The notes under the pieces: generated by a model
The model's database searches: none
Told to the model about the DNA's origin: nothing
The model's input: the letters and a program-made list of their open reading frames with translations, nothing else
Made by a program: the position numbers and the translations under genes
Part shown: positions 1 to 64,000 of the stretch, piece by piece
How positions within the stretch are numbered: position 1 is the stretch's first letter
Layout: each line of letters begins with the position of its first letter
Origin: Acidimicrobiales bacterium
GTDB taxonomy: Bacteria; Actinomycetota; Acidimicrobiia; Acidimicrobiales; Iamiaceae
Direction: 5' to 3'
NCBI GenBank assembly: GCA_020439505.1
Contig: JAGQSO010000001.1
Location: 62,001-126,000 of the forward strand
Length of the DNA: 64,000 nt

Positions 1-129
1 GAGGACGGGTTCGAGAGCACGGCACGGACCGCACCACTCGGCCCAGAAATCCACGAGGACGGGCTTGTCGGCGTTGGCCAGCTCCTCGGCGAAGCTGGAC
101 TGGTTGAGGATGGTGATGGCGTCAGCCAT
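1..129 (-). CDS. trxA: Thioredoxin, N-terminal part (cut by window start)
   Basis: The first 43 residues of a thioredoxin are present, including the strand-turn segment [11 protein letters not shown] with the redox-active Cys-Gly-Pro-Cys pair. The rest of the gene lies outside the window. Thioredoxin reduces protein disulfides in the cytosol and is recharged by thioredoxin reductase, whose gene lies just upstream on the same strand (122 nt gap). The ATG at 127-129 follows a strong AAGGAG ribosome site about 8 nt away, so the start is well supported. The trxB-trxA order after a SigM-type sigma operon is the usual actinobacterial arrangement. Confidence 0.95.
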
Positions 130-251
130 TTTCTTGTCTCCTTGGAACAACAGGTCGAGGACTGCAACCGCCGGATGATCCGAGTGATTCCCTCGAGGTC
201 CAGAGCATCTCAGGACGGAGGTACCCGGTCCAACAGCCGGGACCGGCATGG

Positions 252-1214
252 TCAGACGTGGACGTTGGCCTCGAGCCACTTCTCAGCGTCCAGGGCCGCC
301 ATGCAGCCCGACCCGGCGGCGGTGATGGCTTGCTTGTAGGTGTGATCCTGGACGTCACCGGCGGCGAAGACCCCGGCCACGTCGGTGGCGGTACCGGGCC
401 CCGTCACCAGGTAGCCCTCGTCATCGAGGGCCAGCTGACCTCGGAACAGGTCGGTGTTGGGCCGATGTCCGATGGCGACGAAAAGACCGGTGACGGCCAG
501 ATCGGTGACCTCACCACTCTGGGTGTTGCGGACCTTGACGCCGCTCAACTTCGTGTCGCCTTCGACCTCGACCACCTCGTGGTTCCAGAGCATCTCCAGC
601 TTGGGGTTGGCGAAGGCGCGGTCCTGCATGATCTTGGACGCCCGCAACTCGTCACGGCGGTGGATCAGCACGACCTTGTCGGCGAACTTGGTGAGGAAGG
701 TGGCTTCCTCGACCGCGGAATCGCCACCGCCGACCACTGCAACCGTGTGGCCACGGAAGAAGAACCCGTCGCAGGTGGCGCACGTGGACACCCCGTGACC
801 CAGCAGCTCACGTTCGCGGTCCAGTCCGAGCATCAGCGACTGGGCCCCGGTCGCCACGATCAGGGAGTGGGCTCGGTAGGTGGGCTCGGCGGCGTCGGGG
901 TCCCCGACCCAGACCTGGAACGGTCGGATACTGAGATCCACTCGACTGACCTTCTCGAAGCGGGTTTCGGCGCCGAATCGCTGCGCCTGCTCACGGAACC
1001 GCATCATGAGATCAGGCCCCATCACGCCTTCGGGAAAGCCGGGGAAGTTCTCCACTTCGGTGGTGAGCATGAGTTGCCCACCCGGCTGATCAGATGTCGA
1101 CGACGGCTCGCCCTCGAGTACCAGGGGCGAAAGGCTGGCCCGCGCGCAGTAGATGGCGGCGGTCAGCCCTGCGGGGCCTGATCCGATGATGAGGACGTCG
1201 TGGATGTCGGACAC
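252..1214 (-). CDS. trxB: Thioredoxin reductase
   Basis: A 320-residue NADPH-dependent flavoprotein that transfers electrons from NADPH through FAD to thioredoxin. The N-terminal GSGPAG dinucleotide motif (residues about 11-16) binds FAD, the central CATCDG segment carries the redox disulfide, and VGGGDSA is the second, NADPH-binding glycine motif. A late AAGDVQD segment is the conserved second FAD contact. The length matches the low-molecular-weight bacterial class. The start is a GTG at 1212-1214 preceded by GGAG. It sits between a small membrane protein gene and trxA on the same strand. In many actinobacteria this pair belongs to the SigM regulon; that is family knowledge, not shown here. 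Confidence 0.96.
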
Positions 1215-1299
1215 GGGAGCTCCATTTCGGACGTGGACGAGGGTGTCAACCCGGAGGGGACCAGGGTTCTTCCGAGATCTGGGTCACCAGCGGCCCAGA

Positions 1300-1644
1300 T
1301 CAGGACGCGGAGGCGGGACCCGGTCGGTTAGCTATGCGGATCAGGATGATCCCAGCGAGGGTGAAGACGACCCCGAGTCCCAAGTAGATCCACCAGACCG
1401 GTCCTGGGACGTAGTTGTCGAGGATCCTGATCAGAACCACCAGGAACAGCACCACGGCTATGCCGGCGACCACGGCCGCCACCAGGCCGTAGACCAGGGA
1501 CCGAGCGGCGATTATCGCCGGTCGGGTTGTCTTGTCGCGGACCTTGCCGATCACGTCGACGACGGTGTCGGCCGCCTGGGCCGGCCAATCGGCAGGAACC
1601 ATCCCGGACTGGGACCCTCCGGGGGAAGACGACGGGTCGGTCAT
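1300..1644 (-). CDS. Small two-helix membrane protein of unknown function
   Basis: A 114-residue protein. After a hydrophilic, Ser/Pro-rich N-terminus and an amphipathic stretch (about 20-45), there are two hydrophobic segments (about 47-73 and 80-105) joined by a short polar turn, ending in a basic/Ala-Ser tail. The general shape resembles actinobacterial holin-like or phage-shock-like two-helix proteins, but I recognise no family with certainty. It lies between the anti-sigma gene and trxB. A TAGGGT hexamer 8 nt before the ATG suggests that it has its own leaderless promoter rather than relying only on read-through from the sigma operon. Confidence 0.75.
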   Translation of the reverse strand: MTDPSSSPGGSQSGMVPADWPAQAADTVVDVIGKVRDKTTRPAIIAARSLVYGLVAAVVAGIAVVLFLVVLIRILDNYVPGPVWWIYLGLGVVFTLAGIILIRIANRPGPASAS

Positions 1645-1652
1645 GGTGAAGC

Positions 1653-1658
1653 ACCCTA
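1653..1658 (-). promoter_or_regulatory. Leaderless -10 candidate (TAGGGT) for the small membrane protein
   Basis: TAGGGT on the minus strand ends 8 nt before the ATG at 1644. A -10 hexamer this close puts transcription start at or near the start codon. It is one of thirteen similar sites in the window. Confidence 0.55.
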
Positions 1659-1717
1659 CCCGCCGGTGACCCCCCTACCGAAGGGGACTGCTTGTTCGCC
1701 GGTCGCCGGACCGGGGG

Positions 1718-2611
1718 TCAGCGCTGGAAGCTGAGGGTGGGAATACACGTTCTCTCACCCACCGCCACCACGAGGGTGGTGTCGCGGCCGTCATCGGCGC
1801 GGTAGGGGAGCTCGTACACGACGCTGCGCTCGCCGGCGATGGTCGCCAGGCCGACGTGTAGCGGGTCGCTACCGGTGTTGAACATCCCGTCCACCTTGCC
1901 GAGGCACCTGAACGCGGAGTCGAGGTCGACCTCTGATGCCGCCTGGTCCGATCCGGCCTCGGGAAAGGCGTCCTTGAGGTGGATCCTCAAGGCGTCGGCA
2001 TCATCGAACTCACCCAGTTCAACCAGGGTGGGTGCCGCCCCCTCCGCGGGACCCGGCGCAGTGGTGGTGAGTGCCGGGGACTCTGCGGCTACTCCGGCAC
2101 CGGCCGACGTTTCGGCCTCCGGGGCTGGTTCAGCGGCTGAGTCCCTGGCCGAGGACTGCAGGCCGGTGGCGGCATCGCCGGAGCCCTCAGCGGTCAGCTG
2201 GCTCCCGACCGTCGCGAAATCGGCTCCGTCATCGCGTCCGGAGTACACGAGTGACAGGCCGATTCCGACCAGGACCACCACCACCGCGGCAACCAACCAG
2301 CCGGGTACACCCGCGCCGGTCCCCCCCTTTATGGGAACGACTCTTGGCGACGACAGACCCTCCCCGTGCTGGAGGGGGAGTCCGTCTTCGCCTTCGTCGG
2401 AGGCCAGAGCCAGCTGAACGAGACTGGCCATGTCGATTGGATCCAACGGTGTCACCGGAGTCGCGGTTAGATCGCGGGCCGACCGCAGGGCATCGAGGCG
2501 TCTGAGCGCGCTCGGGTCGGCGTCGACCCGTCCCCTGAGCTCGTCGGTAGCGGTGCCGTCGAGGATCTCGCTGAGGGCTTCGTCGTCGAGGGAAGGAGGG
2601 ATCGGGTTCAT
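1718..2611 (-). CDS. Membrane-anchored anti-sigma factor candidate (RsmA-like position)
   Basis: A 297-residue protein with an acidic cytoplasmic N-terminus (residues 1 to about 108), one transmembrane helix at about 109-128, and an outer part made of an Ala/Ser/Thr/Pro-rich linker and a C-terminal domain with two cysteines (FRCLGK and ERTCIP). The ATG overlaps the sigma-factor stop as ATGA, so the two are translationally coupled, as expected for a sigma/anti-sigma pair. I see no clear HxxxCxxC zinc anti-sigma motif, so the call rests on topology and context (position of RsmA in mycobacteria). It would bind and hold the upstream sigma factor at the membrane. Confidence 0.72.
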   Translation of the reverse strand: MNPIPPSLDDEALSEILDGTATDELRGRVDADPSALRRLDALRSARDLTATPVTPLDPIDMASLVQLALASDEGEDGLPLQHGEGLSSPRVVPIKGGTGAGVPGWLVAAVVVVLVGIGLSLVYSGRDDGADFATVGSQLTAEGSGDAATGLQSSARDSAAEPAPEAETSAGAGVAAESPALTTTAPGPAEGAAPTLVELGEFDDADALRIHLKDAFPEAGSDQAASEVDLDSAFRCLGKVDGMFNTGSDPLHVGLATIAGERSVVYELPYRADDGRDTTLVVAVGERTCIPTLSFQR

Positions 2612-3222
2612 GGTGCAGAGGTAGGACGTTGGGATGGGGCGTCTGAGTTCCCGCCCGAGGGGCTTTCGATGAGATCGGCGATGATCCCCCGACCTCGGGC
2701 GATCCGCGACCTGACGGTCCCTATCGGGACGTCGAGCAGTTCAGCGATCTCGGCGTAGTCCAACTGGCAGAGATCCCGTAGTACCACCGCGACCCGAAAA
2801 TCGAGGGGAAGTGACGACAGGATCTCGTCCACCTCCAGGCGGGTTGCGACCAGGTGGGCGGGGTCGGCGCCGGCCTCGTCCCGAGCGCTGGCCGAATTGA
2901 GTTCTCCCGGTCCGTCCGTACCTGTCCCGGCCGGGTCGACAGGCACCGGGCGGCGCTTGCGGCGGCGCAACTCGTCGAGGCAGACGTTGGTCGCGATGCG
3001 GTACACCCAGGTCGAGAACCGCGACCTGCCGTCGAAGCCCGAAATCCCCCGGACCACCGCGATCATGGCGTCTTGGGTTGCGTCCAAGGCGTCGTCGTCG
3101 TTGCCGGTGATCCGGCGGCAGACGGCGTGGATCTGTGACTGGTGTTGGCGCAGCAGCTTTTCCAGCGCGGCCCGGTCACCGGCCTGCGCCTCGACCACCA
3201 AGGGGTCCTGACCGCCGCTCAC
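2608..3222 (-). CDS. ECF RNA polymerase sigma factor, SigM-like
   Basis: A 204-residue sigma-70 family protein. Region 2 contains DALDATQDAMIAVVRGISGFDGRSRFSTWV-type residues for -10 recognition and core binding, and region 4 contains the helix-turn-helix ELLDVPIGTVRSRIARG. I chose the GTG at 3220-3222 because it overlaps the upstream kinase stop as GTGA; a longer frame upstream would be 69 Arg/Gly-rich residues lying inside the kinase gene. Downstream is the coupled anti-sigma gene and then trxB/trxA, the arrangement of sigM. Such factors respond to envelope or oxidative stress. Substrate promoters cannot be inferred from this window. Confidence 0.9.
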   Translation of the reverse strand: MSGGQDPLVVEAQAGDRAALEKLLRQHQSQIHAVCRRITGNDDDALDATQDAMIAVVRGISGFDGRSRFSTWVYRIATNVCLDELRRRKRRPVPVDPAGTGTDGPGELNSASARDEAGADPAHLVATRLEVDEILSSLPLDFRVAVVLRDLCQLDYAEIAELLDVPIGTVRSRIARGRGIIADLIESPSGGNSDAPSQRPTSAP

Positions 3223-4742
3223 CTGCCCCTCACCTCTATGTTCCCCACCGCCACGGCATGATCTTCGCCGACGTCGGTGAACCACACCATGACCTGGTCG
3301 CCCCGACGGCCTTGAAGGTCGACCTCGGTGACACCCGCCGAGCCCGACTCGATGGTGGCGACCGGGTCGCCCCAACCCGCCCTCTCGGCCGGTGGGGGTC
3401 CGTCGTGAACGAGGATCTCCGCCCGCCAACCCCGATTGGGGGAATCGATGTTGAGAGCGGTGAGCTGAGTCGTCGATTCCAGCGACACGACGAGACCGAC
3501 ACCGGGCTTCAGGACCGTCACGTCACGGTTGCGGTACGTCTCGGTCTTCCAGACGGTCGAGGCGTCGGCATCGACGAGGTTGGGGAGCAGGTCGTCGTTC
3601 TCCCCGCCGCTTCCGGGGGGAGGGTCGAGGGTGCTGAGGCCGGAAACCGCCAACGCCTGGTCGGTGAACGGTGAACCCTCGAACCCTACGTACATGGCGG
3701 CTCCCGCCGCGATCACGATCACCAGAAGGATCACCACCACTCCGATCGCGCCCCGCTTGCCGGTGTCGTGGCTCCTCGACCCAGGATCAATTCCAGCGGA
3801 GAGTCCGCCATCGGATCGTTCGGGGTGCTGGTGCACGGGAGGGGTCGGAACCGGCCGCGCCGTCGCCACCGCGGCCTGGGCCACAGCCCGGGCCTTGGAC
3901 GGGTCGGCGCCCGCGGCCATGAGCGCTGCCCTCATGGTCGCGGCGGTGGGGAACCGGTCCTCGGGGCGTCGTGCCAGAGCCTTCCCTATCACCGCCTCCA
4001 CCGCTTCGGGGATGTCGGGGCGGAGCTGTCGAGGTCGTACCGGGTCGTTGGTGAGACGGGCGATCGCGGTCGCGGTGTCGGTGTCGCCCTGAAAAGGAGC
4101 GACACCGGTCAGCGCCTCGTAGAGGACGATCCCCAACGCGTACACGTCGGTTCGTGGATCCACCGGGTGTCCTTGGACCTGCTCGGGAGCTAGGTACTTG
4201 GCCGTTCCGACCATTGCACCGTCCTCGGTGTGGTCACCGCCCTGGGCGGCCTTGGCGATGCCGAAATCGGCCACCAACACCCGACCGTCGGCCGACAACA
4301 AGATGTTCGCCGGCTTCACGTCCCGATGGACGAGGCCGGCGGCGTGGGCGGCGGACAGGGCGTCGGCGACCTGGGTTCCGATGGCCAGTACCGCGGCCAG
4401 TTGTAGTGGTCCGTGGGCGTCGATGTCGGCCCGCAGCGTGGTGCCCTTGACCAACTCCATGACGATGGCGTTGATCTCGGCGTCTACGACCGTGTCGTAC
4501 ACGGACACGATCGAGGGGTGCGTCAGACGGGCGGCCGAGACCGCCTCGGCCCGGAAGCGCTGGACGAATCCCGGATCGCGGGCCAGGTGGGGGTGAAGGA
4601 TCTTCACCGCGACCCGCCGGGAGAGCGTTTCGTCGGTCGCCTCGAACACCTGGGCCATCCCGCCTGATGCGATCGGCTGGTTCAGTCGATAGCGGCCCGC
4701 GAGGAGGCGACCCGTCAGGGTGGAGACAGAAGAGGCGACCAC
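3219..4742 (-). CDS. Transmembrane Ser/Thr protein kinase with extracytoplasmic discoidin-like domain
   Basis: A 507-residue Hanks-type kinase. It has a glycine loop (ASGGMAQVF, about 25-33), the catalytic lysine in VAVKIL (K47), HRDVKPANILL, DFGIAKA and APEQ, all apparently intact. A transmembrane helix follows near 335-357. The outer C-terminal ~150 residues (DPPPGSGGENDD, then VDADASTVWKTE) resemble the discoidin-like tail of mycobacterial MviN/Rv3910. In mycobacteria this gene position holds MurJ fused to a pseudokinase and that tail; here the MurJ part is absent and the kinase looks active. GTG start, preceded by TAACGT 9 nt upstream. Heads the coupled kinase-sigma-anti-sigma operon. Confidence 0.9.
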   Translation of the reverse strand: MVASSVSTLTGRLLAGRYRLNQPIASGGMAQVFEATDETLSRRVAVKILHPHLARDPGFVQRFRAEAVSAARLTHPSIVSVYDTVVDAEINAIVMELVKGTTLRADIDAHGPLQLAAVLAIGTQVADALSAAHAAGLVHRDVKPANILLSADGRVLVADFGIAKAAQGGDHTEDGAMVGTAKYLAPEQVQGHPVDPRTDVYALGIVLYEALTGVAPFQGDTDTATAIARLTNDPVRPRQLRPDIPEAVEAVIGKALARRPEDRFPTAATMRAALMAAGADPSKARAVAQAAVATARPVPTPPVHQHPERSDGGLSAGIDPGSRSHDTGKRGAIGVVVILLVIVIAAGAAMYVGFEGSPFTDQALAVSGLSTLDPPPGSGGENDDLLPNLVDADASTVWKTETYRNRDVTVLKPGVGLVVSLESTTQLTALNIDSPNRGWRAEILVHDGPPPAERAGWGDPVATIESGSAGVTEVDLQGRRGDQVMVWFTDVGEDHAVAVGNIEVRGR

Positions 4743-4751
4743 GTCAGCTCG

Positions 4752-4757
4752 ACGTTA
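4752..4757 (-). promoter_or_regulatory. Leaderless -10 candidate (TAACGT) for the kinase operon
   Basis: TAACGT on the minus strand ends 9 nt before the GTG at 4742. It could drive the kinase-sigma-anti-sigma operon without a 5' leader. Confidence 0.45.
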
Positions 4758-4820
4758 GTGGGCGACTCCGGTACCCGACCCCTCGCGGGGGTACTCGGAA
4801 GGTGACGGCCTTCTGGGCGA

Positions 4821-5657
4821 TCAGGCCTTGGCGTGCCAGGCGAGACCGATCACCCCGGGCCCGCCGTGGGAACCGATCACCGGTCCGATGGTCCACACGC
4901 TGATCTGCTCAGGGCTGTAGCGGGGCGAGAGCAGATCCACCATCTCGGGGTAGTCGTCGGTCACGCCGTGGCAGACCGCGACGTGGTCGACGTCGGCCTC
5001 CTGGAACAGTCGATCGCGTAGCCACACCATCGACTTGCCGCGCGTTCTCTGCTTGGCCGCCTCCTCGACCTCGCCCGAGGAGATGTCGATGATCGGCTTT
5101 ATCGAGAGCAACGACCCCAACATGGCCTGCGCCCCACCGATCCGGCCGTTCTTCTTGAGGTTGTCGAGGGTGTTCAGAGCGCCGAAGATCCGCGTGCGGG
5201 GAACCAACGACTCGACATGGGCGACCACCTCGTCGACGGTTGCGCCGCTCTCGGCCCTCTCGGCTGCCGCCAGCACCTTGAGACCGAGGGTGGCCGTGAT
5301 CGAACGGGAGTCGATCACCCTGACGTCCAGATCGGACCCGATGGCCCGGGCGGCGTTCTGGGCCGACTGCATGGTGGCCGACAGTCCGGCTGAGATGTTG
5401 ATGCAGACGACGGGATCACCATCACGACCCGCCTCGCGCATGGCCTGTTCGAACGCTCCCGGTGATGGTGCCGCGGTCGCTGGGAGCATCTCGGAACGAG
5501 CCATCTTCTCGTAGAAGCCCTCCGAGGTGAGATCGACCCCGTCGGTGAACTCCTCGTCACCGAAGCGGATCGATAGGGGAACCACCCTGATGTCGTGGGC
5601 GGCGATCTGCTCCGCGGTCAGGTCGGCGGACGAGTCGGTCACGATCTTGACGGGCAT
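4821..5657 (-). CDS. DegV family fatty-acid-binding protein
   Basis: A 278-residue DegV protein starting MPVKIVTDSSADL, the typical family N-terminus, followed by VVPLSIRF, TAAPSPGAF and INISAGLSATMQSA. The last carries the Ser that binds the fatty-acid carboxylate. In Firmicutes, members (FakB) deliver fatty acids to the FakA kinase; no FakA homologue is seen here, so the role in this organism is open. The ATG at 5655-5657 is chosen over one 17 codons upstream because the protein matches the family from there and a GGAG lies about 6 nt before it. It is inserted between the DUF6049 gene and the kinase, where other actinobacteria have murJ. Confidence 0.88.
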   Translation of the reverse strand: MPVKIVTDSSADLTAEQIAAHDIRVVPLSIRFGDEEFTDGVDLTSEGFYEKMARSEMLPATAAPSPGAFEQAMREAGRDGDPVVCINISAGLSATMQSAQNAARAIGSDLDVRVIDSRSITATLGLKVLAAAERAESGATVDEVVAHVESLVPRTRIFGALNTLDNLKKNGRIGGAQAMLGSLLSIKPIIDISSGEVEEAAKQRTRGKSMVWLRDRLFQEADVDHVAVCHGVTDDYPEMVDLLSPRYSPEQISVWTIGPVIGSHGGPGVIGLAWHAKA

Positions 5658-5753
5658 TGAGGCTCCGGAGGGCGAGGCTGTGGATCCCGGATCGGACCCG
5701 GGTGACAACCGAATGGTTACACCTTCCCGTCCGACATCACCGCTCGTACGACG

Positions 5754-7874
5754 TCACCGGGCGTGGCGCCCCCGCGGGCGACGGTTACGCCATATGTGAC
5801 GGCCCCACCACACCGCCAGGAACATCCCGGCCCCGACCGTCAGGACCAGGCCAACACCTGACACCGCGGTGGAGCGGACCGAATAGGTGCCCTCGCTGAG
5901 GAGAACCGCGCCATCGGGGGTGGTGACGCGGACCCTCAACGGGGTATCACCGGGAACTCGGCTGCGAAGGTGGACCGGAATCTCGGTGTGTTCGTCGGTC
6001 AGGACGACCTCGATTCGCGGTTCGGCGATGGTCAGTCGGTCGGTGGTGCTCAACTCGACGACCACCCGCGTCGGAACTTCGGCGGTCGAAGTGATGATCA
6101 ACGGGAACTGCGCGTCACGTGCGCCGAGGGTCACCCGGTCCGAGGTTGGGATCGAGACCGTGTCGAACATGGTCTGGATGTCACCCAACACCGCTGCCAC
6201 CTCCGCCGTCCGGGTGCTGCTGTCGAGCCGGTGGTCGCTGGAGCGGTCCAGGCGGTCGGCCCTGCTCTCGACCAACTCCGTGTGGTCGAGGACCATCGAG
6301 GCGTAGCTTCCCAACAGGGACCGGGCGCGGACGAGATCTCCGGCCCAGACCCGTTCGGCGTCGGTGACCGCGGTCGGTGGAGCAAGCTCGACCGGTTGCC
6401 CGATGACACCGGTGGGGGAGAAGAGTTCGCTGAGGGGTCGGGGATCGATGAACGGGTTGTCTTCGATCGAAGTGAACACCGATTCGAGTTCCTGGTGGTC
6501 GTGGTCGGTGCGGGGCAGGTCGATCGGGACGACCGGCGACGCCGGACCGTCGATGGATGCTCCAGCCGCAAGTCGAGCCACCAGTCGGTTGGCGGCCAGC
6601 ACCGGATCGCTGTGGCCTCCGACCCGGAGCGAGGAGTCGGCGACGGCCACGAGACTGTCCCCGCCGATGCCCGAGATCGGTGACGCCGTGACCGGCTGGG
6701 AACCGATCACGGCGTCCGGTGACATCACCAGGCCGTTGATCCCCACCCTGGCCAGGCTCGTGGCCGTCGGGCGGTCCAGGTGGGTCCGGATCCAGGCGGC
6801 TTCCTCGATCGGTTGCTCCAGAGCATCCGCCAGGATCTGCTGGCCGATCCGGTATTGACGGGTGAGCTCATCGGTGAGCCCGAGGGTGTTGAGCTCGGAG
6901 GGATCGATGGTCTGAGCCGGCGCACTCAGCAGCTCGCGGCCCTCGGGGTGGAGGGCACCACTCAACGACGCGAGGACTTCGGGCGCTCCACTCGGCTCGA
7001 CGTCATCTCCGGGAATGGTGGTGGACGCCGCCTCGGAGGTGACCGTCGAAGAACTCGTAGTGGTCGACGTGGTTGAGGCTTCTTCGGTATCGGGAGGCCG
7101 GTCGATGGTGGCCTCGAGACGACGGACCAGCTCGGGGGACACCGCTAGACCCGCCGGTAGGTCGCGATGGCGTCGAAGGGCGTCGCTCAGCGCCTTGACC
7201 GACACGAGGGTGTCCTCGTCGACGGGGGTCTCCGGGTTGTCGACCAGCTCGATCGCCGGTGTGGCTGAACGGATGTCAGCCAGGAGAAAGACCGGTTGGG
7301 GCTCGACCTCGTCGTTGCTGTCGGGACCTCGAATGAGGAAGGTGACCACGGTGAGGACGGTCTTGTTGTCGGCGTCGCGTAGGCGAATTCGCAACGGGTA
7401 CACCCCAGCCTTGGTCAGGCGCTTGGCCCACCCTCCCGGTTTGGTCGCGCCGTCGGGACTCCAGAGTTCGATGGCGAAGCCGGTCTGAACCGGAGCTAGC
7501 GAGGGGTCCCCGGGCAGGTTCACGGCCGGGAAGGTCCCGATCGATCCCCGGGGTTCACCGTCGAGCGCCGCGGTGAGCTGAGAACCCGTGGTTATGGCGG
7601 GATAGATATCTACGGACAGGTCCGAGCCGGGCTCGATCCCACCGACCTGTAGGAATGCCGTGAAGCGCCCGTCCGGGGCGACGAGGGTGTCCTGGGCGAT
7701 GAATCGCAGCTCGGGTCCCGCTGTCGACTGGGAACCATTCGCACCGACCCGTGGTGTGCCCCGGGCGGCGGTGCCCTGGAAACCCAACAGAAGGGTCGTG
7801 GCCATGATCGCCCACGTCAGCCGGAGGGCGACCCGACATCGAAGCCGTGACGGAACCGAGAGGCTCCGGTTCAC
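5754..7874 (-). CDS. DUF6049-like secreted, C-terminally anchored envelope protein
   Basis: A 706-residue protein with a signal-like N-terminus (basic, then a hydrophobic run at about 17-38), a long outer region, and a C-terminal transmembrane helix (about 671-691) followed by a basic cytoplasmic tail WGRHIWRNRRPRGRH. Around residues 265-295 there is a Ser/Thr-rich linker. Length, topology and position between a GNAT/NUDIX-type gene and the SigM block match the DUF6049 family (Rv3909 of M. tuberculosis), whose function is unknown but which is linked to cell-envelope genes. The GTG start overlaps the upstream GNAT stop (GTGA). I infer the family from synteny and architecture. Confidence 0.75.
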   Translation of the reverse strand: MNRSLSVPSRLRCRVALRLTWAIMATTLLLGFQGTAARGTPRVGANGSQSTAGPELRFIAQDTLVAPDGRFTAFLQVGGIEPGSDLSVDIYPAITTGSQLTAALDGEPRGSIGTFPAVNLPGDPSLAPVQTGFAIELWSPDGATKPGGWAKRLTKAGVYPLRIRLRDADNKTVLTVVTFLIRGPDSNDEVEPQPVFLLADIRSATPAIELVDNPETPVDEDTLVSVKALSDALRRHRDLPAGLAVSPELVRRLEATIDRPPDTEEASTTSTTTSSSTVTSEAASTTIPGDDVEPSGAPEVLASLSGALHPEGRELLSAPAQTIDPSELNTLGLTDELTRQYRIGQQILADALEQPIEEAAWIRTHLDRPTATSLARVGINGLVMSPDAVIGSQPVTASPISGIGGDSLVAVADSSLRVGGHSDPVLAANRLVARLAAGASIDGPASPVVPIDLPRTDHDHQELESVFTSIEDNPFIDPRPLSELFSPTGVIGQPVELAPPTAVTDAERVWAGDLVRARSLLGSYASMVLDHTELVESRADRLDRSSDHRLDSSTRTAEVAAVLGDIQTMFDTVSIPTSDRVTLGARDAQFPLIITSTAEVPTRVVVELSTTDRLTIAEPRIEVVLTDEHTEIPVHLRSRVPGDTPLRVRVTTPDGAVLLSEGTYSVRSTAVSGVGLVLTVGAGMFLAVWWGRHIWRNRRPRGRHAR

Positions 7875-8617
7875 CGGTCGCGATCCGAACGAAGGGGCCG
7901 TTCCATGACGGTCAGACCGGACGGCTCGAGGTGGAATCCGCAGGCCAGGTACAGCCCCAGCGCGGCGCGGTTCTTGTCCTGGGTGTTGACCAACGCGACG
8001 GTGGCACCACCCCTAGACAGCCAGGCAAGTGCGTCGGCGACTAGGGCGCCACCGATACCCCGCCGGGCCTGGTCGGGATCCACGGCCAGTCGTTGGATGT
8101 AGCCGCGGCCGCCGGCGCGCCCCGTCACCGCGTAGCCGCTGATGGCAGAACCGCGGCCGGGCTCTGCCCAGACCCGAAAGCGGCTCACCGGTGTCGCCTT
8201 CACGGCGTCGTGGAGTCCGGCGGCGTCCAGCGCCCAGAAATCGTCGAAGGCCCGATGGTCGAGTCGGAGGACGGCGTTGCGGTCGCTCCGTCTGGCGCGC
8301 CTCGTGTACATCGGTGAACCAGTCGACACCGTCGAGCGGGGACGGGTCGAGTCGAGTTCGATTCGCAGCAGGTGTAGGCGCTCCCGGACGGTGAACCCGG
8401 CGGAGATGAACGGGTCCAGCTCGTGGGCGTGGAGGGCGCCGGTGATGGCGTGGACGAAACCGGACTCGACGAGCCGGTCCAGGCAGTCCTCGACGTCGTC
8501 GGCGGTGGGAGGCCGCCGGTCCGGCGACGCGGTCACCACCGCCGTGCGATCGTCGCCTCTCCAGGTGCTCACCTGAATAGGCGGCCTTCGCAACCGACGG
8601 CGGTCATCGACCGTCAT
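7871..8617 (-). CDS. GNAT family N-acetyltransferase
   Basis: A 248-residue protein whose C-terminal half is a GNAT domain. It shows YIQRLAVDPDQARRGIGGALV (acetyl-CoA pyrophosphate loop RRGIGG), followed by VALVNTQDKNRAALGLYLACGF, the typical Asn...Tyr segment. The N-terminal half also looks GNAT-like but degenerate, so it may be a tandem-GNAT protein. It transfers an acetyl group from acetyl-CoA to an unknown amine or protein lysine. It is coupled to the DUF6049 gene and is divergent, across about 105 bp, from a deacetylase-like gene. Confidence 0.85.
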   Translation of the reverse strand: MTVDDRRRLRRPPIQVSTWRGDDRTAVVTASPDRRPPTADDVEDCLDRLVESGFVHAITGALHAHELDPFISAGFTVRERLHLLRIELDSTRPRSTVSTGSPMYTRRARRSDRNAVLRLDHRAFDDFWALDAAGLHDAVKATPVSRFRVWAEPGRGSAISGYAVTGRAGGRGYIQRLAVDPDQARRGIGGALVADALAWLSRGGATVALVNTQDKNRAALGLYLACGFHLEPSGLTVMERPLRSDRDR

Positions 8618-8708
8618 GGCGGGATCCTTGGAGGCGGGGTGTAACGGGCACGGGGGTCGACGGCGCCGGTAGGCGTTGTCTCGAGGTGAGACGCGGTGGC
8701 GCGGGTCC

Positions 8709-8714
8709 TAGGGT
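8709..8714 (+). promoter_or_regulatory. Leaderless -10 candidate (TAGGGT) for the deacetylase gene
   Basis: TAGGGT ends 8 nt before the ATG at 8723. No Shine-Dalgarno sequence is present, which agrees with leaderless translation. Confidence 0.55.
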
Positions 8715-8722
8715 ACGGATGT

Positions 8723-9739
8723 ATGTCGGTGCTGTACGTCACCCATCAGCGCTTCGCCGACCATGACACCGGTCCGGGCCACCCCGAACGGCCGTCTCGG
8801 CTGATAGCGGTCGACGAGGGCATCGACCGGGCCGGCCTGCGCGAAGCGGTGGTGCCGGTCACCGCGGTACCTGCCCCCGATGAGGTGCTCGAGGGGGTAC
8901 ATCCCACCTCGCATCGTCTCGCCATCTCCAACTTCTCGATGACCGGCGGGGGTTACATCGACGGGGACACCCACGTCGGAATCCACTCGTGGGAGGCGGC
9001 ACGCCTGGCCGCCGGGGCGGGCATCGAGACCATCCGACGTCTCGAGCTGGGCGAGGGGTCCGTCGGATTCTGTGCCATCCGCCCCCCCGGTCACCATGCT
9101 CTGTCACAACAGGCGATGGGGTTCTGCCTGATGAACAACGTGGCCGTGGCGGCTGCCCACCTGGCCGACCGCGGAGAACGTGTCCTCGTCGTCGACTACG
9201 ACGCCCACCACGGCAACGGAACCCAGGACATCTTCTGGAACGATCCCCGAGTCTTCTACGTCTCGCTCCACGAGTGGCCCTTGTTCCCGGGAACCGGTCA
9301 CCTTTCGGAGATCGGTGGCGAGGACGCCCGGCTGACCACCATGAACTTCCCGTTGCCGGCCGGGGCCACCGGTGACGTCTACCGGCGGGCGATCGATGAC
9401 GTGATCGGTCCAGCGGTGACGGAATGGGATCCGACGTGGCTCCTCCTTTCGGCCGGGTTCGACGGTCACCGGCGGGACCCGATCACCGATCTGGGCCTGA
9501 CCAGCGGCGACTTCGCCGACATCACCAGGGTGCTGGCCGAGCTGGTCCCGGCGGGCAGACTCGTCATCTTTCTGGAGGGTGGATACGACCTCGAGGCGTT
9601 GAGCCTGTCCACCGGATCGATGTTGTCGGCCCTGGTGGACGACGGCGCTTACCGTCCGGAGCACCCGACCTCGGGCGGACCGGGTGAGGTGGTGTCCAAC
9701 GCAGTCCTCAAGAACTGGGCCGAGTCCGCCGACGGGTAA
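8723..9739 (+). CDS. Histone deacetylase / acetoin-utilization (AcuC) family zinc amidohydrolase
   Basis: A 338-residue arginase-fold deacetylase. Motifs in order are GPGHPERPSRL, RPPGHHA (catalytic histidine pair), VVDYDAHHGNGTQD (zinc ligands Asp and His), SAGFDGHRRDP (third ligand) and LEGGYDLEAL (transition-state Tyr). Bacterial members deacetylate protein lysines, acetyl-CoA synthetase, polyamines or similar substrates; which applies is unknown. The ATG at 8723 starts MSVLYVTHQRF, the usual family N-terminus, nine codons inside the longest frame. It faces the GNAT gene, so an acetylation/deacetylation pair is possible. Confidence 0.92.
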   Translation: MSVLYVTHQRFADHDTGPGHPERPSRLIAVDEGIDRAGLREAVVPVTAVPAPDEVLEGVHPTSHRLAISNFSMTGGGYIDGDTHVGIHSWEAARLAAGAGIETIRRLELGEGSVGFCAIRPPGHHALSQQAMGFCLMNNVAVAAAHLADRGERVLVVDYDAHHGNGTQDIFWNDPRVFYVSLHEWPLFPGTGHLSEIGGEDARLTTMNFPLPAGATGDVYRRAIDDVIGPAVTEWDPTWLLLSAGFDGHRRDPITDLGLTSGDFADITRVLAELVPAGRLVIFLEGGYDLEALSLSTGSMLSALVDDGAYRPEHPTSGGPGEVVSNAVLKNWAESADG

Positions 9740-9793
9740 CCACGGCCCTGCGCGGCCTTCCCTCCTCCCCCTGCGCCCAGCGAGGTTTGACCC

Positions 9794-10876
9794 GTGGTCC
9801 AAGTTGTCGATCTCCTGCAATATCTCCTCGACGAGAGAGGGTCCGATCTGATCGTCAAGGTCGGGTCCCCGCCCTGCATCCGACGAAACGGGCGCTTGGA
9901 GCGGACATCGCTGGAGTCCCTCAAGCCAGCCCAGATAGAGGAGCTGGCCACCGAGATCTTGTCGGTCGACAAGGCGACCGAGTTCCAAGACGGGGGCGAG
10001 ACCGATCTGGCCTACAGCGTCCCCGGCCTGGGCCGGTTCCGGGTGAACATCTACCGCCAGCGTGGCTCGGTGAGCATGGCGATCCGCCGAGTGGTACCCG
10101 GTGCGCCCGCCATCACCGACCTCGGCGTCCCTCCCATCGTCGCCGACCTGGCTGGCCAACGTGAGGGTCTGGTGGTGGTCGCTGGGCCCGCCGCCTCGGG
10201 TAAGACGACCACTGCCGCGGCGATGATCGAACACATGAACGGTACCCAGGCCCGTCACATCGTCACCGTCGAAGATCCCATCGAGGTCCTCTTCGCCGAC
10301 CGCGAGGCGATCGTGAGTCAACGGGAGGTCGGTGCCGACACGCCCGACGTCGCGAGCGCTCTGCGGCGGATCTCCCGCCAGGACGCGGACGTGGTCTTCG
10401 TCTCGGACCTGCCCGATGCCGACGCGGTTCGGGAAGCTCTGGCGGTGGCGGCCGCTGGTCGGCTGGTCCTGGCGGTGCTCAACACGCTGTCCGCCACCGA
10501 CACCGTCAGCTGGATGATCGACCGTTTCCCGCCCCACCAGCAGGGGTCGGCCCGCTCGTTGCTGGGCCGGGTGCTGCGCGGGGTGGTGTGCCAGAGACTG
10601 GTCGACCGGGCCGACGGTCGGGGGCGGGTGGCGGTGGTGGAGAGCCTGGTCGGCACCCACAAGGTGCGTGACGCCATCCTCGACGGGGCCGATCCAGTGA
10701 TCCTGGAAAGGTTGATGTCGGAGGGCGAGTACCACGGCATGGCGACCTTCGACCAAGCACTGTTCCATCTGTTCAGCGAGGAGTACGTGTCGCTGGATGA
10801 GGCGTTGGAGCGTGCGGTCCATCCCGAGGACTTCCGGATCGCGGTGCAGCAGGCAGGCCTGGCCACCCTTCGCTAG
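9794..10876 (+). CDS. PilT-family secretion/twitching ATPase with altered catalytic residues
   Basis: A 360-residue protein colinear with PilT/PilU retraction ATPases. It has an N-terminal PAS-like domain, Walker A GPAASGKTT (131-139), the Asp box IVTVEDPIE (156-164), a Walker B region VVFVSDLPD and the His-box position LVLAVLNTLSA. In canonical PilT the Walker B has Gly-Glu and the His box has His; here they are Ser-Asp (D205) and Asn (N230). No pilin, PilB or PilC genes are nearby. GTG start; no obvious Shine-Dalgarno. It may be a regulatory or weakly active retraction ATPase, or a remnant. The family call is solid; the functional consequence is inference. Confidence 0.88.
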   Translation: MVQVVDLLQYLLDERGSDLIVKVGSPPCIRRNGRLERTSLESLKPAQIEELATEILSVDKATEFQDGGETDLAYSVPGLGRFRVNIYRQRGSVSMAIRRVVPGAPAITDLGVPPIVADLAGQREGLVVVAGPAASGKTTTAAAMIEHMNGTQARHIVTVEDPIEVLFADREAIVSQREVGADTPDVASALRRISRQDADVVFVSDLPDADAVREALAVAAAGRLVLAVLNTLSATDTVSWMIDRFPPHQQGSARSLLGRVLRGVVCQRLVDRADGRGRVAVVESLVGTHKVRDAILDGADPVILERLMSEGEYHGMATFDQALFHLFSEEYVSLDEALERAVHPEDFRIAVQQAGLATLR

Positions 10877-10974
10877 ATCTGTCCAGGGACGTTTGCGCTG
10901 TTGCGAGAAGGTCCAAGGGAGCTGGAGGCCGGTCACCGGCGGGCCCGACGTCGGGCTCGCCTTGGGACCCGAGC

Positions 10975-11019
10975 GGATAGGTCCGGTCGTCGTCGCTGCG
11001 AGGGTGATCAGACCGAGGC
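10975..11019 (+). repeat. Intergenic repeat, copy 1 (partner at 51444-51490)
   Basis: The 31 bases at 10975-11005 match 51444-51474 with three mismatches, and ACCGAGGC follows shortly after in both copies. Both lie on the plus strand in non-coding DNA ahead of a plus-strand gene. Confidence 0.6.
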
Positions 11020-11030
11020 TTCGCCTCGGT
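11012..11030 (+). terminator. Hairpin between pilT-like gene and pcnA
   Basis: Perfect 8-bp stem ACCGAGGC / GCCTCGGT with a TTC loop, followed by TTAA. It may terminate the pilT-like transcript or be part of a structured leader before pcnA. The whole 10877-11123 gap holds no gene that I can support. Confidence 0.5.
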
Positions 11031-11111
11031 TTAACCATGCCGTACTTATGGGTCGGCTCACCTATCGGCTCGCCTCCTTAATGTTTCTGGCGGCCAGGCG
11101 GTGTGGATCCG

Positions 11112-11117
11112 TAGCTT
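11112..11117 (+). promoter_or_regulatory. Leaderless -10 candidate (TAGCTT) for pcnA
   Basis: TAGCTT ends 6 nt before the GTG at 11124. Confidence 0.45.
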
Positions 11118-11123
11118 TCTGGG

Positions 11124-12509
11124 GTGATTCCCGACCGCATCAAGCCGCTGCTCGAGGAGGTTCGGCCATTGGCCGAGGCCTTCGTCGCGGCCGGGCATCC
11201 CCTGTACCTGGTCGGTGGGGTGGTTCGGGACCTGTTGCTGGGACGGGATCGAGGGGCATCCACCGACATCGACCTGTGCACGCCGGCCCACCCCGGCGAG
11301 GTCAAGGCGATCGTGGCCCCGCTCGCCGATGCGGTGTGGAACCAGGGTGAGCGCTTCGGGACCATCGGTCTTCGCATGGCAGGGCGTGACTACGAGATCA
11401 CGACGTTCAGGGCTGAGTCCTACGAGCCCGACTCACGCAAGCCCGAGGTTTCCTTCGGTGACACCATCGAGGTCGACCTGTCTCGTCGGGACTTCACCGT
11501 CAACGCCATGGCACTGTCGGTACCTGAACCTGAGTTGATCGACCCGTTCGGTGGGGCGGCCGATCTGGTCGCCGGTGTCTTGAAGACCCCGTTGGAGCCT
11601 GACGTCTCCTTTGCCGATGACCCCCTGCGGATGCTGCGGGCGGCGCGTTTCATCGCCGGTTACCGGCTGGAGCCCACCGCCGAGTTGGTCGAGGCGGTCC
11701 GCGCCAACGCCGGCCGACTGGAGATCGTGTCGGGGGAGAGGATCCGTGACGAGCTCGACAAGCTCCTGGTGGTGCCCGATCCGTCGGCGGGTCTGTGGTT
11801 CGTGGTCGACACCGGCCTGTCCGATCATTTCCTGCCCGAGTTGTCGGCGATGCGCCTGGAGCAGGATCCGATCCACCACCACAAGGACGTTCTGGCCCAC
11901 ACCATTGCGGTGGTGGCCAAGACCCGACCCGAACGTCTGGTCCGGCTGGCCGCCCTGCTCCACGATGTCGGAAAGCCCAGAACCCGGGCCTTCGGCGAGG
12001 GGGGTGTGACCTTCCACCACCACGAAGTGGTGGGAGCCCGGATGGCCCGCGACCGCATGAAGGCCCTGAAGTACTCGAACACCGACGTCGACGCGGTACG
12101 TCAGCTCGTGTACCTGCACCTCCGGTTCCACACCTACAAGATGGGCTGGACCGACGCCGCGGTTCGCCGCTTCGTGCGCGATGCCGGTGACCACCTCCCC
12201 GAGCTGATCGACCTGACCCGGTCGGACTGCACGACGCGCAACCAGCGCAAGGCGGTCACCCTGGCCCGTCGGATGGATGAACTGGAGGAGCGCATCGCCG
12301 CCCTGCGCCAGCAGGAGGAGATCGACGCCATCCGTCCCGACATCGACGGGGCCCGGGTCATGCAACACCTCGGGGTAGGCCCGGGCCGGCACGTGGGGGA
12401 GGCCCTTGCCCACCTGCTCGAACTGCGCATGGAGGAGGGTCCGCTCGGAGAAGACGAGGCCCTCCGCCGACTCGACCGATGGTGGTCCGAACGATCCCGG
12501 ACCTCATAG
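11124..12509 (+). CDS. pcnA: CCA tRNA nucleotidyltransferase
   Basis: A 461-residue class II nucleotidyltransferase with a C-terminal HD domain. The nucleotidyltransferase core shows YLVGGVVRDLLLGR and TDIDLCT (catalytic Asp pair), then the RRDFTVNAMA and DDPLRMLRAARF motifs that bind tRNA and select nucleotides. The HD phosphohydrolase domain follows with LLHDVGKPRTR and FHHHEVVGARMA. It adds or repairs the 3' CCA of tRNAs; the HD part may trim phosphates. GTG start with no ribosome site. In mycobacteria the homologue (Rv3907c) lies beside the same DUF6049/SigM block; here two extra genes separate them. Confidence 0.95.
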   Translation: MIPDRIKPLLEEVRPLAEAFVAAGHPLYLVGGVVRDLLLGRDRGASTDIDLCTPAHPGEVKAIVAPLADAVWNQGERFGTIGLRMAGRDYEITTFRAESYEPDSRKPEVSFGDTIEVDLSRRDFTVNAMALSVPEPELIDPFGGAADLVAGVLKTPLEPDVSFADDPLRMLRAARFIAGYRLEPTAELVEAVRANAGRLEIVSGERIRDELDKLLVVPDPSAGLWFVVDTGLSDHFLPELSAMRLEQDPIHHHKDVLAHTIAVVAKTRPERLVRLAALLHDVGKPRTRAFGEGGVTFHHHEVVGARMARDRMKALKYSNTDVDAVRQLVYLHLRFHTYKMGWTDAAVRRFVRDAGDHLPELIDLTRSDCTTRNQRKAVTLARRMDELEERIAALRQQEEIDAIRPDIDGARVMQHLGVGPGRHVGEALAHLLELRMEEGPLGEDEALRRLDRWWSERSRTS

Positions 12510-12525
12510 TTGTCCAGGGGCCAGC

Positions 12526-13257
12526 TCAGTTGCCCTGTTTGCGGGCCCGGATTATCAGCGTGGTGGGGACCACGGGCCAGCCGGTCGGGATGCCCGATGG
12601 AACCGGCTCGAGGACCTGGTCGACCACGAAGCTGGAGCGGTGCAGGGTGGTGAAGATCTCGGCGATCGTTCGCGGGTGGTCGACCACGGTGCGCGGCCCC
12701 TCCTGCCAGGTGACGGGCTCCGATCGTTGGTAGGGGTGGACCGCCTTGGCCGGTTCCGCACCGCCCGGCTCGAAGAGTCCCGAAACCGGGTGGGGGAACG
12801 AGGCCACCAGCTGGGCCTCGGGCTTCAGGACCCTGTGTACCTGGCGGAACACGCGGGCCAGATCTTCGGCGGTGGCGAGCGCCATGACGCTCAGCGCGGC
12901 GTCGACGCTGTCCGAGCGAAGGAACGGCAGGTCGGCCAGGGCGGACTGGTGTAGTTCCACCTTCACCTCGGCTGCCTCGGCCCGTTGGCGGGCCTGCGCT
13001 AACAAAGCGGCGTCGGGATCGACGCCGAGGACCTTGGCCCCCTGGCGGGCCAGTACGACGGCGTTGTGGCCGATCCCGCAACCGAGGTCGAGCAGTCGCT
13101 TTCCTTCGACCGGTCCAAGGAGTCTGAGGTCGGACTCGCTGGGAACGTCGGTTCCGTACACGACCGAGGTAGCCCGGGCCGGGTCCGACGCCTGGGAGGT
13201 GGCGTAGCGACGGGAAACGGAGGAGCCGGGAGTGGCCGGGGGTGAAACGTCGGACAT
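12526..13257 (-). CDS. Class I SAM-dependent methyltransferase
   Basis: A 243-residue Rossmann-fold methyltransferase. Motif I is LLDLGCGIGHNAVVLA (SAM binding), the acidic end of beta-2 is VLGVDPDA, and a late HRVLKPEAQLVASFPHP segment is the usual motif III region. The downstream part resembles methyltransferase type 11 proteins acting on small molecules or lipids, but the substrate is unknown. I take the ATG at 13255-13257; the frame extends upstream but without family-like sequence. It converges with pcnA, the stops being only 16 nt apart with no clear terminator. Confidence 0.85.
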   Translation of the reverse strand: MSDVSPPATPGSSVSRRYATSQASDPARATSVVYGTDVPSESDLRLLGPVEGKRLLDLGCGIGHNAVVLARQGAKVLGVDPDAALLAQARQRAEAAEVKVELHQSALADLPFLRSDSVDAALSVMALATAEDLARVFRQVHRVLKPEAQLVASFPHPVSGLFEPGGAEPAKAVHPYQRSEPVTWQEGPRTVVDHPRTIAEIFTTLHRSSFVVDQVLEPVPSGIPTGWPVVPTTLIIRARKQGN

Positions 13258-13402
13258 CCCACGAGTCTGCCGTCCGACGAAGGCGGGTCTCGGGATGGTT
13301 CCCGCTCCTCCCCGAAGGGACCTGGCGGGGATGACCGGAAGCATCGTTCGGGGCCTTGGCAAGAGACGCTCCCGTCGGGGAGCACGACGGGAGCTTCGGC
13401 CC

Positions 13403-13408
13403 TAGCCT
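13403..13408 (+). promoter_or_regulatory. Leaderless -10 candidate (TAGCCT) for the DUF5318 gene
   Basis: TAGCCT ends 8 nt before the GTG at 13417. This would also drive the downstream ponA. Confidence 0.55.
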
Positions 13409-13416
13409 TGTGAGCC

Positions 13417-13824
13417 GTGGGATTTCGACCCGATTCCGTCAGGGGCGCCGGCCCCGGCCAGATCGACTACCGCCTGGCGCGGCGGTCGGTTCTGGCCGAG
13501 TACCGCAAGGGTCGTCTGGCGCGCCACGAGGTGTGTGACGCCCACCCCGAACTGGCCCGGGCGGCACGTGAATGCGGCGAGCCCAGCTCGCTCAAGTGCC
13601 CGATCTGTGAGGAGGTGAACGTCGTCTTGGTGTCCTACGTGTTCGGGCCGCGACTACCGGCGTTCGGGCGGTGCATCACCTCCAAGAAGGAACTCACCGC
13701 CATCGCCAAGCGGTCGGGTGAGTTCTCCTGTTACGTCGTCGAGGTGTGTCCGGCCTGTTCGTGGAACCACCTGGCCCGCACCTTTGTCCTCAGCGCCGGC
13801 CGAGGCCGGGTCAGCGCGCGCTGA
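13417..13824 (+). CDS. DUF5318 zinc-ribbon-like protein
   Basis: A 135-residue protein with two cysteine pairs, CPIC (about residue 65) and CPAC (about residue 114), likely one zinc site, within a conserved soluble domain (QIDYRLARRSVLAEYRKGR at the start). It matches DUF5318, an actinobacterial family encoded just before the bifunctional penicillin-binding protein (Rv0049-ponA1 in M. tuberculosis), which is also the arrangement here. Function is unknown; the conserved linkage suggests a role near peptidoglycan synthesis. GTG start, leaderless promoter candidate 8 nt upstream. Confidence 0.85.
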   Translation: MGFRPDSVRGAGPGQIDYRLARRSVLAEYRKGRLARHEVCDAHPELARAARECGEPSSLKCPICEEVNVVLVSYVFGPRLPAFGRCITSKKELTAIAKRSGEFSCYVVEVCPACSWNHLARTFVLSAGRGRVSAR

Positions 13825-13940
13825 ACATCGGCCGGGGGCGACTGCCAGGGTCGCCGGGCTCGTTGGTACCCTTGATTGCCCGGTAACGACGTCCCGCTCC
13901 ACTCGGCGCTGAGGACCGGTTCGGACCGGCACCGACCACC

Positions 13941-16208
13941 ATGCGCAAGCGAACCCGTAAGCCGGTACCGGTCCACAACCTCAAGGTCACCCGCAAGGGA
14001 AAGGTCCGCAAGCGCAGCATCGTTTGGCGGTGGCGACGGGCCTTCTACCTGGTGGGCCTGGTCGCGGTGTTCGGCTTGGCCGGTCTGGTGTACGTGTTGA
14101 GCCAGATCGAGCTCCCCCGTGATCCGCGCTTCGAGGATGCCTACAAGCAGACGTCGTTCATGTGCTCGGCCGAGGTGCAGGTCAACTGCAACGCCCAGAA
14201 CGCCATGGCTCAGCTCCACGGCACCGAGGACCGGGTGCTGGTCACCTACGAACAGATCCCCGACGTGCTCAAGCAGGCCGTCATCTCCACCGAGGACAAG
14301 GACTTCTTCGAACACGACGGTGTGGACCCGTTGGGGATCGCCCGGGCCGCCTACCACGACATCCGAGGGTCTTCGGAATCACGCCAGGGTGGTTCCACCA
14401 TCACCCAGCAGTACGTGAAGAAGACCTACCTGTCGGCCGAACAGACCGTGACCCGCAAGATCAAAGAAGCGGTGATGGCGATCAAGCTGGAACAGAAGCT
14501 GTCCAAGCAGGAGATCCTCACCCGCTACCTCAACACGGTGTACTTCGGTCGCGGCGCCTACGGGGTGCAGGCGGCATCGCGGACCTGGTTCGGTCACGAC
14601 GTGGAGGCGCTCAACGCCGGTGAGGCGGCCTTCCTAGCCGGTCTACTCCGCAACCCCAACGGCGCCGACCCCTACCGCGGTCCCAAATCGTTGGCCGAGG
14701 CCGAGCGGCGACGTCTCGTCACCCTCGAGGCGATGGTTCGCGACGGCTACCTGACCCCCGAACAGAAGGCTGGCTACGCGGCGATACCGATGGACCCCGA
14801 CGCCCCCGGGATCGCCCCCGAGGACCGCTTCGTGCAGCCGCCCCCGGTCCCCTCCACCCTCGGTGAGGACGTGAAGGGCGCCGAGTGGGGAAGCGAGTAC
14901 TTCGCCGAGTACGTGAGGCAGTGGCTGATCGACGAGTTCGGGGCGGACACGGTCTACGGCGGCGGCCTGAAGGTGTACACGACCCTCGACCAGTCGATGC
15001 AGAAGTCGGCATTCGAGGCGGTCACCTCGACCCTGAACCGACCCGAGGACCCCGCCGGTTCGATCGTGGCCATCGACGACCACGGTCAGGTCAAGGCGAT
15101 GATGGCCGGGACCGACTTCGAGAACCAGGAACTGAACCTGGCCACGGGGCGCGAGAGCGGCGGATCGGGCCGCCCGCCGGGGTCGACCTTCAAGACCTTC
15201 GCCCTGGCCGAGGCGGTTCGGCAGGGCTACTCCATCCGCTCTGTCATCCCCTCGCCCGCCAGTCTGGAGATCAGCGAGCCCCAATGCACCAACGGTGGTG
15301 ACGTGTGGAAGGTCCGGGGTGGGCCCGGCGGCGGCTCGTCGCTGGTCACCGCCACCAAGAAGTCGATAAACACCGCCTACGCCGAGTTGATGATGCGCCT
15401 CGGCCCCGACGCCGTGGCCGGCATGGCCCAGGACATGGGGGTGAGCTCGATCGCCGACCAGAAGGTCCAGTGTTCGTGGGTGCTCGGTTCGGGCGAAGTG
15501 TCGGTGATGGACATGGCCGCCGCCTACTCCACCCTGGCCAACGAAGGCATCGCCAGGACTCCCATCGTCGTCACCAGGGTCGAGTTCCCCGATGGCACGG
15601 TCCGCAACTACGAGGCCGAGGAGCACCGGGTCCTCACCCCCGAGCAGGCGGCCCGGGTGACCTTCGCCCTCCAACAGGTGATCCAGGGTGGTACCGGCCG
15701 GGAAGCGAACTTCGGTCGGCCGGCGGCGGGCAAGACCGGCACCACCCAGAACAACGCCGACGGGTGGTTCGTCGGGTACACCCCGACGCTCACCGCCGCG
15801 GTGTGGATGGGTTTCCCCGAGGGGCAGGTTCCCATGCGCAACGTCCACGGGATGTCGGTCCAGGGCGGGAACTTTCCGGCCCGCATCTGGAACCGGTTCA
15901 TGAAAGCGGCCACCTTGGCGTCGGAGTCCGTGGATTTCCCCGAGTTCGACGAGAAGGTCCTGGGCGACGGTGAGGCGCTCGACGCCACCCTCGGCCGGGC
16001 GTCGGTGCTGTCCCCCCCGACCGCGCCGTCGAGCTCGGGTCGGCCGTCGGCGACGACTGCCCCGTCGGGAACGCCGACGACGGGTGGCACGGCCACGACG
16101 GACCCCACCCCGACCACCGCGCCGAGTGCCACCACGGCACCTCCGACCACGTCACCCCCCCCGACCACCGCGCCGGGAGCGGCCGGGGGTGCCGACCCAC
16201 CCCAGTGA
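13941..16208 (+). CDS. ponA: Bifunctional penicillin-binding protein 1A-type (transglycosylase/transpeptidase)
   Basis: A 755-residue class A PBP. A basic cytoplasmic N-terminus is followed by one transmembrane helix (about 34-55). The glycosyltransferase domain has STEDKDFFEHDGVD (catalytic Glu) and GGSTITQQYVK, and the transpeptidase domain has the active-site Ser in STFK (S415), the SIN motif in KKSINTAY, and KTGTT. The last ~75 residues are a Pro/Thr/Ser-rich outer tail, common in actinobacterial PonA proteins. It polymerises lipid II and cross-links peptidoglycan on the outside of the membrane. ATG start; a TACCCT -10-like hexamer lies about 70 nt upstream, so it may also have its own promoter. 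Confidence 0.95.
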   Translation: MRKRTRKPVPVHNLKVTRKGKVRKRSIVWRWRRAFYLVGLVAVFGLAGLVYVLSQIELPRDPRFEDAYKQTSFMCSAEVQVNCNAQNAMAQLHGTEDRVLVTYEQIPDVLKQAVISTEDKDFFEHDGVDPLGIARAAYHDIRGSSESRQGGSTITQQYVKKTYLSAEQTVTRKIKEAVMAIKLEQKLSKQEILTRYLNTVYFGRGAYGVQAASRTWFGHDVEALNAGEAAFLAGLLRNPNGADPYRGPKSLAEAERRRLVTLEAMVRDGYLTPEQKAGYAAIPMDPDAPGIAPEDRFVQPPPVPSTLGEDVKGAEWGSEYFAEYVRQWLIDEFGADTVYGGGLKVYTTLDQSMQKSAFEAVTSTLNRPEDPAGSIVAIDDHGQVKAMMAGTDFENQELNLATGRESGGSGRPPGSTFKTFALAEAVRQGYSIRSVIPSPASLEISEPQCTNGGDVWKVRGGPGGGSSLVTATKKSINTAYAELMMRLGPDAVAGMAQDMGVSSIADQKVQCSWVLGSGEVSVMDMAAAYSTLANEGIARTPIVVTRVEFPDGTVRNYEAEEHRVLTPEQAARVTFALQQVIQGGTGREANFGRPAAGKTGTTQNNADGWFVGYTPTLTAAVWMGFPEGQVPMRNVHGMSVQGGNFPARIWNRFMKAATLASESVDFPEFDEKVLGDGEALDATLGRASVLSPPTAPSSSGRPSATTAPSGTPTTGGTATTDPTPTTAPSATTAPPTTSPPPTTAPGAAGGADPPQ

Positions 16209-16257
16209 ACACCGACGCGCCCCGGTGGACTCCTACCGGGGCTGCCGGCCCGGCTCC

Positions 16258-16437
16258 TCAGTCCGGTTGAACCAGCTCGTGGGGGTAGATGGTGCAACAG
16301 ACCGCGCACCAGGTCTCGAACTCGTCGGCCGGGAACTCGCCTGTCGGGCGACCGTGGTCGTCGTAGCGGATGTAGATCCGTTGCACGGTGGCGTACGAGG
16401 TGCCCTCGTCGCCGCAGGAGTCGCACCGGTCGTTCAT
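16258..16437 (-). CDS. Small zinc-ribbon protein
   Basis: A 59-residue protein, MNDRCDSCGDEG at the start and ETWCAVCCTIYP near the end: two Cys pairs spaced as in a treble-clef or zinc-ribbon knuckle. No function is recognised. The ATG at 16435-16437 is chosen because the cysteine-rich module begins there and a TACCGT hexamer lies 7 nt before it; a longer open frame upstream crosses the panB promoter region and looks non-coding. Convergent with ponA, divergent from panB. Confidence 0.72.
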   Translation of the reverse strand: MNDRCDSCGDEGTSYATVQRIYIRYDDHGRPTGEFPADEFETWCAVCCTIYPHELVQPD

Positions 16438-16444
16438 GGGGTCG

Positions 16445-16450
16445 ACGGTA
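16445..16450 (-). promoter_or_regulatory. Leaderless -10 candidate (TACCGT) for the zinc-ribbon gene
   Basis: TACCGT on the minus strand ends 7 nt before the ATG at 16437. Confidence 0.45.
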
Positions 16451-16570
16451 CCGGCTGGTGGCGTCGCGACCGCCGTTGCCGGGAATGGAACACCGGGTGT
16501 GGGCGGTTCTAGCCTTGTGACACCGCCGGCAGCCGAGGGGCGCTGGACGGGAAAAACCAAGGAGGCTCCC

Positions 16571-17449
16571 ATGAGCTCATCTGCCTCGACCCCCGCGACC
16601 CCGGTCACGGTGCCTTCGGTCCGCGCCAACAAGGTGCGTTCCGGCTCGGCCCCGCTGGTCATGGTCACCGCTTATGACGCTCCTGGAGCGCGCATCGCCA
16701 GCGAGGCCGGTGTCGACCTCATCTTGGTGGGCGACTCCCTGGCCATGGTCGTGCTCGGCTACGACGACACGCTCCAGGTGACGATCGAGGACATGGCCCA
16801 CCACACCGCCGCGGTGGCCCGAGCGAAGCCTCACGCCCTGATCGTGGGCGATCTTCCCTGGCTCAGCTACCACCTGTCGGCGGAGGATACGGTGCGCAAC
16901 GCCGCCCTGCTGATCCGGGCCGGCGCCGAAGCGGTGAAGCTCGAGGGAGGCACCAAGCGGATCCCGATGATCGAGGCCCTGGTCGACGCCGAGATCCCGG
17001 TGATGGGCCACATCGGACTCACCCCGCAGTCGGTGCACGCCATGGGGGGTTTCAAGGTTCAGGGCAGGAGCAGCGACGCCGCCCTGCAACTGGTGTCCGA
17101 CGCCAAGGCCCTCGAGCACGCTGGATGCTTCTCGATCGTGTTGGAAGGCGTGCCGAGCGAGGTGGCGGCCATGGTCACCGATACCGTGAACGTGCCCACC
17201 ATCGGCATCGGGGCGGGTCCGGACTGCGACGGCCAGGTGCTCGTCTACCACGACGTCCTCGGGATCGAGGACCGGATGGCGCCCAAGTTCGTCCGTCGCT
17301 ACGCCGACGTGAAGTCGGTGTCGGTGGCCGCCATCGCCGACTACTCCCGGGAGGTTCGTGAGCGGACCTTCCCCGGTCCCGACGAGTCCTACCACCTGTC
17401 CCACGAGGTCGCCGAGGCCCTCCACCTCTATGGGGCCGGCGACAAATAG
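16571..17449 (+). CDS. panB: 3-methyl-2-oxobutanoate hydroxymethyltransferase
   Basis: A 292-residue PanB, first committed enzyme of pantothenate (coenzyme A) synthesis. It transfers a hydroxymethyl group from methylene-tetrahydrofolate to 2-oxoisovalerate. Visible family motifs are MVTAYDAPGARIASEAGVDLILVGDSLAMV (metal-binding Asp), ADLPWLSY-like GDLPWLSYH, AVKLEGG, GHIGLTPQSVHAMGG, and IGIGAGPDCDGQVLVYHDVLG. The ATG at 16571 follows AAGGAGG at optimal distance; an in-frame GTG further upstream lies inside the likely promoter (TAGCCT near 16513). Other pan genes are not in the window. Confidence 0.96.
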   Translation: MSSSASTPATPVTVPSVRANKVRSGSAPLVMVTAYDAPGARIASEAGVDLILVGDSLAMVVLGYDDTLQVTIEDMAHHTAAVARAKPHALIVGDLPWLSYHLSAEDTVRNAALLIRAGAEAVKLEGGTKRIPMIEALVDAEIPVMGHIGLTPQSVHAMGGFKVQGRSSDAALQLVSDAKALEHAGCFSIVLEGVPSEVAAMVTDTVNVPTIGIGAGPDCDGQVLVYHDVLGIEDRMAPKFVRRYADVKSVSVAAIADYSREVRERTFPGPDESYHLSHEVAEALHLYGAGDK

Positions 17450-17510
17450 GCGAGCCGACCGAATCCCGCCGTCGAGCCGGGATGCGCCGTTGGCGCCGGT
17501 CGGTGGGATC

Positions 17511-17516
17511 TACTGT
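17511..17516 (+). promoter_or_regulatory. -10 candidate (TACTGT) ahead of a nine-codon leader frame
   Basis: TACTGT ends 6 nt before a GTG at 17523, which opens a 9-codon frame that runs into the DUF192 start. Confidence 0.4.
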
Positions 17517-17522
17517 CGACTC

Positions 17523-17552
17523 GTGACCCAGGCGAGATCGACAGGCCGATGA
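17523..17552 (+). CDS. Possible nine-residue leader peptide coupled to the DUF192 gene
   Basis: GTG at 17523 opens a 9-codon frame (MTQARSTGR) whose TGA overlaps the next ATG as ATGA. It sits 6 nt after a TANNNT hexamer, the spacing seen at leaderless genes here. It would start ribosomes on a leaderless mRNA and hand them to the downstream gene, which has no Shine-Dalgarno sequence of its own. This is an inference from spacing only. Confidence 0.3.
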   Translation: MTQARSTGR

Positions 17553-18247
17553 CCGACTCGAGCGGCCGGGGACGCCGGCTGTGGCTGGTGGGCGGGTTGG
17601 CGTTGGTGTTGGTCGGCGCGGCCGTCGTCGCCTTCAGTTGGCGAGGTTCGATAAAGGAGGCGGTCCGCGAGAGGGTCAGGCCGGGTCCCAAACCCCCCGG
17701 CTGGACGTCGTCGGTGACCACCGCCCCGCCCGACCCCAAGGGAGTGGTCGGCGCCTGGTCCGAGCCGGTCGGGGGCAGGACACCGTTGGCGGGCTTCGGA
17801 GAGACGGCGGCGACGATCACCGCGGCCGACGGCACGGTGTGCGAGGTGTGCCTGTTGACGGCGATCACCCGGGAACAGAGGGCGACCGGGCTCATGTTCG
17901 TGACCGATCCCGAACTCGGCGGTTATGACGGCATGGTCTTCGCTTTCGAGAGCGACGCCGGTTCGGGGTTCTGGATGCGCAACACCCGACTGCCGCTGTC
18001 GATCGCCTACTTCGACGGCGACGGGGTGCTGGTGTCGACCACCGACATGGAACCGTGCCCTGACAACGAACCCAACTGCCCGGTGTATCCGGCCAGTGGC
18101 CCCTTCCGGTACGCGATCGAGGTGCCCCAGGGGCGTCTCGCCGACATAGGGGTGGTCGGAGCCGGTGGTGGCCAACCCGGCCCCCGTGACGCGGTGCTGA
18201 AGATCTCCGGAGAGCCCTGCCCTCTGGTCGACGAATCTTCAAGGTAG
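17549..18247 (+). CDS. Membrane-anchored DUF192 domain protein
   Basis: A 232-residue protein. An N-terminal transmembrane anchor (about 11-30) is followed by a basic/Pro linker, then a DUF192 domain from about residue 88: CEVCLLTAITREQRATGLMFV-type start, GMVFAF, WMRNTRLPLSIAYFD and the closing PASGPFRYAIEVPQG. This small beta-barrel family is widespread and often secreted; its biochemical role is unknown. Four outer cysteines occur in the domain. ATG at 17549; no ribosome site, which is why the leader frame before it may matter. It precedes the rpsF operon on the same strand. Confidence 0.82.
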   Translation: MTDSSGRGRRLWLVGGLALVLVGAAVVAFSWRGSIKEAVRERVRPGPKPPGWTSSVTTAPPDPKGVVGAWSEPVGGRTPLAGFGETAATITAADGTVCEVCLLTAITREQRATGLMFVTDPELGGYDGMVFAFESDAGSGFWMRNTRLPLSIAYFDGDGVLVSTTDMEPCPDNEPNCPVYPASGPFRYAIEVPQGRLADIGVVGAGGGQPGPRDAVLKISGEPCPLVDESSR

Positions 18248-18322
18248 GCGGGCAGCCCGGGCTTGTTTGTCATACCCCTGGGCGATGCTGGCGACGATGA
18301 GGTCCGAACAGCAGGGTTCCGC

Positions 18323-18328
18323 TAGCGT
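18323..18328 (+). promoter_or_regulatory. -10 candidate (TAGCGT) for the rpsF operon
   Basis: TAGCGT lies 78 nt upstream of the rpsF ATG, leaving a leader of about 70 nt that contains two perfect hairpins. Confidence 0.4.
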
Positions 18329-18351
18329 CATACGGTCCAATTGCAGACCCT

Positions 18352-18383
18352 GCCCCAACCGTTGGGGCCCCGGCACCGCCGGG
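18352..18383 (+). promoter_or_regulatory. Structured rpsF leader; candidate S6:S18 autoregulatory site
   Basis: Two adjacent perfect hairpins occur: GCCCCAA-CCG-TTGGGGC (18352-18368) and CCCGGC-ACC-GCCGGG (18369-18383), followed directly by the GGAGGGAGG ribosome site. Many bacteria control rpsF operons through S6:S18 binding to a leader RNA with a conserved CCG. The CCG loop and position fit, but the full consensus is not verified. Confidence 0.4.
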
Positions 18384-18406
18384 TCCGGAGGGAGGTGAGG
18401 CTCGCG

Positions 18407-18751
18407 ATGCGAGCGTATGAGTTGATGGTCATCTGTGACGGTGGGCTCGAGGAGTCCGAAGTCGCCAAGGTGATCAACCAGGTGACCGCCCAGGTCGAGG
18501 CTGCCGGTGGAACGGTGCCCAAGACCGAGAAGTGGGGCCGTCGTCGTTTCGCCTACGAGATCAACCACAAGACCGAAGGTTTCTACGTGGTGTTCGAGAT
18601 CGAGGCCGAGCCGGGTGCGCTCGACGGTGTCGACCGCAACCTGCGCCTTGCGGACGAGGTGGTCCGCCACAAGATCATCCGGCTCCCCGACTCCGAGGCT
18701 CACCGCCGCGGTCTGTTGGGTGCGCCGGCCCCGGCCGCCGAGGCCGGGTGA
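18407..18751 (+). CDS. rpsF: 30S ribosomal protein S6
   Basis: A 114-residue S6. It begins MRAYELMVICDGGLEE and contains the family segments KTEKWGRRRFAYEINHKTEGFYVVFEIEA and RNLRLADEVVRHKIIRLP. It binds 16S rRNA with S18 in the platform of the small subunit. A strong GGAGGGAGG ribosome site precedes the ATG at 18407; an upstream in-frame start would begin inside the leader hairpins. First gene of the rpsF-ssb-rpsR-rplI operon. Confidence 0.97.
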   Translation: MRAYELMVICDGGLEESEVAKVINQVTAQVEAAGGTVPKTEKWGRRRFAYEINHKTEGFYVVFEIEAEPGALDGVDRNLRLADEVVRHKIIRLPDSEAHRRGLLGAPAPAAEAG

Positions 18752-18767
18752 GCTGCAGGAGCACACA

Positions 18768-19217
18768 ATGGACAACACCGTCACCCTCGTGGGCAACGTG
18801 ACCCGCGACCCCGAGATCCGCTACACCCCCAGCGGCCAGACCGTGGCCACCTTCGGCCTAGCGGTCAACCGTCGCTGGCAGAACAAGGCCACCAACGAGT
18901 GGGAGGAGCAGGTCTCCTTCTTCGACGTCAAGTGCTGGTCGCAGATGGCTGAGAACGTGGCCGAATCCGTGCCGCGCGGTACCCGGGTCATCGTGACCGG
19001 TCGCCTCGAGCAGCGCTCGTGGGAGACCGACAACGGCGAGAAGCGTTCCAAGGTCGAGGTCGTGGCCGACGAGATCGCCCCCAGCCTGCGCTGGGCCACC
19101 GCCCAGGTGCAAAAGATCGACCGACGAGACGGAGCCTCCAGCGGTGGCTCCTCCGGTGGTGGGGGTCGCCCCATCGCCAATGAGCCCACCAACTACGACG
19201 GGGAGGAGCCGTTCTAA
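18768..19217 (+). CDS. ssb: Single-stranded DNA-binding protein
   Basis: A 149-residue SSB. The OB-fold occupies residues 1 to about 110 ([61 protein letters not shown]). It is followed by a short Gly/Ser linker and the acidic tip YDGEEPF. The tip ends in Pro-Phe, the usual partner-docking element. It protects ssDNA and recruits replication and repair proteins. CAGGAG lies before the ATG. Its TAA overlaps the rpsR ATG (TAATG). Confidence 0.97.
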
Positions 19218-19648
19218 TGGCACCCAAGCCAAAGCGCGTCAAGAACAAGGACAATGCGCGTCGCGCCAAGAAGAAGGTCAGCATCCTGACCCAGGAGTCC
19301 GTCGACTACGTCGACTACAAGGACGTCAACCTGCTTCGCCGGTTCATGTCGGACCGGGCCAAGATCCGGGCCCGCCGGGTCACCGGCAACGACACCCAGC
19401 AGCAGGCCGCCATCGCCATGGCGATCAAGAACGCCCGCGAGATGGCGTTGCTGCCCTATGCCAACCGTGTCACCCAGCAGCGTGGCGGTCGCGACCGCGG
19501 CGGTGACCGTGGTGGCCGCGCCGATGGACCGCCGCCCCGTCCCTCGGGCCCGCCCCCCAGCGGTGGTGGAGCCGAAGGTGAGGAGTTCGAGAACTACGAG
19601 GACTTCGAGGGCGTCGAGGACGTCGATGTCGAGGAGGTGGAGGCCTGA
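19217..19648 (+). CDS. rpsR: 30S ribosomal protein S18 with long acidic C-terminal extension
   Basis: A 143-residue protein. Residues 1 to about 85 are a canonical S18 ([33 protein letters not shown], then RRVTGN and [13 protein letters not shown]). Bacterial S18 is usually 70-90 residues; here about 55 more follow, first an Arg/Gly/Pro-rich stretch, then a strongly acidic end rich in Glu and Asp. The stop overlaps the rplI start (TGATG). The extension could be a lineage trait; its role is unknown. Confidence 0.95.
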
Positions 19649-20094
19649 TGCGCCTGATCCTTCGTTCCGACGTGGACGGTGTGGGCCACAAGGGCGACGT
19701 CGTCGAGGTGTCCAACGGCTACGGCCGCAACTACCTGCTTCCGCGCGGTCTGGCCTTCAAGGCCACCGAGGGGGCCAAGGCTCAGGCCGAGGCCATGAAG
19801 CGCTCCCGCGACATCCGTGACGCCGCCGCCCGCCAGGCCGCCCAGGAGGTGGCCAAGCAACTCGTGGCCTCGCCGGTCTCGATCTCGGCCCGGGTCGGTG
19901 GAGACGGACGCCTGTTCGGGTCCATCACCACCGCGGACATCGCCTCGGCCATCACGGCCCAGACCGGTGTGGAGATCGACCGCAAGCAACTCAGCCTGGA
20001 CGAGCCGATCAAGGCTCTCGGCACCCACCTGGTGCCGGCCAAGCTGCACGCCGACGTCGAGTTCCCGGTGACGGTCGAGGTCGTCGCCAACTGA
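19648..20094 (+). CDS. rplI: 50S ribosomal protein L9
   Basis: A 148-residue L9. The N-terminal domain reads [36 protein letters not shown] (rRNA-binding), followed by the long connecting helix (about 40-75) and the C-terminal domain with the LFGSITTADIA segment. It binds 23S rRNA and helps keep the reading frame. Coupled to rpsR by TGATG. A strong terminator follows. Confidence 0.97.
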   Translation: MRLILRSDVDGVGHKGDVVEVSNGYGRNYLLPRGLAFKATEGAKAQAEAMKRSRDIRDAAARQAAQEVAKQLVASPVSISARVGGDGRLFGSITTADIASAITAQTGVEIDRKQLSLDEPIKALGTHLVPAKLHADVEFPVTVEVVAN

Positions 20095-20127
20095 TCCGTC
20101 ACCGGCTGGCCGGTGAACTGAATCAAG

Positions 20128-20163
20128 GACCGGGCCGGTGACGATCTCGTCGCCGGCCCGGTC
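20128..20163 (+). terminator. Rho-independent-like terminator after rplI
   Basis: An 11-bp perfect GC stem GACCGGGCCGG / CCGGCCCGGTC, with a further short inner pairing, is followed by AACTTTT. It separates the ribosomal-protein operon from dnaB. Confidence 0.8.
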
Positions 20164-20229
20164 AACTTTTGCCTGGGGATCGGCGGGGAACACGGCGATG
20201 CAAGCTCCCTGTCCAACCGGACCACCGGG

Positions 20230-20238
20230 TTATCCACA
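20230..20238 (+). promoter_or_regulatory. DnaA box, perfect TTATCCACA
   Basis: The sequence TTATCCACA matches the bacterial DnaA-box consensus exactly. It lies 62 nt before the dnaB start, in a gap without genes. Confidence 0.7.
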
Positions 20239-20264
20239 AAGAAGTCACAGGGTTTCGGTACTGG

Positions 20265-20273
20265 TTATCGACA
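20265..20273 (+). promoter_or_regulatory. Second DnaA-box-like site, TTATCGACA
   Basis: One mismatch from consensus, same orientation, 35 bp (about 3.3 helical turns) from the perfect box. Confidence 0.5.
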
Positions 20274-20300
20274 GCCCCGATGCGTGAATGTGTAGTCACC

Positions 20301-21773
20301 ATGCCCGATGAGCCACCGCTGTATCTCGACGAGCCGCCGGGCGACTTCTTCGACGCGCCACACTCCGGTTCCTCGCGATCGGGTTCCTCGGGGTCCGGCG
20401 ACCGATGGGAAGGCGCTCAGGGACAAGGTCGCGCTCGTTCCGGGCCCGACCGGGCCGCTCGCCGTCTTCCGAGCAACGTCGATGCCGAGGAGTCGTTGCT
20501 CGGGGCGATGTTGTTGTCGCGGACCGCGATCGACGTGGCGTCGGAGTCGGTGTCCGCCGATGACTTCTACCGCCCCGCCCACGGCCACATCTACGACGCC
20601 ATCACCTCGTTGTCGTCGAGGGGAGAACCGGTCGACCCGGTCACGGTGGCCGAGGAACTGCGGCGCGCCGATCTGATCGACGCCATCGGGGGCGCCGGAA
20701 CCCTGCTGGCTCTGCAAGCGGGCACCCCGGCGACGTCGAGTGCCGGGCGCTACGCCAAGATCGTCGAGGAACATGCCCTGCTCCGTCGCCTGGTGGCGGT
20801 GGCGGGAGAGATCGCCGAGATCGGCTACAGCCTGCCCGACGATGTCCCCAAGGCGGTCGACCTGGCCGAATCGCTCATGTTCGAGGTGGCCCAGCACCGC
20901 CAGACCGACTCGACGAGCCGTCTCCACGACCTTCTCGACCACACCCTGGACAGCCTCGAGGCGCTCTACGAACGTGGTGATGCCATCACCGGAACCCCCA
21001 CCGGCTACACCGACTTCGACGAGTTGACTTCCGGCCTCCAGCCCAACGCTCTGGTGGTGGTGGGCGCACGGCCTGGCATGGGCAAGACGAGCTTCGCGCT
21101 GGGTATGGCCGCCCACGCTGCGCTCGATGCCCACCGACCGGTCCTTTTCTTCTCCTTGGAGATGAGCAGGATCGAGCTGTCCCAGCGGCTGTTGTGCTCG
21201 GAGGCCAGGGTGGACTCCACCAAGGTTCGCAACGGTCGGCTGACCGAGGACGACTGGCGGCGCATCAGCCACGCCATCGGCCGGCTCGGCGACGCCCAGC
21301 TATGGATCGACGACAACCCCCACGTGACGGTCATGGAGATCCGCTCCAAAGCCCGTCGGCTCCAGTCCAAGGTCGGTCAGCTCGGCATGATCGTGGTGGA
21401 CTACATCCAGTTGATGAGCGGAAACTCTCGAGCCGAGAACCGCCAGACCGAGGTGGCCGAGATCAGCCGGGGGCTCAAGATCCTGGCCCGCGAGCTGCAA
21501 TGCCCGGTGGTGGCGCTGGCCCAGCTCAACCGTGGCCTCGAACAGCGGGCCGACAAGCGTCCGATGCTGGCCGACCTGCGCGAGTCCGGTTCGCTCGAGC
21601 AGGACGCGGATGTCGTGGTGTTCCTCTACCGAGATGAGCAGTACAACCCCGATTCCACCGAGCGCGGCACCGCCGAGGTGCTGGTCACCAAGCACCGGGC
21701 CGGTCCGACCGGCGTTGTCAGGCTGGCGTTCTTGGACCACTACACCAAGTTCGCCAACATGGCGCGTGAGTGA
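20301..21773 (+). CDS. dnaB: Replicative DNA helicase
   Basis: A 490-residue DnaB. A disordered Ser/Gly-rich N-terminus (to about residue 55) precedes the N-terminal hexamerisation domain (NVDAEESLLGAMLLSRTAID). The RecA-like motor follows: Walker A GARPGMGKTSFALG, LFFSLEMSRIELSQRLLCSEA, Walker B IVVDYIQLM, and RESGSLEQDADVVVFLYR. No intein is present. It unwinds DNA at the fork as a hexamer. I use the ATG at 20301; an ATG seven codons upstream is possible. It follows the ribosomal operon terminator and two DnaA-box-like sites. Confidence 0.95.
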   Translation: MPDEPPLYLDEPPGDFFDAPHSGSSRSGSSGSGDRWEGAQGQGRARSGPDRAARRLPSNVDAEESLLGAMLLSRTAIDVASESVSADDFYRPAHGHIYDAITSLSSRGEPVDPVTVAEELRRADLIDAIGGAGTLLALQAGTPATSSAGRYAKIVEEHALLRRLVAVAGEIAEIGYSLPDDVPKAVDLAESLMFEVAQHRQTDSTSRLHDLLDHTLDSLEALYERGDAITGTPTGYTDFDELTSGLQPNALVVVGARPGMGKTSFALGMAAHAALDAHRPVLFFSLEMSRIELSQRLLCSEARVDSTKVRNGRLTEDDWRRISHAIGRLGDAQLWIDDNPHVTVMEIRSKARRLQSKVGQLGMIVVDYIQLMSGNSRAENRQTEVAEISRGLKILARELQCPVVALAQLNRGLEQRADKRPMLADLRESGSLEQDADVVVFLYRDEQYNPDSTERGTAEVLVTKHRAGPTGVVRLAFLDHYTKFANMARE

Positions 21774-21800
21774 CCGGTCGCGGTCCGACGTGGAGGACTG

Positions 21801-21938
21801 ATGAGCTACCAGGACGACGAGTCGATGATGAGGCAGGCGGGGATGCGGGCTGATCGTCGCCGTCGACTGATGGTGGGGGCGTTGCTGTTGGCGATGGCCG
21901 CCATGATCTTGATCCCAGTCGTCCAGGCCTTTGTCTGA
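21801..21938 (+). CDS. Small single-pass membrane protein (45 aa)
   Basis: A short frame with its own GGAGG ribosome site 4 nt before the ATG. The protein is 45 residues: an acidic/polar start (MSYQDDESMMRQ), a basic cluster RADRRRRL, then one hydrophobic helix (about 24-45) ending at the C-terminus. The basic residues before the helix predict cytoplasmic N, outside C. It starts 27 nt after dnaB and is probably co-transcribed with it. Function unknown. Confidence 0.6.
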   Translation: MSYQDDESMMRQAGMRADRRRRLMVGALLLAMAAMILIPVVQAFV

Positions 21939-22002
21939 CCGGGCCGCGGCTCCCACCTGGACCCCGAGCCAGGGCCGTGACCGTGGCCCTCGCTCGAACC
22001 CC

Positions 22003-22008
22003 TAGCGT
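22003..22008 (+). promoter_or_regulatory. Leaderless -10 candidate (TAGCGT) for the UbiB-type gene
   Basis: TAGCGT ends 8 nt before the ATG at 22017. Confidence 0.55.
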
Positions 22009-22016
22009 CACCCACC

Positions 22017-23537
22017 ATGGCAGACACGGAATCGCCCGCTCCCCGAAGCCGAGTCACCCGGGGGGTCGCCGTCGCGTCGGCCGCCGCGGTGGCCGGAGTG
22101 GCGGTGGTACGGCAACGCAAGACCCGAGCCCTCCGAGATGCCAACGATCTGTTGGACGGCCCCGGCCCGATCGGGGCCACCGGCCGGACCCGACGCTCCC
22201 TGATAACCGCACGCGCCGCCGGCCGGGCGGGAAGTGGGTGGGCGATGCACCGGGCCCGGCGGACGTTCGCCGATGCCGAACGCCGTGAGGAACTGGATCT
22301 GGAGCATCAGATTCGCACCGCCACCGAGGTGGCCGAGACCCTCGGCAACCTGAAGGGGGCCATGATGAAGCTCGGCCAGATGGCGAGCTTCCTCCATCAG
22401 GGCATGCCTGAGCCGGTTCGCGATGCCTTGGCGCAACTGCAACAGGATGCCCCGCCGATGGCACCCGAACTGGCGGCCGGGGTGGTCGAGGCCGAGTTGG
22501 GCAAGCCTCCCCATGAGCTGTTCGATCAGTGGGATCCGGTACCAATAGCGTCGGCATCGATAGGACAGGTCCACCGCGCCGTGACCCACGACGGCCGGGC
22601 GGTGGCGGTGAAGGTCCAGTACCCCGGGGTGGACAAGGCGATCAGGGGTGATCTCGACAACGCCGGGCTGCTGTTCGGTGCCATGAAGGCGATGTTCCCC
22701 GGTCTCGACCCCAAACCGTTGGTCGCCGAGCTGCGCGAGCGGATCTCCGAGGAGCTCGACTACCGCATCGAGGCCGACAACCAGAAGCTGTTCGCCGACT
22801 ATTACCGAGGCCACCCCTTCATCCACGTCCCCGAGGTCGTCGACGAGCTGTCGACCGGGCGGGTGCTGACGACCGAGCTGGCGACGGGTGCCCGTTTCGC
22901 GGAGGTCAAGACCTGGCCGAAGGACCAGCGCGACCTCGCGGCCGAGACCATCTACCGGTTCGTGTTCGGCAGCCTGTACCGCATCGGGGCCTTCAACGGT
23001 GACCCTCACCCCGGCAACTACCTCTTCGGGCCCGACGGTCGGGTCACCTTCTTGGACTACGGCCTGGTCAAGCGCTTCACCGACGACGACATGCACCTCT
23101 TCGAGCGGATGTTGCGAGCCATGGTCATGGATCGTGACCTCGTCGCCTACCGGCGCATCATCGAAGAGATCGGTCTTCTCCGCCCGAACCCGGCCTTCAC
23201 CGACGAACAGGTGGGCGACTACTTCGGGCACTTCTACGCCTTCGTCATGGAGGACGAGGAGGTCGAGATCACCGAGGAGTACGCGTCGGAGACCGTGGGC
23301 ATGTTCTTCGATACCAGCGGGGTCCATGGGGAGATCATGAAGGCAGCCAACGTCCCCGCACCGTTCGTGATCATCCAGCGGATCAACCTGGGCATCTACG
23401 CCCTGCTCGGCGAGCTCGGCGCGGTCGGGAACTGGCGGCGGATCGCGGACGAGCTGTGGCCATGGGTGGACGCACCGGCCTCTACGGAGCTGGGACGGCT
23501 GGAGGCTCGCTGGCGGGCAACCCACCATCCGAGATGA
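22017..23537 (+). CDS. ABC1/UbiB family atypical kinase/ATPase
   Basis: A 506-residue UbiB-like protein. It has the family KxGQ motif in MMKLGQMASF, SASIGQVHRA in place of the glycine loop, AVKVQYPGV (ATP lysine), FNGDPHPGNYLF (catalytic loop) and TFLDYGLVKRF (metal DFG equivalent). Family members support quinone or isoprenoid-lipid metabolism, probably as ATPases; actinobacteria use menaquinone, so a ubiquinone role is unlikely. No quinone genes are adjacent. The N-terminal ~60 residues are basic and hydrophobic and may associate with the membrane. Confidence 0.9.
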   Translation: MADTESPAPRSRVTRGVAVASAAAVAGVAVVRQRKTRALRDANDLLDGPGPIGATGRTRRSLITARAAGRAGSGWAMHRARRTFADAERREELDLEHQIRTATEVAETLGNLKGAMMKLGQMASFLHQGMPEPVRDALAQLQQDAPPMAPELAAGVVEAELGKPPHELFDQWDPVPIASASIGQVHRAVTHDGRAVAVKVQYPGVDKAIRGDLDNAGLLFGAMKAMFPGLDPKPLVAELRERISEELDYRIEADNQKLFADYYRGHPFIHVPEVVDELSTGRVLTTELATGARFAEVKTWPKDQRDLAAETIYRFVFGSLYRIGAFNGDPHPGNYLFGPDGRVTFLDYGLVKRFTDDDMHLFERMLRAMVMDRDLVAYRRIIEEIGLLRPNPAFTDEQVGDYFGHFYAFVMEDEEVEITEEYASETVGMFFDTSGVHGEIMKAANVPAPFVIIQRINLGIYALLGELGAVGNWRRIADELWPWVDAPASTELGRLEARWRATHHPR

Positions 23538-23546
23538 GCTGCTCGG

Positions 23547-24062
23547 TCAGGCGCGAGGGGGACGAACCCGCCACCATCGCCTTGCCCTGACCCCCAGGTC
23601 GGTGAGGGAGGCGACAAAGGCGAACAAGATGCCGGCCACCGCGACGCCAGCGGCGGGCTTGGCCCGCTGGGCGGCACGCTCTTGACACGGTTCAGCGTTG
23701 TTGGCCTCCGCTTCAGCGGCGGTCACGCCCTTCGGGGGTGCGGCAGGGTCGACGTACTCGTTCAGCTCTCCCCGCATCAGGAAGCCGAAGGCGGTACCGC
23801 AGTCCTGGCTCGGGGTCGCTACCGGCTGGAGCCCCCGGTAGAGGCCGAAGCACGCCACCACGACGCCGAAGGTGGCCAGCAGGGCGGTGACCGCATGGAC
23901 CCGGGGGGTGCGCCTGGATGAACCGGGTTGACCACCCTCGGTGTCGTGGTCGGGGGCTGGGGTGTCGGGCCCGACGGGGGCGTCGGAACGGCTGGCGACG
24001 TCGGCGGGCGCGTCGGTGTCGGTGGGGGAGGGGGTGTCACTCACGGCGTGGTCCGGAATCAT
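23547..24062 (-). CDS. Two-helix membrane protein of unknown function
   Basis: A 171-residue protein. The N-terminus is polar, rich in Asp, Pro and Thr (about 1-50), then a hydrophobic helix (about 54-76), an outer loop of about 65 residues with two cysteines (DCGTAF and EPCQER, potential disulfide), and a second helix (about 122-142) with a basic tail. I recognise no family. The ATG at 24060-24062 is chosen because the extension upstream is Arg/Pro/Cys-rich and non-protein-like. Convergent with the UbiB-type gene. Confidence 0.65.
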   Translation of the reverse strand: MIPDHAVSDTPSPTDTDAPADVASRSDAPVGPDTPAPDHDTEGGQPGSSRRTPRVHAVTALLATFGVVVACFGLYRGLQPVATPSQDCGTAFGFLMRGELNEYVDPAAPPKGVTAAEAEANNAEPCQERAAQRAKPAAGVAVAGILFAFVASLTDLGVRARRWWRVRPPRA

Positions 24063-24287
24063 GGGTCCCCGGCAGCGTAGGCACCTGTCACCGGACTGCG
24101 CGTGCGCCCCCAGGGGTGGGGTGGAGCGAAGGCCACGACACAGGACATCGCACCCTGGACCGGTGCGATGGCGATGTGGTGAGGAGGGAGGAAACGTGGC
24201 CTCCACTCCGAACCCCTAGGGCCGGTGGGGGCGAATCCACCGGCTATCTCAGTGATCGGCACTCGCGGGTGGGTCTTGAGCGTTCGG

Positions 24288-24293
24288 TAGCCT
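24288..24293 (+). promoter_or_regulatory. Leaderless -10 candidate (TAGCCT) for the 86-residue membrane protein
   Basis: TAGCCT ends 8 nt before the GTG at 24302. Confidence 0.5.
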
Positions 24294-24301
24294 TGTCCAC
24301 C

Positions 24302-24562
24302 GTGACCATGGTCATTTCTGCCGTCGGGGTGCTGGGTGAGGAGTCCTTCACCCCGTTCCTGGGCGACGATCTCATCGTGTGGTTGGTGCTGGCCATGGGT
24401 GGAGCCCTGCTGGCGGGGAACCTGGCCGCGGTGCTTCGACCCCCGGCTCGAGAGACGCGTCGTGAGGGTGATCTCGAACGGGCACCGGTCACGCGTTCGC
24501 TGGTCATGGCCGGTGTCGGGCTGGTGGCCACGATCTGGGCCCTGCTGTCGCTGCTGGCCTGA
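24302..24562 (+). CDS. Small two-helix membrane protein (86 aa)
   Basis: A short protein with two hydrophobic helices (about 26-46 and 67-85) separated by a charged, Arg/Glu-rich cytoplasmic-type loop. No known family is recognised. The GTG at 24302 is preferred because of the TAGCCT hexamer 8 nt before it; the ATG at 24308 is the alternative. It converges with another small membrane protein gene. Confidence 0.6.
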   Translation: MTMVISAVGVLGEESFTPFLGDDLIVWLVLAMGGALLAGNLAAVLRPPARETRREGDLERAPVTRSLVMAGVGLVATIWALLSLLA

Positions 24563-24572
24563 TCCGCTGCGT

Positions 24573-24956
24573 TCAGTCGGGTGATTCGAGGGCGCCGTCG
24601 CGTTCGCTGTCGGCCGCGGCGAGCCAGGCGGCCCGCCGTTGGCGGGAGGCCGTCGAACCTCTGACCACCACGAGTCCGATCCCGCTGACCGCCACCACGA
24701 TCAGGCCGAGCAGGGCCAACTGAGCCCACCCGCCCCGGTCTCCGGGTTCGGAGGGGGCCTGCCCCTCGTTGGGTCGGGGTATGGCCCGGGCCTTCGGCTC
24801 GGGTTCCATGACCGACGTACCGGCCGGTGGACGGGCGTCGTCGGCCAAGAACACGACGGCGGTCACGCCTCCCAGGATGGTGAGCGCCAGCACCGCGGCG
24901 CTGAGCATCACCGTGCGACGTCCGGCTGTTTCGGTTCTACCGGGTGTCGTGGCCAC
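24573..24956 (-). CDS. Two-helix membrane protein downstream of the aldehyde dehydrogenase
   Basis: A 127-residue protein. It has a short basic N-terminus, helix 1 (about 14-40), a Pro/Glu-rich loop (about 41-75), helix 2 (about 77-97) and a basic, Ala-rich C-terminus. The GTG at 24954-24956 lies 5 nt after the aldehyde dehydrogenase stop, so the two are probably one transcript. No family is recognised and there is no evident enzymatic motif. Confidence 0.62.
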   Translation of the reverse strand: MATTPGRTETAGRRTVMLSAAVLALTILGGVTAVVFLADDARPPAGTSVMEPEPKARAIPRPNEGQAPSEPGDRGGWAQLALLGLIVVAVSGIGLVVVRGSTASRQRRAAWLAAADSERDGALESPD

Positions 24957-24961
24957 GACGG

Positions 24962-26587
24962 TCAGCGCGGCAGGTGCTTGGCGGCCTTGAGGATCGAGGT
25001 GAAACGCTTGGCGAAGCCCGCGGCGTCGTCCCCGGCGCTCATGACCTTGTCGGCCAGGGGCGAGCGAACGGCGATGGTCTGGGGTTCGGTGTACTTGAGC
25101 AGGCCTTCGCGTCCGTGACGACGGCCGACGCCCGACGTCTTCATGCCGCCCATGGGGGCGTCGATGGAGGCCCAACCGGAGGAGTAGCCGTCGTTCACGT
25201 TCACCGTTCCCGACATCAGCCGGGCGGCGATGGCCTTGCCCTTCTTGACGTCGCCGCAAAGGACGCTGGAGTTGAGGCCGTAGTCGGTGTCGTTGGCCAA
25301 CTCGATGGCCTCGTCGACCGACTGGACGGGATAGATCGACACCAGGGGGCCGAACGTCTCTTCCCGGTGGACGGTCATCTCCGGGGTCACCTCGGCCAGA
25401 ACGGTCGGCTCGTGGAAGAACGGTCCGAGATCGGGGCGGGGATTGCCGCCGGCGACCACCCGGGCGCCCTTGGCGACGGCGTCGTCGATGTGCTCGCGCA
25501 TCTTGTCGAGCTGGGCCTTGGAGGCCAGGGCACCCACCTCAGGGCCGTACTCCTGCTGCGCGCCCAGGGTGAGGGCGTTCACCCTGGCCGCCATCCGGTT
25601 CGTGAAGGCCGAAGCGATCGTCTGGTCCACGTAGATCCGCTCGATCGAGATGCAGAGCTGACCGGTGTTGGCGAAACAACCCATGGTGGCGGTCTCCACC
25701 GCCCGGTCGAGTTCGACGTCGGAGGTGACGATCATCGGGTTCTTCCCGCCGAGTTCGGCCGAGAAGCCCACCAGACGCCGGGCCGCCTGTTGGGCGATGG
25801 CCCGGCCGGTCTCGGTGGAACCGGTGAACATCACGTAGTCGGCGTTGTCGATGATGGCTGACCCGACCTCGGTTCCGGGGCCGGTGACGATCTGCACCAG
25901 ACCCTCGGGAAGCCCGGCCTCCTGGAGCAACTCGAAGGCCCGCAGAGCGGTGAAGGGCGTCTGGGAGTCCGGCTTGATGACGATGCCGTTGCCGGCCACC
26001 AGGGCGGCGAGGGCGTCGGAGGTGGACAGGACCAGGGGGTAGTTCCAGGGCGAGATCACACCGACGATCCCCTTGGGGACGTGGTGTTCCTTGGTGTTGA
26101 TGAGCCCGGGCATGGCGGTGAGCCGCGGCGTCGGGCGCAGGGCACGCGGGGCCAGACGGGCGTAGTACCGGGCGGTGATCGCCTGGTCCATGATCTCTTC
26201 GAAGGCCCACACCCGGGCCTTGCCGTTCTCGGCCTGGATCAGGTCCAGCAGTTCGTCCTGGTGGTCGAGGACCAGGTCGTGGTAGCGCAGCAGCACCGCG
26301 GCACGGTCCTTGACCGGGGTCAGTGCCCAACGGCGCTGCACCCGGCGGCATTCGGCCATCGCCGCTTGGACATCGGCGGCGGTACCCAGGGGTACTTCTC
26401 CGATCACCTCGCCGGTCAGGGGAGAGGTGATCGCCTTGCGCTCCCGACCCTCCGCGACGGCGATGCGTCGCGCCAGCCGGTCGGTCTCCATGCGGCCGGG
26501 GCGGAGGCCGCCAGGTCGGGTGGTGTCGGAAGCTGGCGTGGCACCTAGGTCATTGGAGGCGGGTGCGGTGGTGTCGGTGGCGCTCAT
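24962..26587 (-). CDS. Aldehyde dehydrogenase, succinate-semialdehyde dehydrogenase type
   Basis: A 541-residue NAD(P)-dependent aldehyde dehydrogenase. Visible are ISPWNYPLVL, VIKPDSQTPFTA, FTGSTETGRAIA (cofactor binding), the general base in SAELGGKNPMIV and the catalytic Cys in GQLCISIERIYV. Late NVNDGYSSGWASIDAPMGGMKTSGVGRRHG resembles GabD2-type enzymes that oxidise succinate semialdehyde to succinate; other aldehydes are possible. The start is uncertain: I take the ATG at 26587, but a TTG 18 codons upstream keeps the frame open. The first ~35 residues are a poorly conserved Ala/Thr-rich stretch. Confidence 0.88.
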   Translation of the reverse strand: MSATDTTAPASNDLGATPASDTTRPGGLRPGRMETDRLARRIAVAEGRERKAITSPLTGEVIGEVPLGTAADVQAAMAECRRVQRRWALTPVKDRAAVLLRYHDLVLDHQDELLDLIQAENGKARVWAFEEIMDQAITARYYARLAPRALRPTPRLTAMPGLINTKEHHVPKGIVGVISPWNYPLVLSTSDALAALVAGNGIVIKPDSQTPFTALRAFELLQEAGLPEGLVQIVTGPGTEVGSAIIDNADYVMFTGSTETGRAIAQQAARRLVGFSAELGGKNPMIVTSDVELDRAVETATMGCFANTGQLCISIERIYVDQTIASAFTNRMAARVNALTLGAQQEYGPEVGALASKAQLDKMREHIDDAVAKGARVVAGGNPRPDLGPFFHEPTVLAEVTPEMTVHREETFGPLVSIYPVQSVDEAIELANDTDYGLNSSVLCGDVKKGKAIAARLMSGTVNVNDGYSSGWASIDAPMGGMKTSGVGRRHGREGLLKYTEPQTIAVRSPLADKVMSAGDDAAGFAKRFTSILKAAKHLPR

Positions 26588-26843
26588 GGAGGATCCGATC
26601 GGGCTGGTCGCCCCTGGTGAAGGCGAGGGAACGGTGGACAACGGTAACGCTCAGGGAACGTGATCGACAGGTGCGGTCGATGGCGGGTTGCAGTTGCGAA
26701 CCAAGGCTGAAACTCCGCTGACTACCCCAGCACCTACCGGTCGGCTCTCCCGCGGGGTGCCTCGGTGGTCGATCGGCTCACCTCGACGGGCCAACTAACT
26801 TTGCCGGTCCGGGGGCCGGGTCGTCGTTAGGGAAGAGCTGAAG

Positions 26844-28217
26844 ATGTTTCCGTTCTGGGAAAAGGTGGTGGCTCCGATTCTGGAGCTGGCCGAGGTCAAG
26901 CGTCTGGTGGAGATCGGGGCGTTGAGGGGTGAGAACACCCGTCAGATCCTCGACACCGTCGGTCCCGAGGCAGAGCTGCACGTGATCGACCCGGTGCCTG
27001 ACTTCGATCCCGAGGAGCACGCCACCGAGTTCGGTGGCCAGTACATCTTCCACCGGGATCTGAGCGTCAACGTGCTGGGTGGGCTGGGTGCGATGGACGC
27101 CGCGCTGGTCGACGGCGACCACAACTGGTACACGGTCTACAACGAGTGCCGACTCCTGGCCGAGGCGGCCAGGGGGGACGGTGCACCGCTGCCGGTGATG
27201 ATCTTCCACGACGTGGCCTGGCCCTACGGCCGCCGGGACCTCTACTACAACCCTGACGACGTCCCCGAGACCTACCGCCAGCCCTGGGCGCACCGGGGGA
27301 TGCTCCCGGGGGTGTCCGAGTTGGTGCACGAGCACGGACTCAACCCGACCATGGCCAACGCCCTCACCGAGGGAGGGCCGCGCAACGGGGTCATGACCGG
27401 CGTCGACGACTTCGTGGCCGAGCATCCCGAGCCGCTCCGGGTGCTGGTGTTGCCCATCTACTTCGGCCTGGCCATCGTGGTGGCCGAGGAACGCCTGGCC
27501 CGGCAGCCGGAGCTGGCCAAGTTCCTCGACTGGCTGGAGGGGGCCGAGGGTCGGGCGATGCTGTTGGAGCTGGCCGAGACCATGCGGATCCAGGCGATGC
27601 TGTTCCAGCACCGCATCTACTTCCAGAACGAGGCGGAGCTCGAGCACGTGGCCCGCCGGTACATGGATTCGCTCAAGCGGGAACTGGTGGCCGAGCTGTC
27701 GTCCCCCCGACGTGCCGACCTCAACGCGCTCCACGACGGGCTGGAGATCATGAGGGCCGAACACCTTCGCGGCCATGTCGTCACCGCCGGAGTCGGGCCG
27801 GGGGCGTCACCCGCCCTGGTTCGAGCGCACCTCGACGCCTACAAACAACACGGTCGGCTCGTCTACGCCATCGACCGCTTCACCGACACGCCGCTGGAGC
27901 AGGTCCGCAAGAACCTCCAACACTGCGGTCTGCTCGACGCGCGGGTCCATCTGGTCGAGGGTGATCCCAACCTGACCCTGGCGGATCCGCCGGTGGACCG
28001 GGTGGCGATGCTGAGCGTGGGAGCGATGCCGGCCGCCGACGTGCGCACGGTCCTGGACCGGCTGGCGCCACGGCTGGCCCCCCAGGCCGTGATCCAGGTG
28101 GAACGGGCCGCGGACCCCGCGGTGAGGGCGGTCCTCGACGAGTTCCGCCAGGCCCACGGCCTCACCGGACCCGAGACCGTCATCGCCGACACCTCGGTCA
28201 GGTGGCGTTGGAAGTAA
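26844..28217 (+). CDS. Two-domain methyltransferase-like protein (Methyltransf_24 plus degenerate TylF-like)
   Basis: A 457-residue protein. The N-terminal half has a SAM-fold glycine region RLVEIGALRGENTRQIL (20-36), an acidic HVIDP strand end, VDGDHNWYTVYNE (89-101) and MIFHDVAWPYGRRD (119-132), typical of Methyltransf_24. A helical linker (about 225-290) leads to a C-terminal part laid out like TylF O-methyltransferases (GHVVTAGVGPGAS, VRKNLQHCGLLDARVHLVEGD, final W). In that part the metal-binding Asp motifs of TylF appear replaced (MLSVGAMP, QVERAAD). Substrate unknown. GGGAAGAG lies before the ATG. The 256-bp gap upstream holds no gene I can support. Confidence 0.75.
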   Translation: MFPFWEKVVAPILELAEVKRLVEIGALRGENTRQILDTVGPEAELHVIDPVPDFDPEEHATEFGGQYIFHRDLSVNVLGGLGAMDAALVDGDHNWYTVYNECRLLAEAARGDGAPLPVMIFHDVAWPYGRRDLYYNPDDVPETYRQPWAHRGMLPGVSELVHEHGLNPTMANALTEGGPRNGVMTGVDDFVAEHPEPLRVLVLPIYFGLAIVVAEERLARQPELAKFLDWLEGAEGRAMLLELAETMRIQAMLFQHRIYFQNEAELEHVARRYMDSLKRELVAELSSPRRADLNALHDGLEIMRAEHLRGHVVTAGVGPGASPALVRAHLDAYKQHGRLVYAIDRFTDTPLEQVRKNLQHCGLLDARVHLVEGDPNLTLADPPVDRVAMLSVGAMPAADVRTVLDRLAPRLAPQAVIQVERAADPAVRAVLDEFRQAHGLTGPETVIADTSVRWRWK

Positions 28218-28249
28218 GCAGACGAGCGGGCAGGCGAGCCGATTGCCGC

Positions 28250-28255
28250 TACCTT
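28250..28255 (+). promoter_or_regulatory. Leaderless -10 candidate (TACCTT) for the SnoaL-like gene
   Basis: TACCTT ends 7 nt before the ATG at 28263. Confidence 0.5.
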
Positions 28256-28262
28256 GCCGGTC

Positions 28263-28646
28263 ATGGCCGATCCTGAACTGATCCGAAAGACCATCGCCGA
28301 CTACGTGGCCCGTTTCCGTGACGACCGCGACGGTTGGCTGGCCCTCTGGGCCGCTGACGCCACGATGGAGGACCCGGTCGGTTCTCCGGTCCGTCACGGG
28401 ATCGACTCGATCGCCGAGTTCTACGACCAGAGCCAGGCATCGGCTGACAGCGTGGAACTGCGGGCCGACGGTCCGGTGATCGTGCTGGGCAACGAGGCGT
28501 CGTTCCGGTTCTTCGCCCGGCCGACTCTCGGCGGTGTCGCCTTCAGCCTGCCCGCCATCGACGTCATGACCTTCGATGACGACGCTCGGATCACCAGCCA
28601 GCGGGCCTTCGTGGACTTCGCCATGCTGGCCCCGGCCGAGGACTGA
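28263..28646 (+). CDS. SnoaL/NTF2-like protein (ketosteroid-isomerase fold)
   Basis: A 127-residue protein of the cone-shaped NTF2-like fold. It reads ADYVARFRDDRDGWLALWAADATMEDPVGSP near the start, the usual helix-turn-Asp/Pro segment, and ends IDVMTFDDDARITSQRAFVDF. Members include delta-5-3-ketosteroid isomerases and polyketide cyclases. The acyl-CoA dehydrogenase starting 16 nt downstream suggests a shared lipid or steroid-type catabolic role, but substrate cannot be read from sequence. Confidence 0.82.
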   Translation: MADPELIRKTIADYVARFRDDRDGWLALWAADATMEDPVGSPVRHGIDSIAEFYDQSQASADSVELRADGPVIVLGNEASFRFFARPTLGGVAFSLPAIDVMTFDDDARITSQRAFVDFAMLAPAED

Positions 28647-28662
28647 GGGGTTCGAGGGCTCG

Positions 28663-29883
28663 ATGACCGTCACCGAACAGCCGGGGGAAACGGTTCCCGA
28701 GGTGCTGGCCGAACGGATCGACCTGCTGCTGAGCGGGTCGAATCCCTCCGTCACCGACGCGGTGGAGTTCCGAGGACGCCAGTACGACCTCGGGCTGGCC
28801 TGGGTTCACTTCCCCGAAGGATGGGGTGGGCTTGGTCTGGCCCCCAGCCACCAGAAGACGGTCGACGCCGCCCTTCGCCGCGCCGGGGCACCGTCGCCCG
28901 ATGCCCGCCACTTCTTCGGGTTGACGATGGCGGGTCCGACGGTGGTCACCCACGGTGACGACGAGCTTCGCCAGCGGTTGCTCCGGCCGATGTTCACGGG
29001 TGAGGACGCCTGGTGTCAGCTCTTCAGCGAGCCGGGAGCGGGATCGGACCTGGCGGGGCTGGGTTGTCGGGCGGTCCGCGACGGCGACGAATGGGTGATC
29101 ACCGGCCAGAAGGTCTGGAACACCCTCGCCCACCTTGCCGACCGGGGGATGCTCGTCGCCCGGACCGATCCCGATGCACCCAAGCACAAGGGTCTCACCT
29201 ACTTCGCTCTGGACATGCACGCGGCCGGGGTCGAGGTACGGCCCCTCCGCCAGATAACCGGGGAAGCCGAGTTCAACGAGGTGTACCTGACCGAGGTGCG
29301 GGTTCCCGATTCGGACCGCATCGGTGACGTCGGTGAGGGCTGGCGGGTCTCGATGACCACCCTGTCCAACGAGCGGACGACGATCGGTGGGGGTGGAGGG
29401 GTGCCGGCCCGAGGCTCGGGGGCGATCGCTGAGGCGGTGCGGATCTTCCAGCACGAACCGAACGTGGACCGCGGCCCGGTGGCCCGGGACCGGCTGACCG
29501 ACCTTTGGATCAGGGCCGAGGTGCTTCGGCTGACCAACATCCGGGCCTCCCAGAACCGCAAGGCGGGCAACCCCGGTCCCGAAGGCTCGATCGCCAAGCT
29601 CATGTTCGCCGAGGTGAACAAGGACATCTACGAGCTGTGCGCGGATCTGCTCGGTCCCGCGGCCACCATCGGGGCCGACTACGAGATGCGCCGGTCCGAG
29701 AACCTCGGCCTGGTGGGCCCGCCCGGATCATCCCGCAAGATGTTCCTGCGGGCCAGGGCCAATTCGATCGAGGGCGGCACCAGCGAGATCCAGCGCAACA
29801 TCATCGGTGAACGGGTGCTGGGCTTGCCGGGCGAGCCGCGCACCGACAAGGACCTCCCCTGGAAGGACGTCCCCAGGAGCTGA
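28663..29883 (+). CDS. Acyl-CoA dehydrogenase family protein
   Basis: A 406-residue flavoenzyme that would introduce a double bond into an acyl-CoA and pass electrons to an electron-transfer flavoprotein. Motifs are CQLFSEPGAGSDLA (FAD/substrate loop), WVITGQKVWNTLAH, NEVYLTEVRVPD, GEGWRVSMTTLSNERTTIGG and the C-terminal ANSIEGGTSEIQRNIIGERVLGLP signature. It belongs to the FadE class common in actinobacteria. Start at ATG 28663; no clear ribosome site, but it is 16 nt after the SnoaL-like stop, so the two probably share a transcript. Confidence 0.92.
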   Translation: MTVTEQPGETVPEVLAERIDLLLSGSNPSVTDAVEFRGRQYDLGLAWVHFPEGWGGLGLAPSHQKTVDAALRRAGAPSPDARHFFGLTMAGPTVVTHGDDELRQRLLRPMFTGEDAWCQLFSEPGAGSDLAGLGCRAVRDGDEWVITGQKVWNTLAHLADRGMLVARTDPDAPKHKGLTYFALDMHAAGVEVRPLRQITGEAEFNEVYLTEVRVPDSDRIGDVGEGWRVSMTTLSNERTTIGGGGGVPARGSGAIAEAVRIFQHEPNVDRGPVARDRLTDLWIRAEVLRLTNIRASQNRKAGNPGPEGSIAKLMFAEVNKDIYELCADLLGPAATIGADYEMRRSENLGLVGPPGSSRKMFLRARANSIEGGTSEIQRNIIGERVLGLPGEPRTDKDLPWKDVPRS

Positions 29884-29900
29884 CCCTCCGAGCTGCCTGG

Positions 29901-30683
29901 TCAGCCGGCCCCGATGGACCGCTGGTGTTGGCCGATCCCCCGCTGGCCGAGGCCCGCCATGTCGGCCGCCCGGCGACCGCTCTGCCAACCGGCCCCCGAG
30001 GTGGCGGTCGAACGGGTGGAGCGGGTGCGGGGGAACTCCTGGCGCAGCGCCCGGTCCACCGCCGCATCCCTCCCGGCCAGAACCACCGAGACGCTGTCAC
30101 CCGACTGCGCTTCGGCCTCGGCCTCGGCCCGCGCCGCGCGGCTCGCCTCGTGGAGCCGGTGACCGACCCGGGAGGCGAAGGCCAGCAGGAAGGCGTGGCG
30201 GAATCGGCGGGCGGTGTCGCCCGGTGGCACCGGTGCCGCCAACATCGCCCTGGTGGCCTGGACCGACAGGCTGGTGTAGAGCGTCTCGACCATCGTCAGG
30301 TCAGAGGGATGGCCGAAGACCTGGCAGGTCTTCGATCCGCCGGCACCGTCTCCGAGGAACACGGTTCGGCAGCTGTTGGCGGCGGCCACCGAACCCAGCA
30401 GCGTCCGCTTGGCGCTGGCGTAAGGGGCGTCAACCGTGAAGCGTCGGGAGGTCACCGCCTCCGCCGTGGTGCCGCGGTCTCGGGAGCGGATCATGGCATC
30501 GGAGATGGAGTGGCGGGCCATCAGCTCCTGGGCCTTGGCCATCAGGGCGTCGGCCTCGTCGGGGAACTCGGTTCGCTCCGCCTTGGCCAGGAGGGCACGG
30601 ACGCGGTCGAGCAACTGATCGGACCGCGGCGGTGGCGCCACGGCGGGGTCGGAAAGGTCGGAACTGGAATCGGAGGGGGTCAT
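29901..30683 (-). CDS. DUF2786 domain protein
   Basis: A 260-residue soluble protein. The N-terminal domain DRVRALLAKAERTEFPDEADALMAKAQELMARHSI (about residues 26-60) is the DUF2786 signature; the following region (SRRFTVDAPYASAKRTLLGSVAAANSCRTVFLGD) is a second conserved part of this actinobacterial family. The C-terminal third is Ala/Arg-rich and low complexity. Function is unknown. It converges with the acyl-CoA dehydrogenase and diverges from the GGDEF-EAL gene. Confidence 0.8.
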   Translation of the reverse strand: MTPSDSSSDLSDPAVAPPPRSDQLLDRVRALLAKAERTEFPDEADALMAKAQELMARHSISDAMIRSRDRGTTAEAVTSRRFTVDAPYASAKRTLLGSVAAANSCRTVFLGDGAGGSKTCQVFGHPSDLTMVETLYTSLSVQATRAMLAAPVPPGDTARRFRHAFLLAFASRVGHRLHEASRAARAEAEAEAQSGDSVSVVLAGRDAAVDRALRQEFPRTRSTRSTATSGAGWQSGRRAADMAGLGQRGIGQHQRSIGAG

Positions 30684-30755
30684 GGAGTGTCCTGACGGAT
30701 GGGGCCGTAGCGGCCCCGGCGGTGCATCCGGGGAGGTTGGACCAGCATCGCACGG

Positions 30756-30783
30756 ACCGGTGACAGCGAACCGGTGACAGCGG
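30756..30783. repeat. Tandem 14-bp direct repeat upstream of the GGDEF-EAL gene
   Basis: Two adjacent copies of ACCGGTGACAGCG plus one purine lie in the divergent gap between the DUF2786 and GGDEF-EAL genes. This is a possible binding site for a regulator. Confidence 0.45.
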
Positions 30784-30873
30784 ACCGGGAGAGGTCGCTC
30801 GATCCGTGACTTTCCCGGTGCACTCAGCGGTCAACGGGTCTACTCTGCAAGTACCTTCAGGGGAAGGGGCGCC

Positions 30874-33174
30874 ATGGACCAGCCGACTCACCGCAAGGGT
30901 GACGGAACCGGTCCGGCCCCCGCGCCCATCTCCGGGATCGACAGCGCCGATGAGCCCGTCGTGTTGAGTGGCGAGGCGTTCCGGTCGATGTTCGACTACC
31001 TCCAGGAAGCCATCTTGTGCCTCGACGGAGTGGCTCGCATCACCTTCGTCAGCAGCGGCATCCGCCAACTGCTCGGGTACGACCCCGACTCCCTGGTGGG
31101 TCGCTCGGCCTTCGAGCTCATCCATCCCGAGGACCTCTCGGATGTGGCGGCAGGTTTGGAACGTTGGGGTGGCCGAACCGGAGCACCGCTGGGTCACCAC
31201 ATCCGGGTCCGCGACGCCGGCGACGGGTGGGTGAACGTCTGCTACGACACCCAGGTCGGCGTGGACCTCGGGGTGCTCGGAAGCCTGATCATCACGCTCT
31301 ATGAGGAATCGGCCCGCAGCGACGAGGTCCGACAGCTCCGGCACCAGGTCCTGGTGGAGGACCGGCTGGCCCGACTGGCGGCCGTGGTCCTCAACACCCC
31401 CACCGAGGGTTTCGACGACGCACTGACCCATGCCATGCGCGAGCTCGGGAGCCTCGACTGGGTAGGGAGGGTGTCGGTCTGGGTGGTCGACGATCAGGAC
31501 CCGGGCCGCCTTTCGAGGCGGGCCACCTGGGCCGCTCCCGGCGCTGCACCCCAGCGTGACCTGGCCCGGAGCGTGAGCGTGGAGAGCTGGCCGTGGTTGG
31601 GCCGAATGATGGATGGAAGGGAACTTCGCGTCGACCGGGCCACCGCGTCCTCCCAGCTCGACGACGGGGAACACCAGATGTTCTCGGACCTCGGTCTGTC
31701 ATCGGTGCTGGGGGTGCCGCTGCGGCTGGACGACACCTCCGTCGGGTTTCTCCTGTTGGAGTCGGTGAGCGGTGACATCGCGCATGAGACCGTCACCACC
31801 AAGGCCGCCCGGGCCGCCGCCACCTTCCTGGCCGGAGCGTTGCGGCGCAACGCGGCCGAGCGGAAGCTGGCCGAGCAGGCCCGGACCGACAGGGTCACCG
31901 GCCTGCGGAACCGGTGGGCGTTCGACGAGGACCTGAGGTCCGCTCTCGTCGACGTCTCCGACGGCCGCAGCCCCGGATTCGGACTGGCCCTGGTCGATCT
32001 GGATCGGTTCAAACTGATCAACGACACCCTGGGCCATGCCGCCGGTGATCAGTTGCTCAAGAAGGTGGCGGACCGACTCGGCGGGGCAGCCGATGAGGAG
32101 ACCGTGCTCGGTCGGCTGGGCGGTGACGAGTTGCTGGTGCTGTTCGACCGCTGCCCGACCGCGGGTGAGTTGGGGAAGCGGGCCGACCTCCTGCTCGAGA
32201 CACTGCAGGCCCCGTTCGAGGTGGAGGGGCACGCCGTGGTCGTGACCGCCAGCGTGGGCTTGGTCCACGTCGACGACTCCGCGGTCGGACCGGGTGAGCT
32301 GCTCCGCCGAGCCGATGTCGCCATGTACCGGGCCAAAGCGCTGGGCGGTCACGCGCTGGAGTTGGACCGACCAGACGCCCGATCCGACGACAGCGCCAAC
32401 CTTCGTCGGGAAGCGGAGCTGCGCGATGCACTGCGCCGGCGGCTGCTCGAGGTCCATTACCAGGGGGAGTGGGACATCGAAACCGGCCGCCTCGTCGGGG
32501 CCGAGGCCCTGGTCCGGTGGCCGCACCCGACCGACGGCTTGTTGACGGCTGCTCAGTTCGTGCCGTTGGCGGAGGAGCGGGGCCTGGTCACCGAGCTCGG
32601 GTGGATGGTCCTGCGCGAGGCCTGTCGACAAGCCCTTCCGTGGGCCCAGGCGATGGGTCCGGGGAACTTCATACTGAGGGTGAACGTCGCGGCTGACCAG
32701 TTGCGCCATGACGGTTTCGTGGAACGGGTGTTGACCACACTGCGCGAGGTGCGGTTCCCGGCCAAGAGCCTCTGCCTCGAACTGACCGAGAGCACCCTGC
32801 TCGCCGATCCCAACGGATCGTCGGCCCTGTTCGCGCGGCTGCGCGACGAGGGGGTGGGCCTGGCGATCGACGACTTCGGGACCGGGTATTCCTCGATGCT
32901 CCAGTTGAAGCGGCTTCCGCTCAGCTCGCTCAAGATCGACAGGAGCTTCGTGAGCGGTCTACCCGAGACCCCGATCGACCGGGCGGTCGTCAGCGCCGCG
33001 GTGCATCTGGCCAACGCGTTGGAGGTCGACGTGACGGCGGAGGGCGTGGAGACCGCCGACCAGATGTCGACTCTGATCGACCTGGGGTGTACCCGGGCCC
33101 AGGGCTATCTGCTCAGCCGACCCGAGTCGCCCAAGGTGTTCAACCGTCGCCTGGCTTCGCTCCTCGCGTCCTAG
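30874..33174 (+). CDS. PAS-GAF-GGDEF-EAL cyclic-di-GMP regulator
   Basis: A 766-residue cytosolic protein. In order: PAS (about 34-145), GAF-like sensor (about 165-325), GGDEF (about 335-495) and EAL (about 510-760). The GGDEF signature reads RLGGDELLVLF, with Leu in place of Phe at the fifth position, so cyclase activity is uncertain. No RxxD inhibitory site is seen. The EAL part looks complete: EALVRW, NVAADQL, LELTES, IDDFGTGYSS, LKIDRSFV, AEGVET and QGYLLSRP, predicting phosphodiesterase activity. A purine-rich site AGGGGAAGGGG precedes the ATG, and TACTCT 26 nt upstream may be its -10. No transmembrane segment. Confidence 0.93.
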   Translation: MDQPTHRKGDGTGPAPAPISGIDSADEPVVLSGEAFRSMFDYLQEAILCLDGVARITFVSSGIRQLLGYDPDSLVGRSAFELIHPEDLSDVAAGLERWGGRTGAPLGHHIRVRDAGDGWVNVCYDTQVGVDLGVLGSLIITLYEESARSDEVRQLRHQVLVEDRLARLAAVVLNTPTEGFDDALTHAMRELGSLDWVGRVSVWVVDDQDPGRLSRRATWAAPGAAPQRDLARSVSVESWPWLGRMMDGRELRVDRATASSQLDDGEHQMFSDLGLSSVLGVPLRLDDTSVGFLLLESVSGDIAHETVTTKAARAAATFLAGALRRNAAERKLAEQARTDRVTGLRNRWAFDEDLRSALVDVSDGRSPGFGLALVDLDRFKLINDTLGHAAGDQLLKKVADRLGGAADEETVLGRLGGDELLVLFDRCPTAGELGKRADLLLETLQAPFEVEGHAVVVTASVGLVHVDDSAVGPGELLRRADVAMYRAKALGGHALELDRPDARSDDSANLRREAELRDALRRRLLEVHYQGEWDIETGRLVGAEALVRWPHPTDGLLTAAQFVPLAEERGLVTELGWMVLREACRQALPWAQAMGPGNFILRVNVAADQLRHDGFVERVLTTLREVRFPAKSLCLELTESTLLADPNGSSALFARLRDEGVGLAIDDFGTGYSSMLQLKRLPLSSLKIDRSFVSGLPETPIDRAVVSAAVHLANALEVDVTAEGVETADQMSTLIDLGCTRAQGYLLSRPESPKVFNRRLASLLAS

Positions 33175-33189
33175 GACTCTGTCCCGCGT

Positions 33190-35841
33190 TCAGCCCCTGA
33201 CGGTGACGGTTGACGTGGTTCCCTTGGCGATGTCGGGCTCCCGGAACTCGATGGTCCGCCACTTCTTGTCGGCGAACGCCTTGGTGGCGGCGGTGAAGTT
33301 GGGGTCTTGGCGATTCTCGTTGTTGCCGTACACCAGGAAGGCCTTGGCTTCGGGGCCGTCCTTTCCGAAGGCCAACGCCATGAAGAACGAGCTGCCGAAG
33401 TCGATGGGCGTGCCGGTCTCACCGTCAAGCCGAAACATCGCCGAGTTGGCGACCAGTTGCTCGGACTTACGCCCGGTCAGGACCGGATCCAGGATCGAAG
33501 CCATGCGGGCGCTTGACGACACGACGTTGGTGGTGCCGTCGACGCCGGTTCCGCCGTGGACCGCTATGCGCTCACCGTTGCGCACCGTGAACTGGACGTC
33601 GCTGAGCTTCACCCCGGGCTCGAACCCACCGACCTCGAGGGCCTGCACGGCCCGGGCCAGGTTCACCAGCACCGGATCAGGAGCACCGACAGGGGCGGGA
33701 GCCAGCCCCGAGGGAGTGTCGACCGGGCGGGCCGGGTCGAACGGTTCGGCCCAGAGGGTCCCGGTCCCCTGGTCCATGACGTCGGTGGCGGGGAACTTGA
33801 GCATGAACTCACGCCACAGCGGCGGACCCGAGCGGTCCAGGTCGTAGATCCCGTCCCAGTCGGCCAGTACCGAGCAGGCCTTGGAGATGTCGATCTTGGC
33901 GGCCGGGAGTCCCGGTGCGGTGTCGGTCCCCTCCATGGCGGGTACGTCGACCGGGCCGGTGACCGCCTGACAGCGGGCCACCACGGGCTCGCGCAACTCA
34001 TCGGCGGTGAAGCTCCGGTTCAACAGGGCGGCTGCCGCCAACTCGTCGAGGTCGAAGGTGCCGTCGGCACCCGACGGGCCCGCGGCGGTGGTGTCGTCGA
34101 GGGTCACGGCGTTCTCGCGCGTCCGGGGCGAACGCACCGTCTCCTGACGACCGTGCAGGGGTGAGTAGTCGCCGGTCAACAGCGCGGTGGCGTGGGGCAT
34201 CCAAAACGAGTCGTTGGCGTTGAACACGTAGTCGGAGCGTTCGACCCGGGGCTGGCGCGACGCTGGGACCAGCCCGGGATCGCGGGCGCCGGGTTCATCC
34301 ACCCACTCGAACATCGGGTCCGAGCCGTCGAGGAGGACGGCACGGCTGTCGGCCGCGATCTTCACGATCGGATCGGTCGCCAGGCTGGTCTCATAGGCGG
34401 CGAGAGCCTCAGCCGAGAGGTTGGGGGTGGCCGAGGTATCGGCGTACCAGGCACGACCGTCGGCGGAGGTCGCCACCGTGTTGAACAGCGGAACCCCGTT
34501 GGCGGTGGTCATCACGTCGACGAAGTCGTCGAAGGTGTCGGCTTCGAGCATCCCGAAGTACTGCTCCACGAACTCGTCGTTGTCGATGTTGGCGTCACGG
34601 AACGAGATGGTGGCGGACTCGGTCCAGCCGAACCCGGGGAAGTCGATGATCGGCCCGTAGTGGCTGGCCCAGGTGGTGTGCTCCTCGGTCGCCACCTTGC
34701 CGTCGGCGCCCTTCACCTCGATCTCGTGGGTGGTCGAGGTCATTTCCCGCCACTCGTCGCCGTAGCGGTAGGTGGTCGGTGATCCGGGCTGCAGGGCCAG
34801 CCGGTAGGCCGTGAACCGGTTGCCGGCCGAGACCGTGTGGGTCCAGGCGTAGTCGTCGGTGAATCCGATCCCGATGCCGGGGAGCCCGCTGAGCTGGACC
34901 CCGTAGATGTCGGACTTGCCGTTGACGGTCAGGTGGGATTCCCAGAACCGGAGTTCCCCCTCCCACGGGAAGTGGGGATTGGCGACCAGCATTCCGCCTC
35001 CCGAGGTGGAGCGGTCGGTGCCGATCGCCCAGCCGTTGGAGCCGATCTCCTCGGGCGCGGCAACCTCGATCGACTCGGCGAACCGACCCAGGTCGACGCC
35101 ACCGGTGGGTACGGGAGCGATGTTCTGGGCCGACGGCGCGGAGGTCGCGGTGGTCGGGGCCGGGGTGGTCGTGGTCGTGGCCTCGGGTGACGCCGGAGGC
35201 TGAGCGGTGGCGATGTAACGGGCGAGTTGGCCGCTGCTGGCCAACAGCACCACCGCCCGCGCGTAGGCGTAGGCGTCGGAGGCCTCGATGGGCTTTACCC
35301 AGGGCTGGCCCTTGCACCAGCCGGTCAGCTTGTCGACACCGACGGTCTCCAGATGGGAGTTCCAACCGGCGGTGAAGGCCTCGAAGATCGCCCGGTTCTC
35401 CTCGGACAGCTCGGGCCACTCCTCGGTCGCTCGTTGGTGGATGCCGATCGCCCGCCAGGCGATGTCGGAGTTCAGGTTGGCGTCGTCCTCACCAGCGCCG
35501 TACCACTTGGACCGCTCACCCCGGATCTTGACCAGCTGATCGGCCAGATCACAGGTGCGGTCCTCACCGCTGGCGTAGCCCTGGCCGAAGGCGACATCGT
35601 CGATCGAGTCGCCGCTGATGTGGGGCACTCCGCCGCCGGCCCGCCTGATGGTGGCCTCGTACTTGTCGCCCGAACCGATGACCTGACCGTTGCCGCCGGG
35701 TCGGGTGGTGTCGGTGGACTTGGCGTCGCCGTCGTCGTCGGAGCATCCCGCGACTCCGCCGACCATCAACACCGCGGTAGCGGCCAGAACGCCGAGTCTC
35801 CTGGTCCATCGGGTCGAGTGGATGTCACTGCGGCTGGTCAT
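33190..35841 (-). CDS. Penicillin acylase family Ntn-hydrolase, lipoprotein
   Basis: An 883-residue secreted lipoprotein. The N-terminus has a Tat/Sec-like basic start, a hydrophobic core and the lipobox GVAGC (Cys about 33). The alpha part follows (GGGVPHISGDSIDDVAFGQGYASGEDR). Then comes a Thr/Pro-rich spacer and the autocatalytic Ser in EIGSNGWAIG, with ANPHFPWEGELRFWE downstream as in penicillin, aculeacin and AHL acylases. It would mature by self-cleavage and hydrolyse an amide outside the membrane; the natural substrate (antibiotic, acyl-homoserine lactone or lipopeptide) is unknown. I use the ATG at 35839-35841 because the signal peptide starts there. Confidence 0.9.
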   Translation of the reverse strand: MTSRSDIHSTRWTRRLGVLAATAVLMVGGVAGCSDDDGDAKSTDTTRPGGNGQVIGSGDKYEATIRRAGGGVPHISGDSIDDVAFGQGYASGEDRTCDLADQLVKIRGERSKWYGAGEDDANLNSDIAWRAIGIHQRATEEWPELSEENRAIFEAFTAGWNSHLETVGVDKLTGWCKGQPWVKPIEASDAYAYARAVVLLASSGQLARYIATAQPPASPEATTTTTPAPTTATSAPSAQNIAPVPTGGVDLGRFAESIEVAAPEEIGSNGWAIGTDRSTSGGGMLVANPHFPWEGELRFWESHLTVNGKSDIYGVQLSGLPGIGIGFTDDYAWTHTVSAGNRFTAYRLALQPGSPTTYRYGDEWREMTSTTHEIEVKGADGKVATEEHTTWASHYGPIIDFPGFGWTESATISFRDANIDNDEFVEQYFGMLEADTFDDFVDVMTTANGVPLFNTVATSADGRAWYADTSATPNLSAEALAAYETSLATDPIVKIAADSRAVLLDGSDPMFEWVDEPGARDPGLVPASRQPRVERSDYVFNANDSFWMPHATALLTGDYSPLHGRQETVRSPRTRENAVTLDDTTAAGPSGADGTFDLDELAAAALLNRSFTADELREPVVARCQAVTGPVDVPAMEGTDTAPGLPAAKIDISKACSVLADWDGIYDLDRSGPPLWREFMLKFPATDVMDQGTGTLWAEPFDPARPVDTPSGLAPAPVGAPDPVLVNLARAVQALEVGGFEPGVKLSDVQFTVRNGERIAVHGGTGVDGTTNVVSSSARMASILDPVLTGRKSEQLVANSAMFRLDGETGTPIDFGSSFFMALAFGKDGPEAKAFLVYGNNENRQDPNFTAATKAFADKKWRTIEFREPDIAKGTTSTVTVRG

Positions 35842-35992
35842 TGGTGGGTCCCCTGAGATCGCTGGTGGGCGGAGTCGGCCGAGCTGGTGGTCCGGCCCGA
35901 AGTTGGTGCCTCGCAGACGGGACGGTAGACTGTTGCGGTCCATCGTGTCACCGTTGTCGTTCGGTCGACGTACCCCGACCCTGCGAGGAACG

Positions 35993-38353
35993 ATGCATCA
36001 GGAAACGCCGGTCCGCAGGTCCTTGCTCAACCGCCTGGGTAGGTGGTGCTACCGACGTCACCGCCTGGTGCTCGCGGTGTGGGTCGGGCTGATCGTGGTG
36101 CTGGGCGCCGTCACCTCCGCAGTGGGAACGGGCTATTCGTCGAGCTTCGGTGACTTCCACAGCGAGGCCACCCGGGGCTTCGACCTGATCGCGGCGGGCT
36201 TCGGGAAGGGTGAGGCAGGGGAGAGGGGGACGATCGTCTTCCTCGCCGACGGGAAACTCGACGACCCGGCCACCAAGACGGCGGTGGAGGAGATGTTGGC
36301 GTCGGTTCGCAAGATCGACGGCCTTACCGTCACCGGCCCCTTCGACAACCCCACCCAGGTGGCGATGCAGGGTCCGTTGGCCGGCCGCCTCGGGTTCGCC
36401 GACATCCAGCTCGATTCTTCGATCAAGACCTTCAAACAGATGCAGGAGATCGGCAAGGAGCTCCGGCTGCTGGTACCGGCCGCCGAGTCGGCCGGACTCG
36501 AGGTGGAGGTCGGGGGTCAGGTGTTCGCCGAGTTCCAGCCACCGGAATCCGAGGTGCTGGGACTGGGATTCGCCATCGTGATCCTGATCCTGGCGTTCGG
36601 TTCGGTGCTGGCCATGGGGTTGCCGATCGGGATGGCGGTGGCGGGTATCGCCTCGGGAGTGATGGTGGTGGGGCTGGCGTCCAACTTCATGGCCATGCCC
36701 GACTTCACCTCGACCATCGCCGTGATGCTCGGTCTCGGGGTGGGGATCGACTACGCCCTGTTCATCGTCACCCGCTTCCGGGAGGACCTGCACCGGGGGA
36801 TGAGCGGGGAGGCGGCGGCCGGGCACGCCCTCGACACCGCCGGTCGGGCGGTGATCTTCGCCGGGATCACGGTGATCATCTCGGTGCTGGGGATGATCGT
36901 CATGGGGCTCGGCTTCATCCGCGGCCTCGGGGTGGGGGCAGCGATCGCAGTTGCCTTCACGTTGGCCGCGTCGGTGACCCTCCTGCCGGCGCTCCTCGGC
37001 TTCGCCGGAGCGAAGCTCGAGGTGACCCGGCGACGAGGTCTGGTGGCGGCGGGTCTGGTGGCGGTAGGTCTGGTCGGCGTCGGACTTGGTTTCCCGGCGG
37101 CGTTGGGGGCGCTCGGTCTGGCGGTCCTGGTGTTGGTCTTCGGGACGTTCATTCCGGCGCTCCACCAGCCTCTCGCGCCCCGCGAGGTCCGAGACCACCG
37201 CACGTCGTTCTGGTTCCGTTTCGCCGGTTTCGTCCAACGGCGCCCGTGGCCCATCGCGCTGGGAGGCCTGGCCCTGCTCGTCGTGTTGGCCGTCCCCGTC
37301 CTCAGCCTGCGGCTCGGTTTCTCCGACGAGGGCAACTACCCCACCGATACCTCCACCCGACGGGCCTATGACCTCTTGGCCCAGGGTTTCGGCCCGGGCT
37401 TCAACGGCCCCCTGCTCCTGGTCACCAAGGTGCCCGAAGGGACCGACCCCCAGGCGCTGGAGAGGGTCACCAGCGCGGTCGGTGCCACCGATGGCGTGGC
37501 CTTCGTGTCGCCGGTGGTCCTGTCCGAGGACGGTTCCATCGCCCGGTGGTTCGCCATTCCCGACACCGCGCCCCAAGACGCCGCCACCTATTCGTTGGTG
37601 CGTGAGCTGAGAGGACCGGTCCTCGAAGGGGCGACCACCGGTACCGGTCTCGACGTGCTGGTGTCGTCCAACACCGCCATCGGGGTCGACTTCTCGGAGT
37701 ATCTCGCCGTCCGCTACCCGATCTTCTTCGGGGTGATCCTCGGGCTGTCCTTCCTGTTGTTGATGGCGGTGTTCCGGTCGGTGCTCGTGCCGTTGAAGGC
37801 GGTGTTCGTCAACCTGTTGTCGATCGGTGCCGCCTACGGCGTGGCGGTAGCGGTGTTCTCGTGGGGTTGGGGCGGCTCGCTGATCGGGGTGGCCGGAGGT
37901 GGACCGATCGAGCCGTTCATTCCGATGATGTTGTTCGCCATCGTCTTCGGGCTGTCGATGGACTACGAGGTCTTTCTCCTGTCGCGAATCAAGGAGGAGT
38001 ACGACCGAACCGGGGACAACGCCGCCGCGGTCCGCGACGGTCTGGCGCTCACCGCCCGGGTCATCACCGCCGCGGCGTTGATCATGGTGGTGGTGTTCGG
38101 TTCGTTCCTGTTGGAGTCCGACCGGGTGGTCAAGCTGATGGGCTTGGGACTTGCCGTGGCGGTCCTCCTCGATGCCACCGTGGTCCGGATGCTGCTGGTC
38201 CCCGCCACCATGGAGCTCCTCGGAGACCGCAACTGGTGGTTGCCGAGGTGGTTGGACCGAGTCCTGCCGGTGATCCACGTCGAGGCCCCGCCCGGGAGCG
38301 AGGCAGGGCACGAGGAAACTGACGAGGCCCGGGTCCTAGGGGGCCACCCATGA
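35993..38353 (+). CDS. MMPL family RND-type transporter
   Basis: A 786-residue transporter with two repeats of a large outer loop plus several helices. The first helix lies at about 24-48, the first outer domain at about 49-180, then helices containing GLGVGIDYALFIVTRFRED. The second repeat ends with LSMDYEVFLLSRIKEEYDRTGD. These Asp-Tyr pairs are the proton-relay sites of the MMPL family. Members export lipids or drugs using the proton gradient. The ATG at 35993 is preceded by GAGGA; a longer frame upstream lacks membrane-protein character. Its 3' end overlaps the convergent nuclease gene by 18 bp. Confidence 0.92.
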   Translation: MHQETPVRRSLLNRLGRWCYRRHRLVLAVWVGLIVVLGAVTSAVGTGYSSSFGDFHSEATRGFDLIAAGFGKGEAGERGTIVFLADGKLDDPATKTAVEEMLASVRKIDGLTVTGPFDNPTQVAMQGPLAGRLGFADIQLDSSIKTFKQMQEIGKELRLLVPAAESAGLEVEVGGQVFAEFQPPESEVLGLGFAIVILILAFGSVLAMGLPIGMAVAGIASGVMVVGLASNFMAMPDFTSTIAVMLGLGVGIDYALFIVTRFREDLHRGMSGEAAAGHALDTAGRAVIFAGITVIISVLGMIVMGLGFIRGLGVGAAIAVAFTLAASVTLLPALLGFAGAKLEVTRRRGLVAAGLVAVGLVGVGLGFPAALGALGLAVLVLVFGTFIPALHQPLAPREVRDHRTSFWFRFAGFVQRRPWPIALGGLALLVVLAVPVLSLRLGFSDEGNYPTDTSTRRAYDLLAQGFGPGFNGPLLLVTKVPEGTDPQALERVTSAVGATDGVAFVSPVVLSEDGSIARWFAIPDTAPQDAATYSLVRELRGPVLEGATTGTGLDVLVSSNTAIGVDFSEYLAVRYPIFFGVILGLSFLLLMAVFRSVLVPLKAVFVNLLSIGAAYGVAVAVFSWGWGGSLIGVAGGGPIEPFIPMMLFAIVFGLSMDYEVFLLSRIKEEYDRTGDNAAAVRDGLALTARVITAAALIMVVVFGSFLLESDRVVKLMGLGLAVAVLLDATVVRMLLVPATMELLGDRNWWLPRWLDRVLPVIHVEAPPGSEAGHEETDEARVLGGHP

Positions 38354-40537
38354 CCCGATGGACGGGATCTCGGCCGTGGCCAGCCAGTGTCGTACGGCGT
38401 GAGTGGCCCTGACGTCGTCCTCGTTGTACTGGAGCAGTCGGCCCCGGTTGTGGGAGCGAGCTTCCGGGGACGGGTTGTTGACCGCCTCGCGGTACCAGTT
38501 CATGGACTGGAGGCCGCCGGCGTCGGGATCGCGCCAGCCGAACCCGGCGAGGGGGGCGATCTTCTTGAGACCGAACCCGTGACCGACGACGAGGCTTGCC
38601 CTGACGACCTGATACATGTCGACCCAGTCCGGCGAGGCCACCAGATCCTCGATCGCCTCGCGCCGGCCGGGAACGGGTCGGGGTGCTTCGTCGAGGATCT
38701 GCACCATCTTGTTGTGTTCGGCCGAGGTGTAGCAGTAGGCGGCGAAGGACAGCCCGAGGCTCCGGCACCGGTGGCGTAGATCGCTGAGCCACGCCCAGAA
38801 GCGATCGAAGACGTCGAGTTGCACGCCGGCGTCCACGGGATCCCACGAGAAGAAGGGCCGGTAGCCGGCCTCCACGCCGACCTGGTCCAGTGCCGGGGCG
38901 GTGCCCGACACCAGGGTTCCCCACAGGTAGACGCCGTCATCGATGTTCTCCATGTCGACGTCCACCTCGACGTCGGCCAGTCGCACCTTGGGTCGCAGTA
39001 GACCCCGAGCCAGGAAAGGCCCTCCCCCGTTGCTGGCCCTGGCTTGGTCGATCACGGTCGGAAGGTGTCCGCAAAGCGTGTTGGAGTAGCCGGCAGTGAA
39101 CGGGTCGAGTTGGGCCAGGTCGCCGACGGTTGTCATCCCCAAAGTGGCCAGCCGGTCCACCAACACCGACATCGATCGGTCCGGGGTGGGTGGGTCGGGA
39201 GGTCCCATCGGATCGGCATCGAGATCAGGAGCGAGGTGTTCGCCTTCGGGCTCGGTCTCCAAGTCGGCTTCTAGGTCGAGGTCGCCATCAAGGTCGAGAC
39301 TGAGCTGGACGGCTCGGTGCCGAACCGGTTCGAGATGCAAGAAGCCGGGCTGTGCGTCGAGGTGCAGCTCAGGGGAGGTGATCGGAGACGACCAGATGAA
39401 TTGGTCGAAGTCGGAGGGCGGGCTCTGCACTGTGGGCAGCAGCAACGCGGCCAGGTCGGTTTCGCCCGGGAGGCCCTCGGTCCGTTCGAGGAGGTCGGCG
39501 GCATCGACGACAGGGTCGCGGGGACTGTCTCCGAACATCAGCCACGCGGTGTTCCAGTCGAGAGCGGCAACCTGGGCCCGGGTGGTGACGGAGCGATCGC
39601 GGTGGACCAGCACATGGTCGTAGGTCGAGCGTGGAATCAATGAGATGTGGTCCAGCGCCTCCATCTCGGCCCGGCACACGGGATCCCAGGGACAGGTCGC
39701 GCACTGACCGATGTGCACCGGTACGACGCCTCGGGGAACGTCGGGATCGGCGTCGCGGGCCAGGCGGTTGGCGATGACCTCCAGTCGGAAACCGAAACCG
39801 TGGTCGTAGTGGGCGAGGGTGCTGACCAGCCCTGATGCCCAGCGGTTGGGCCAACGGGGCTCGTCGAGGGCCAGCCACCACAGCTGCCCGTCGCCGTCGA
39901 TCACGCCCCCGACGGGTCTCTCGGCTTGTGACACCGCGCCCACCGCCTCCAGCAGCCGCCACGAGTGGGCCAGCGCGATCCCGTTCTCGTTGTGACGGTT
40001 GTTGCGGGGCGACATGCCTTCCACCGTCACCGCCGATGACGGGTGTGGTTCGTCCAGGTCCGAGGTGAGCAAGGTTCCTCCGGTTGCCGGCCGGACGAAG
40101 GCGTGGCGACGGATCTCGACCGGAACCCACGTCGAGCGATCAGCTCCCGGGTTGCGGCGAACCAGCAGGGTCGTGCGTCCGAGGCGTCGACCGCCGGGAT
40201 CATCGGGCAACGCGGCCCCGATGATCACGGTGGCGTCCGAGGCGATCGCCGCCAGCGTCGCCGCGGTCGCCTCCTCGCGCTGTCCCTGGATCACGACGGC
40301 CCGTCCGCCGGACCGGTTCACCCGGTCGGCCAACTCCACCCCTACCCGCTCAGCGTGGGCGGCGGTCAGCTCCGCCCGATGCAGTTGGTCGGGGTCGGGG
40401 GCGCGCCGTCGGGGGGCCATGGAGGGAGCGTGGTCGAGATCGGCCCGAACCGGGCAGCGCATGGCGACCTCGGCCGGTTGGAGGGGCACGTCGGTGAGCT
40501 CGACACCGGGGTGGGGTGTCGGGGTGCCGTACTCCAT
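38336..40537 (-). CDS. TM0106-type RecB-like nuclease with RNase-H-like domain
   Basis: A 733-residue protein. The N-terminal half resembles RecB-family PD-(D/E)XK nucleases with an iron-sulfur-type cysteine cluster CATCPWDPVC near residue 275. An Asp/Glu-rich linker (about 390-430) leads to a C-terminal RNase-H/YprB-like domain: DVDMENIDDGVYLWG, GLKKIAPLAGFGWRD and YNEDDVRATHAVRHWL (DEDD-type acidic residues). This matches the TM0106 family of putative nucleases, of unknown biological role. A TACCTT hexamer 6 nt before the ATG suggests leaderless expression. Convergent and overlapping with the MMPL gene. Confidence 0.85.
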   Translation of the reverse strand: MEYGTPTPHPGVELTDVPLQPAEVAMRCPVRADLDHAPSMAPRRRAPDPDQLHRAELTAAHAERVGVELADRVNRSGGRAVVIQGQREEATAATLAAIASDATVIIGAALPDDPGGRRLGRTTLLVRRNPGADRSTWVPVEIRRHAFVRPATGGTLLTSDLDEPHPSSAVTVEGMSPRNNRHNENGIALAHSWRLLEAVGAVSQAERPVGGVIDGDGQLWWLALDEPRWPNRWASGLVSTLAHYDHGFGFRLEVIANRLARDADPDVPRGVVPVHIGQCATCPWDPVCRAEMEALDHISLIPRSTYDHVLVHRDRSVTTRAQVAALDWNTAWLMFGDSPRDPVVDAADLLERTEGLPGETDLAALLLPTVQSPPSDFDQFIWSSPITSPELHLDAQPGFLHLEPVRHRAVQLSLDLDGDLDLEADLETEPEGEHLAPDLDADPMGPPDPPTPDRSMSVLVDRLATLGMTTVGDLAQLDPFTAGYSNTLCGHLPTVIDQARASNGGGPFLARGLLRPKVRLADVEVDVDMENIDDGVYLWGTLVSGTAPALDQVGVEAGYRPFFSWDPVDAGVQLDVFDRFWAWLSDLRHRCRSLGLSFAAYCYTSAEHNKMVQILDEAPRPVPGRREAIEDLVASPDWVDMYQVVRASLVVGHGFGLKKIAPLAGFGWRDPDAGGLQSMNWYREAVNNPSPEARSHNRGRLLQYNEDDVRATHAVRHWLATAEIPSIGSWVAP

Positions 40538-40543
40538 GGGACG

Positions 40544-40549
40544 AAGGTA
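40544..40549 (-). promoter_or_regulatory. Leaderless -10 candidate (TACCTT) for the RecB-like nuclease
   Basis: TACCTT on the minus strand ends 6 nt before the ATG at 40537. Confidence 0.5.
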
Positions 40550-40727
40550 TCCGGGCCGGGTGACAGATGAGGTCGAGCGCCCGAGCGGTAGGGAGGGACA
40601 CGACGAGCTCGCCGGTTCCGATCGCGCCCTACGCTCCGCCGATGGGATCGATGACCTGCGCTCGTGCCTTCCGTGACGCCCCGGCCTCCTGGGACCGGTC
40701 GGGTCGACGTTTCAACGGGGTGGACCG

Positions 40728-41678
40728 GTGAGCCGGCCGATCCGGTTCGGGGTGGCGGCCCACGCGGTGGACGGCGCCGATACCTGGCGGAACCTGGCCG
40801 TCAAGGTCGAGGGACAGGGGTACGCGACCCTCCTTCTGCCCGACCACACCAACCCCCAGTTCGCGCCGATCCCCGCCCTGGTGGCAGCGGCGGCGGTGAC
40901 CACCACCCTCCGGGTGGGGACCCAGGTGCTGTGCAACGACCTGCGCAACCCGGTGATCACGGCCAAGGAGGTCGCCACGATCGACGTGTTGACCGGGGGT
41001 CGGTTCGACTGGGGCATGGGCGCGGGCTGGCTGCCGTCGGACTACGACGGCAGCGGCATTCCCTTCGACCCCCCCGGGGTACGGATTCGACGCCTGGCGG
41101 AGTCGGTCGAACTGATGAAGGCGCTGTTCAGCGGCGAGGAGGTCGACCACCGTGGGCGCTTCTACCGGGCGTCGGGCCTGCGGGGTACCCCGGCTCCGGT
41201 TCAGCGTCCCCATCCGCCCCTGCTGGTCGGGGCGGCGCAACGCCGCCTGCTGACATGGGCGGGATCGGTCGCCGACATCGTGTCGGTCGCTCCCTCGTGG
41301 GAGTCGCGGCGAATCGGTGACATGCCGGCGTCGGTGTCGATCGAAGAGGGCATGGATCGCCAGATCTCGTGGGTGGCCGAGGGCGCGAGGTCGGGCGGGC
41401 GGGACCTCTCCTCGATCGAGTTGAGTGTCACCGCCATGCCGGTGACCGTGACCGACGGACGGCCGGCGACGTTGGACGACTTCGGCCGGGCCGGAGCCCC
41501 TCACGGGATCTCGCCCGAGGACGCGGTTCACGCCCCGTACCTGCTGGTCGGCTCGGTGGGTCAGATCGCCGATGCGATCATCGAGCGCCACGAGCGGTGG
41601 GGGGTCGCCAACTGGGTGGTCCCGGTCGAGGTAGCCGATGCCTTTGCCCCCGTGGTGGCGCGGGTACTGGCGTCGTGA
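40728..41678 (+). CDS. LLM class (F420-type) oxidoreductase
   Basis: A 316-residue luciferase-like TIM-barrel protein. It begins SRPIRFGVAAHAVDGADTWRNLAVKVEGQGYATLLLPDH, typical of F420-dependent LLM enzymes, with LRVGTQVLCNDLRNPVITAKEVATIDVLTGGRFDWGMGAGW and LLVGAAQRRLLTWAG later. It would transfer hydride with F420H2 (or FMN); the substrate is unknown. Start GTG at 40728. Divergent from the RecB-like nuclease gene and convergent with the DNA methyltransferase gene (37 nt between stops). Confidence 0.88.
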   Translation: MSRPIRFGVAAHAVDGADTWRNLAVKVEGQGYATLLLPDHTNPQFAPIPALVAAAAVTTTLRVGTQVLCNDLRNPVITAKEVATIDVLTGGRFDWGMGAGWLPSDYDGSGIPFDPPGVRIRRLAESVELMKALFSGEEVDHRGRFYRASGLRGTPAPVQRPHPPLLVGAAQRRLLTWAGSVADIVSVAPSWESRRIGDMPASVSIEEGMDRQISWVAEGARSGGRDLSSIELSVTAMPVTVTDGRPATLDDFGRAGAPHGISPEDAVHAPYLLVGSVGQIADAIIERHERWGVANWVVPVEVADAFAPVVARVLAS

Positions 41679-41715
41679 CCGTCACCGCTCGCTGCGCGTC
41701 GGTGCGATAGCGGCG

Positions 41716-43173
41716 TCAGTCCGGGGATTGCCCTGTTGCCATCGCGGCGAGGCTTGCCGTGGCGTCGGGGTCGGTGATGGGTAGAACCGCCCGCAGAGGT
41801 CCTTGGTCACCCAGGGCGCGGCGCAGGGCCTGGTGGCCTGGGGTCGAGGGAGCGGGGAGGTCGGTGGTGAGCACGACGACCTCCATGTCGGTGGCGGCCC
41901 GGATGACGGCCGCCTGCCCGATCACCCGCCACAGCTCGTCCGAGCGCCTCAAACCGGACCGCGAGTTGGTGAACCCGCCCGATGTGATGAAGGCCCAGGG
42001 TCTACCCGATGGGTCGTGGGCGACGAGGTCGACCTCGACTCCGGCTCCCCGTGGGCGGACCTTGGTGGTCACGTCGCGGAAGCCGGCGGCCTCGACGAGG
42101 AGGCGGGCAACGTCACGACTGCCGAGACCGGCCCGGAGGGCGTCATCCACCGAGGCCGCCTGTCCGGCGCGGTCGGTGGGCTGGAGCCCGGACAGCTCGT
42201 CACCCACCTGGAAGGCGACCCGACGGGGGTCGGGGTCGGTTTCGGTGGCCAGGCGACGGCCCGCCAGCTCTATGTACTCGGCGTCGGTGTCGAATCCGAT
42301 GAAGTGCCGGCCGGTTCGCCGGGCGGCCACCGCGGTACTACCCGACCCCATGAACGGGTCCAGCACCACGTCGTTGGCGTAGGTGTACAGGTCGATGAGC
42401 CGTTGGGGGAGCTCGACGGGGAACGGCGCGGGGTGGCCTACCCGGGTGGCGCTCTCGGTGGGGATCTCCCACAGGTCGGTGGTGGCTTCCATGAACTCGT
42501 CGCGCGAGACGGTGACGGTGGAGGGCAGCCCGCTCTCCTGTCGTCGGCGAGGCTCCAACGCCCGGTCGAAGCGACCCTTGCTGGCGATCACGATGCGTTC
42601 GGTCACGTCGCGCAGCACCGGGTTCGCCGGTCGTTGGAACGTGCCCCAGGCGCAGGATCCGCCCGCAGCCCGGCCCTTCCACCAGATCACCTCGCCTCGC
42701 ATCAAGAGGCCCAGGTCTTGAAGGATCGCGGTCACGTCGCCCGACAGCGAGCGGTACGGCCGACGGCCGAGGTTGGCGACGTTCACCGCGATGCGACCGC
42801 CAGGCTCCAGCACCCGTTTGCACTCGGAGAACACGCCGTGGAGGAGCTCCAGGTATTCGAGGTAGGTGGCGGGAACGCCGTTCTCCCCCAGGCTCTGCTC
42901 GTACTGCTTGCCGGCGAAGTAGGGAGGCGACGTGACCACCAGGGCCACCGACCCGGTCGGGATCATCGACATGTCCCGAGCGTCGTGGTGGTGGATCACG
43001 TCCAGCTCCTCGGGGGTGCTGACGGTCTGATCGGTGGTCAGCTCGGGACTGGTGAATCGGGCGTAGAAGTCGCGTGCGTCGTGGCTCTCGCGCCGACCGG
43101 ACCCGAAGGCCGCGGTGGCGGTGGCGCGTCGGGTCCGGGAACTCGAGCGGGTGTTCGGAACGGAGGCGGTCAC
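41716..43173 (-). CDS. Beta-class DNA methyltransferase with C-terminal eroded PD-(D/E)XK-like domain
   Basis: A 485-residue protein. Motif IV TSPPYF (81-86) precedes motif I DPFMGSGST (272-280), the beta-class order of N4-cytosine/N6-adenine methyltransferases; HPAPFPVELPQRLI (247-260) resembles N4-cytosine enzymes. Residues about 345-470 form an extra domain with GVEVD (378-382) and WAFITSGG that aligns with the stand-alone protein at 61313-61906; the nuclease Glu and Lys are replaced by Phe395 and Thr397. GTG start overlaps the stop of the ribbon-helix-helix gene (GTGA). No separate restriction endonuclease gene is adjacent. Target sequence unknown. Confidence 0.88.
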   Translation of the reverse strand: MTASVPNTRSSSRTRRATATAAFGSGRRESHDARDFYARFTSPELTTDQTVSTPEELDVIHHHDARDMSMIPTGSVALVVTSPPYFAGKQYEQSLGENGVPATYLEYLELLHGVFSECKRVLEPGGRIAVNVANLGRRPYRSLSGDVTAILQDLGLLMRGEVIWWKGRAAGGSCAWGTFQRPANPVLRDVTERIVIASKGRFDRALEPRRRQESGLPSTVTVSRDEFMEATTDLWEIPTESATRVGHPAPFPVELPQRLIDLYTYANDVVLDPFMGSGSTAVAARRTGRHFIGFDTDAEYIELAGRRLATETDPDPRRVAFQVGDELSGLQPTDRAGQAASVDDALRAGLGSRDVARLLVEAAGFRDVTTKVRPRGAGVEVDLVAHDPSGRPWAFITSGGFTNSRSGLRRSDELWRVIGQAAVIRAATDMEVVVLTTDLPAPSTPGHQALRRALGDQGPLRAVLPITDPDATASLAAMATGQSPD

Positions 43174-43376
43174 GCCGGGATCTCCGGGGCGTCGAGGGCC
43201 GAGGCGTGGTCGAGGGGAGTGAGGTGGTCCAGATAGGACTCGACGGCCCTGGTGACGAGGAGGTTGGCCGACACGTCCCGCTCGGCCGCGATCGCGTGTA
43301 GACGCTGGTGCAGGGTGGCGGGAAGGCGGATGGCGGTGGGAACCCGCGGTTCGTCGTAGATCCGTGGTCGGGTCAT
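43170..43376 (-). CDS. Ribbon-helix-helix (CopG/Arc-type) protein
   Basis: A 68-residue protein. The region VPTAIRLPATLHQRLHAIAAERDVSANLLVTRAVESYL (about 12-49) is a ribbon-helix-helix fold: a beta strand TAIRLP for operator contact, then two helices. It resembles antitoxin or transcription-regulator domains. It is translationally coupled to the methyltransferase (GTGA), so it may control its expression or partner with it. A TAGGGT hexamer lies 6 nt before the ATG. Confidence 0.8.
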   Translation of the reverse strand: MTRPRIYDEPRVPTAIRLPATLHQRLHAIAAERDVSANLLVTRAVESYLDHLTPLDHASALDAPEIPA

Positions 43377-43382
43377 CGCAGG

Positions 43383-43388
43383 ACCCTA
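43383..43388 (-). promoter_or_regulatory. Leaderless -10 candidate (TAGGGT) for the RHH-methyltransferase operon
   Basis: TAGGGT on the minus strand ends 6 nt before the ATG at 43376. Confidence 0.5.
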
Positions 43389-43427
43389 ACGGGGGGTACC
43401 GACAGAATGGCGGATACCGCGCGCACT

Positions 43428-43437
43428 ATCGCGCGAT
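43428..43437. promoter_or_regulatory. Palindrome ATCGCGCGAT upstream of the RHH gene
   Basis: A 10-bp perfect dyad about 40 bp upstream of the TAGGGT site and close to GCGCGC. It is a candidate operator for the RHH protein; there is no direct evidence. Confidence 0.35.
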
Positions 43438-43556
43438 TTACCGAGCAAATCCTCGCATCTGAACACCCGTCCAACACGGAAAGGGCATGTCCCACCACGC
43501 CTCGCGCGCGGGCGGCCCGTTATCGGATCATTCCCGCGAATACTGGAGTGTTTTCC

Positions 43557-43654
43557 TTGACAACGATCGCCCGGCCACGCACCGTGGCGCCAAGGTGCTT
43601 TTGGGCACCTTTGGTTGCTCTGTCCGAAACAACCGTCGGAGCACGGGCTCCGAC
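43557..43654 (+). promoter_or_regulatory. Promoter and structured leader of the secreted lipase gene
   Basis: TTGACA at 43557-43562 is followed 17 nt later by CACCGT, a weak -10. The leader then folds into two hairpins: AAGGTGC/GCACCTT (43592-43611, loop TTTTGG) and an 8-bp stem GTCGGAGC/GCTCCGAC (43635-43654, loop ACGG) immediately before the AAAAGGGG ribosome site. The 43389-43556 part is less GC-rich and holds no gene that I can support. Confidence 0.4.
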
Positions 43655-43668
43655 CGAAAAGGGGATCG

Positions 43669-44430
43669 ATGTCGCCTCGCCGACTTCTAGCTGTATTCGC
43701 CGTACTGGTGGCCTCCCTGGCCATCATCGGGCCGGCCTCGCCGGCCCACGCCGCCGCCAAGGACCCGGTGATCGTGGTTCCGGGCTTCACCACCGGTCCT
43801 ATCGTCTCGATCGGCTACCTGCCCTTGGTGGAGCGGCTGGAGGGCGCCGGCTACGACGTGACCCTCCTCGTCTATCCCGACTACGGGCTCGGCGACATCC
43901 ACGCCAACGCCCAGCGCCTGGCCAACACCGTCGCCTCGGTGCGGGCCCGCACCGGCGCCGCCAAGGTCGACCTGGTCGCCCACTCCATGGGGGGCCTCGT
44001 CAGCCGCGACTACGTCAAGAACCTCGGGGGCTCGACCAAGGTCGACTCCCTGATCACCATGGGCACCCCCCACTACGGAACCGACCTGGCCGTGCTGGCC
44101 AAGTTCCTCACCTTCGGTAGCTGCATCGGGATCACCGCCTGCAACCAGATGGCCCGGGGATCGTCGTTCCTCAACAGCCTCAACGCCGGCGACGACACCA
44201 TCGGCAACGTCCGCTACACCGCTATTGCCACCAAGGTGGACGAGGTCGTGTTCCCGTACTCCACCGCCTTCTTGGCCAACGACGGCAACATCAGCAACGT
44301 CGCCGTCCAGGACAAGTGCTGGGCCCGCCTCCCCGGCCACCTCGGACTGATCCTCGACGGAGCGGTGTTCGACGGGGTCAACGACGCCCTGAAGGGACAA
44401 ACCGTCTCCATGAACTGCTGGGCCCTCTGA
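43669..44430 (+). CDS. Secreted lipase/esterase of the alpha/beta-hydrolase fold
   Basis: A 253-residue exported protein. A Sec signal peptide (basic SPRRLL, hydrophobic core, cleavage near AHA-AAK about 28) precedes a hydrolase with PVIVVPGFTTG (oxyanion strand), DLVAHSMGGLVSRDYV (nucleophilic Ser in AHSMG), TMGTPHYGTD, and a C-terminal GHLGLILD His candidate. Three or more cysteines (SCIGITACN, DKCW, MNCW) suggest disulfides. It resembles actinobacterial triacylglycerol lipases of the LipA/Est type. ATG at 43669 after AAAAGGGG. A strong bidirectional hairpin follows the gene. Confidence 0.9.
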   Translation: MSPRRLLAVFAVLVASLAIIGPASPAHAAAKDPVIVVPGFTTGPIVSIGYLPLVERLEGAGYDVTLLVYPDYGLGDIHANAQRLANTVASVRARTGAAKVDLVAHSMGGLVSRDYVKNLGGSTKVDSLITMGTPHYGTDLAVLAKFLTFGSCIGITACNQMARGSSFLNSLNAGDDTIGNVRYTAIATKVDEVVFPYSTAFLANDGNISNVAVQDKCWARLPGHLGLILDGAVFDGVNDALKGQTVSMNCWAL

Positions 44431-44491
44431 GCCCAGCGGTGGCAGCCGACCTCCCGGTCGGTTCCCCCCTGCTGCTGAGCAGGTGACAAAG

Positions 44492-44523
44492 CGAAGGCCC
44501 GGTCCCAAGGGACCGGGCCTTCG
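44492..44523. terminator. Strong bidirectional terminator hairpin
   Basis: A 14-bp perfect stem CGAAGGCCCGGTCC / GGACCGGGCCTTCG with a short CAAG centre lies between the stops of two convergent genes. The usual actinobacterial terminator form without a long T-run. Confidence 0.85.
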
Positions 44524-44572
44524 TGCATCTCCGAGGACGCTGGTGGGATCTGAGATCCCGGCGTCGTCTGGC

Positions 44573-46318
44573 CTACCAGTACTCCTCGTAGTGGACGTTG
44601 CCGCGTTGGTTGCGGTGGTCGAGGGTGAAGCCCCGTTCGGTCAGCAGTTGGACCACCCCGGTGGTGTCGGGGAAGGTGACCTGACCGTCCTCCTCGGTGG
44701 GCAACCCGATCATGGCCGGGTTACCGCACAGGAACACGTGGGTGGTGGCGGGATCGAGGGTCACGCCGTGTTCGGTGGCGAACAGGTCCTCGGTGATCAG
44801 GTCCTGGATGTAGCGCTTGGGTACGTCGCTCTCCCGGGTGGGAAGGGGAACGTAGCGGTAGTTGGGGTAGCGCTTCTCGAGCTCGCGGTGCTCGGCCATG
44901 TAGCCGAGGTCGGCCCACTGGCGGACGGTCACCGCCGAGACGATCGGTCCGTGGTGGCCCTTGCGCAGCAGTTCGGTGACCATGGCGTTGTGAGGGGCTT
45001 CGCCGGTCCCCGTCGAAAGCAGCACCACGGTCCCGGCCGGGTCGGTGACCGGGGCCAGGGTGTAGCGGCCCGCCACCTTGGGACCCAGGTAGATGCGGTC
45101 GCCGGGCTTCTTGAGGGCCAGGCGGGGGGTTAGCCCTGGGACGTTGTCAGGGGTCGGAGGGACGAGGACGATGTAGAACTCGAGCTCGTCGGCCCGGCTG
45201 TCGTCGGCCAGGTATCCGTGATCGTCGAAGATCCGACACGAGATCGAGTACGACCGCCGGATGAGCTTGTCGAAGCGGGAGTCGAGATCGGGGTCGACGG
45301 CGTTGTCCACCCGCTCCTCCCAGTAGCCCAGGCCGAGGGAGGCGTACTGGCCCGGGAGGTGGCTGACCGAGCCGTGGTCGGGTCGGACCCGCAGCACCCA
45401 CAGGTCCGAGTGGGTGGGCTCGAAGTGGGTGATGGTGGCGTTGTAGTGCTCGGCCCGAAGTTCGTCGATCACCTCGGGGAAGCCGCGGCGGCGCTCGGGC
45501 CGGGCCGGCTCGGGCACCTCGATCTCGGGGAAGGCGGTGGCCAGGATCTCCCGGCCGACCCGCCAACCCGGTGAGGTCGGGATGCCGTCGGCGGTCTCGT
45601 CGGGTTCGCCCAGGAACCAGACCCGACCGGTGCCCATGGCGGCGTCGGTCACGCCTACCTCGGCAGGGGTGTGGGGGCGGCGACCCGACGCGAACACCAC
45701 GTAGTCGAACTGGAGGTCGGGCGTCCGACGGTCGTCGAAATCGGCCATGGGAAAGCCGTCGACCGAGCGGATGGCAGTGGGGACGGAGCGGTACAGGAGG
45801 GTGGCCTGGCGTTCGCGCTCGAGGCGGTTGAGCAGGTCCTCGGCCACGGGGGACAGGCGCGAGGGGTCCATGCCGCCGGCGGCCACGACTACACCGCTGC
45901 CCTTGTCGACCAGGGTGACGGCCAACTCGACGGCGTGGTCGGTGTGGCCGACCACCAAGACGTCGGTGTCGGAGGGGTGGTCGGGGATCCGGTCGACGAG
46001 GACCCGGTCGCTCTCGACCACCGGCACCGGCGGAGTCCAGTCGGTGCGGGCGGTGCGCTCGGCCACCAGCACCGCCCGGGTGCGGTAGCTCCGGTGGGCG
46101 GTGGTGACCACCAGCACGTCACCGTCGGCGTCGATGGCGGAGACGGACTCGCCGTAACCCACCTCGAGGCGGTGGGGGCCGACCACGTCGGGAAAGCCCA
46201 GCGCGGTCCCCGGCTCCAGGATCGTCACGCGTTGGACGCCGCACTCGCGGGCGAAAACGGCTGCTGACAGGCCTCCGGCGTTGCCGCCCACGACCACCAG
46301 GTCGTGTTCGGCGCTCAC
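44573..46318 (-). CDS. Fused FAD-dependent reductase and ferredoxin-NADP reductase domain protein
   Basis: A 581-residue flavoprotein. The N-terminal ~290 residues form a pyridine-nucleotide-disulfide-type module (LVVVGGNAGGLSAAVFA, ending FASGRRPHTPAE and WFLGEPDETADG) without a redox CxxC. Residues about 295-581 are a complete ferredoxin-NADP reductase: RRSYSISCR (FAD), VVLLSTGTGEAPHNAM (NADP), THVFLCGNPAMIG and a terminal YEEYW, with the aromatic end that stacks on FAD in bacterial Fpr enzymes. It probably passes electrons between NADPH and a ferredoxin or flavodoxin. GTG start. Convergent with the lipase gene across the hairpin at 44492-44523. Confidence 0.88.
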   Translation of the reverse strand: MSAEHDLVVVGGNAGGLSAAVFARECGVQRVTILEPGTALGFPDVVGPHRLEVGYGESVSAIDADGDVLVVTTAHRSYRTRAVLVAERTARTDWTPPVPVVESDRVLVDRIPDHPSDTDVLVVGHTDHAVELAVTLVDKGSGVVVAAGGMDPSRLSPVAEDLLNRLERERQATLLYRSVPTAIRSVDGFPMADFDDRRTPDLQFDYVVFASGRRPHTPAEVGVTDAAMGTGRVWFLGEPDETADGIPTSPGWRVGREILATAFPEIEVPEPARPERRRGFPEVIDELRAEHYNATITHFEPTHSDLWVLRVRPDHGSVSHLPGQYASLGLGYWEERVDNAVDPDLDSRFDKLIRRSYSISCRIFDDHGYLADDSRADELEFYIVLVPPTPDNVPGLTPRLALKKPGDRIYLGPKVAGRYTLAPVTDPAGTVVLLSTGTGEAPHNAMVTELLRKGHHGPIVSAVTVRQWADLGYMAEHRELEKRYPNYRYVPLPTRESDVPKRYIQDLITEDLFATEHGVTLDPATTHVFLCGNPAMIGLPTEEDGQVTFPDTTGVVQLLTERGFTLDHRNQRGNVHYEEYW

Positions 46319-46451
46319 AACGGGCCCCGCGGATCTACGGGTTGGATGATGAAGGCAGTTGACATGGACCGAGAACCTACCGGTGTCGGCGGCTCGGGAG
46401 GCGGGTCGAGAATCTGACGGGATTTCACGAACATCGGTGTTCGCAGATTGC

Positions 46452-46457
46452 TAAGGT
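46452..46457 (+). promoter_or_regulatory. Leaderless -10 candidate (TAAGGT) for the lipase-SDR-CMD-TetR cassette
   Basis: TAAGGT ends 7 nt before the GTG at 46465. Confidence 0.5.
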
Positions 46458-46464
46458 CCCTGAG

Positions 46465-47769
46465 GTGACCCGATCCGACCCGACCCAGACCCCGCCGACA
46501 GCCGCGGGTCATTCCCGGACCAGACCCGAGTTGGCGCTCGGGCGGGGCGTCTCCCTCATCGCAGTGTCGGTGGCCCTGCTCGTAGCTTCCTGTAGCGGCG
46601 AGACAGGCGTTGACCGCGAGACTCGGACCGCGACGAGCGGTGGCCGGGTCAAGAGCACGTCGACCGTGGCACCGACCGGTGCCGATGTGGAGGTGTACGA
46701 CGGTGACGATGCCGGGTTCTACGAGGTGCCCGACCCTTTGCCGCCGGGTGAACCTGGTCAGCTCATCCGCTACCAGGAACTGGGCGAGGCCAGCGGGTAC
46801 CGCCATCGCCGGGTGATGTACCACTCCCGCGATGCCCGCGACCGTGACCGGGCCGTCACCGGGATCATCAGCGACCCGCTGGCCCCGGCACCTGACGGGG
46901 GTTGGCCAGTGATCGCCACCGCCCACGGCACCACCGGCCTTGGCAGCAAGTGCGCCCCCAGCCGGTTCGCCACCGAGGCGCCGGGCTACGGCGTCGAGGG
47001 CGTGCGGGTGGTCACCGACTACATCGGTCTCGGCCCGGTGGGCGAGGTCCACTCGTACCTGTCCGGGGTAAGCGAAGGCCGGTCGGTGATCGACTCGGTC
47101 CGAGCGGCCCGGAACCTCGAAGGGGTCGCGGCATCCGAGCGGTGGGTGGTGGTCGGCCACTCCCAGGGAGGACACGCCGCCCTGTTCACCCACGAGTTGG
47201 CACCGGACTACGCCCCTGAACTGGAGCACCTGGGCAGCGTGGTGAGCGCGCCGGCATCGGTGCTCGACCGGCGGTTCGGACCCGGCGACGAGGTCGTCCC
47301 CCGCATGGTGGCGCTGATGGCCCTTTACGGGATCGCCCAGGACCACCCCGAACTGGATGTCGCCGATTACGCCGGAGCGGAGCTGGCGGCCGGGAGCGAG
47401 ATCGTCACCACCGGCTGCACCCAGGACGTGATCGACGCTTTCGTCACCATTCCGCCCGAGAAGCTCTACCGCCTCGACCCGATGGACGACCCCGGGGCCC
47501 GGGCGGTGGTCATGGAGAACGATCCCGGTACCGTCGCCACCGATGTCCCGATGATGCTGCTGTACGGGGACAAGGACTGGTGGGTGGTTCCCGACCGGGT
47601 CCGGTACCTGTTCGGCCAGCTCTGCGCCAACGGCCAGAACACCGAACTCGTCGCTTTCCCCGACGCCGACCACGGCAACCTGCTCGACCAGGCATCGGCC
47701 ACGGTGACCACCTGGCTCCAGGATCGACTCGCCGGAAATGACCCGACCAACACCTGCCCGGAGGCCTGA
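46465..47769 (+). CDS. LIP-family secretory lipase/hydrolase, lipoprotein
   Basis: A 434-residue exported lipoprotein. A long basic N-terminus and hydrophobic core end in the lipobox LVASC (about residue 44), then a Thr-rich spacer. The hydrolase shows PVIATAHGTTG, VVVGHSQGGHAALF (nucleophile Ser in GHSQG), LYGDKDWWVVPD (Asp) and DADHGNLLDQ (His), the order of secretory lipases (PF03583). It would cleave esters outside the cell membrane. It heads a four-gene cassette; the SDR gene starts 2 nt after its stop. Confidence 0.88.
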   Translation: MTRSDPTQTPPTAAGHSRTRPELALGRGVSLIAVSVALLVASCSGETGVDRETRTATSGGRVKSTSTVAPTGADVEVYDGDDAGFYEVPDPLPPGEPGQLIRYQELGEASGYRHRRVMYHSRDARDRDRAVTGIISDPLAPAPDGGWPVIATAHGTTGLGSKCAPSRFATEAPGYGVEGVRVVTDYIGLGPVGEVHSYLSGVSEGRSVIDSVRAARNLEGVAASERWVVVGHSQGGHAALFTHELAPDYAPELEHLGSVVSAPASVLDRRFGPGDEVVPRMVALMALYGIAQDHPELDVADYAGAELAAGSEIVTTGCTQDVIDAFVTIPPEKLYRLDPMDDPGARAVVMENDPGTVATDVPMMLLYGDKDWWVVPDRVRYLFGQLCANGQNTELVAFPDADHGNLLDQASATVTTWLQDRLAGNDPTNTCPEA

Positions 47770-47771
47770 AC

Positions 47772-48662
47772 ATGTTCCGTCCCTTCTCCAACGACATCGA
47801 CTTGCGGGGGTGTCGTGTGCTGATCACCGGGGCCGCCCGGGGAATCGGTGCTGCGCTGGCCGACCGACTTCACCAACGGGGGGCGAAGGTGGCTTTGGTC
47901 GGCCTCGAGCCCGAACGGCTGGCCGAGGTCGCAGCCCGGTGCGACGACGCCCCCTGGGCGGTGTGTGACGTCGGCGACCGACACCAGGTCGACGCCGCGG
48001 TGGCCGAGATGGTGGACCGGCTCGGCGGGCTCGACGTGGTGGTGGCCAACGCCGGGATCGCCGCCCAGCTCCCGATCGTGGACGGTGACCCGGCGATCAT
48101 GGAGGCCACCGTCAGGGTGAACCTGCTCGGCGCCTACTACACGGTGCGCGCCGCCGGGCCCCACATCAGCCACCCGGGTGGTTACGCCCTGGTGATCTCG
48201 TCGCTGGCTTCGGCGGTGAACCTTCCCCTGCTCGGCGCCTACAGCGCGTCCAAGGCCGGCGTCGAAGCCCTGGGTAACACGCTGCGCATCGAGCTGGCAC
48301 CGACCGGGGCCACCGCCGGGGTGGCGTACTTCGCCGAGTTGGACACCGACATGACCTCGCGAGGTTTCGGAACCGAGGCCGCCACCGCCCTGACCGGTGG
48401 CGGCTCGCTGTCGGGGACGGCACCGTTGGAGGTTGGTATCGACGCCCTCGAGCGCGGGATCACCCGTCGGAGCCGTCGGATCGTCGCCCCCTGGTGGGTG
48501 GCGGCGGTGCTGCCCACCCGCATGGTCACCGGACGCTTCGTCGAGCTCTACGCCCGTCGCAACCTGGTCGAGGCGCTACGCGTCGCCCGCGGTGAGTCGG
48601 TGGAGCTGACCACCCCTCAGCCCGGGATGGACACCAAGGTGGGCGGGGGAGTCACACCATGA
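47772..48662 (+). CDS. Short-chain dehydrogenase/reductase
   Basis: A 296-residue SDR. It has the NAD(P) loop TGAARGIGAALA, the CDVGD Asp-Val contact, NAGIAA, the catalytic Ser in VISSLAS and the active-site YSASKAG. The C-terminus extends about 50 residues beyond classical SDRs (RRSRRIVAPWWVAAVLPTRMVTGRFVELYARRN). It oxidises or reduces an alcohol/ketone, possibly a product of the upstream hydrolase. GGAGG precedes the ATG. The stop overlaps the next start by 4 bp. Confidence 0.9.
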   Translation: MFRPFSNDIDLRGCRVLITGAARGIGAALADRLHQRGAKVALVGLEPERLAEVAARCDDAPWAVCDVGDRHQVDAAVAEMVDRLGGLDVVVANAGIAAQLPIVDGDPAIMEATVRVNLLGAYYTVRAAGPHISHPGGYALVISSLASAVNLPLLGAYSASKAGVEALGNTLRIELAPTGATAGVAYFAELDTDMTSRGFGTEAATALTGGGSLSGTAPLEVGIDALERGITRRSRRIVAPWWVAAVLPTRMVTGRFVELYARRNLVEALRVARGESVELTTPQPGMDTKVGGGVTP

Positions 48663-49240
48663 GTACCGCTCCGGCCCGCATAGCGCCCGGCGACCGCGAT
48701 GACATCGGCCGCATCAACTGGGCGGTGGCTCGGGTATCGGGGAAGGTCGCCGGTACCGGTCCCCCCAACCTGTTCCTGACCCTGGGGCGGCACCGCCCTC
48801 TGTTTCGGGGATGGTTGCGCTTCGCCGGCCGGCTCATGCCGGGCGGAAAGCTGGCCCGACGCGAGACCGAGTTGGTCATCTTGCGGGTCGCCCACCTGGC
48901 GGGGTGCAGCTACGAGTTCGACCATCACGTTGCGCTGGGGCGCAGGGCGGGGGTCCGGGCCGCCGACGTGGACCGCCTGCTGGTCGGTCCCGAGGCGCCG
49001 GGGTGGACCACCCGCGAGCAGGTAATTCTCGCGGCGGTCGACCAGCTCCACTACCACCGCGACGTCACCGACGACGCCTGGGTCGCGCTGCGCCGGGAGC
49101 TGTCGGAGGTGGAGGCGATCGAGTTGATCCTGCTGGTCGGGCACTACGAGATGCTGGCCACCGCCATCGGAACCCTTCGGATCCAACCCGATGAGCACCG
49201 GTCCCGGCCCGGTCGCCTCGGGCGTCGGAAACGGAGGTGA
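48659..49240 (+). CDS. Carboxymuconolactone decarboxylase (CMD/AhpD-like) family protein
   Basis: A 193-residue alpha-helical protein with the CMD core RRETELVILRVAHLAGCSYEFDHHVALGRRAGV (about 70-105). Only one cysteine is present where AhpD peroxidases have CxxC, so peroxidase activity is unlikely, while the His contacts are kept. Role unknown; CMD-like proteins often accompany catabolic dehydrogenases. Start ATG overlaps the SDR stop (ATGA) and its stop overlaps the TetR start. Confidence 0.85.
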   Translation: MSTAPARIAPGDRDDIGRINWAVARVSGKVAGTGPPNLFLTLGRHRPLFRGWLRFAGRLMPGGKLARRETELVILRVAHLAGCSYEFDHHVALGRRAGVRAADVDRLLVGPEAPGWTTREQVILAAVDQLHYHRDVTDDAWVALRRELSEVEAIELILLVGHYEMLATAIGTLRIQPDEHRSRPGRLGRRKRR

Positions 49241-49875
49241 GCACCGCCGTGCCGAACGCCGAGGTCGCCGCGGGTCGGCTGCCCCGGGGGCGCCACGGTC
49301 TGAGCCGCGCCGAGGTGGCCGACACCCAACGCAAGCGGATCCTCCTGGCGCTGGCCGAGACCATGGCCGCCAAAGGCTACGTGGCCACGTCGGTGGCCGA
49401 CGTGATCAAGGCGGCGGGGGTGTCGCGGGAAACCTTCTACCAACAGTTCTCCTCCAAGCAGGACGCCTTCATGGCGGCCTTCGACGCCGCCGGTGAGCTG
49501 GCGGTCCACACCCTCGTCGACGCCCGGGGTGACCTCGACGATGGCTCGACGGATCAAGCGGTGGAGCGCTTCCGCCGCGGTCTGCGCACCTACCTGACCA
49601 ACCTGGTCGCTCAACCGGCCTTCGCCCGGATGTTCCTGGTCGAGGTCTACGCCGCGGGGCCCGAGGCCCTGGTACGGCGGGCCGCCTTCCAGGCCCGGGT
49701 GGTCGACGCCATGGTCGATGACCTGGGATTTGGCGAGGACCGACGCTTCGCCTGCGAACTGATGGTGGCCGCCACCGCCGCCATGGTCACCCCGATGCTG
49801 GTCGCCGGTGACCTGGAGGCCATCGCGAACCTGGAGACCCCGATCGTGGCGGCGATGGCCCGCCTGACCGCCTGA
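49237..49875 (+). CDS. TetR family transcriptional regulator
   Basis: A 212-residue regulator. The DNA-binding domain (about 28-78) reads RKRILLALAETMAAKGYVATSVADVIKAAGVSRETFYQQFSSKQDAF, the standard TetR helix-turn-helix. The C-terminal ligand domain is all helical. It is the last gene of the lipase-SDR-CMD cassette (GTG start, 4-bp overlap), so it probably senses a substrate or product of that pathway and controls the operon. Its stop codon falls inside an 8-bp tandem repeat. Confidence 0.9.
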   Translation: MSTAVPNAEVAAGRLPRGRHGLSRAEVADTQRKRILLALAETMAAKGYVATSVADVIKAAGVSRETFYQQFSSKQDAFMAAFDAAGELAVHTLVDARGDLDDGSTDQAVERFRRGLRTYLTNLVAQPAFARMFLVEVYAAGPEALVRRAAFQARVVDAMVDDLGFGEDRRFACELMVAATAAMVTPMLVAGDLEAIANLETPIVAAMARLTA

Positions 49876-49925
49876 CCGCCTGACCGCCTGACCGCCTGAC
49901 CGCCTGACTTGACTTACCGCCTGAC
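49861..49925. repeat. 8-bp tandem repeat at the 3' end of the TetR gene
   Basis: Six exact copies of CGCCTGAC (49861-49908), a 9-nt break, then a seventh (49918-49925). The first copy and most of the second encode the last residues and stop codon of the TetR gene. Confidence 0.85.
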
Positions 49926-49934
49926 CCCGGATGG

Positions 49935-51407
49935 TCAGGTGGCGTACCCCTGCTGATGGGCGGAGATGTAGGCGGCGGCGGCCGCCGCGGTGGTCGGTCC
50001 GTAGGTACCAGCGGGGCCGAGGTCCATCCGGATCTGGCTCACCTCGCTGCGGTCCACGTCGCAGCGACCCACCACGGGGTCGATGCCGTAGAGGGCGGCC
50101 GAGGTGCCACCGAAGATCTTGGCCTTGAGGGCGGGGGTCAACTCGGGGTAGCCGTGGCGCTCTTGGAGCTCGGCTGAGATCTGGAAGGTCCGCAACGCCT
50201 GGATCTGGTCCTGGGGGGTACCGAACCAGATCGAGTCGGTTCCCCACACCACCCGGTCCTCGCCGACGTGGGTCAACAGCTTGCCGAGCACGTGGGCGGC
50301 GTGGGTCGGGTTCCCCATCAGGAACCACCAGGTCCCGCCCAGCTCGGCGTACACGTTGGAGTTCGGCTTCACCCCGGCGAGCTCCAGGCTGCGGATCAGC
50401 CGGTCGACGCCCTGGGGAGCGGGATCGGCAGGATCGTAGGGACCCACCCCGGCACCGGGCTCGAAACCCGAGTGGTAGACGACGAAGGAGATGTCGGGGT
50501 TGCGGGCCGCGGCCGGCCCGATGTCGCTCGGGTCGCTCAGCTCCGGTGTCGCTCCCACGATCCCCGACAGCCCCTTGTGGGTGCAGATGATCGGCGGACC
50601 CACCTGGCGGACGTGGTCGATGAACCGCTGCCCGATCTGGGGGCGCGAGGGGTCGTGGTCGTCGAAGTAGAAGTGCGAGTCGACCGGGGTCATCGTGTAG
50701 ATCTTCCAGGCCGCGATGTCGTGGTCGGAGCGCAGGGCGTCCATCGACGCCAGGGCCGCCTCTACCGCTCCACGATGGGGATAGGCACCTCCGTGCATCA
50801 GGACCCGACCGTCACAGCCGATCCGGGTGGCGAGATCGACCGCTCGGGCCATCTCCGCCGCCGGCAGGGCCGCTTCGACCGAGGCGGGCAGGGCCGAGAG
50901 GATGGCCATCGAGGTGTCTGACCGCACGAACATCTCCATGAAGTAGGCAGACACGGTGAAACAGGTCGCGGGGGTGCCGTCTTGGGCCCCTTCCGGACAC
51001 CCGGACTGAGGAAACGCCCGGGTCCAGCTTCCACCCAGGGGGTCGAGGTCGGCGTTCACGTAGTGCGACTGCACGTCGAAGATGAACTCCTCGCCGCCGA
51101 GTTCGTCGGCCGCCCGTTCCTCGTCGATGGTCGACTCGGGGCTGATGTCGAAGGTGCCGCCCGGCGCCTCGCCGCGGGAGGCCGCTTCCTCCGAGGAGCA
51201 GGCGGCGAGGGTGAACAGGGTCGCGGCGGCACCACTGGCCCCGAGAAGGAAGCGGCGCCGGCTGATGCCCAACCGACGGGCATGATCGTCGGCCAGCACG
51301 TGGGTCCGCCGTATCGACTCGCGCAACAGGGGACCGTGGGGGACGGGCAGAAACTCCCCGTTGGACACGGGCCCGAACTTGATCGGCAACCACCGTTCGT
51401 CGCTCAT
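49935..51407 (-). CDS. Amidohydrolase family lipoprotein with Tat signal
   Basis: A 490-residue protein. The exported N-terminus has a twin-arginine motif ISRRRFLLG, a hydrophobic run and a lipobox LAAC (about residue 70). The mature part resembles amidohydrolase_2 TIM-barrel proteins: FIFDVQSHYVNADL near the start, ICTHKGLSG, VVYHSGFEP and VVWGTDSIWFG (metal-ligand Asp). Substrates in the family include decarboxylated aromatic acids; none can be assigned. The ATG at 51405-51407 is chosen for its AAGGGGG ribosome site. Convergent with the TetR gene. Confidence 0.82.
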   Translation of the reverse strand: MSDERWLPIKFGPVSNGEFLPVPHGPLLRESIRRTHVLADDHARRLGISRRRFLLGASGAAATLFTLAACSSEEAASRGEAPGGTFDISPESTIDEERAADELGGEEFIFDVQSHYVNADLDPLGGSWTRAFPQSGCPEGAQDGTPATCFTVSAYFMEMFVRSDTSMAILSALPASVEAALPAAEMARAVDLATRIGCDGRVLMHGGAYPHRGAVEAALASMDALRSDHDIAAWKIYTMTPVDSHFYFDDHDPSRPQIGQRFIDHVRQVGPPIICTHKGLSGIVGATPELSDPSDIGPAAARNPDISFVVYHSGFEPGAGVGPYDPADPAPQGVDRLIRSLELAGVKPNSNVYAELGGTWWFLMGNPTHAAHVLGKLLTHVGEDRVVWGTDSIWFGTPQDQIQALRTFQISAELQERHGYPELTPALKAKIFGGTSAALYGIDPVVGRCDVDRSEVSQIRMDLGPAGTYGPTTAAAAAAYISAHQQGYAT

Positions 51408-51443
51408 CGGACCCCCTTCGTCCATTTCGTGCGATCGGAAGCT

Positions 51444-51490
51444 GGACAGGTCCAGTCGTCTTCGCTGCGAGGGTAATGCTGAACCGAGGC
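51444..51490 (+). repeat. Intergenic repeat, copy 2 (partner at 10975-11019)
   Basis: The 31 bases at 51444-51474 match 10975-11005 with three mismatches; ACCGAGGC at 51483-51490 matches 11012-11019. It lies in the divergent gap between the amidohydrolase and sigma-factor genes. Confidence 0.6.
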
Positions 51491-51547
51491 ACCGTCTCCG
51501 GTGGGGATTCGGCACGGGGATCGCCGGGTGGGCGAGAATGGTGGTCG

Positions 51548-52096
51548 ATGTCAACGGAACGCCCCCGTCGGACGTCTAATCGTCGGATGTCTGCCACCAC
51601 GCGCCTCCCGGACGGCTTCGAGGAAGCCTTCGACCAGTTGTTCGGTCGCGCCTTCCGGGTGGCTCGCCGGATCCTCGGCGATGACGCGGCGGCCGAGGAC
51701 GTGGCGGCCGAGACCATGGCCCGCGCCTATGCCCACTGGGCCAAGATCGCCCACGAGCCTTGGCGCGAGGGCTGGGTGGTGCGGGTGGCCAGCAACCATG
51801 CGCTCGACGTGGTCCGCAAGCGTTCCCGACTCTCGGACGCGGTGGTCGAGGGCTCGGTGGAGGCCGATGACGTGGCCCTACGCCTGGCGTTGGCCGAGGC
51901 GCTGGCCGTTCTGCCCCGGCGTCAACGAGAGGTGGTCGTGCTGCGCCACCTGGGCGGCCTGTCGGAGGCGGAGTGCGCTGACGCCCTGCGGGTGTCCAAG
52001 GGTGCGGTCAAGACCCACCTGCACCGTGGCCTGGGGGCCCTGAGGAACCGGCTCGGTCCGGTGATGAACGTGGAGGTGTCGGCGTCCAATGGCTGA
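51548..52096 (+). CDS. ECF-type RNA polymerase sigma factor
   Basis: A 182-residue sigma factor. Region 2 shows FDQLFGRAFRVARRILGDDAAAEDVAAETMARAYAHWAKI, and region 4 shows LPRRQREVVVLRHLGGLSEAECADALRVSKGAVKTHLHRGL with its helix-turn-helix. The size fits ECF factors. The start is uncertain between ATG 51548 and ATG 51587. The stop overlaps the next gene by 8 bp; that gene encodes a membrane protein which may act as its anti-sigma. Its regulon is unknown. Confidence 0.85.
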   Translation: MSTERPRRTSNRRMSATTRLPDGFEEAFDQLFGRAFRVARRILGDDAAAEDVAAETMARAYAHWAKIAHEPWREGWVVRVASNHALDVVRKRSRLSDAVVEGSVEADDVALRLALAEALAVLPRRQREVVVLRHLGGLSEAECADALRVSKGAVKTHLHRGLGALRNRLGPVMNVEVSASNG

Positions 52097-52961
52097 GACT
52101 CCGTGGCCGGTGGCCACTCCCCGCGACGAGATGCTGGCCCGGGTTGCGTCCCGCGGCACCCGGATCCGGGCGGTGCGCGGTGCCATCAACGCTCTGGCCG
52201 TCCTGTCGGTGGTCGGTGCGTCGACGCTCGGTGTCGGGGCTGTTCTCAGGTCGGTCGCCGATGACGGTCGGGTGACCGAGGTCGACACGGTCGCCGTGGC
52301 ACCCGAGCCCTCCTTCGCTCCTCGAGACGGTGGTTCCTCCGATCCGGATCGGGGCCCGTCCACCCGGGCCGGCGACTCCTCGTCCGCCGACCCCGACGGA
52401 AACGACACGACCGGCTCGACCTCTCGTCCGGGCACGACGGACGCCACCACGGGGACCGCCGGGACCACCGGTTCGGGGAACGGCTCGACGAGCTCGAGCT
52501 CACCGTCGCGCAGCTCGGTACCCGGAACCTCCTCCACCACCGAACCAGCCCCGGTTATGGCCAACGCCCGGATGAACTCAGCGGGTGTTCCCGTGGGTCT
52601 CAGCACCTGCAAGGGCGGCACCGACGCCGAGCTGGTGGTCGGCATCGAGGGCGCCGACTCGGTGATGATCAAGTGGGACGATGACGGCGTGACCCAAAAG
52701 GTCCCGATGGTCAACGCCGGTGACGAATGGTCGGCTCCCATCGCCGAGGCGGTCGGCGATGCCGGAGATTCTGCGATGGTGGTCACCGTGGTGGCCACCG
52801 GTGCGGGGGGAACCGTCAGCGAGCCGGTACTGATCGAGTTGGTCGACTGCGTCCTGCCGCCGACCGCCACCATTCCCCCGCCCGCCTCCTCGACGTCCGC
52901 TCCGACCGAGACCACCGTTTCGGAACCGCCGTCGACCACCGAGGCCAGCCCGAACGCCTGA
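52089..52961 (+). CDS. Single-pass membrane protein coupled to the ECF sigma; possible anti-sigma
   Basis: A 290-residue protein. A short cytoplasmic segment (1 to about 32) contains ATPRDEMLARVASRGTRIRA, then one transmembrane helix (about 33-53). The outer part is a long Ser/Thr/Gly/Pro linker (about 75-155), a compact domain with two cysteines (LSTCKGG and VDCVLPP) and a second Thr/Pro-rich tail. The 8-bp overlap with the sigma gene suggests partnership. The cytoplasmic part is short for an anti-sigma and has no zinc motif, so the role is inferred from context. Confidence 0.65.
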   Translation: MAETPWPVATPRDEMLARVASRGTRIRAVRGAINALAVLSVVGASTLGVGAVLRSVADDGRVTEVDTVAVAPEPSFAPRDGGSSDPDRGPSTRAGDSSSADPDGNDTTGSTSRPGTTDATTGTAGTTGSGNGSTSSSSPSRSSVPGTSSTTEPAPVMANARMNSAGVPVGLSTCKGGTDAELVVGIEGADSVMIKWDDDGVTQKVPMVNAGDEWSAPIAEAVGDAGDSAMVVTVVATGAGGTVSEPVLIELVDCVLPPTATIPPPASSTSAPTETTVSEPPSTTEASPNA

Positions 52962-53132
52962 GCATCTCGGTACCGGAACCGTCGGTCGTCGTCGACCACC
53001 GATGACGACGGTCACGTTGGGACCGACCGGCCCGGCTCGTAGGGTGCAGGTTCGACCGTCTCGTCGACCACGTCGCAGCCATGTTCGGGGTGCGGCTCTG
53101 GCCGGGATCGAACCTGGGATTGACCAACAACC

Positions 53133-54770
53133 GTGAACACTCCGCCGCCCGTCTCCGCTGACACGCACGGGATCGATCCTCACGTCTTCGGGCGGCGATG
53201 GGCGATCCTTGCCGTCCTGTGCACCAGCCTGATGATCGTCATCATCGGCAACACCAGCCTCAACGTCGCCATCCCGACCCTGTCCCGAGATCTGGGTGCC
53301 TCCACCAGCCAATTGGCCTGGATGGTCGACGCCTACTCGCTGGTGTTCGCCGGCCTCCTGTTCACCGCCGGCACGCTCGGCGACCGCTATGGCCGCAAGG
53401 GTGCCCTGCTGTCGGGGCTGGCGGTGTTCTTGATGGGTGCCCTGGTGGCGACCACCGGAGACTCGGCTGGCCAGGTCATCGCCGCCCGCGCCGTTATGGG
53501 TGTGGCGGCGGCCTTCGTGATGCCCTCCACCCTGTCGATCCTCGCCAACGTGTTCCCGGCCCACGAACGGCCGCGGGCCATCGCCATCTGGGCCGGGATC
53601 TCCGGTGGCGGGGCCGCCATCGGCCCGATCGCATCGGGGTTCCTGCTCGAGCACTTCTGGTGGGGGTCGGTGTTCCTGGTCAACGTTCCCATCATCATCG
53701 GGGCGATCGTGGCGGTGTCGATCCTGGTGCCGACCTCCAAGGATCCCGATGAGCAGCCCCTCGACCTGCCCGGCGCCGTTCTGTCGGTGGTGGCGCTCGG
53801 GTCGCTGGTCTACGGCATCATCGAAGGTCCCCACCATGGATGGTTGTCGAACACGTCGCTGGTCATCTTCGGGGTGGCGATCGTGGCCATGGGGGCCTTC
53901 ATCACGGTCGAGTCCCGGGTGACCCACCCGATGCTGGACCTGAAGCTGTTCAAGGACCGGCGCTTCAGCGTGGCATCGGGCGGGATCTCACTCACCTTCT
54001 TCGCCATGTTCGGCACGTTCTTCCTCGTGGCCCAGTATTTCCAGATGGTGCTGGGCTACTCGCCCCTCAAGTCGGGGCTGTTGCAGCTCCCGATGGCGAT
54101 CGTGATGATGAGCCTCGCCCCTCAGGTCCCCAAGCTGGTGGCCCGTTTCGGCACCCACCGGGTGGTTCCCACCGGTCTCACCTGCACGGCCATCGGCCTG
54201 TTCGTGTTCTCCCAGATGTCGGTGAGCTCACCGCTGTGGTCGATCTATGTGTCGGTGGTTCCGCTGGCGGCCGGCATGGCTCTCACCATGACCCCCCTGA
54301 CCACCCTCATCATGTCGTCGGTCCCGTTGAACCGGGCCGGTGTCGGCTCCGCCATGAACGACACCACCCGCGAGCTCGGCGGTGCGTTGGGCGTGGCGGT
54401 TCTCGGCTCGGTGGTGTCGTCGGTGTACGTGGACCGTCTGGCCGGGGTCACCGCCGGCCTTCCCGCCCCGGTTCGCGAGATCGCCGACTCCGGTTTGGGC
54501 GGGGCCCTGGCGGTGGCCGAGAAGATGGGGCCGGCCGGCAACGCCCTGGCCGACACCGCCCGGCAGGCCTTCGTGGACGGCATGGGAACCGCTGCTTTCG
54601 CCGGTGGCATCGGCGTGTTGGTGGCGGCAGCCCTGGCGGCCCGACTCCTGCCCCGTGGTGGGTTCACCCCTCCCGGTGCCCACCACGGTCGCCCCGGCTC
54701 CGATGAGACCGGAGCCGGGGGCGACGTGATCGACGAGGGTGTGATCGAGGCCTCACCCATCCTCGACTGA
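53133..54770 (+). CDS. MFS drug transporter, DHA2 (EmrB/QacA) type
   Basis: A 545-residue transporter with about 14 predicted helices. Motif A is LFTAGTLGDRYGRKGALLSG between helices 2 and 3. The N-terminal helix contains NTSLNVAIPTLSRDLGAS, followed by AWMVDAYSLVFAG, the DHA2 signature. A large segment near helix 14 (RLAGVTAGLPAPVREIADSGLGGAL) is typical of the class. It exports a hydrophobic drug or metabolite by proton antiport. Start GTG at 53133. TAGGGT about 90 nt upstream is a possible -10. Confidence 0.92.
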   Translation: MNTPPPVSADTHGIDPHVFGRRWAILAVLCTSLMIVIIGNTSLNVAIPTLSRDLGASTSQLAWMVDAYSLVFAGLLFTAGTLGDRYGRKGALLSGLAVFLMGALVATTGDSAGQVIAARAVMGVAAAFVMPSTLSILANVFPAHERPRAIAIWAGISGGGAAIGPIASGFLLEHFWWGSVFLVNVPIIIGAIVAVSILVPTSKDPDEQPLDLPGAVLSVVALGSLVYGIIEGPHHGWLSNTSLVIFGVAIVAMGAFITVESRVTHPMLDLKLFKDRRFSVASGGISLTFFAMFGTFFLVAQYFQMVLGYSPLKSGLLQLPMAIVMMSLAPQVPKLVARFGTHRVVPTGLTCTAIGLFVFSQMSVSSPLWSIYVSVVPLAAGMALTMTPLTTLIMSSVPLNRAGVGSAMNDTTRELGGALGVAVLGSVVSSVYVDRLAGVTAGLPAPVREIADSGLGGALAVAEKMGPAGNALADTARQAFVDGMGTAAFAGGIGVLVAAALAARLLPRGGFTPPGAHHGRPGSDETGAGGDVIDEGVIEASPILD

Positions 54771-54780
54771 TCTCGGGTCA

Positions 54781-54811
54781 GGCGCCCGCAGGAGTTCCCG
54801 AGGCGGGCGCC
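54781..54811. terminator. Hairpin between MFS transporter and pirin genes
   Basis: A perfect 9-bp stem GGCGCCCGC / GCGGGCGCC between two convergent stops, without a T-run. Confidence 0.6.
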
Positions 54812-54827
54812 GGTTCCCGTCCGGCGG

Positions 54828-55796
54828 TCACCGGATACCGATGGCGTTGGGCGGGATCACGCCGAGGCGGCCGGCCTCGTAGTCGGCGAACGCCTGCTGG
54901 AGCTCGGCCCTGGTGTTCATCACGAACGGTCCGTAGTGGGCGACGGGTTCGCCGATGCGCTGTCCTCCCAACACCAAGACGTCGAAGGCGTCGGTCCGGG
55001 CATCGGGCGAGGGTGATCCGCCCAGGGTGAGCACGTCGCCGGGGCCGGTCACCGCCAACTGGCCCGAGGCCAGAGGCTGCTTCTCCACCCCTACCGTCCC
55101 GGCTCCGCTGAGGGCGTACACCAGTCCGTTCCAGTTCGTGTTCCAGGGGAGCTGGACCTGGGCCCCGGGGGCGATGGTGAGGTGTTGCATGGTTATGGGG
55201 GTGTGGGTGCTCCCCGGGCCGACGTGTCCGGCCACGTCGCCGGCGATGACCCGGATCAGCGCCCCGCCGTCAGGTGAGCTCAACAACAGCACCTCGTCGG
55301 GTTCGAGGGGCTGGTAGTGGGGTTCCATCATCTTGTCGGCGGCGGGGAGGTTCACCCACAGCTGGAGGCCGTGGAACAGCCCGCCCGATGCCACCAGCGC
55401 TTCGGGTGGGGTTTCGATGTGGAGGATGCCGCGGCCGGCGGTCATCCACTGGGTGGCACCGTTCTCGATGACGCCGCCGCCACCGTGGGAATCCTGGTGG
55501 AGGAAGGTTCCGTCGATCATGTAGGTGACGGTCTCGAAGCCGCGGTGGGGGTGCCACGGGGTTCCCTTGGGTTCGCCGGGGGCGTACTCCACCTCGCCCA
55601 TCTGGTCCATGTGGATGAACGGGTCGAGGTCGCCCATCGAGACGCCGGCGAAGGCGCGCCGCACCGGGAAGCCCTCGCCCTCGTAGCCGGTGGGGGCGGT
55701 GGTGACCGAGCGCACCGGGCGATGGACCGCGGTCGTGGGGTCGGGTTCCAGAAGGCGGGGTAGGGCCAGGATGTTGTCGGTGGTGACGGCGGGCAT
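54828..55796 (-). CDS. Pirin family protein
   Basis: A 322-residue bicupin. The N-terminal cupin carries the metal-site residues FIHMDQMG, WHPHRGFETVTYMIDG and QDSHGGGG...GATQWMTAGRGILH, as in quercetinase-type pirins. The C-terminal cupin is present. Members bind iron and may oxidise quercetin-like compounds or act as redox sensors. GGAGGACCCC precedes the ATG at 55796. A 14-bp palindrome upstream is a likely operator. Confidence 0.92.
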   Translation of the reverse strand: MPAVTTDNILALPRLLEPDPTTAVHRPVRSVTTAPTGYEGEGFPVRRAFAGVSMGDLDPFIHMDQMGEVEYAPGEPKGTPWHPHRGFETVTYMIDGTFLHQDSHGGGGVIENGATQWMTAGRGILHIETPPEALVASGGLFHGLQLWVNLPAADKMMEPHYQPLEPDEVLLLSSPDGGALIRVIAGDVAGHVGPGSTHTPITMQHLTIAPGAQVQLPWNTNWNGLVYALSGAGTVGVEKQPLASGQLAVTGPGDVLTLGGSPSPDARTDAFDVLVLGGQRIGEPVAHYGPFVMNTRAELQQAFADYEAGRLGVIPPNAIGIR

Positions 55797-55838
55797 GGGG
55801 TCCTCCTTCGGTGGCGACCTTCATGGTCGTACACGGTT

Positions 55839-55852
55839 GTTGACATGTCAAC
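55839..55852. promoter_or_regulatory. 14-bp palindromic operator candidate (GTTGACATGTCAAC)
   Basis: A perfect dyad that contains TTGACA in both orientations, 42 nt before the pirin start. A repressor bound here would cover the -35 element. Confidence 0.6.
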
Positions 55853-55916
55853 TAGTTTGCCGGTGCGATTGTTCCCGAGTCCGGCGCTGGCGGTGGGGGA
55901 CGGCGTGGGGACGGCG

Positions 55917-57821
55917 TCAGGTCGGTTCGAGCCAGAGCACAGAGAAGGGAGGCAGGGTCAACCGGGCCGAGGCCGGCTGTCCGTGGATCGCCTCGTCGGT
56001 GGCGACGACCGAACCCTGGTTACCCATGTCGGATCCGCCGTAGTGGGCGGAGTCTGTGTTGAGGACCTCCCGCCAATGACCGGCGCGGGGCAAGCCCAGT
56101 GGGTATCGGGATCGGGGCACCGGTGACAGGTTGGCCACGCAAACCAACGGATCGGCATCGGGACCGGTCGGCCAGCGGATGAAGGCTGCCACGTTGTGGT
56201 CGGCGTCGTCGCTCACCAGCCAGGCGAAACCGCCGGGCTCGGAATCCCCGTCCCACAGGGCGCGATGGCCCCGCTGGATCCGGTTCAGGTCTCGCACCAG
56301 ATCCTGGACACCCTGATGGTGGAGGTCCGCCAGGAGATGCCAGTCCAGCGAGCGGTCATGGTCCCACTCGCCGGCCTGGGCGAACTCGCCCCCCATGAAC
56401 AGGAGCTGCTTGCCGGGATGGGCCCACATCCACCCGTACAGGGCCCGCAGGTTGGCGAACTGTTGCCAGCGGTCGCCGGGCATCTTGGTCAGCAACGACC
56501 GCTTCTCGTGGACCACCTCGTCGTGGGACAGCGCCAGCACGAACCGCTCGGTGAAGGCGTAGTGGAGCGAGAACGTCAGGTCGTGGTGGTGGTGGCGACG
56601 GTGCACCGACTCGGTGGAGAAGTAGGCCAGGGTGTCGTGCATCCAGCCCATGTTCCACTTGGCCGAGAACCCGAGGCCGTCCCAGGCGGTGGGGGCGGTG
56701 ACCCGGGGCCAGGCGGTCGATTCCTCGGCGACGGTGACGACTCCGGGGTGACGGTCGGTCACCGCGTCGTTCAGCTCGCCGAGGAGCGATATCGCCTCCA
56801 GGTTCTCGCGTCCGCCGAACTGGTTGGGAAGCCAGTGGCCGTCGGGACGGGAGTAGTCGAGGTAGAGCATCGAAGCGACGGCGTCGACCCTCAGACCGTC
56901 GACGTGGAACTCCTCCAGCCAATACAGGGCGCTGGACAACAAGAAGCTGCGGACCCCACCCCGCCCGTAGTCGAACACCAACGTGCCCCAGTCGGGGTGC
57001 TCGCCCCGCCGGGGGTCGGGATGTTCGTAGAGGGCCGAGCCGTCCAGGCGGGCCAGCGCCCACTCGTCACGGGGGAAGTGGGCCGGTACCCAGTCCAGGA
57101 TCACCCCCACCCCGGCCTGGTGGAGGGTGTCGATCAGGAAGGCCAGGTCCTCGGGCGTGCCCCACCGGGCGGCGGGAGCGAACAACGACGTGACCTGGTA
57201 ACCCCACGAGCCCCCGAAGGGATGGTGCATCACCGGCAGCAGTTCGACGTGGGTGAACCCCATGTCCACGGCGTAGGCGGCGAGCTCGGGGGCCACCTCG
57301 CGGAAGCCGCGTTCGCGCTCGGGCTCGGCGGGGTCCCGACGCCACGACCCGACGTGAACCTCATACACCGACATCGGCCGTCGCCAGGGGTCCGTCGTCG
57401 ACCGATCGGCCATCCACCCCCCATCGGCCCAACTGTGGCGCAGACGGTGGACGATCGAGGCGGTGTCGGGAGCCGGTTCCGCCCGGCGGGCCACGGGATC
57501 GGCGTGCTGGGCGGTGACGTCGTCGCGGCCGGTGACGGCGAACTTGTACCGGTGGCCCTCGTGGGCGTGGGTCGAGGTTCCCTGCCACACCCCGCCGGTG
57601 CGGGCGAGGGGATCAGCGCCCTCGACCCAATGGTTCCAGTCCCCCACCACCGACACCGCAGTGGCATCGGGCGCCCACAGCGAGAAGTGGACGCCTCGGT
57701 CGAAGTCGTCACCCTGGAGGGGGTGCGCGCCCAGCCGTCGGTGGAGATCGAGGTGGCGGCCGTCGTCGAGCAGGTGGAGATCCAGCTCCGTCACCTCGTG
57801 GCCCACCGGGTCGGTCACCAC
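55917..57821 (-). CDS. glgB: 1,4-alpha-glucan branching enzyme
   Basis: A 634-residue GH13 enzyme. Residues about 25-125 are a CBM48-like module (HFSLWAPDATAVSVVGDWNHW). The barrel has VYEVHVGSW, DWVPAHFPRDEWALARLDGSALYE, FHVDGLRVDAVASMLYLDYSR (nucleophile Asp), VTVAEESTAWP (acid/base Glu) and LALSHDEVVHEKRSL (transition-state Asp). It makes alpha-1,6 branches in glycogen or capsular alpha-glucan. The gene overlaps the maltokinase stop by 7 bp, so it belongs to the glgE operon. It is shorter than two-module GlgB proteins of about 720 residues. Confidence 0.95.
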   Translation of the reverse strand: MVTDPVGHEVTELDLHLLDDGRHLDLHRRLGAHPLQGDDFDRGVHFSLWAPDATAVSVVGDWNHWVEGADPLARTGGVWQGTSTHAHEGHRYKFAVTGRDDVTAQHADPVARRAEPAPDTASIVHRLRHSWADGGWMADRSTTDPWRRPMSVYEVHVGSWRRDPAEPERERGFREVAPELAAYAVDMGFTHVELLPVMHHPFGGSWGYQVTSLFAPAARWGTPEDLAFLIDTLHQAGVGVILDWVPAHFPRDEWALARLDGSALYEHPDPRRGEHPDWGTLVFDYGRGGVRSFLLSSALYWLEEFHVDGLRVDAVASMLYLDYSRPDGHWLPNQFGGRENLEAISLLGELNDAVTDRHPGVVTVAEESTAWPRVTAPTAWDGLGFSAKWNMGWMHDTLAYFSTESVHRRHHHHDLTFSLHYAFTERFVLALSHDEVVHEKRSLLTKMPGDRWQQFANLRALYGWMWAHPGKQLLFMGGEFAQAGEWDHDRSLDWHLLADLHHQGVQDLVRDLNRIQRGHRALWDGDSEPGGFAWLVSDDADHNVAAFIRWPTGPDADPLVCVANLSPVPRSRYPLGLPRAGHWREVLNTDSAHYGGSDMGNQGSVVATDEAIHGQPASARLTLPPFSVLWLEPT

Positions 57822-59293
57822 TGGAGCGCTCCGGCCCCGGGGCCGACGAGGCGGCGGTCCAACCGGTCCAGGACCGTCACCAGTCCAGCGGTCGGCACCT
57901 CTACCCAGTCGGGCCGGTGGGCCATCTCGTAGCCGATCTCGTACACCGCCTTTTCGATCTCGTGGAGGGAGAGGAGGTCGACGGTGGTGGCCGACGACGG
58001 CGGCAGCAGTGACCGATCAGCGGCGGCGAGGTAGCCGTCGAGCAACGCAGCGCGCGCCGCGGCCTCCCACCCCGGCGTCTGCGCTCCTCCGCTGCGCCTC
58101 ACCGTCTCCACCGCGTAGGAGAGCGATCGGACGAGCCCGGCCAGATCGCGCAGGGCGGGGTGTCTCCGGCGCCGCTCGACCAGCGGCCGTGACGGTTCAC
58201 CCTCGAAGTCGAGGATCACCCAACCGTCGGGGCCGACGACGGTCTGGCCCAGGTGCAGGTCGCCGTGGATGCGGATGGACCTCCCCCGGTCCACGGCCGC
58301 GAGTCGGTGGGCGAGGGCAGCCAGAATCCGGTCGGTGCGGGTGACCAGGTGGTGCCCGACGAGGGCTTCGAGACGGGCCAGGTCCTCGGTGACCCCGACG
58401 ATGGTCCGGTCGATGTCGTCGAAGGTGGTGGCGACCGAGCCGAAGGAGTCGGTTTCATCCCCCGGTCGGGCCAGGAACCGGTGCAGGTCGGCGACGTCGG
58501 AGCCCAAGCGGTGAAGAGGGTCCAGGACCCCGCCGGCGTCGGCGACCAGACCCGATAGAACCATGCCCCAACCGTCGAGCGCGCCGGGCACGAGGCGGTG
58601 CACGGTCCCGGCGACCGTGACTCCACCGGTGTCATCGGTCAGCTCGTACCACCCGGCCAGGGGCGCGACCGGGATGCGCCGGGTCGAGGTGGCGGCCTGG
58701 TGGTGCAGGTGGATCCCGACCTCCACCTCGGGGTGGATGCCCGGAGCCAGCCGCCGCAGCACCTTGAGCACGTGGGTACCGCCCACCACGGTTGAGGTGT
58801 TGGTCTGGTCCACCCCCAGGGGTCGGGGGAGACGGCGGCCGGGAGCGGAAACGCCGGCCAGCCAGTGGCCGACGACCGTGGCGGCGGGTCCGGTGACGGT
58901 CGCTTGGTCGACGCAGATCCGGGTGAGGACCTTGGCGACCGCAGCGTCACCGGCCGTGTCGGGTGGGGCGGTACCGGCGGGTGCGCCGGCCGTGCCGGCG
59001 GTGGTGGATCGTCGCGTGGTCGGCTTCGGTCCCGAGCGCAGCAACTGGTAGCGGTGGCCCGCCGCCGTCGAAGCGGTGGTCAGCTCGACGGGGGGATCCT
59101 CGGCCAGGACCACCGGGGTGGTCAGCTCCAACCCCGGCGGGTGGTCGGGGTCGTCGCCGTCGCCGGGTGACGGGCCCGGTCCGGCTTGGCGGACGAACCA
59201 GCGTTGTGCGATCAACCAGCGGGCGACCGCCTCGGGCGAGGGACCGCTGGTCGGGGTCGGTGTCGGGGTCGATTTCGGGGTCGGCTCGGTCAC
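57815..59293 (-). CDS. mak: Maltokinase (Pep2-type)
   Basis: A 492-residue protein with an APH/HSK-like kinase fold. The ATP/catalytic segment RIHGDLHLGQTVVGPDGWVILDFEGEP (about 355-380) and the NTSTVVGGTHVLKVLRRL lysine segment match maltokinases that make maltose-1-phosphate, the GlgE substrate. The N-terminus has a Thr/Pro-rich start. GTG at 59291-59293 overlaps the glgE stop as GTGA; a longer frame upstream lies inside glgE. No TreS domain is fused. Confidence 0.9.
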   Translation of the reverse strand: MTEPTPKSTPTPTPTSGPSPEAVARWLIAQRWFVRQAGPGPSPGDGDDPDHPPGLELTTPVVLAEDPPVELTTASTAAGHRYQLLRSGPKPTTRRSTTAGTAGAPAGTAPPDTAGDAAVAKVLTRICVDQATVTGPAATVVGHWLAGVSAPGRRLPRPLGVDQTNTSTVVGGTHVLKVLRRLAPGIHPEVEVGIHLHHQAATSTRRIPVAPLAGWYELTDDTGGVTVAGTVHRLVPGALDGWGMVLSGLVADAGGVLDPLHRLGSDVADLHRFLARPGDETDSFGSVATTFDDIDRTIVGVTEDLARLEALVGHHLVTRTDRILAALAHRLAAVDRGRSIRIHGDLHLGQTVVGPDGWVILDFEGEPSRPLVERRRRHPALRDLAGLVRSLSYAVETVRRSGGAQTPGWEAAARAALLDGYLAAADRSLLPPSSATTVDLLSLHEIEKAVYEIGYEMAHRPDWVEVPTAGLVTVLDRLDRRLVGPGAGALQW

Positions 59294-61293
59294 GGCTCGG
59301 TCACCACCAGCAGGTGGGCCGGGCGTGGCCCTGGTTCGAGCCGGACGTAGTTGCGTCCGATGTGCCACCGGTATCGGGCACCGTGCAGTTCGTCGATGAC
59401 CTCGAAGGCGGGAGGTAGGCCGAGATCGTCGGGCACGATGCATACGCCCTCGGTGGCGGTGTCAGCGAGGAGGACCACACAGATCACCGTGCCGGCACCC
59501 GGAGCGGCCGATGGAGCGACATCGCCAGGCCGGGCGGGTTTGGCGTAGGCGAGGAGTCCGGGGTTCTCCGTCTCGAGGAAGCGGATCCCCTCCAGGTACC
59601 CGAGTGCTGGGAGTCGTCTGCGCAGCGAGTTGAGGTGGGCGACGAGGGGCAGCAGTCGACCGTTCAGCCGTCGGTCGTGGACCTCGTACTTCTCCGAGTC
59701 CAGGTATTCCTCGGAGCCCTCGGCCACGGAGGTCTGCTCCAGTGCCTCGTAGCCCGAGTAGAGGCCGTAGGAGGGCGAGAGGGTGGCGGCCAGGATCAGC
59801 CGCGACGCGAACGTCGACTCGTCGCCCCGCTGGAGCTGTTCGGTGAGGATGTCGGGGGTGTTGACCCAGAAGTTGGGTCGGAAGATCTCGGCCTCCTCGC
59901 CGGCCAACTCCTCGACGTAGCCCCGCAGATCGGCTGCGGTCTGCTTCCAGGCGAAGTAGGTGTAGCCCTGGGAGAAACCGATTCGGCCCAGCTCCTGCTG
60001 CATGGCCCGATAGGTGAAGGCCTCGGCCAGGAATATCACCTCGGGGTGCGACGCCCGCACACCGGCGATCAGCCATTGCCAGAACGGCAGCGGCTTGGTG
60101 TGGGGATTGTCGACGCGGAAAACCCGAACCCCGCGGTCGACCCAGGTGAGCACCACGTCGCGCAGGGCCGACCACAGAGCGCGCCAGTCCTCGCAGTCGA
60201 AATCGACGTTGTAGATGTCCTCGTAGCGCTTGGGGGGGTTCTCGGCGTATTTGAGCGTCCCGTCGGGTCGGTGGGCGAACCATTCGGGATGCTCGGTCAG
60301 CCAGGGGTGGTCGGCGGAGCACTGGACCGCCAGATCCAGGGCGATCTCCAACCCCAGGGAGCGGGCATCGGAGACCACGGCCTCGAAGTCCGCGGTCGAT
60401 CCCAGTTCGGGGTGGACGGCGTCGTGCCCACCGGTATGGTCACCGATCGCCCACGGGGAACCGGGATCGAGCGGCCCGGCCTCCAGCGCGTTGTTGCGGC
60501 CCTTGCGTTTGGTGAGCCCGATGGGGCTGACCGGGGGGAGGTAGATGACGTCGAAGCCGGCTTCGGCCAGAGCGGGCAGGCGTCGACGCAGGCCGTCCAG
60601 GCCGCCCCACGAGCGCGGGAACAACTCGTACCAGGCGCCGAAGCGGGCCAGTACCGGGTCCACGTCGAGGTTTGCTGGCGCGCCGAGCGACGCGGCACGT
60701 CGACGGTCGGGGTGCTGGCCGGTGATCAACGCCAGGTCGTCGTCGAGGGCCGCCGCCACCCGTCGGGCCGTGTCCTGGGCGGTGTCACCGACGATCTCGG
60801 CGGCGAGCCGGATCGGTTTGGCCACCAGCCGCGAGGCGTGGGTCCCGTCGGCTTCGGCGCGCAGAGCGCAAGCGAGCAGCAGGGCCGCACCCTCGGCCAA
60901 CTCGCTGTCGAGGTCGGCCTGGCCTGCCTGGGACTTGCGCGACAGTTCCACCGTCCACGACTCCAAGGGATCGGCCCACGCCCGCACGTCCCAACGCCAC
61001 CGGCCCGGTCGGTCGACGGTGAACGACCCGCCCCAGCGGACCCCCAGCGAGGCGGCGTCGAGGTGGTGGAGCTCGATCACCGACGGAACGGTGTCGTCGG
61101 GGCCGTGGATCAGCGCCTCGACCCGCAGCACCTCGTGACCATCGCGGATCACGTCGACCGCCACCTTCACGGTGTCACCGACCACCCGCTTGGGGGCGTA
61201 GCGGCCGCCGTCGACGCTGGGGAGAGGTCGGGCCACCGTCACCCGCGGCGGGGCCGCTTCGGGAGGAGCGAAGGGGTCGGCGGACCGGGTCAT
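59290..61293 (-). CDS. glgE: Alpha-1,4-glucan:maltose-1-phosphate maltosyltransferase
   Basis: A 667-residue GH13_3 enzyme that extends alpha-1,4-glucan with maltosyl units. The N-terminal domain (RVTVARPLPSVDGGRYAPKRVVGDTV) and the barrel motifs VIYLPPVSPIG, LGLEIALDLAVQCSADHPW, VRVFRVDNPHTKPLPFWQWLI (nucleophile Asp) and VIFLAEAFTYRAM (acid Glu) are all present. ATG at 61291-61293. It is the second gene of an operon starting with a nuclease-like protein; maltokinase and branching enzyme follow by overlap. Confidence 0.95.
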   Translation of the reverse strand: MTRSADPFAPPEAAPPRVTVARPLPSVDGGRYAPKRVVGDTVKVAVDVIRDGHEVLRVEALIHGPDDTVPSVIELHHLDAASLGVRWGGSFTVDRPGRWRWDVRAWADPLESWTVELSRKSQAGQADLDSELAEGAALLLACALRAEADGTHASRLVAKPIRLAAEIVGDTAQDTARRVAAALDDDLALITGQHPDRRRAASLGAPANLDVDPVLARFGAWYELFPRSWGGLDGLRRRLPALAEAGFDVIYLPPVSPIGLTKRKGRNNALEAGPLDPGSPWAIGDHTGGHDAVHPELGSTADFEAVVSDARSLGLEIALDLAVQCSADHPWLTEHPEWFAHRPDGTLKYAENPPKRYEDIYNVDFDCEDWRALWSALRDVVLTWVDRGVRVFRVDNPHTKPLPFWQWLIAGVRASHPEVIFLAEAFTYRAMQQELGRIGFSQGYTYFAWKQTAADLRGYVEELAGEEAEIFRPNFWVNTPDILTEQLQRGDESTFASRLILAATLSPSYGLYSGYEALEQTSVAEGSEEYLDSEKYEVHDRRLNGRLLPLVAHLNSLRRRLPALGYLEGIRFLETENPGLLAYAKPARPGDVAPSAAPGAGTVICVVLLADTATEGVCIVPDDLGLPPAFEVIDELHGARYRWHIGRNYVRLEPGPRPAHLLVVTEP

Positions 61294-61312
61294 GGGCTTG
61301 CGGCGGACCCCT

Positions 61313-61906
61313 TCACCAGTTCTTGAGCCGGGCGGTGGACGTGGGGTCGTACAGGCAGACGACATCGGCGAAGCAGCGGATGTCCATGGCGGCTCGCAAC
61401 ATGGCGGCGCCCGACCCGGCCTCGGGAAGATGCGAGGTGACGACGACGTAGGGGGCCGGAGTGGGAAGGCTCCGCAGCAGGGCGCCGTTGGCGATGGCCT
61501 TCTTGAGGGTGTCGGTCCGGCGCAGACCGGGCCGCGTGCCCTGGACACTGCCCTTGTACTCGAACCAAACCACCTGCCCCTTGGGGCTGACGGCCTCCTG
61601 GTCGATCTCCACGCCGACCTCTCTGATGACCTTCCGGCCCTTGAGCGTGAAACCCAGGTGGGTGAGCAGGGTGTCGCACTGTTCGGCGAACTGGCGGCCC
61701 TGGATGCTGGCCGACGCCTGGAAGGATCGGGCCGGCCCCGGGTCGCGCCTGCGGTCCCGGGTCGGAAGGTGGGCCCCACCCCATGGGCTCTCCTCGTTCT
61801 CGTCGACCTCGAACTCCGACTCCGTGGTCGAACCGGTGTCACCGGTCTCGACGTGAGTGAAGAAAGAGTCCTGTCCTCCGAGGGGTGGGTGGTCCGACGG
61901 TGCCAT
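61313..61906 (-). CDS. PD-(D/E)XK nuclease-like protein upstream of glgE
   Basis: A 197-residue protein. An acidic, disordered N-terminus (1 to about 65) precedes a compact domain: QCDTLLTHLGFTL (about 76-88), GVEID (98-102), VVWFEYKG (112-119), PGLRRTDTLKKAI (126-138) and YVVVTSHLP (153-161). D102, E116 and K118 fit the D...ExK active site of PD-(D/E)XK nucleases. The same order occurs, without the catalytic Glu and Lys, at the end of the DNA methyltransferase at 41716-43173. It starts the glgE operon (19 nt gap), with TAGGCT 8 nt before its ATG. Nuclease activity is predicted, not shown. Confidence 0.68.
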   Translation of the reverse strand: MAPSDHPPLGGQDSFFTHVETGDTGSTTESEFEVDENEESPWGGAHLPTRDRRRDPGPARSFQASASIQGRQFAEQCDTLLTHLGFTLKGRKVIREVGVEIDQEAVSPKGQVVWFEYKGSVQGTRPGLRRTDTLKKAIANGALLRSLPTPAPYVVVTSHLPEAGSGAAMLRAAMDIRCFADVVCLYDPTSTARLKNW

Positions 61907-61914
61907 CCCGGCCG

Positions 61915-61920
61915 AGCCTA
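61915..61920 (-). promoter_or_regulatory. Leaderless -10 candidate (TAGGCT) for the nuclease-like/glgE operon
   Basis: TAGGCT on the minus strand ends 8 nt before the ATG at 61906. Confidence 0.5.
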
Positions 61921-62068
61921 CGGCGGCCGAGGACCTCGGGTACCACGATCTGGCCGACTGTGTCCTGGCCGGCCGTGTCCTAGCCCGGGTTGTCTTCGGT
62001 CGGTGGCCCAGTCGGCCGCGCCTGGCTCGGTAGCCTCGGGGCGGTAGTACCTGGTTCGGAGGGACGCG

Positions 62069-64000
62069 GTGGCAAGCAAACGGGGGCGGTCCCTGACCTT
62101 GGTGGTGGTGGCACTGGTGGCCATCTTGGGCCTGGTCGGCGTGGCGACCGCCGTGTACCTGTCACGTAGCGGTGAAAGTTCCCCCCGGCGTGACCCGCGG
62201 CGACCGGGCGTGGACGTAGAGGACCCGGCGGTAGTGGCCGCTGACCGCTTCGCTGCCGCGGTCACCAGCGGCGATTTCACCGGTATCAAGGTGAGCGACC
62301 CCACCCTCACGTCAGCCCAGGTCGGCGAGCAGGTCGATCTGATGCTCACCGGGATGCTCACCGGCGGGGCCGCTCGTCCCACCGTCGAGGTGTCGAAGGT
62401 CGTGCGGGGGACAGGTGAGAACTCCGACACCGCCCAGGCCACCACGCGGATCACCTGGAAACTTCCCGGGGGCCAGAGCTGGACCTATGACACCTACTGG
62501 ACCCTGATCGACTTCCTGGAGGCCAAGGGGGCCGAGCGCGAGTGGCGGGTGAGCCTCAGCGTGGACCGCCTGTTCCCGGCCGAAGCCAACGGAGGCGTGG
62601 TCCGCATGGTGCGGGTACCGGTGGCCCGCGGTCGGATCCTGGATTCCACCGGCCGACCACTGGTGGCCGGGGGTGGCAGGGTGACCGTCGGCATCCGCAG
62701 GAGCCGTACCACCGACCCCGAGGGCACCGCCCGCAAGGCTGCCGCTCTCACCGGGGTGGATGCCGAGGAGCTGTTGGCCCGGGTGCTGGCGGCGGGTCCC
62801 GACGAGTTCGTCACCGTCGCCACCTTGGATCGTCCCGCCTACGACCTGATCCGCGCGGAGATCCAGCCGTTGCCGGGAACCGTGTTCACCGAGCAGGCGG
62901 CCGAGACCGACCTACCGGCCGGTTTCGCCAAGGGCGTGCTGGGGAGCGTGGGGCCGGCCACCGCCGAGATCGCCTCGGCATCGGACGGCAAGGTGGTCGA
63001 GGGGGACCTGACCGGTCTGTCGGGGGTGCAGCAGGCCCGCAACCCGCAGTTGGCGGGTGAACCGGGTATGAGGATCGAGGCGGTGAGCACCGATCCCGCC
63101 GCCACGGTCACCTCGCTGAAGGAGTACCCGGGGCGTCCGGGGACCGACGTGACCGTCACCCTCGATGCGGCGGTGCAGATGGCGGCCGACGCCACCCTGG
63201 CCACATCGAGTCAACCGGTGGCGCTAGTGGCGGTGCGGGTCAGCACCGGTGACGTGATCGCGGTGGCCAACGGACCGGCCGGCTCGGCCGGCTACAACCG
63301 GGCCTTCCTCAACCGCTACCCGCCGGGCTCGACGTTCAAGGTCGTGTCGGCCCTGGCCTACCTGGAGGGTGGTCTCGGCCCCGACGACATCGTCTCCTGC
63401 CCGGCCACCGTGGTGGCGGGCAAGCGGTTCCGCAACGCCGGAGGTTTCGCCCTGGGTGACGTGCCGTTCCGTCGGGCCTTCGCCCGGTCCTGCAACACCA
63501 CCATCGTGGCCCACTCGGACTCGATCACCTCCCAGCAGCTGACCGACACCGCCCGCCTCCTCGGCTTCCGTGACCTCGACGGCGAGTTGGGCATGGACGT
63601 GTTCGGCACCGAGGTTCCCGTCACCGACAACGAGACCATGCACGCCGCCAACACCATCGGTCAGGGCAAGGTGGAGGCCAGCGCCCTGACGGTGGCGTTG
63701 ATGGCCGGCTCGGTCGCCAACGGTTCGTCGCTGATGCCGCGGCTGTTCCTCGACCCCGGGGCTCCGGCGCCGGTGATGGGACCGGCCCTTCCCGCCCCCG
63801 CGGTGGCCTCCCTGCGCGAGATGATGCGTGACGTGGTCACCGACGGCACCGGTTCGGCGCTGGAGGGCGTTCCCGGCGGTCCGGTCCACGCCAAGACGGG
63901 TACCGCCGAGTTCGGCACCGACGACCCGCCCCGCTCCCACGCCTGGATCACCGGCTGGCAGGGCGACATCGCCTTCGCGGTGGTGGTCGAGGACGGTGGC
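62069..64000 (+). CDS. Penicillin-binding protein 2-class transpeptidase with NTF2-like domain (3' end cut)
   Basis: The first 644 residues are present; the gene runs past the window end. An N-terminal membrane anchor (about 9-31) is followed by an NTF2-like MecA_N domain (about 52-160), a dimerisation domain (about 170-375) and the transpeptidase: active-site Ser in STFK (S421), SCN at 474-476 and KTGTAEF at 609-615. It cross-links peptidoglycan as a class B PBP, like mycobacterial PBP-lipo, but with a membrane helix and no lipobox. GTG at 62069 with GGAGGGA about 5 nt upstream. TAGCCT about 33 nt upstream may be its -10. It diverges from the glgE operon. Confidence 0.92.
   Translation, partial: MASKRGRSLTLVVVALVAILGLVGVATAVYLSRSGESSPRRDPRRPGVDVEDPAVVAADRFAAAVTSGDFTGIKVSDPTLTSAQVGEQVDLMLTGMLTGGAARPTVEVSKVVRGTGENSDTAQATTRITWKLPGGQSWTYDTYWTLIDFLEAKGAEREWRVSLSVDRLFPAEANGGVVRMVRVPVARGRILDSTGRPLVAGGGRVTVGIRRSRTTDPEGTARKAAALTGVDAEELLARVLAAGPDEFVTVATLDRPAYDLIRAEIQPLPGTVFTEQAAETDLPAGFAKGVLGSVGPATAEIASASDGKVVEGDLTGLSGVQQARNPQLAGEPGMRIEAVSTDPAATVTSLKEYPGRPGTDVTVTLDAAVQMAADATLATSSQPVALVAVRVSTGDVIAVANGPAGSAGYNRAFLNRYPPGSTFKVVSALAYLEGGLGPDDIVSCPATVVAGKRFRNAGGFALGDVPFRRAFARSCNTTIVAHSDSITSQQLTDTARLLGFRDLDGELGMDVFGTEVPVTDNETMHAANTIGQGKVEASALTVALMAGSVANGSSLMPRLFLDPGAPAPVMGPALPAPAVASLREMMRDVVTDGTGSALEGVPGGPVHAKTGTAEFGTDDPPRSHAWITGWQGDIAFAVVVEDGG

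Follow-up and report, generated by a model that had tools for sequence, protein, structure and literature searches.

The fused methyltransferase gene and its stand-alone paralogue

The window, by which we mean the whole stretch of 64,000 nucleotides analysed here from the genome of an Acidimicrobiales bacterium, carries on its minus strand a gene (P0001) in which a DNA methyltransferase is followed by an additional domain, and a second gene (P0003) for a small paralogue of that domain.

41716..43173, minus strand: P0001, the fused protein of 485 amino acids with a GTG start, a beta-class type II DNA methyltransferase with a C-terminal pseudo-PD-(D/E)XK domain
42241..43113, minus strand: methyltransferase part, residues ~21-311 (PF01555, PADLOC MTase_II, PDB relatives)
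42139..42237, minus strand: variable linker, residues about 313-345 (mean column conservation 0.26; low pLDDT over most of the linker)
41734..42138, minus strand: pseudo-PD-(D/E)XK domain, residues ~346-480 (core pLDDT >90; HHalign to the P0003 family; Foldseek)
41980..41988, minus strand: former catalytic Glu-X-Lys, now Ile396-Thr397-Ser398 (alignments with P0003; 127 fused homologues)
61313..61906, minus strand: P0003, the stand-alone paralogue of 197 amino acids, a putative active nuclease (intact E-x-D ... E-x-K; just upstream of glgE)

A preliminary description of this DNA had proposed a complete beta-class methyltransferase at 41716-43173, and this was borne out. Residues 76-304 matched Pfam PF01555 (N6/N4 DNA methylase; E 1.1e-38), and the PADLOC model MTase_II matched the methyltransferase part at 1e-81. 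The TSPPY motif IV (residues 81-85) lies ahead of the SAM-binding DPFMGSGST (272-280), which is the beta-class order; an N6_N4_Mtase domain with (S/D)PPY before an FxGxG-type motif, as expected of a type II beta-class enzyme, is therefore present. The PDB relatives of P0001 (2zie, 3.7e-33; 8s9m/8s9n) include DNA cytosine-N4 methyltransferases. Because of these relatives and the TSPPY motif, the product is probably N4-methylcytosine.

The same description had counted ~125 extra residues after the methyltransferase. The extra domain is real, but it covers ~135 residues, at about 345-480, behind the variable linker. All the motifs quoted for it, GVEVD (378-382), WAFITSGG (393-400), GLRRSDELWRVI and VVVLTTDLP, are present in P0001. 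Its alignment in order with P0003 was also reproduced, by BLASTP (E 6e-11, 30% over 164 columns) and by the profile-profile comparison that the description had called for (HHalign probability 99.8%, E 1.6e-28, 143 columns, between the fused-domain and P0003 families). P0001 was the only other convincing match of P0003 in the window's own genome (E 2.3e-8). FEYKG of P0003 aligns with F395-I396-T397-S398-G399 of P0001. The Glu and Lys of P0003 are replaced in P0001 by Ile396 and Ser398, and not by Phe395 and Thr397 as first described, a numbering off by one; Asp382 of the first motif is kept. The C-terminal part of P0001 had no match in Pfam, NCBIfam or PADLOC, and no convincing family was found for the fused domain or for P0003 in these databases or in PHROGs. 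Searches of PDB sequences with P0003 (phmmer and profile searches) gave chance matches only.

The C-terminal region of P0001 is predicted to have a PD-(D/E)XK fold. The AlphaFold model of residues 305-485, with 13 homologues aligned, has a core pLDDT >90 and consists of a helix, three strands, a helix, a strand, a helix, a strand and a helix; this order of elements recurs in the model of the P0003 core, which was built from 29 sequences and has a pLDDT of 91.8. The core topology of the PD-(D/E)XK superfamily, helix, three strands, helix, strand, is present in the predicted models. In both, the second strand carries the position of the catalytic Asp and the third those of Glu-X-Lys; D382, I396 and S398 sit on strands equivalent to those that bear D, E and K in the P0003 family.

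In Foldseek searches of the PDB, the best matches of the fused domain included SfsA, EcoO109I, EndoMS/NucS, MUS81, BsoBI, Card1, XisH, Can2 and Ecl18kI, and those of P0003 included SfsA, Card1, EndoMS, BsoBI, BstEII, XisH, MunI and FokI. The E-values for both domains were about 0.003-0.2, with probabilities up to 1.0; the absence of any E-value below 0.001 is expected because the fold is so diverse. The restriction-like fold proposed earlier is supported by the models and the nuclease matches: the structure prediction and structural search suggested with it returned the PD-(D/E)XK element order, with restriction and repair nucleases matched.

One gene separates the methyltransferase from another gene at 38336-40537 (minus strand), whose 733-amino-acid product has an RNase_H_2 domain and a CATCPWDPVC cysteine cluster. 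Presumably this protein resembles TM0106/RecB-like nucleases.

Loss of the catalytic residues in fused homologues

We counted residues over a non-redundant set of 127 fused homologues, almost all of which belong to Acidimicrobiales. The position of the catalytic Lys held Ser in 63 copies, Ala in 37, Thr in 11, Val in 5, Cys in 4, Gly in 4 and Pro in 3, and never Lys or Arg. At the Glu position (I396 in P0001), 92 copies had Asp and 20 had Glu. The first Asp was retained in 34 copies and otherwise mostly replaced by Asn or Ser. The window lineage (L004, L005 and L015) is one step further eroded, the Glu position being held by Ile, Leu or Val. D, E and K were intact in all 29 aligned stand-alone relatives. 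The D ... (D/E)-x-K pattern of an active nuclease is thus absent from the fused domain and present in P0003, and the proposed loss of cleavage residues holds both for P0001, where Glu and Lys are replaced, and for its fused homologues, where Lys is absent in 127 of 127.

Other parts of the domain were retained. Gly399 and Gly407 were invariant in the 127 copies, Arg410 was found in 114, and W393, R405, R410 and D/E412 were conserved, with an R-x-G-L-x-R-T-D loop strongly conserved in the fused copies.

PD-(D/E)XK enzymes can relocate catalytic residues. Since 112 of the 127 homologues have Asp or Glu at the I396 position, the fused domain might still cut DNA through a rearranged set. However, Lys and Arg are missing from the Lys position in every copy, the window protein also lacks the acidic residue (Ile396), and it has Arg and Gln at the helix lysines of its relatives' LWKALGKA. 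We regard residual cutting as highly improbable.

A frameshift or assembly artefact as the source of the decay was ruled out, because 127 homologues show the same loss.

In trees of the nuclease domain, which were built from 137-179 columns and contain several long branches, all fused domains formed one clade (SH-aLRT 99 with 92 rows; bootstrap/SH-aLRT 100/99 with 59 rows). The clade was recovered in 100% of bootstrap trees of the 59-row tree, in a bootstrap run that had not fully settled. Because the fused domains form one clade, their loss of catalysis is most simply explained as a single old event. The erosion had been described as a trait of this protein; it is real, but it would be one old event common to the order and to other families of the phylum. 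Outside the class, the fused form was also found in further families of the same phylum (f67, f99 and f102); therefore, the fusion either predates the order or was transferred.

The fused domain and P0003 fall in separate clades and are old paralogues, P0003 being no recent source of the fused copy. A recent duplication within the window genome was ruled out on the same ground.

Distribution, selection and gene neighbourhoods

At a threshold of E <= 1e-40, the methyltransferase was present in 172 of 198 Acidimicrobiales genomes (135 of the 152 good ones), usually in one copy. A strong P0003 orthologue was found in 12 of the 198. Judged by such orthologues, most of the order would have no cognate nuclease. 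The best reading is that the P0001 family methyltransferase is a core gene of Acidimicrobiales and an orphan in most species. The preliminary description had suggested an orphan methyltransferase, which on this count fits most of the order; the window enzyme itself is not strictly an orphan, because the apparently intact paralogue P0003 survives 18 kb away, just upstream of glgE.

Across the 127 homologues, columns of the methyltransferase had a mean conservation of 0.74 and those of residues 139-240 one of 0.755, against 0.53 in the fused domain and 0.26 in the linker. Residues 139-240, the candidate target-recognition region, are as conserved as the catalytic core, which suggests one DNA motif common to the order. 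The recognition motif could not be assigned through relatives: those possibly characterised (M.PvuII-like; Methanothermobacter plasmids) are just 27-29% identical. Hiraoka et al. (2019) had one Acidimicrobiales draft genome, for which neither a motif nor a methyltransferase was reported (PMC6329791).

The fused domain is under purifying selection. In closer pairs its dN/dS was mostly 0.03-0.45, about double the value for the methyltransferase, as estimated by a simple counting method with synonymous sites saturated in many pairs. This agrees with the earlier proposal that the eroded domain had been kept. Would the domain nevertheless be a non-functional remnant drifting towards loss? It evolves faster than the methyltransferase, as measured by both dN/dS and column conservation, and it is missing from the methyltransferase in at least eight examined Acidimicrobiales genomes (G018, G172, G026, G097, G053, G155, G020 and G073), so it is not essential everywhere. 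Hidden frameshifted domains were sought behind the short methyltransferases of L108 and L172, and none was found. Drift towards loss is hard to reconcile with dN/dS well below 1 in close pairs, with the two invariant glycines and the conserved W393, R405, R410 and D/E412, or with retention of the domain across dozens of families and in other classes, and we think it improbable.

When the genome collection was scanned for the P0003 family, 31 loci were obtained, almost all of them in Acidimicrobiia or unclassified Actinomycetota, with one in a Methanocellaceae archaeon. Several arrangements were seen. An unfused methyltransferase of the same family adjoins an intact nuclease in the Methanocellaceae archaeon (L093), in two Actinomycetota (L090 and L091) and on a phage contig (L097), and these four methyltransferases branch first in the methyltransferase tree. 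Two Acidimicrobiia (L077 and L087) have the nuclease gene behind that of an unfused methyltransferase, and in L074-L076, L078 and L080-L084 an intact stand-alone nuclease comes directly after a fused methyltransferase. On two phage contigs (L095 and L096) and in a cyanophage, Sf-FR1, relatives of the nuclease adjoin other DNA methylases. No P0003 relative was found in plasmids at E 0.01, and one distant relative was found in named phages. In about 90 loci, no conserved operon partner besides the nuclease was found; one large neighbour cluster there looks like ubiquitous dehydrogenases.

In Synechococcus phage Sf-FR1 (L063, 4019-4417), the P0003 relative is flanked by genes for a DNA polymerase and a methyltransferase. 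Its annotation is that of a NO VEIN C-terminal domain protein, although the Pfam search here gave it no family.

Free copies of the dead domain were also observed. In f102, a second, free-standing degenerate nuclease-fold copy (FVLLARGTPDDG..GLRRND) is convergent to the fused methyltransferase (L187, 94-804, plus strand; L189, 1843-2658, minus strand; L190, 2-778, plus strand), and L092 and L094 contain similar free dead copies. In G179, a separate protein with a dead-type domain (WYFDVSGAFTSARAGLIRTDTMWK) and an extra C-terminal region is encoded just downstream of the fused methyltransferase (L008, 3495-3917, plus strand). In G324, the methyltransferase and the dead domain occupy two overlapping reading frames (L192, 1009-1944 and 1929-2858, minus strand), from a recent split or a sequencing frameshift.

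P0003 may be an active restriction enzyme for the site of the methyltransferase, the two forming a working restriction-modification pair. Another explanation is a repair nuclease with a role like that of EndoMS/NucS or Vsr, which would make the fused domain a descendant of a repair enzyme. EndoMS/NucS was among the best structural matches, at 18-19% identity, and most stand-alone copies still share about 60-80% identity over long distances, a slow pace for a restriction enzyme. The restriction enzymes EcoO109I and BsoBI were matched too, however, and in archaea and phages the nuclease adjoins methyltransferases of several unrelated types, as restriction enzymes do. A repair origin thus seems unlikely, if less so than the drift or the residual cutting considered above.

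The main job of the dead domain might instead be to pair with the intact stand-alone nuclease and to restrain or recruit it, as a dead-copy inhibitor or as part of a heterodimeric restriction complex. The two domains are homologous, the genes for the fused methyltransferase and the intact nuclease adjoin in many loci, and the window genus kept both proteins in the genomes seen. The occurrence of the methyltransferase in all 12 nuclease-bearing genomes is uninformative here, because 87% of genomes have it. Pairing cannot be the general function of the domain, because just 12 of 198 genomes have the nuclease, while most methyltransferases of the order retain the domain. As the main function, pairing appears about as improbable as drift towards loss.

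Origin and possible function of the fused enzyme

We consider it probable that a core methyltransferase, derived from a two-gene restriction-modification ancestor, keeps a dead nuclease copy as a DNA-binding or dimerisation module. The ancestor would have been a unit of a methyltransferase and a small PD-(D/E)XK nuclease, because unfused methyltransferases paired with intact nucleases branch basally. In a one-time fusion, a copy of the nuclease would have been joined to the C-terminus of the methyltransferase. The fused copy would then have lost its catalytic Lys, in many cases along with the first Asp and the Glu, with retention of the fold and the R-x-G-L-x-R-T-D loop. The free nuclease would later have been lost in most lineages, leaving the methyltransferase to be inherited like a core gene, probably making N4-methylcytosine at a single motif conserved across the order. 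The root of the tree and the direction of change, from pair to fusion, are moderately supported because of the small number of columns (137-179) and the several long branches; the archaeal and phage relatives that bear on the ancestry are few.

Restriction enzymes bind their own unmethylated recognition site. Therefore, an inactive restriction enzyme attached to its matching methyltransferase would most likely be a binding or dimerisation module. By this analogy, we infer that the fused domain binds DNA and improves the targeting or the dimerisation of the methyltransferase, and it could bring the enzyme to unmethylated sites or hold it there. A tentative proposal, to which we give considerably less weight, is that the dead domain reads unmethylated sites of the same motif as the methyltransferase, steers or gates methylation, and may restrain the surviving intact nuclease. 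If that were true, both halves of a restriction-modification system would have been merged into a class-wide epigenetic enzyme.

Conserved orphan methyltransferases, and their descent from restriction-modification systems, are well documented (Blow et al. 2016, PMC4752239; Fullmer et al. 2019, PMC6471742). Like CcrM, Dam and the haloarchaeal orphans, the present family is carried by most genomes within a high-rank taxon, as a rule in one copy (PMC4752239; PMC6471742), most members appear to have no cognate nuclease, as judged by P0003 orthologues, and the target region is conserved. Unlike CcrM and Dam, it belongs to another sequence family, is probably specific for N4-cytosine and includes a restriction-nuclease fold, and some lineages, that of the window among them, retain an intact nuclease paralogue.

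Type IIG/IIC enzymes such as MmeI likewise combine a nuclease fold and a methyltransferase in one polypeptide, with the nuclease active. In P0001, the fold is C-terminal and clusters with small stand-alone nucleases, and its catalytic residues are lost in all homologues examined, so the enzyme does not belong to that type. The family resembles two-gene type II systems in that a related unfused methyltransferase adjoins an intact nuclease in the four basal loci; it differs in that the nuclease matches no Pfam, NCBIfam or PADLOC model, and the P0003 family is not recognised as a restriction enzyme by these libraries for that reason. An extra domain on a type II methyltransferase is also known from Ecl18kI, SsoII and EcoRII, whose methyltransferases are fused to a repressor domain (review, PMC12707154). 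Their DNA-binding domain is an N-terminal helix-turn-helix, whereas here it would be a dead PD-(D/E)XK fold, with DNA binding proposed by analogy. In the open-access papers searched, we found no description of such a fusion between a class-wide methyltransferase and a dead restriction nuclease.

By the usual account, an orphan methyltransferase is what is left of a restriction-modification system that has lost its nuclease, and the intermediate steps are rarely preserved. Here, three stages are visible in living lineages: an unfused pair with an intact nuclease, a dead fusion with an intact neighbour, and the fused form alone. A PD-(D/E)XK nuclease family beside methyltransferases escapes Pfam, NCBIfam and PADLOC; therefore, among the methyltransferases now called orphans, some may have a partner that was overlooked. 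Acidimicrobiales, a large and barely studied order, now has a candidate equivalent of CcrM or Dam, and the fused gene looks like a defence gene that was domesticated long ago as a permanent part of the DNA-marking machinery.

Follow-up and report, generated by a model that had tools for sequence, protein, structure and literature searches.

A free-standing PD-(D/E)XK gene next to glgE as the probable nuclease of a restriction-modification pair whose methyltransferase ends in an inactivated version of the same domain

Analyses of a small gene located immediately upstream from glgE in the window, the 64,000-nucleotide stretch of DNA examined here, suggest that its product, P0001, is probably the active endonuclease of an uncatalogued restriction-modification pair formed with a family of β-class N6/N4 DNA methyltransferases (coordinates are given in Table 1). 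Judged from sequence comparisons, P0001 would cleave DNA, and the methyltransferase would protect the site. The original prediction had described an apparently intact PD-(D/E)XK-like protein encoded by the first gene of the glgE operon; the PD-(D/E)XK protein, its family of active and inactive members, and an accidental linkage to glgE were supported, whereas the methyltransferase partner, the archaeal and viral homologs, and the lack of an active partner for most tails had been missed. Methyltransferases with a dead nuclease tail occur in roughly 40% of the genomes sampled from the class of the source organism (122/296 match the family), the live-nuclease relatives of this tail have no counterpart in any of four curated family libraries, and the rare genomes with a live nuclease point to the origin of the tail, offering a direct way to ask why cells keep an inactive restriction enzyme attached to a methyltransferase.

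Table 1. Features of the window and of related loci
Feature	Coordinates	Strand	Remarks
P0001, free-standing PD-(D/E)XK nuclease gene	61313-61906	-	ATG start, 197 aa
P0001 nuclease domain, residues 62-197	61316-61723	-	AlphaFold2 prediction
P0001 N-terminal extension, residues 1-61	61724-61906	-	Low complexity; degenerate motif DHPPL
D102 codon	61601-61603	-	D in 27/27 free-standing, 10/42 tails
E116 codon	61559-61561	-	E in 27/27 free-standing, 1/42 tails
K118 codon	61553-61555	-	K in 27/27 free-standing, 0/42 tails
DNA methyltransferase, TSPPY type	41716-43173	-	485 aa; Pfam N6_N4_Mtase, E 1.1e-38; putative P0001 partner
C-terminal tail of the methyltransferase	41719-42147	-	Same fold; FITSGG replaces FEYKGS, catalytic E/K gone
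glgE	59290-61293	-	667 aa; Pfam GlgE_dom_N_S, E 3.2e-35; neighbor outside the proposed system
Penicillin-binding protein (Transpeptidase, PBP_dimer)	62069-64000	+	Divergent neighbor, cut by the window end
Broken free-standing nuclease in G072	G072:C1:343888-344079 (within L037)		One internal stop; follows intact tailed methyltransferase and acidic protein
L/R-type free-standing gene	L223:1840-2727	-	
L/R-type free-standing gene	L224:5872-6585	+	
L/R-type free-standing gene	L225:5655-6557	+	
L/R-type free-standing gene	L226:5637-6653	+	
Acidic protein, example	L036:1910-2254	-	
Acidic protein, example	L034:4392-4778	-	
Acidic protein, example	L032:9255-9647	+	

Predicted fold and catalytic residues of P0001

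The last 136 residues of P0001 were modeled by AlphaFold2 as a PD-(D/E)XK core (pLDDT, 94.7; pTM, 0.90) with the element order α-β-β-β-α-β (H2-22, E26-33, E38-45, E51-57, H70-83, and E92-96 of the domain), in which D102 lies within the second strand and E116 and K118 lie within the third. As modeled, the protein combines the two hallmarks of the superfamily, the core fold and the conserved catalytic D and (D/E)xK; the predicted fold and the invariant triad agree with an apparently intact PD-(D/E)XK protein, and no other fold was suggested by the model. Structural comparison of the domain with VIA-align placed BsoBI first (Z 10.2), followed by XisH, Cdn1, BstEII (9.4), EndoMS (9.0), and PspGI (8.9), with Cfr10I (8.4), BbvCI (7.7), and the small subunit of BspD6I (7.0) lower down; Foldseek alone returned weak matches (best E, 4.5e-3). 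At the sequence level, P0001 matched no profile over the cutoff in Pfam, NCBIfam, PADLOC, or PHROGs and no Pfam family even to E 10, NucS_C included, and a search of the sequences of solved structures returned no relative. No description of the nuclease family or of the dead methyltransferase tail was found in the accessible portions of the open literature.

The gene is under purifying selection (dN of ~0.10 versus dS of ~0.68 against its closest relative, L041), and conservation of a short N-terminal motif in relatives argues for the annotated ATG. D102, E116, and K118, with their nuclease-like spacing, were invariant in an alignment of free-standing proteins (n = 24 rows) and were kept in 27/27 bacterial free-standing, 4/4 archaeal, and 14/14 viral rows, so the poor conservation that might have told against a nuclease was not seen. 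One domain alignment was made without duplicate domain sequences and fragments of <100 aa, and two omitted the decayed locus L068 and L069, which is a tail; the viral alignment, from which some near-identical viral rows had been dropped, contained 90 rows, 9 of them tails, out of 93 references prepared.

The methyltransferase tail is an inactivated relative

When P0001 was compared with its own genome, the only match other than itself was the 3′ end of the window methyltransferase gene (37% identity over 111 aa; E, 2.3e-8), which confirmed the similarity proposed from inspection. The enzyme, of the TSPPY type, belongs to the β class and not the γ class, and its methyltransferase part was likened to TTHA0409 and to rotifer m4C and CcrM enzymes. 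The predicted elements of the tail (H352-362, E366-372, E381-386, E392-398, H411-427, and E431-436, in blocks mostly above 90 pLDDT) follow the same fold, and tails as a group are basic (median pI, 9.4). Their catalytic positions have been lost: the residue aligned with K118 is S in 31/42 tails, T in 5/42, and K in none, D replaces E116 in 39/42, and N replaces D102 in 26/42. In one genome, G442 (L232:6476-8328, minus strand), the methyltransferase and dead tail occupy separate adjacent frames, as a split gene or through a frameshift.

In a tree of 91 rows, 14 of them viral, the tails formed one clade (support, 100/100), the free-standing bacterial nucleases grouped together (93/91), and the viral, archaeal, and L/R-type genes each formed one group; the alignment spanned 136 columns, many of the forks are open, and the long archaeal and L/R-type branches may be joined falsely. 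Since all tails fall into one clade, the tail seems to have been fused and to have lost its active site only once and to have been kept for a long time afterwards. The L/R-type genes are free-standing genes of one family (in G413, G432, G471, and G549) in which L and R replace the catalytic E and K, and they represent a second, separate inactivation; those of L223 to L225 are convergent with a tailed methyltransferase. The census and the tree together support the proposal of one family with active, free-standing members and inactive members fused to methyltransferases.

The existence of dead members (42/42 tails and the four L/R-type genes) raises the question of whether the fold of P0001 might likewise be a binding domain without nuclease function. 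We consider this very improbable: the triad is kept in all 27 rows of the nuclease group, dN/dS is low, and loss of the residues is limited to other clades.

Pairing of nuclease and methyltransferase genes

Because the two genes are not adjacent in the window (~18 kb apart), the argument from pairing is carried by relatives. In 13/13 more distant bacterial homologs (L051 to L063, counting L056, whose contig holds only the tail end), the nuclease gene lies directly downstream from the methyltransferase gene in the same direction; the adjacent methyltransferase of L054 and L063 is tail-less. A methyltransferase of the family is present in 24/24 genomes with the nuclease (the window and L041 to L063), 22 by a tail match and 2 as the adjacent tail-less form. 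In archaea, the nuclease gene converges on a tail-less methyltransferase gene in 5/5 of L064 to L068 and also in L236 and L238, where the methyltransferase frames are broken or partial, and no methyltransferase was found within the 2 kb of L237; in all, 7/8 archaeal loci have this arrangement, decayed in some. Outside the class, a tail-less methyltransferase accompanies an intact nuclease in two Actinomycetota, G361 (convergent) and G372 (tandem). The association of a nuclease gene with a methyltransferase gene that is typical of Type II systems is thus found in the relatives (13/13 bacterial loci, 5/5 of L064 to L068, G361, and G372). In the clade of the window (L041 to L050 and the window itself), both genes are on one contig in 7/11 genomes, about 2 to 19 kb apart, and on different contigs in 4.

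These arrangements suggest a probable history. The plain form of the pair would be that of archaea and a few Actinomycetota, in which the methyltransferase has no tail and a free-standing nuclease is its neighbor. Within Actinomycetota, the nuclease domain appears to have been copied and fused once to the C terminus of the methyltransferase, where it lost its catalytic residues, after which most lineages probably dropped the free nuclease and retained only the tailed methyltransferase. In the clade of the window, the nuclease gene has probably drifted from the methyltransferase gene within one neighborhood, ending up before glgE in the window and L041.

Linkage to glgE

The P0001 stop codon is 19 nt from the glgE ATG (61293) on the same strand, and P0001 had been described as the first gene of the glgE operon, a description that, in terms of position, fits the window and L041 but no other locus. 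A separate promoter had also been proposed for it but was not supported: a simple scan of 61200-62200, limited to the σ70 consensus, gave neither a promoter-like nor a terminator-like site. Downstream from glgE, an open reading frame of 542 aa (57815-59443, minus strand), with no Pfam match at E 0.001, may be the usual maltokinase-like partner, judged by position only.

Shared position would be expected if P0001 were a functional part or regulator of the GlgE α-glucan pathway, and glgE does lie within about 30 nt of the homolog in L041 and within 4 kb in L042, L046, L048, and L049. It was not seen, however, in the fetched flanks (≤6 kb and shorter at contig ends) of 5/10 close relatives and 13/13 others, and a penicillin-binding protein gene is near the nuclease gene in 8/10 close relatives. 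The survey of co-occurrence proposed earlier gave the same picture: among the 296 genomes of the class sample, GlgE was found in 48 and the intact nuclease in 6, and both were found only in the source genome, G000; 5/6 nuclease genomes had no GlgE domain match, and 47/48 GlgE genomes had no nuclease gene. The reading is largely refuted, with next to no probability left to it, and an α-glucan role was rejected on the co-occurrence (1/6) and the glgE-less flanks of most relatives. With glgE patchy near homologs and co-occurring only in G000 of the class sample, whereas the family methyltransferase accompanies the nuclease in 24/24 genomes, the adjacency appears to have arisen by local chance within a shared stretch of chromosome, the first of the two explanations originally offered. 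P0001 illustrates how gene order can mislead, the neighbor of glgE being most likely a stranded restriction-type gene.

Rarity and decay of the nuclease

Patchy occurrence is usual for restriction-modification systems, including those of Type II, and is what was found here: 110 genomes of the class sample match P0001 and 122 match the tail profile, nearly all through tails of long methyltransferase frames, while an intact free-standing gene was found in 6/296 (G000, G084, G068, G100, G279, and G191) and in 4/300 and 1/246 genomes of two further samples, counts that are lower bounds on presence, many sampled genomes being incomplete assemblies. A scan of an 84,980-species collection returned 29 loci, comprising 23 free-standing bacterial genes (about 53 to 84% identical), 5 archaeal relatives, and 1 tail. 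Nuclease loss is in progress in G072 (Table 1), and in the Nitrosocaldus locus L068 both genes are decayed, with stops inside the nuclease gene and a broken methyltransferase. The same numbers carry an argument against a restriction system, as the tailed methyltransferase (122/296) is far commoner than the nuclease (6/296) and the tail has a life without it.

Restriction or repair

Repair directed by methylation would also account for a nuclease adjoining a methyltransferase. The main rival to restriction is that P0001 is a nuclease coupled to replication or repair on the β sliding clamp, which, much as MutH or EndoMS/NucS do, would read the mark set by the methyltransferase to distinguish strands or newly made DNA and would serve no defense. 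Its starting point is a motif, [QE]LP[LFM], found near the N terminus in 10/10 of L041 to L050 (for example, SDQLPL, PDELPF, and SDQLPF), although the linker after it varies. The motif resembles β-clamp motifs, and mycobacterial ImuB binds the clamp via QLPLWG, according to the accessible text of PMC10421592. In P0001, however, the counterpart is degenerate (SDHPPL), and no such motif was found near the domain start in L051 to L059 and L061 to L063; operonic nuclease genes often begin at the domain, several of these right at it, whereas the relocated clade has an N-terminal extension. Clamp-like strings also occur at the C-terminal end of L222 (QEKLFEG), near the start of L060 (QLQLI), and in 9/47 methyltransferase linkers against a shuffled mean of 1.1 and maximum of 7 (1,000 shuffles), with a regular expression picked after inspection and 4 of the 9 matches from near relatives.

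EndoMS is itself a structural neighbor (Z 9.0) and shares with P0001 a possible clamp motif, in the part of PMC8228993 available to us, and a phage homolog lies inside a replication module. P0001 nevertheless has no NucS_C match, and NucS is encoded separately in 14/24 genomes with the nuclease gene, G000 among them; on these grounds, P0001 was not assigned to EndoMS/NucS. A rare, patchy, and decaying gene is also unlike a repair core gene. We favor restriction because of this rarity and decay, the archaeal pairing, and the separate NucS, and regard a repair role as unlikely.

Under restriction, the methyltransferase would most likely mark the site and the nuclease would cut DNA lacking the mark. 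As a single-domain protein with no obvious recognition part, the nuclease might cut as a small dimer that has a specificity of its own, or it might depend on the methyltransferase, and the latter would explain retention of a nuclease-like tail. Among 4-mer, degenerate 5-mer, and 6-mer palindromes, none showed avoidance confined to genomes with the nuclease; G027 and G002, used as controls, have diverged tails and so serve only as controls without nuclease. A rare or degenerate recognition site would leave little avoidance trace, and site avoidance is common in Type II systems, not defining. CTAG was low in all genomes compared, and the low level of TTCGAA extended to genomes that have the tailed methyltransferase alone. 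CTAG and AGCT are sites suggested in the accessible parts of papers on archaeal methyltransferases (PMC6471742 and PMC6329791); as sites of the P0001 system they stay unsupported.

Comparison with known systems

With the Type IIP PD-(D/E)XK enzymes BsoBI, BstEII, PspGI, and Cfr10I, P0001 shares the core fold, the D/ExK order, and, in its relatives, pairing with a methyltransferase, but it consists of a 136-residue core only, with no large recognition insertions and no detectable sequence relation. The Type IIT enzymes BbvCI and BspD6I, as far as the available text of PMC4081073 describes them, also have two related nuclease domains per system and a small nuclease without its own recognition domain; they need two live sites, however, whereas the second domain here is dead and fused to the methyltransferase, and membership was rejected on the lysine, present in 0/42 tails. 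Type IIG enzymes likewise join a nuclease domain and a methyltransferase in one chain (PMC4389544, in the part accessible), but the tail of the window enzyme is C-terminal and inactive, and the enzyme is of the TSPPY type, matching N6_N4_Mtase, and not γ; this class was rejected as well. In the same partial source, HVO_A0006 is, like P0001, a free PD-(D/E)XK protein tied to methylation but corresponds to an N-terminal fragment of a IIG enzyme, and the two are set side by side by description only. CcrM, the CTAG enzyme of haloarchaea, and other orphan methyltransferases are similarly widespread, with no partner nuclease in most genomes (accessible text of PMC6471742); the window family differs in carrying a dead nuclease domain and in having a partner nuclease that survives in a few lineages.

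Acidic protein and a possible split system

An acidic protein of ~110 aa (pI 4.1 to 5.1) is encoded directly after the tailed methyltransferase in 19/48 genomes, including some without nuclease, a count taken from 64 rows with duplicate loci collapsed by hand and a few having too little downstream sequence. It lies between the methyltransferase and nuclease genes in 8/13 operons (L051, L055 to L059, L061, and L062). It matched nothing known in our searches, and neither the window nor the fetched flanks of the close clade yielded it. The tail and the nuclease may come together in a complex. A more elaborate arrangement, which we think rather unlikely, is that the live and dead copies form a split restriction system in which the basic tail pairs with the nuclease to place it on the site of the methyltransferase, the acidic protein restrains the tail or the nuclease, and short clamp-binding motifs tether the parts to the replisome; in genomes without the nuclease, the tail would persist as a module for the control of methylation, in many cases together with the acidic protein.

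Viral homologs

In viral contigs, 135 relatives were reported by a scan, and 80 of these were kept. The fetched flanks of the viral homologs contained no methyltransferase of the window's family, and their best matches, both below threshold, were to UPF0102 (E, 0.0026) and Mrr_cat (E, 0.003). The homolog in Synechococcus phage Sf-FR1, annotated as a NO VEIN C-terminal domain protein, is located inside a replication module, near a DNA methyltransferase without significant similarity to that of the window. The phage homologs (L070 to L149 and L150:6019-6417) are small, have the triad intact, and in some cases come from cyanophage contigs, where one of them (L124) lies beside psbA.
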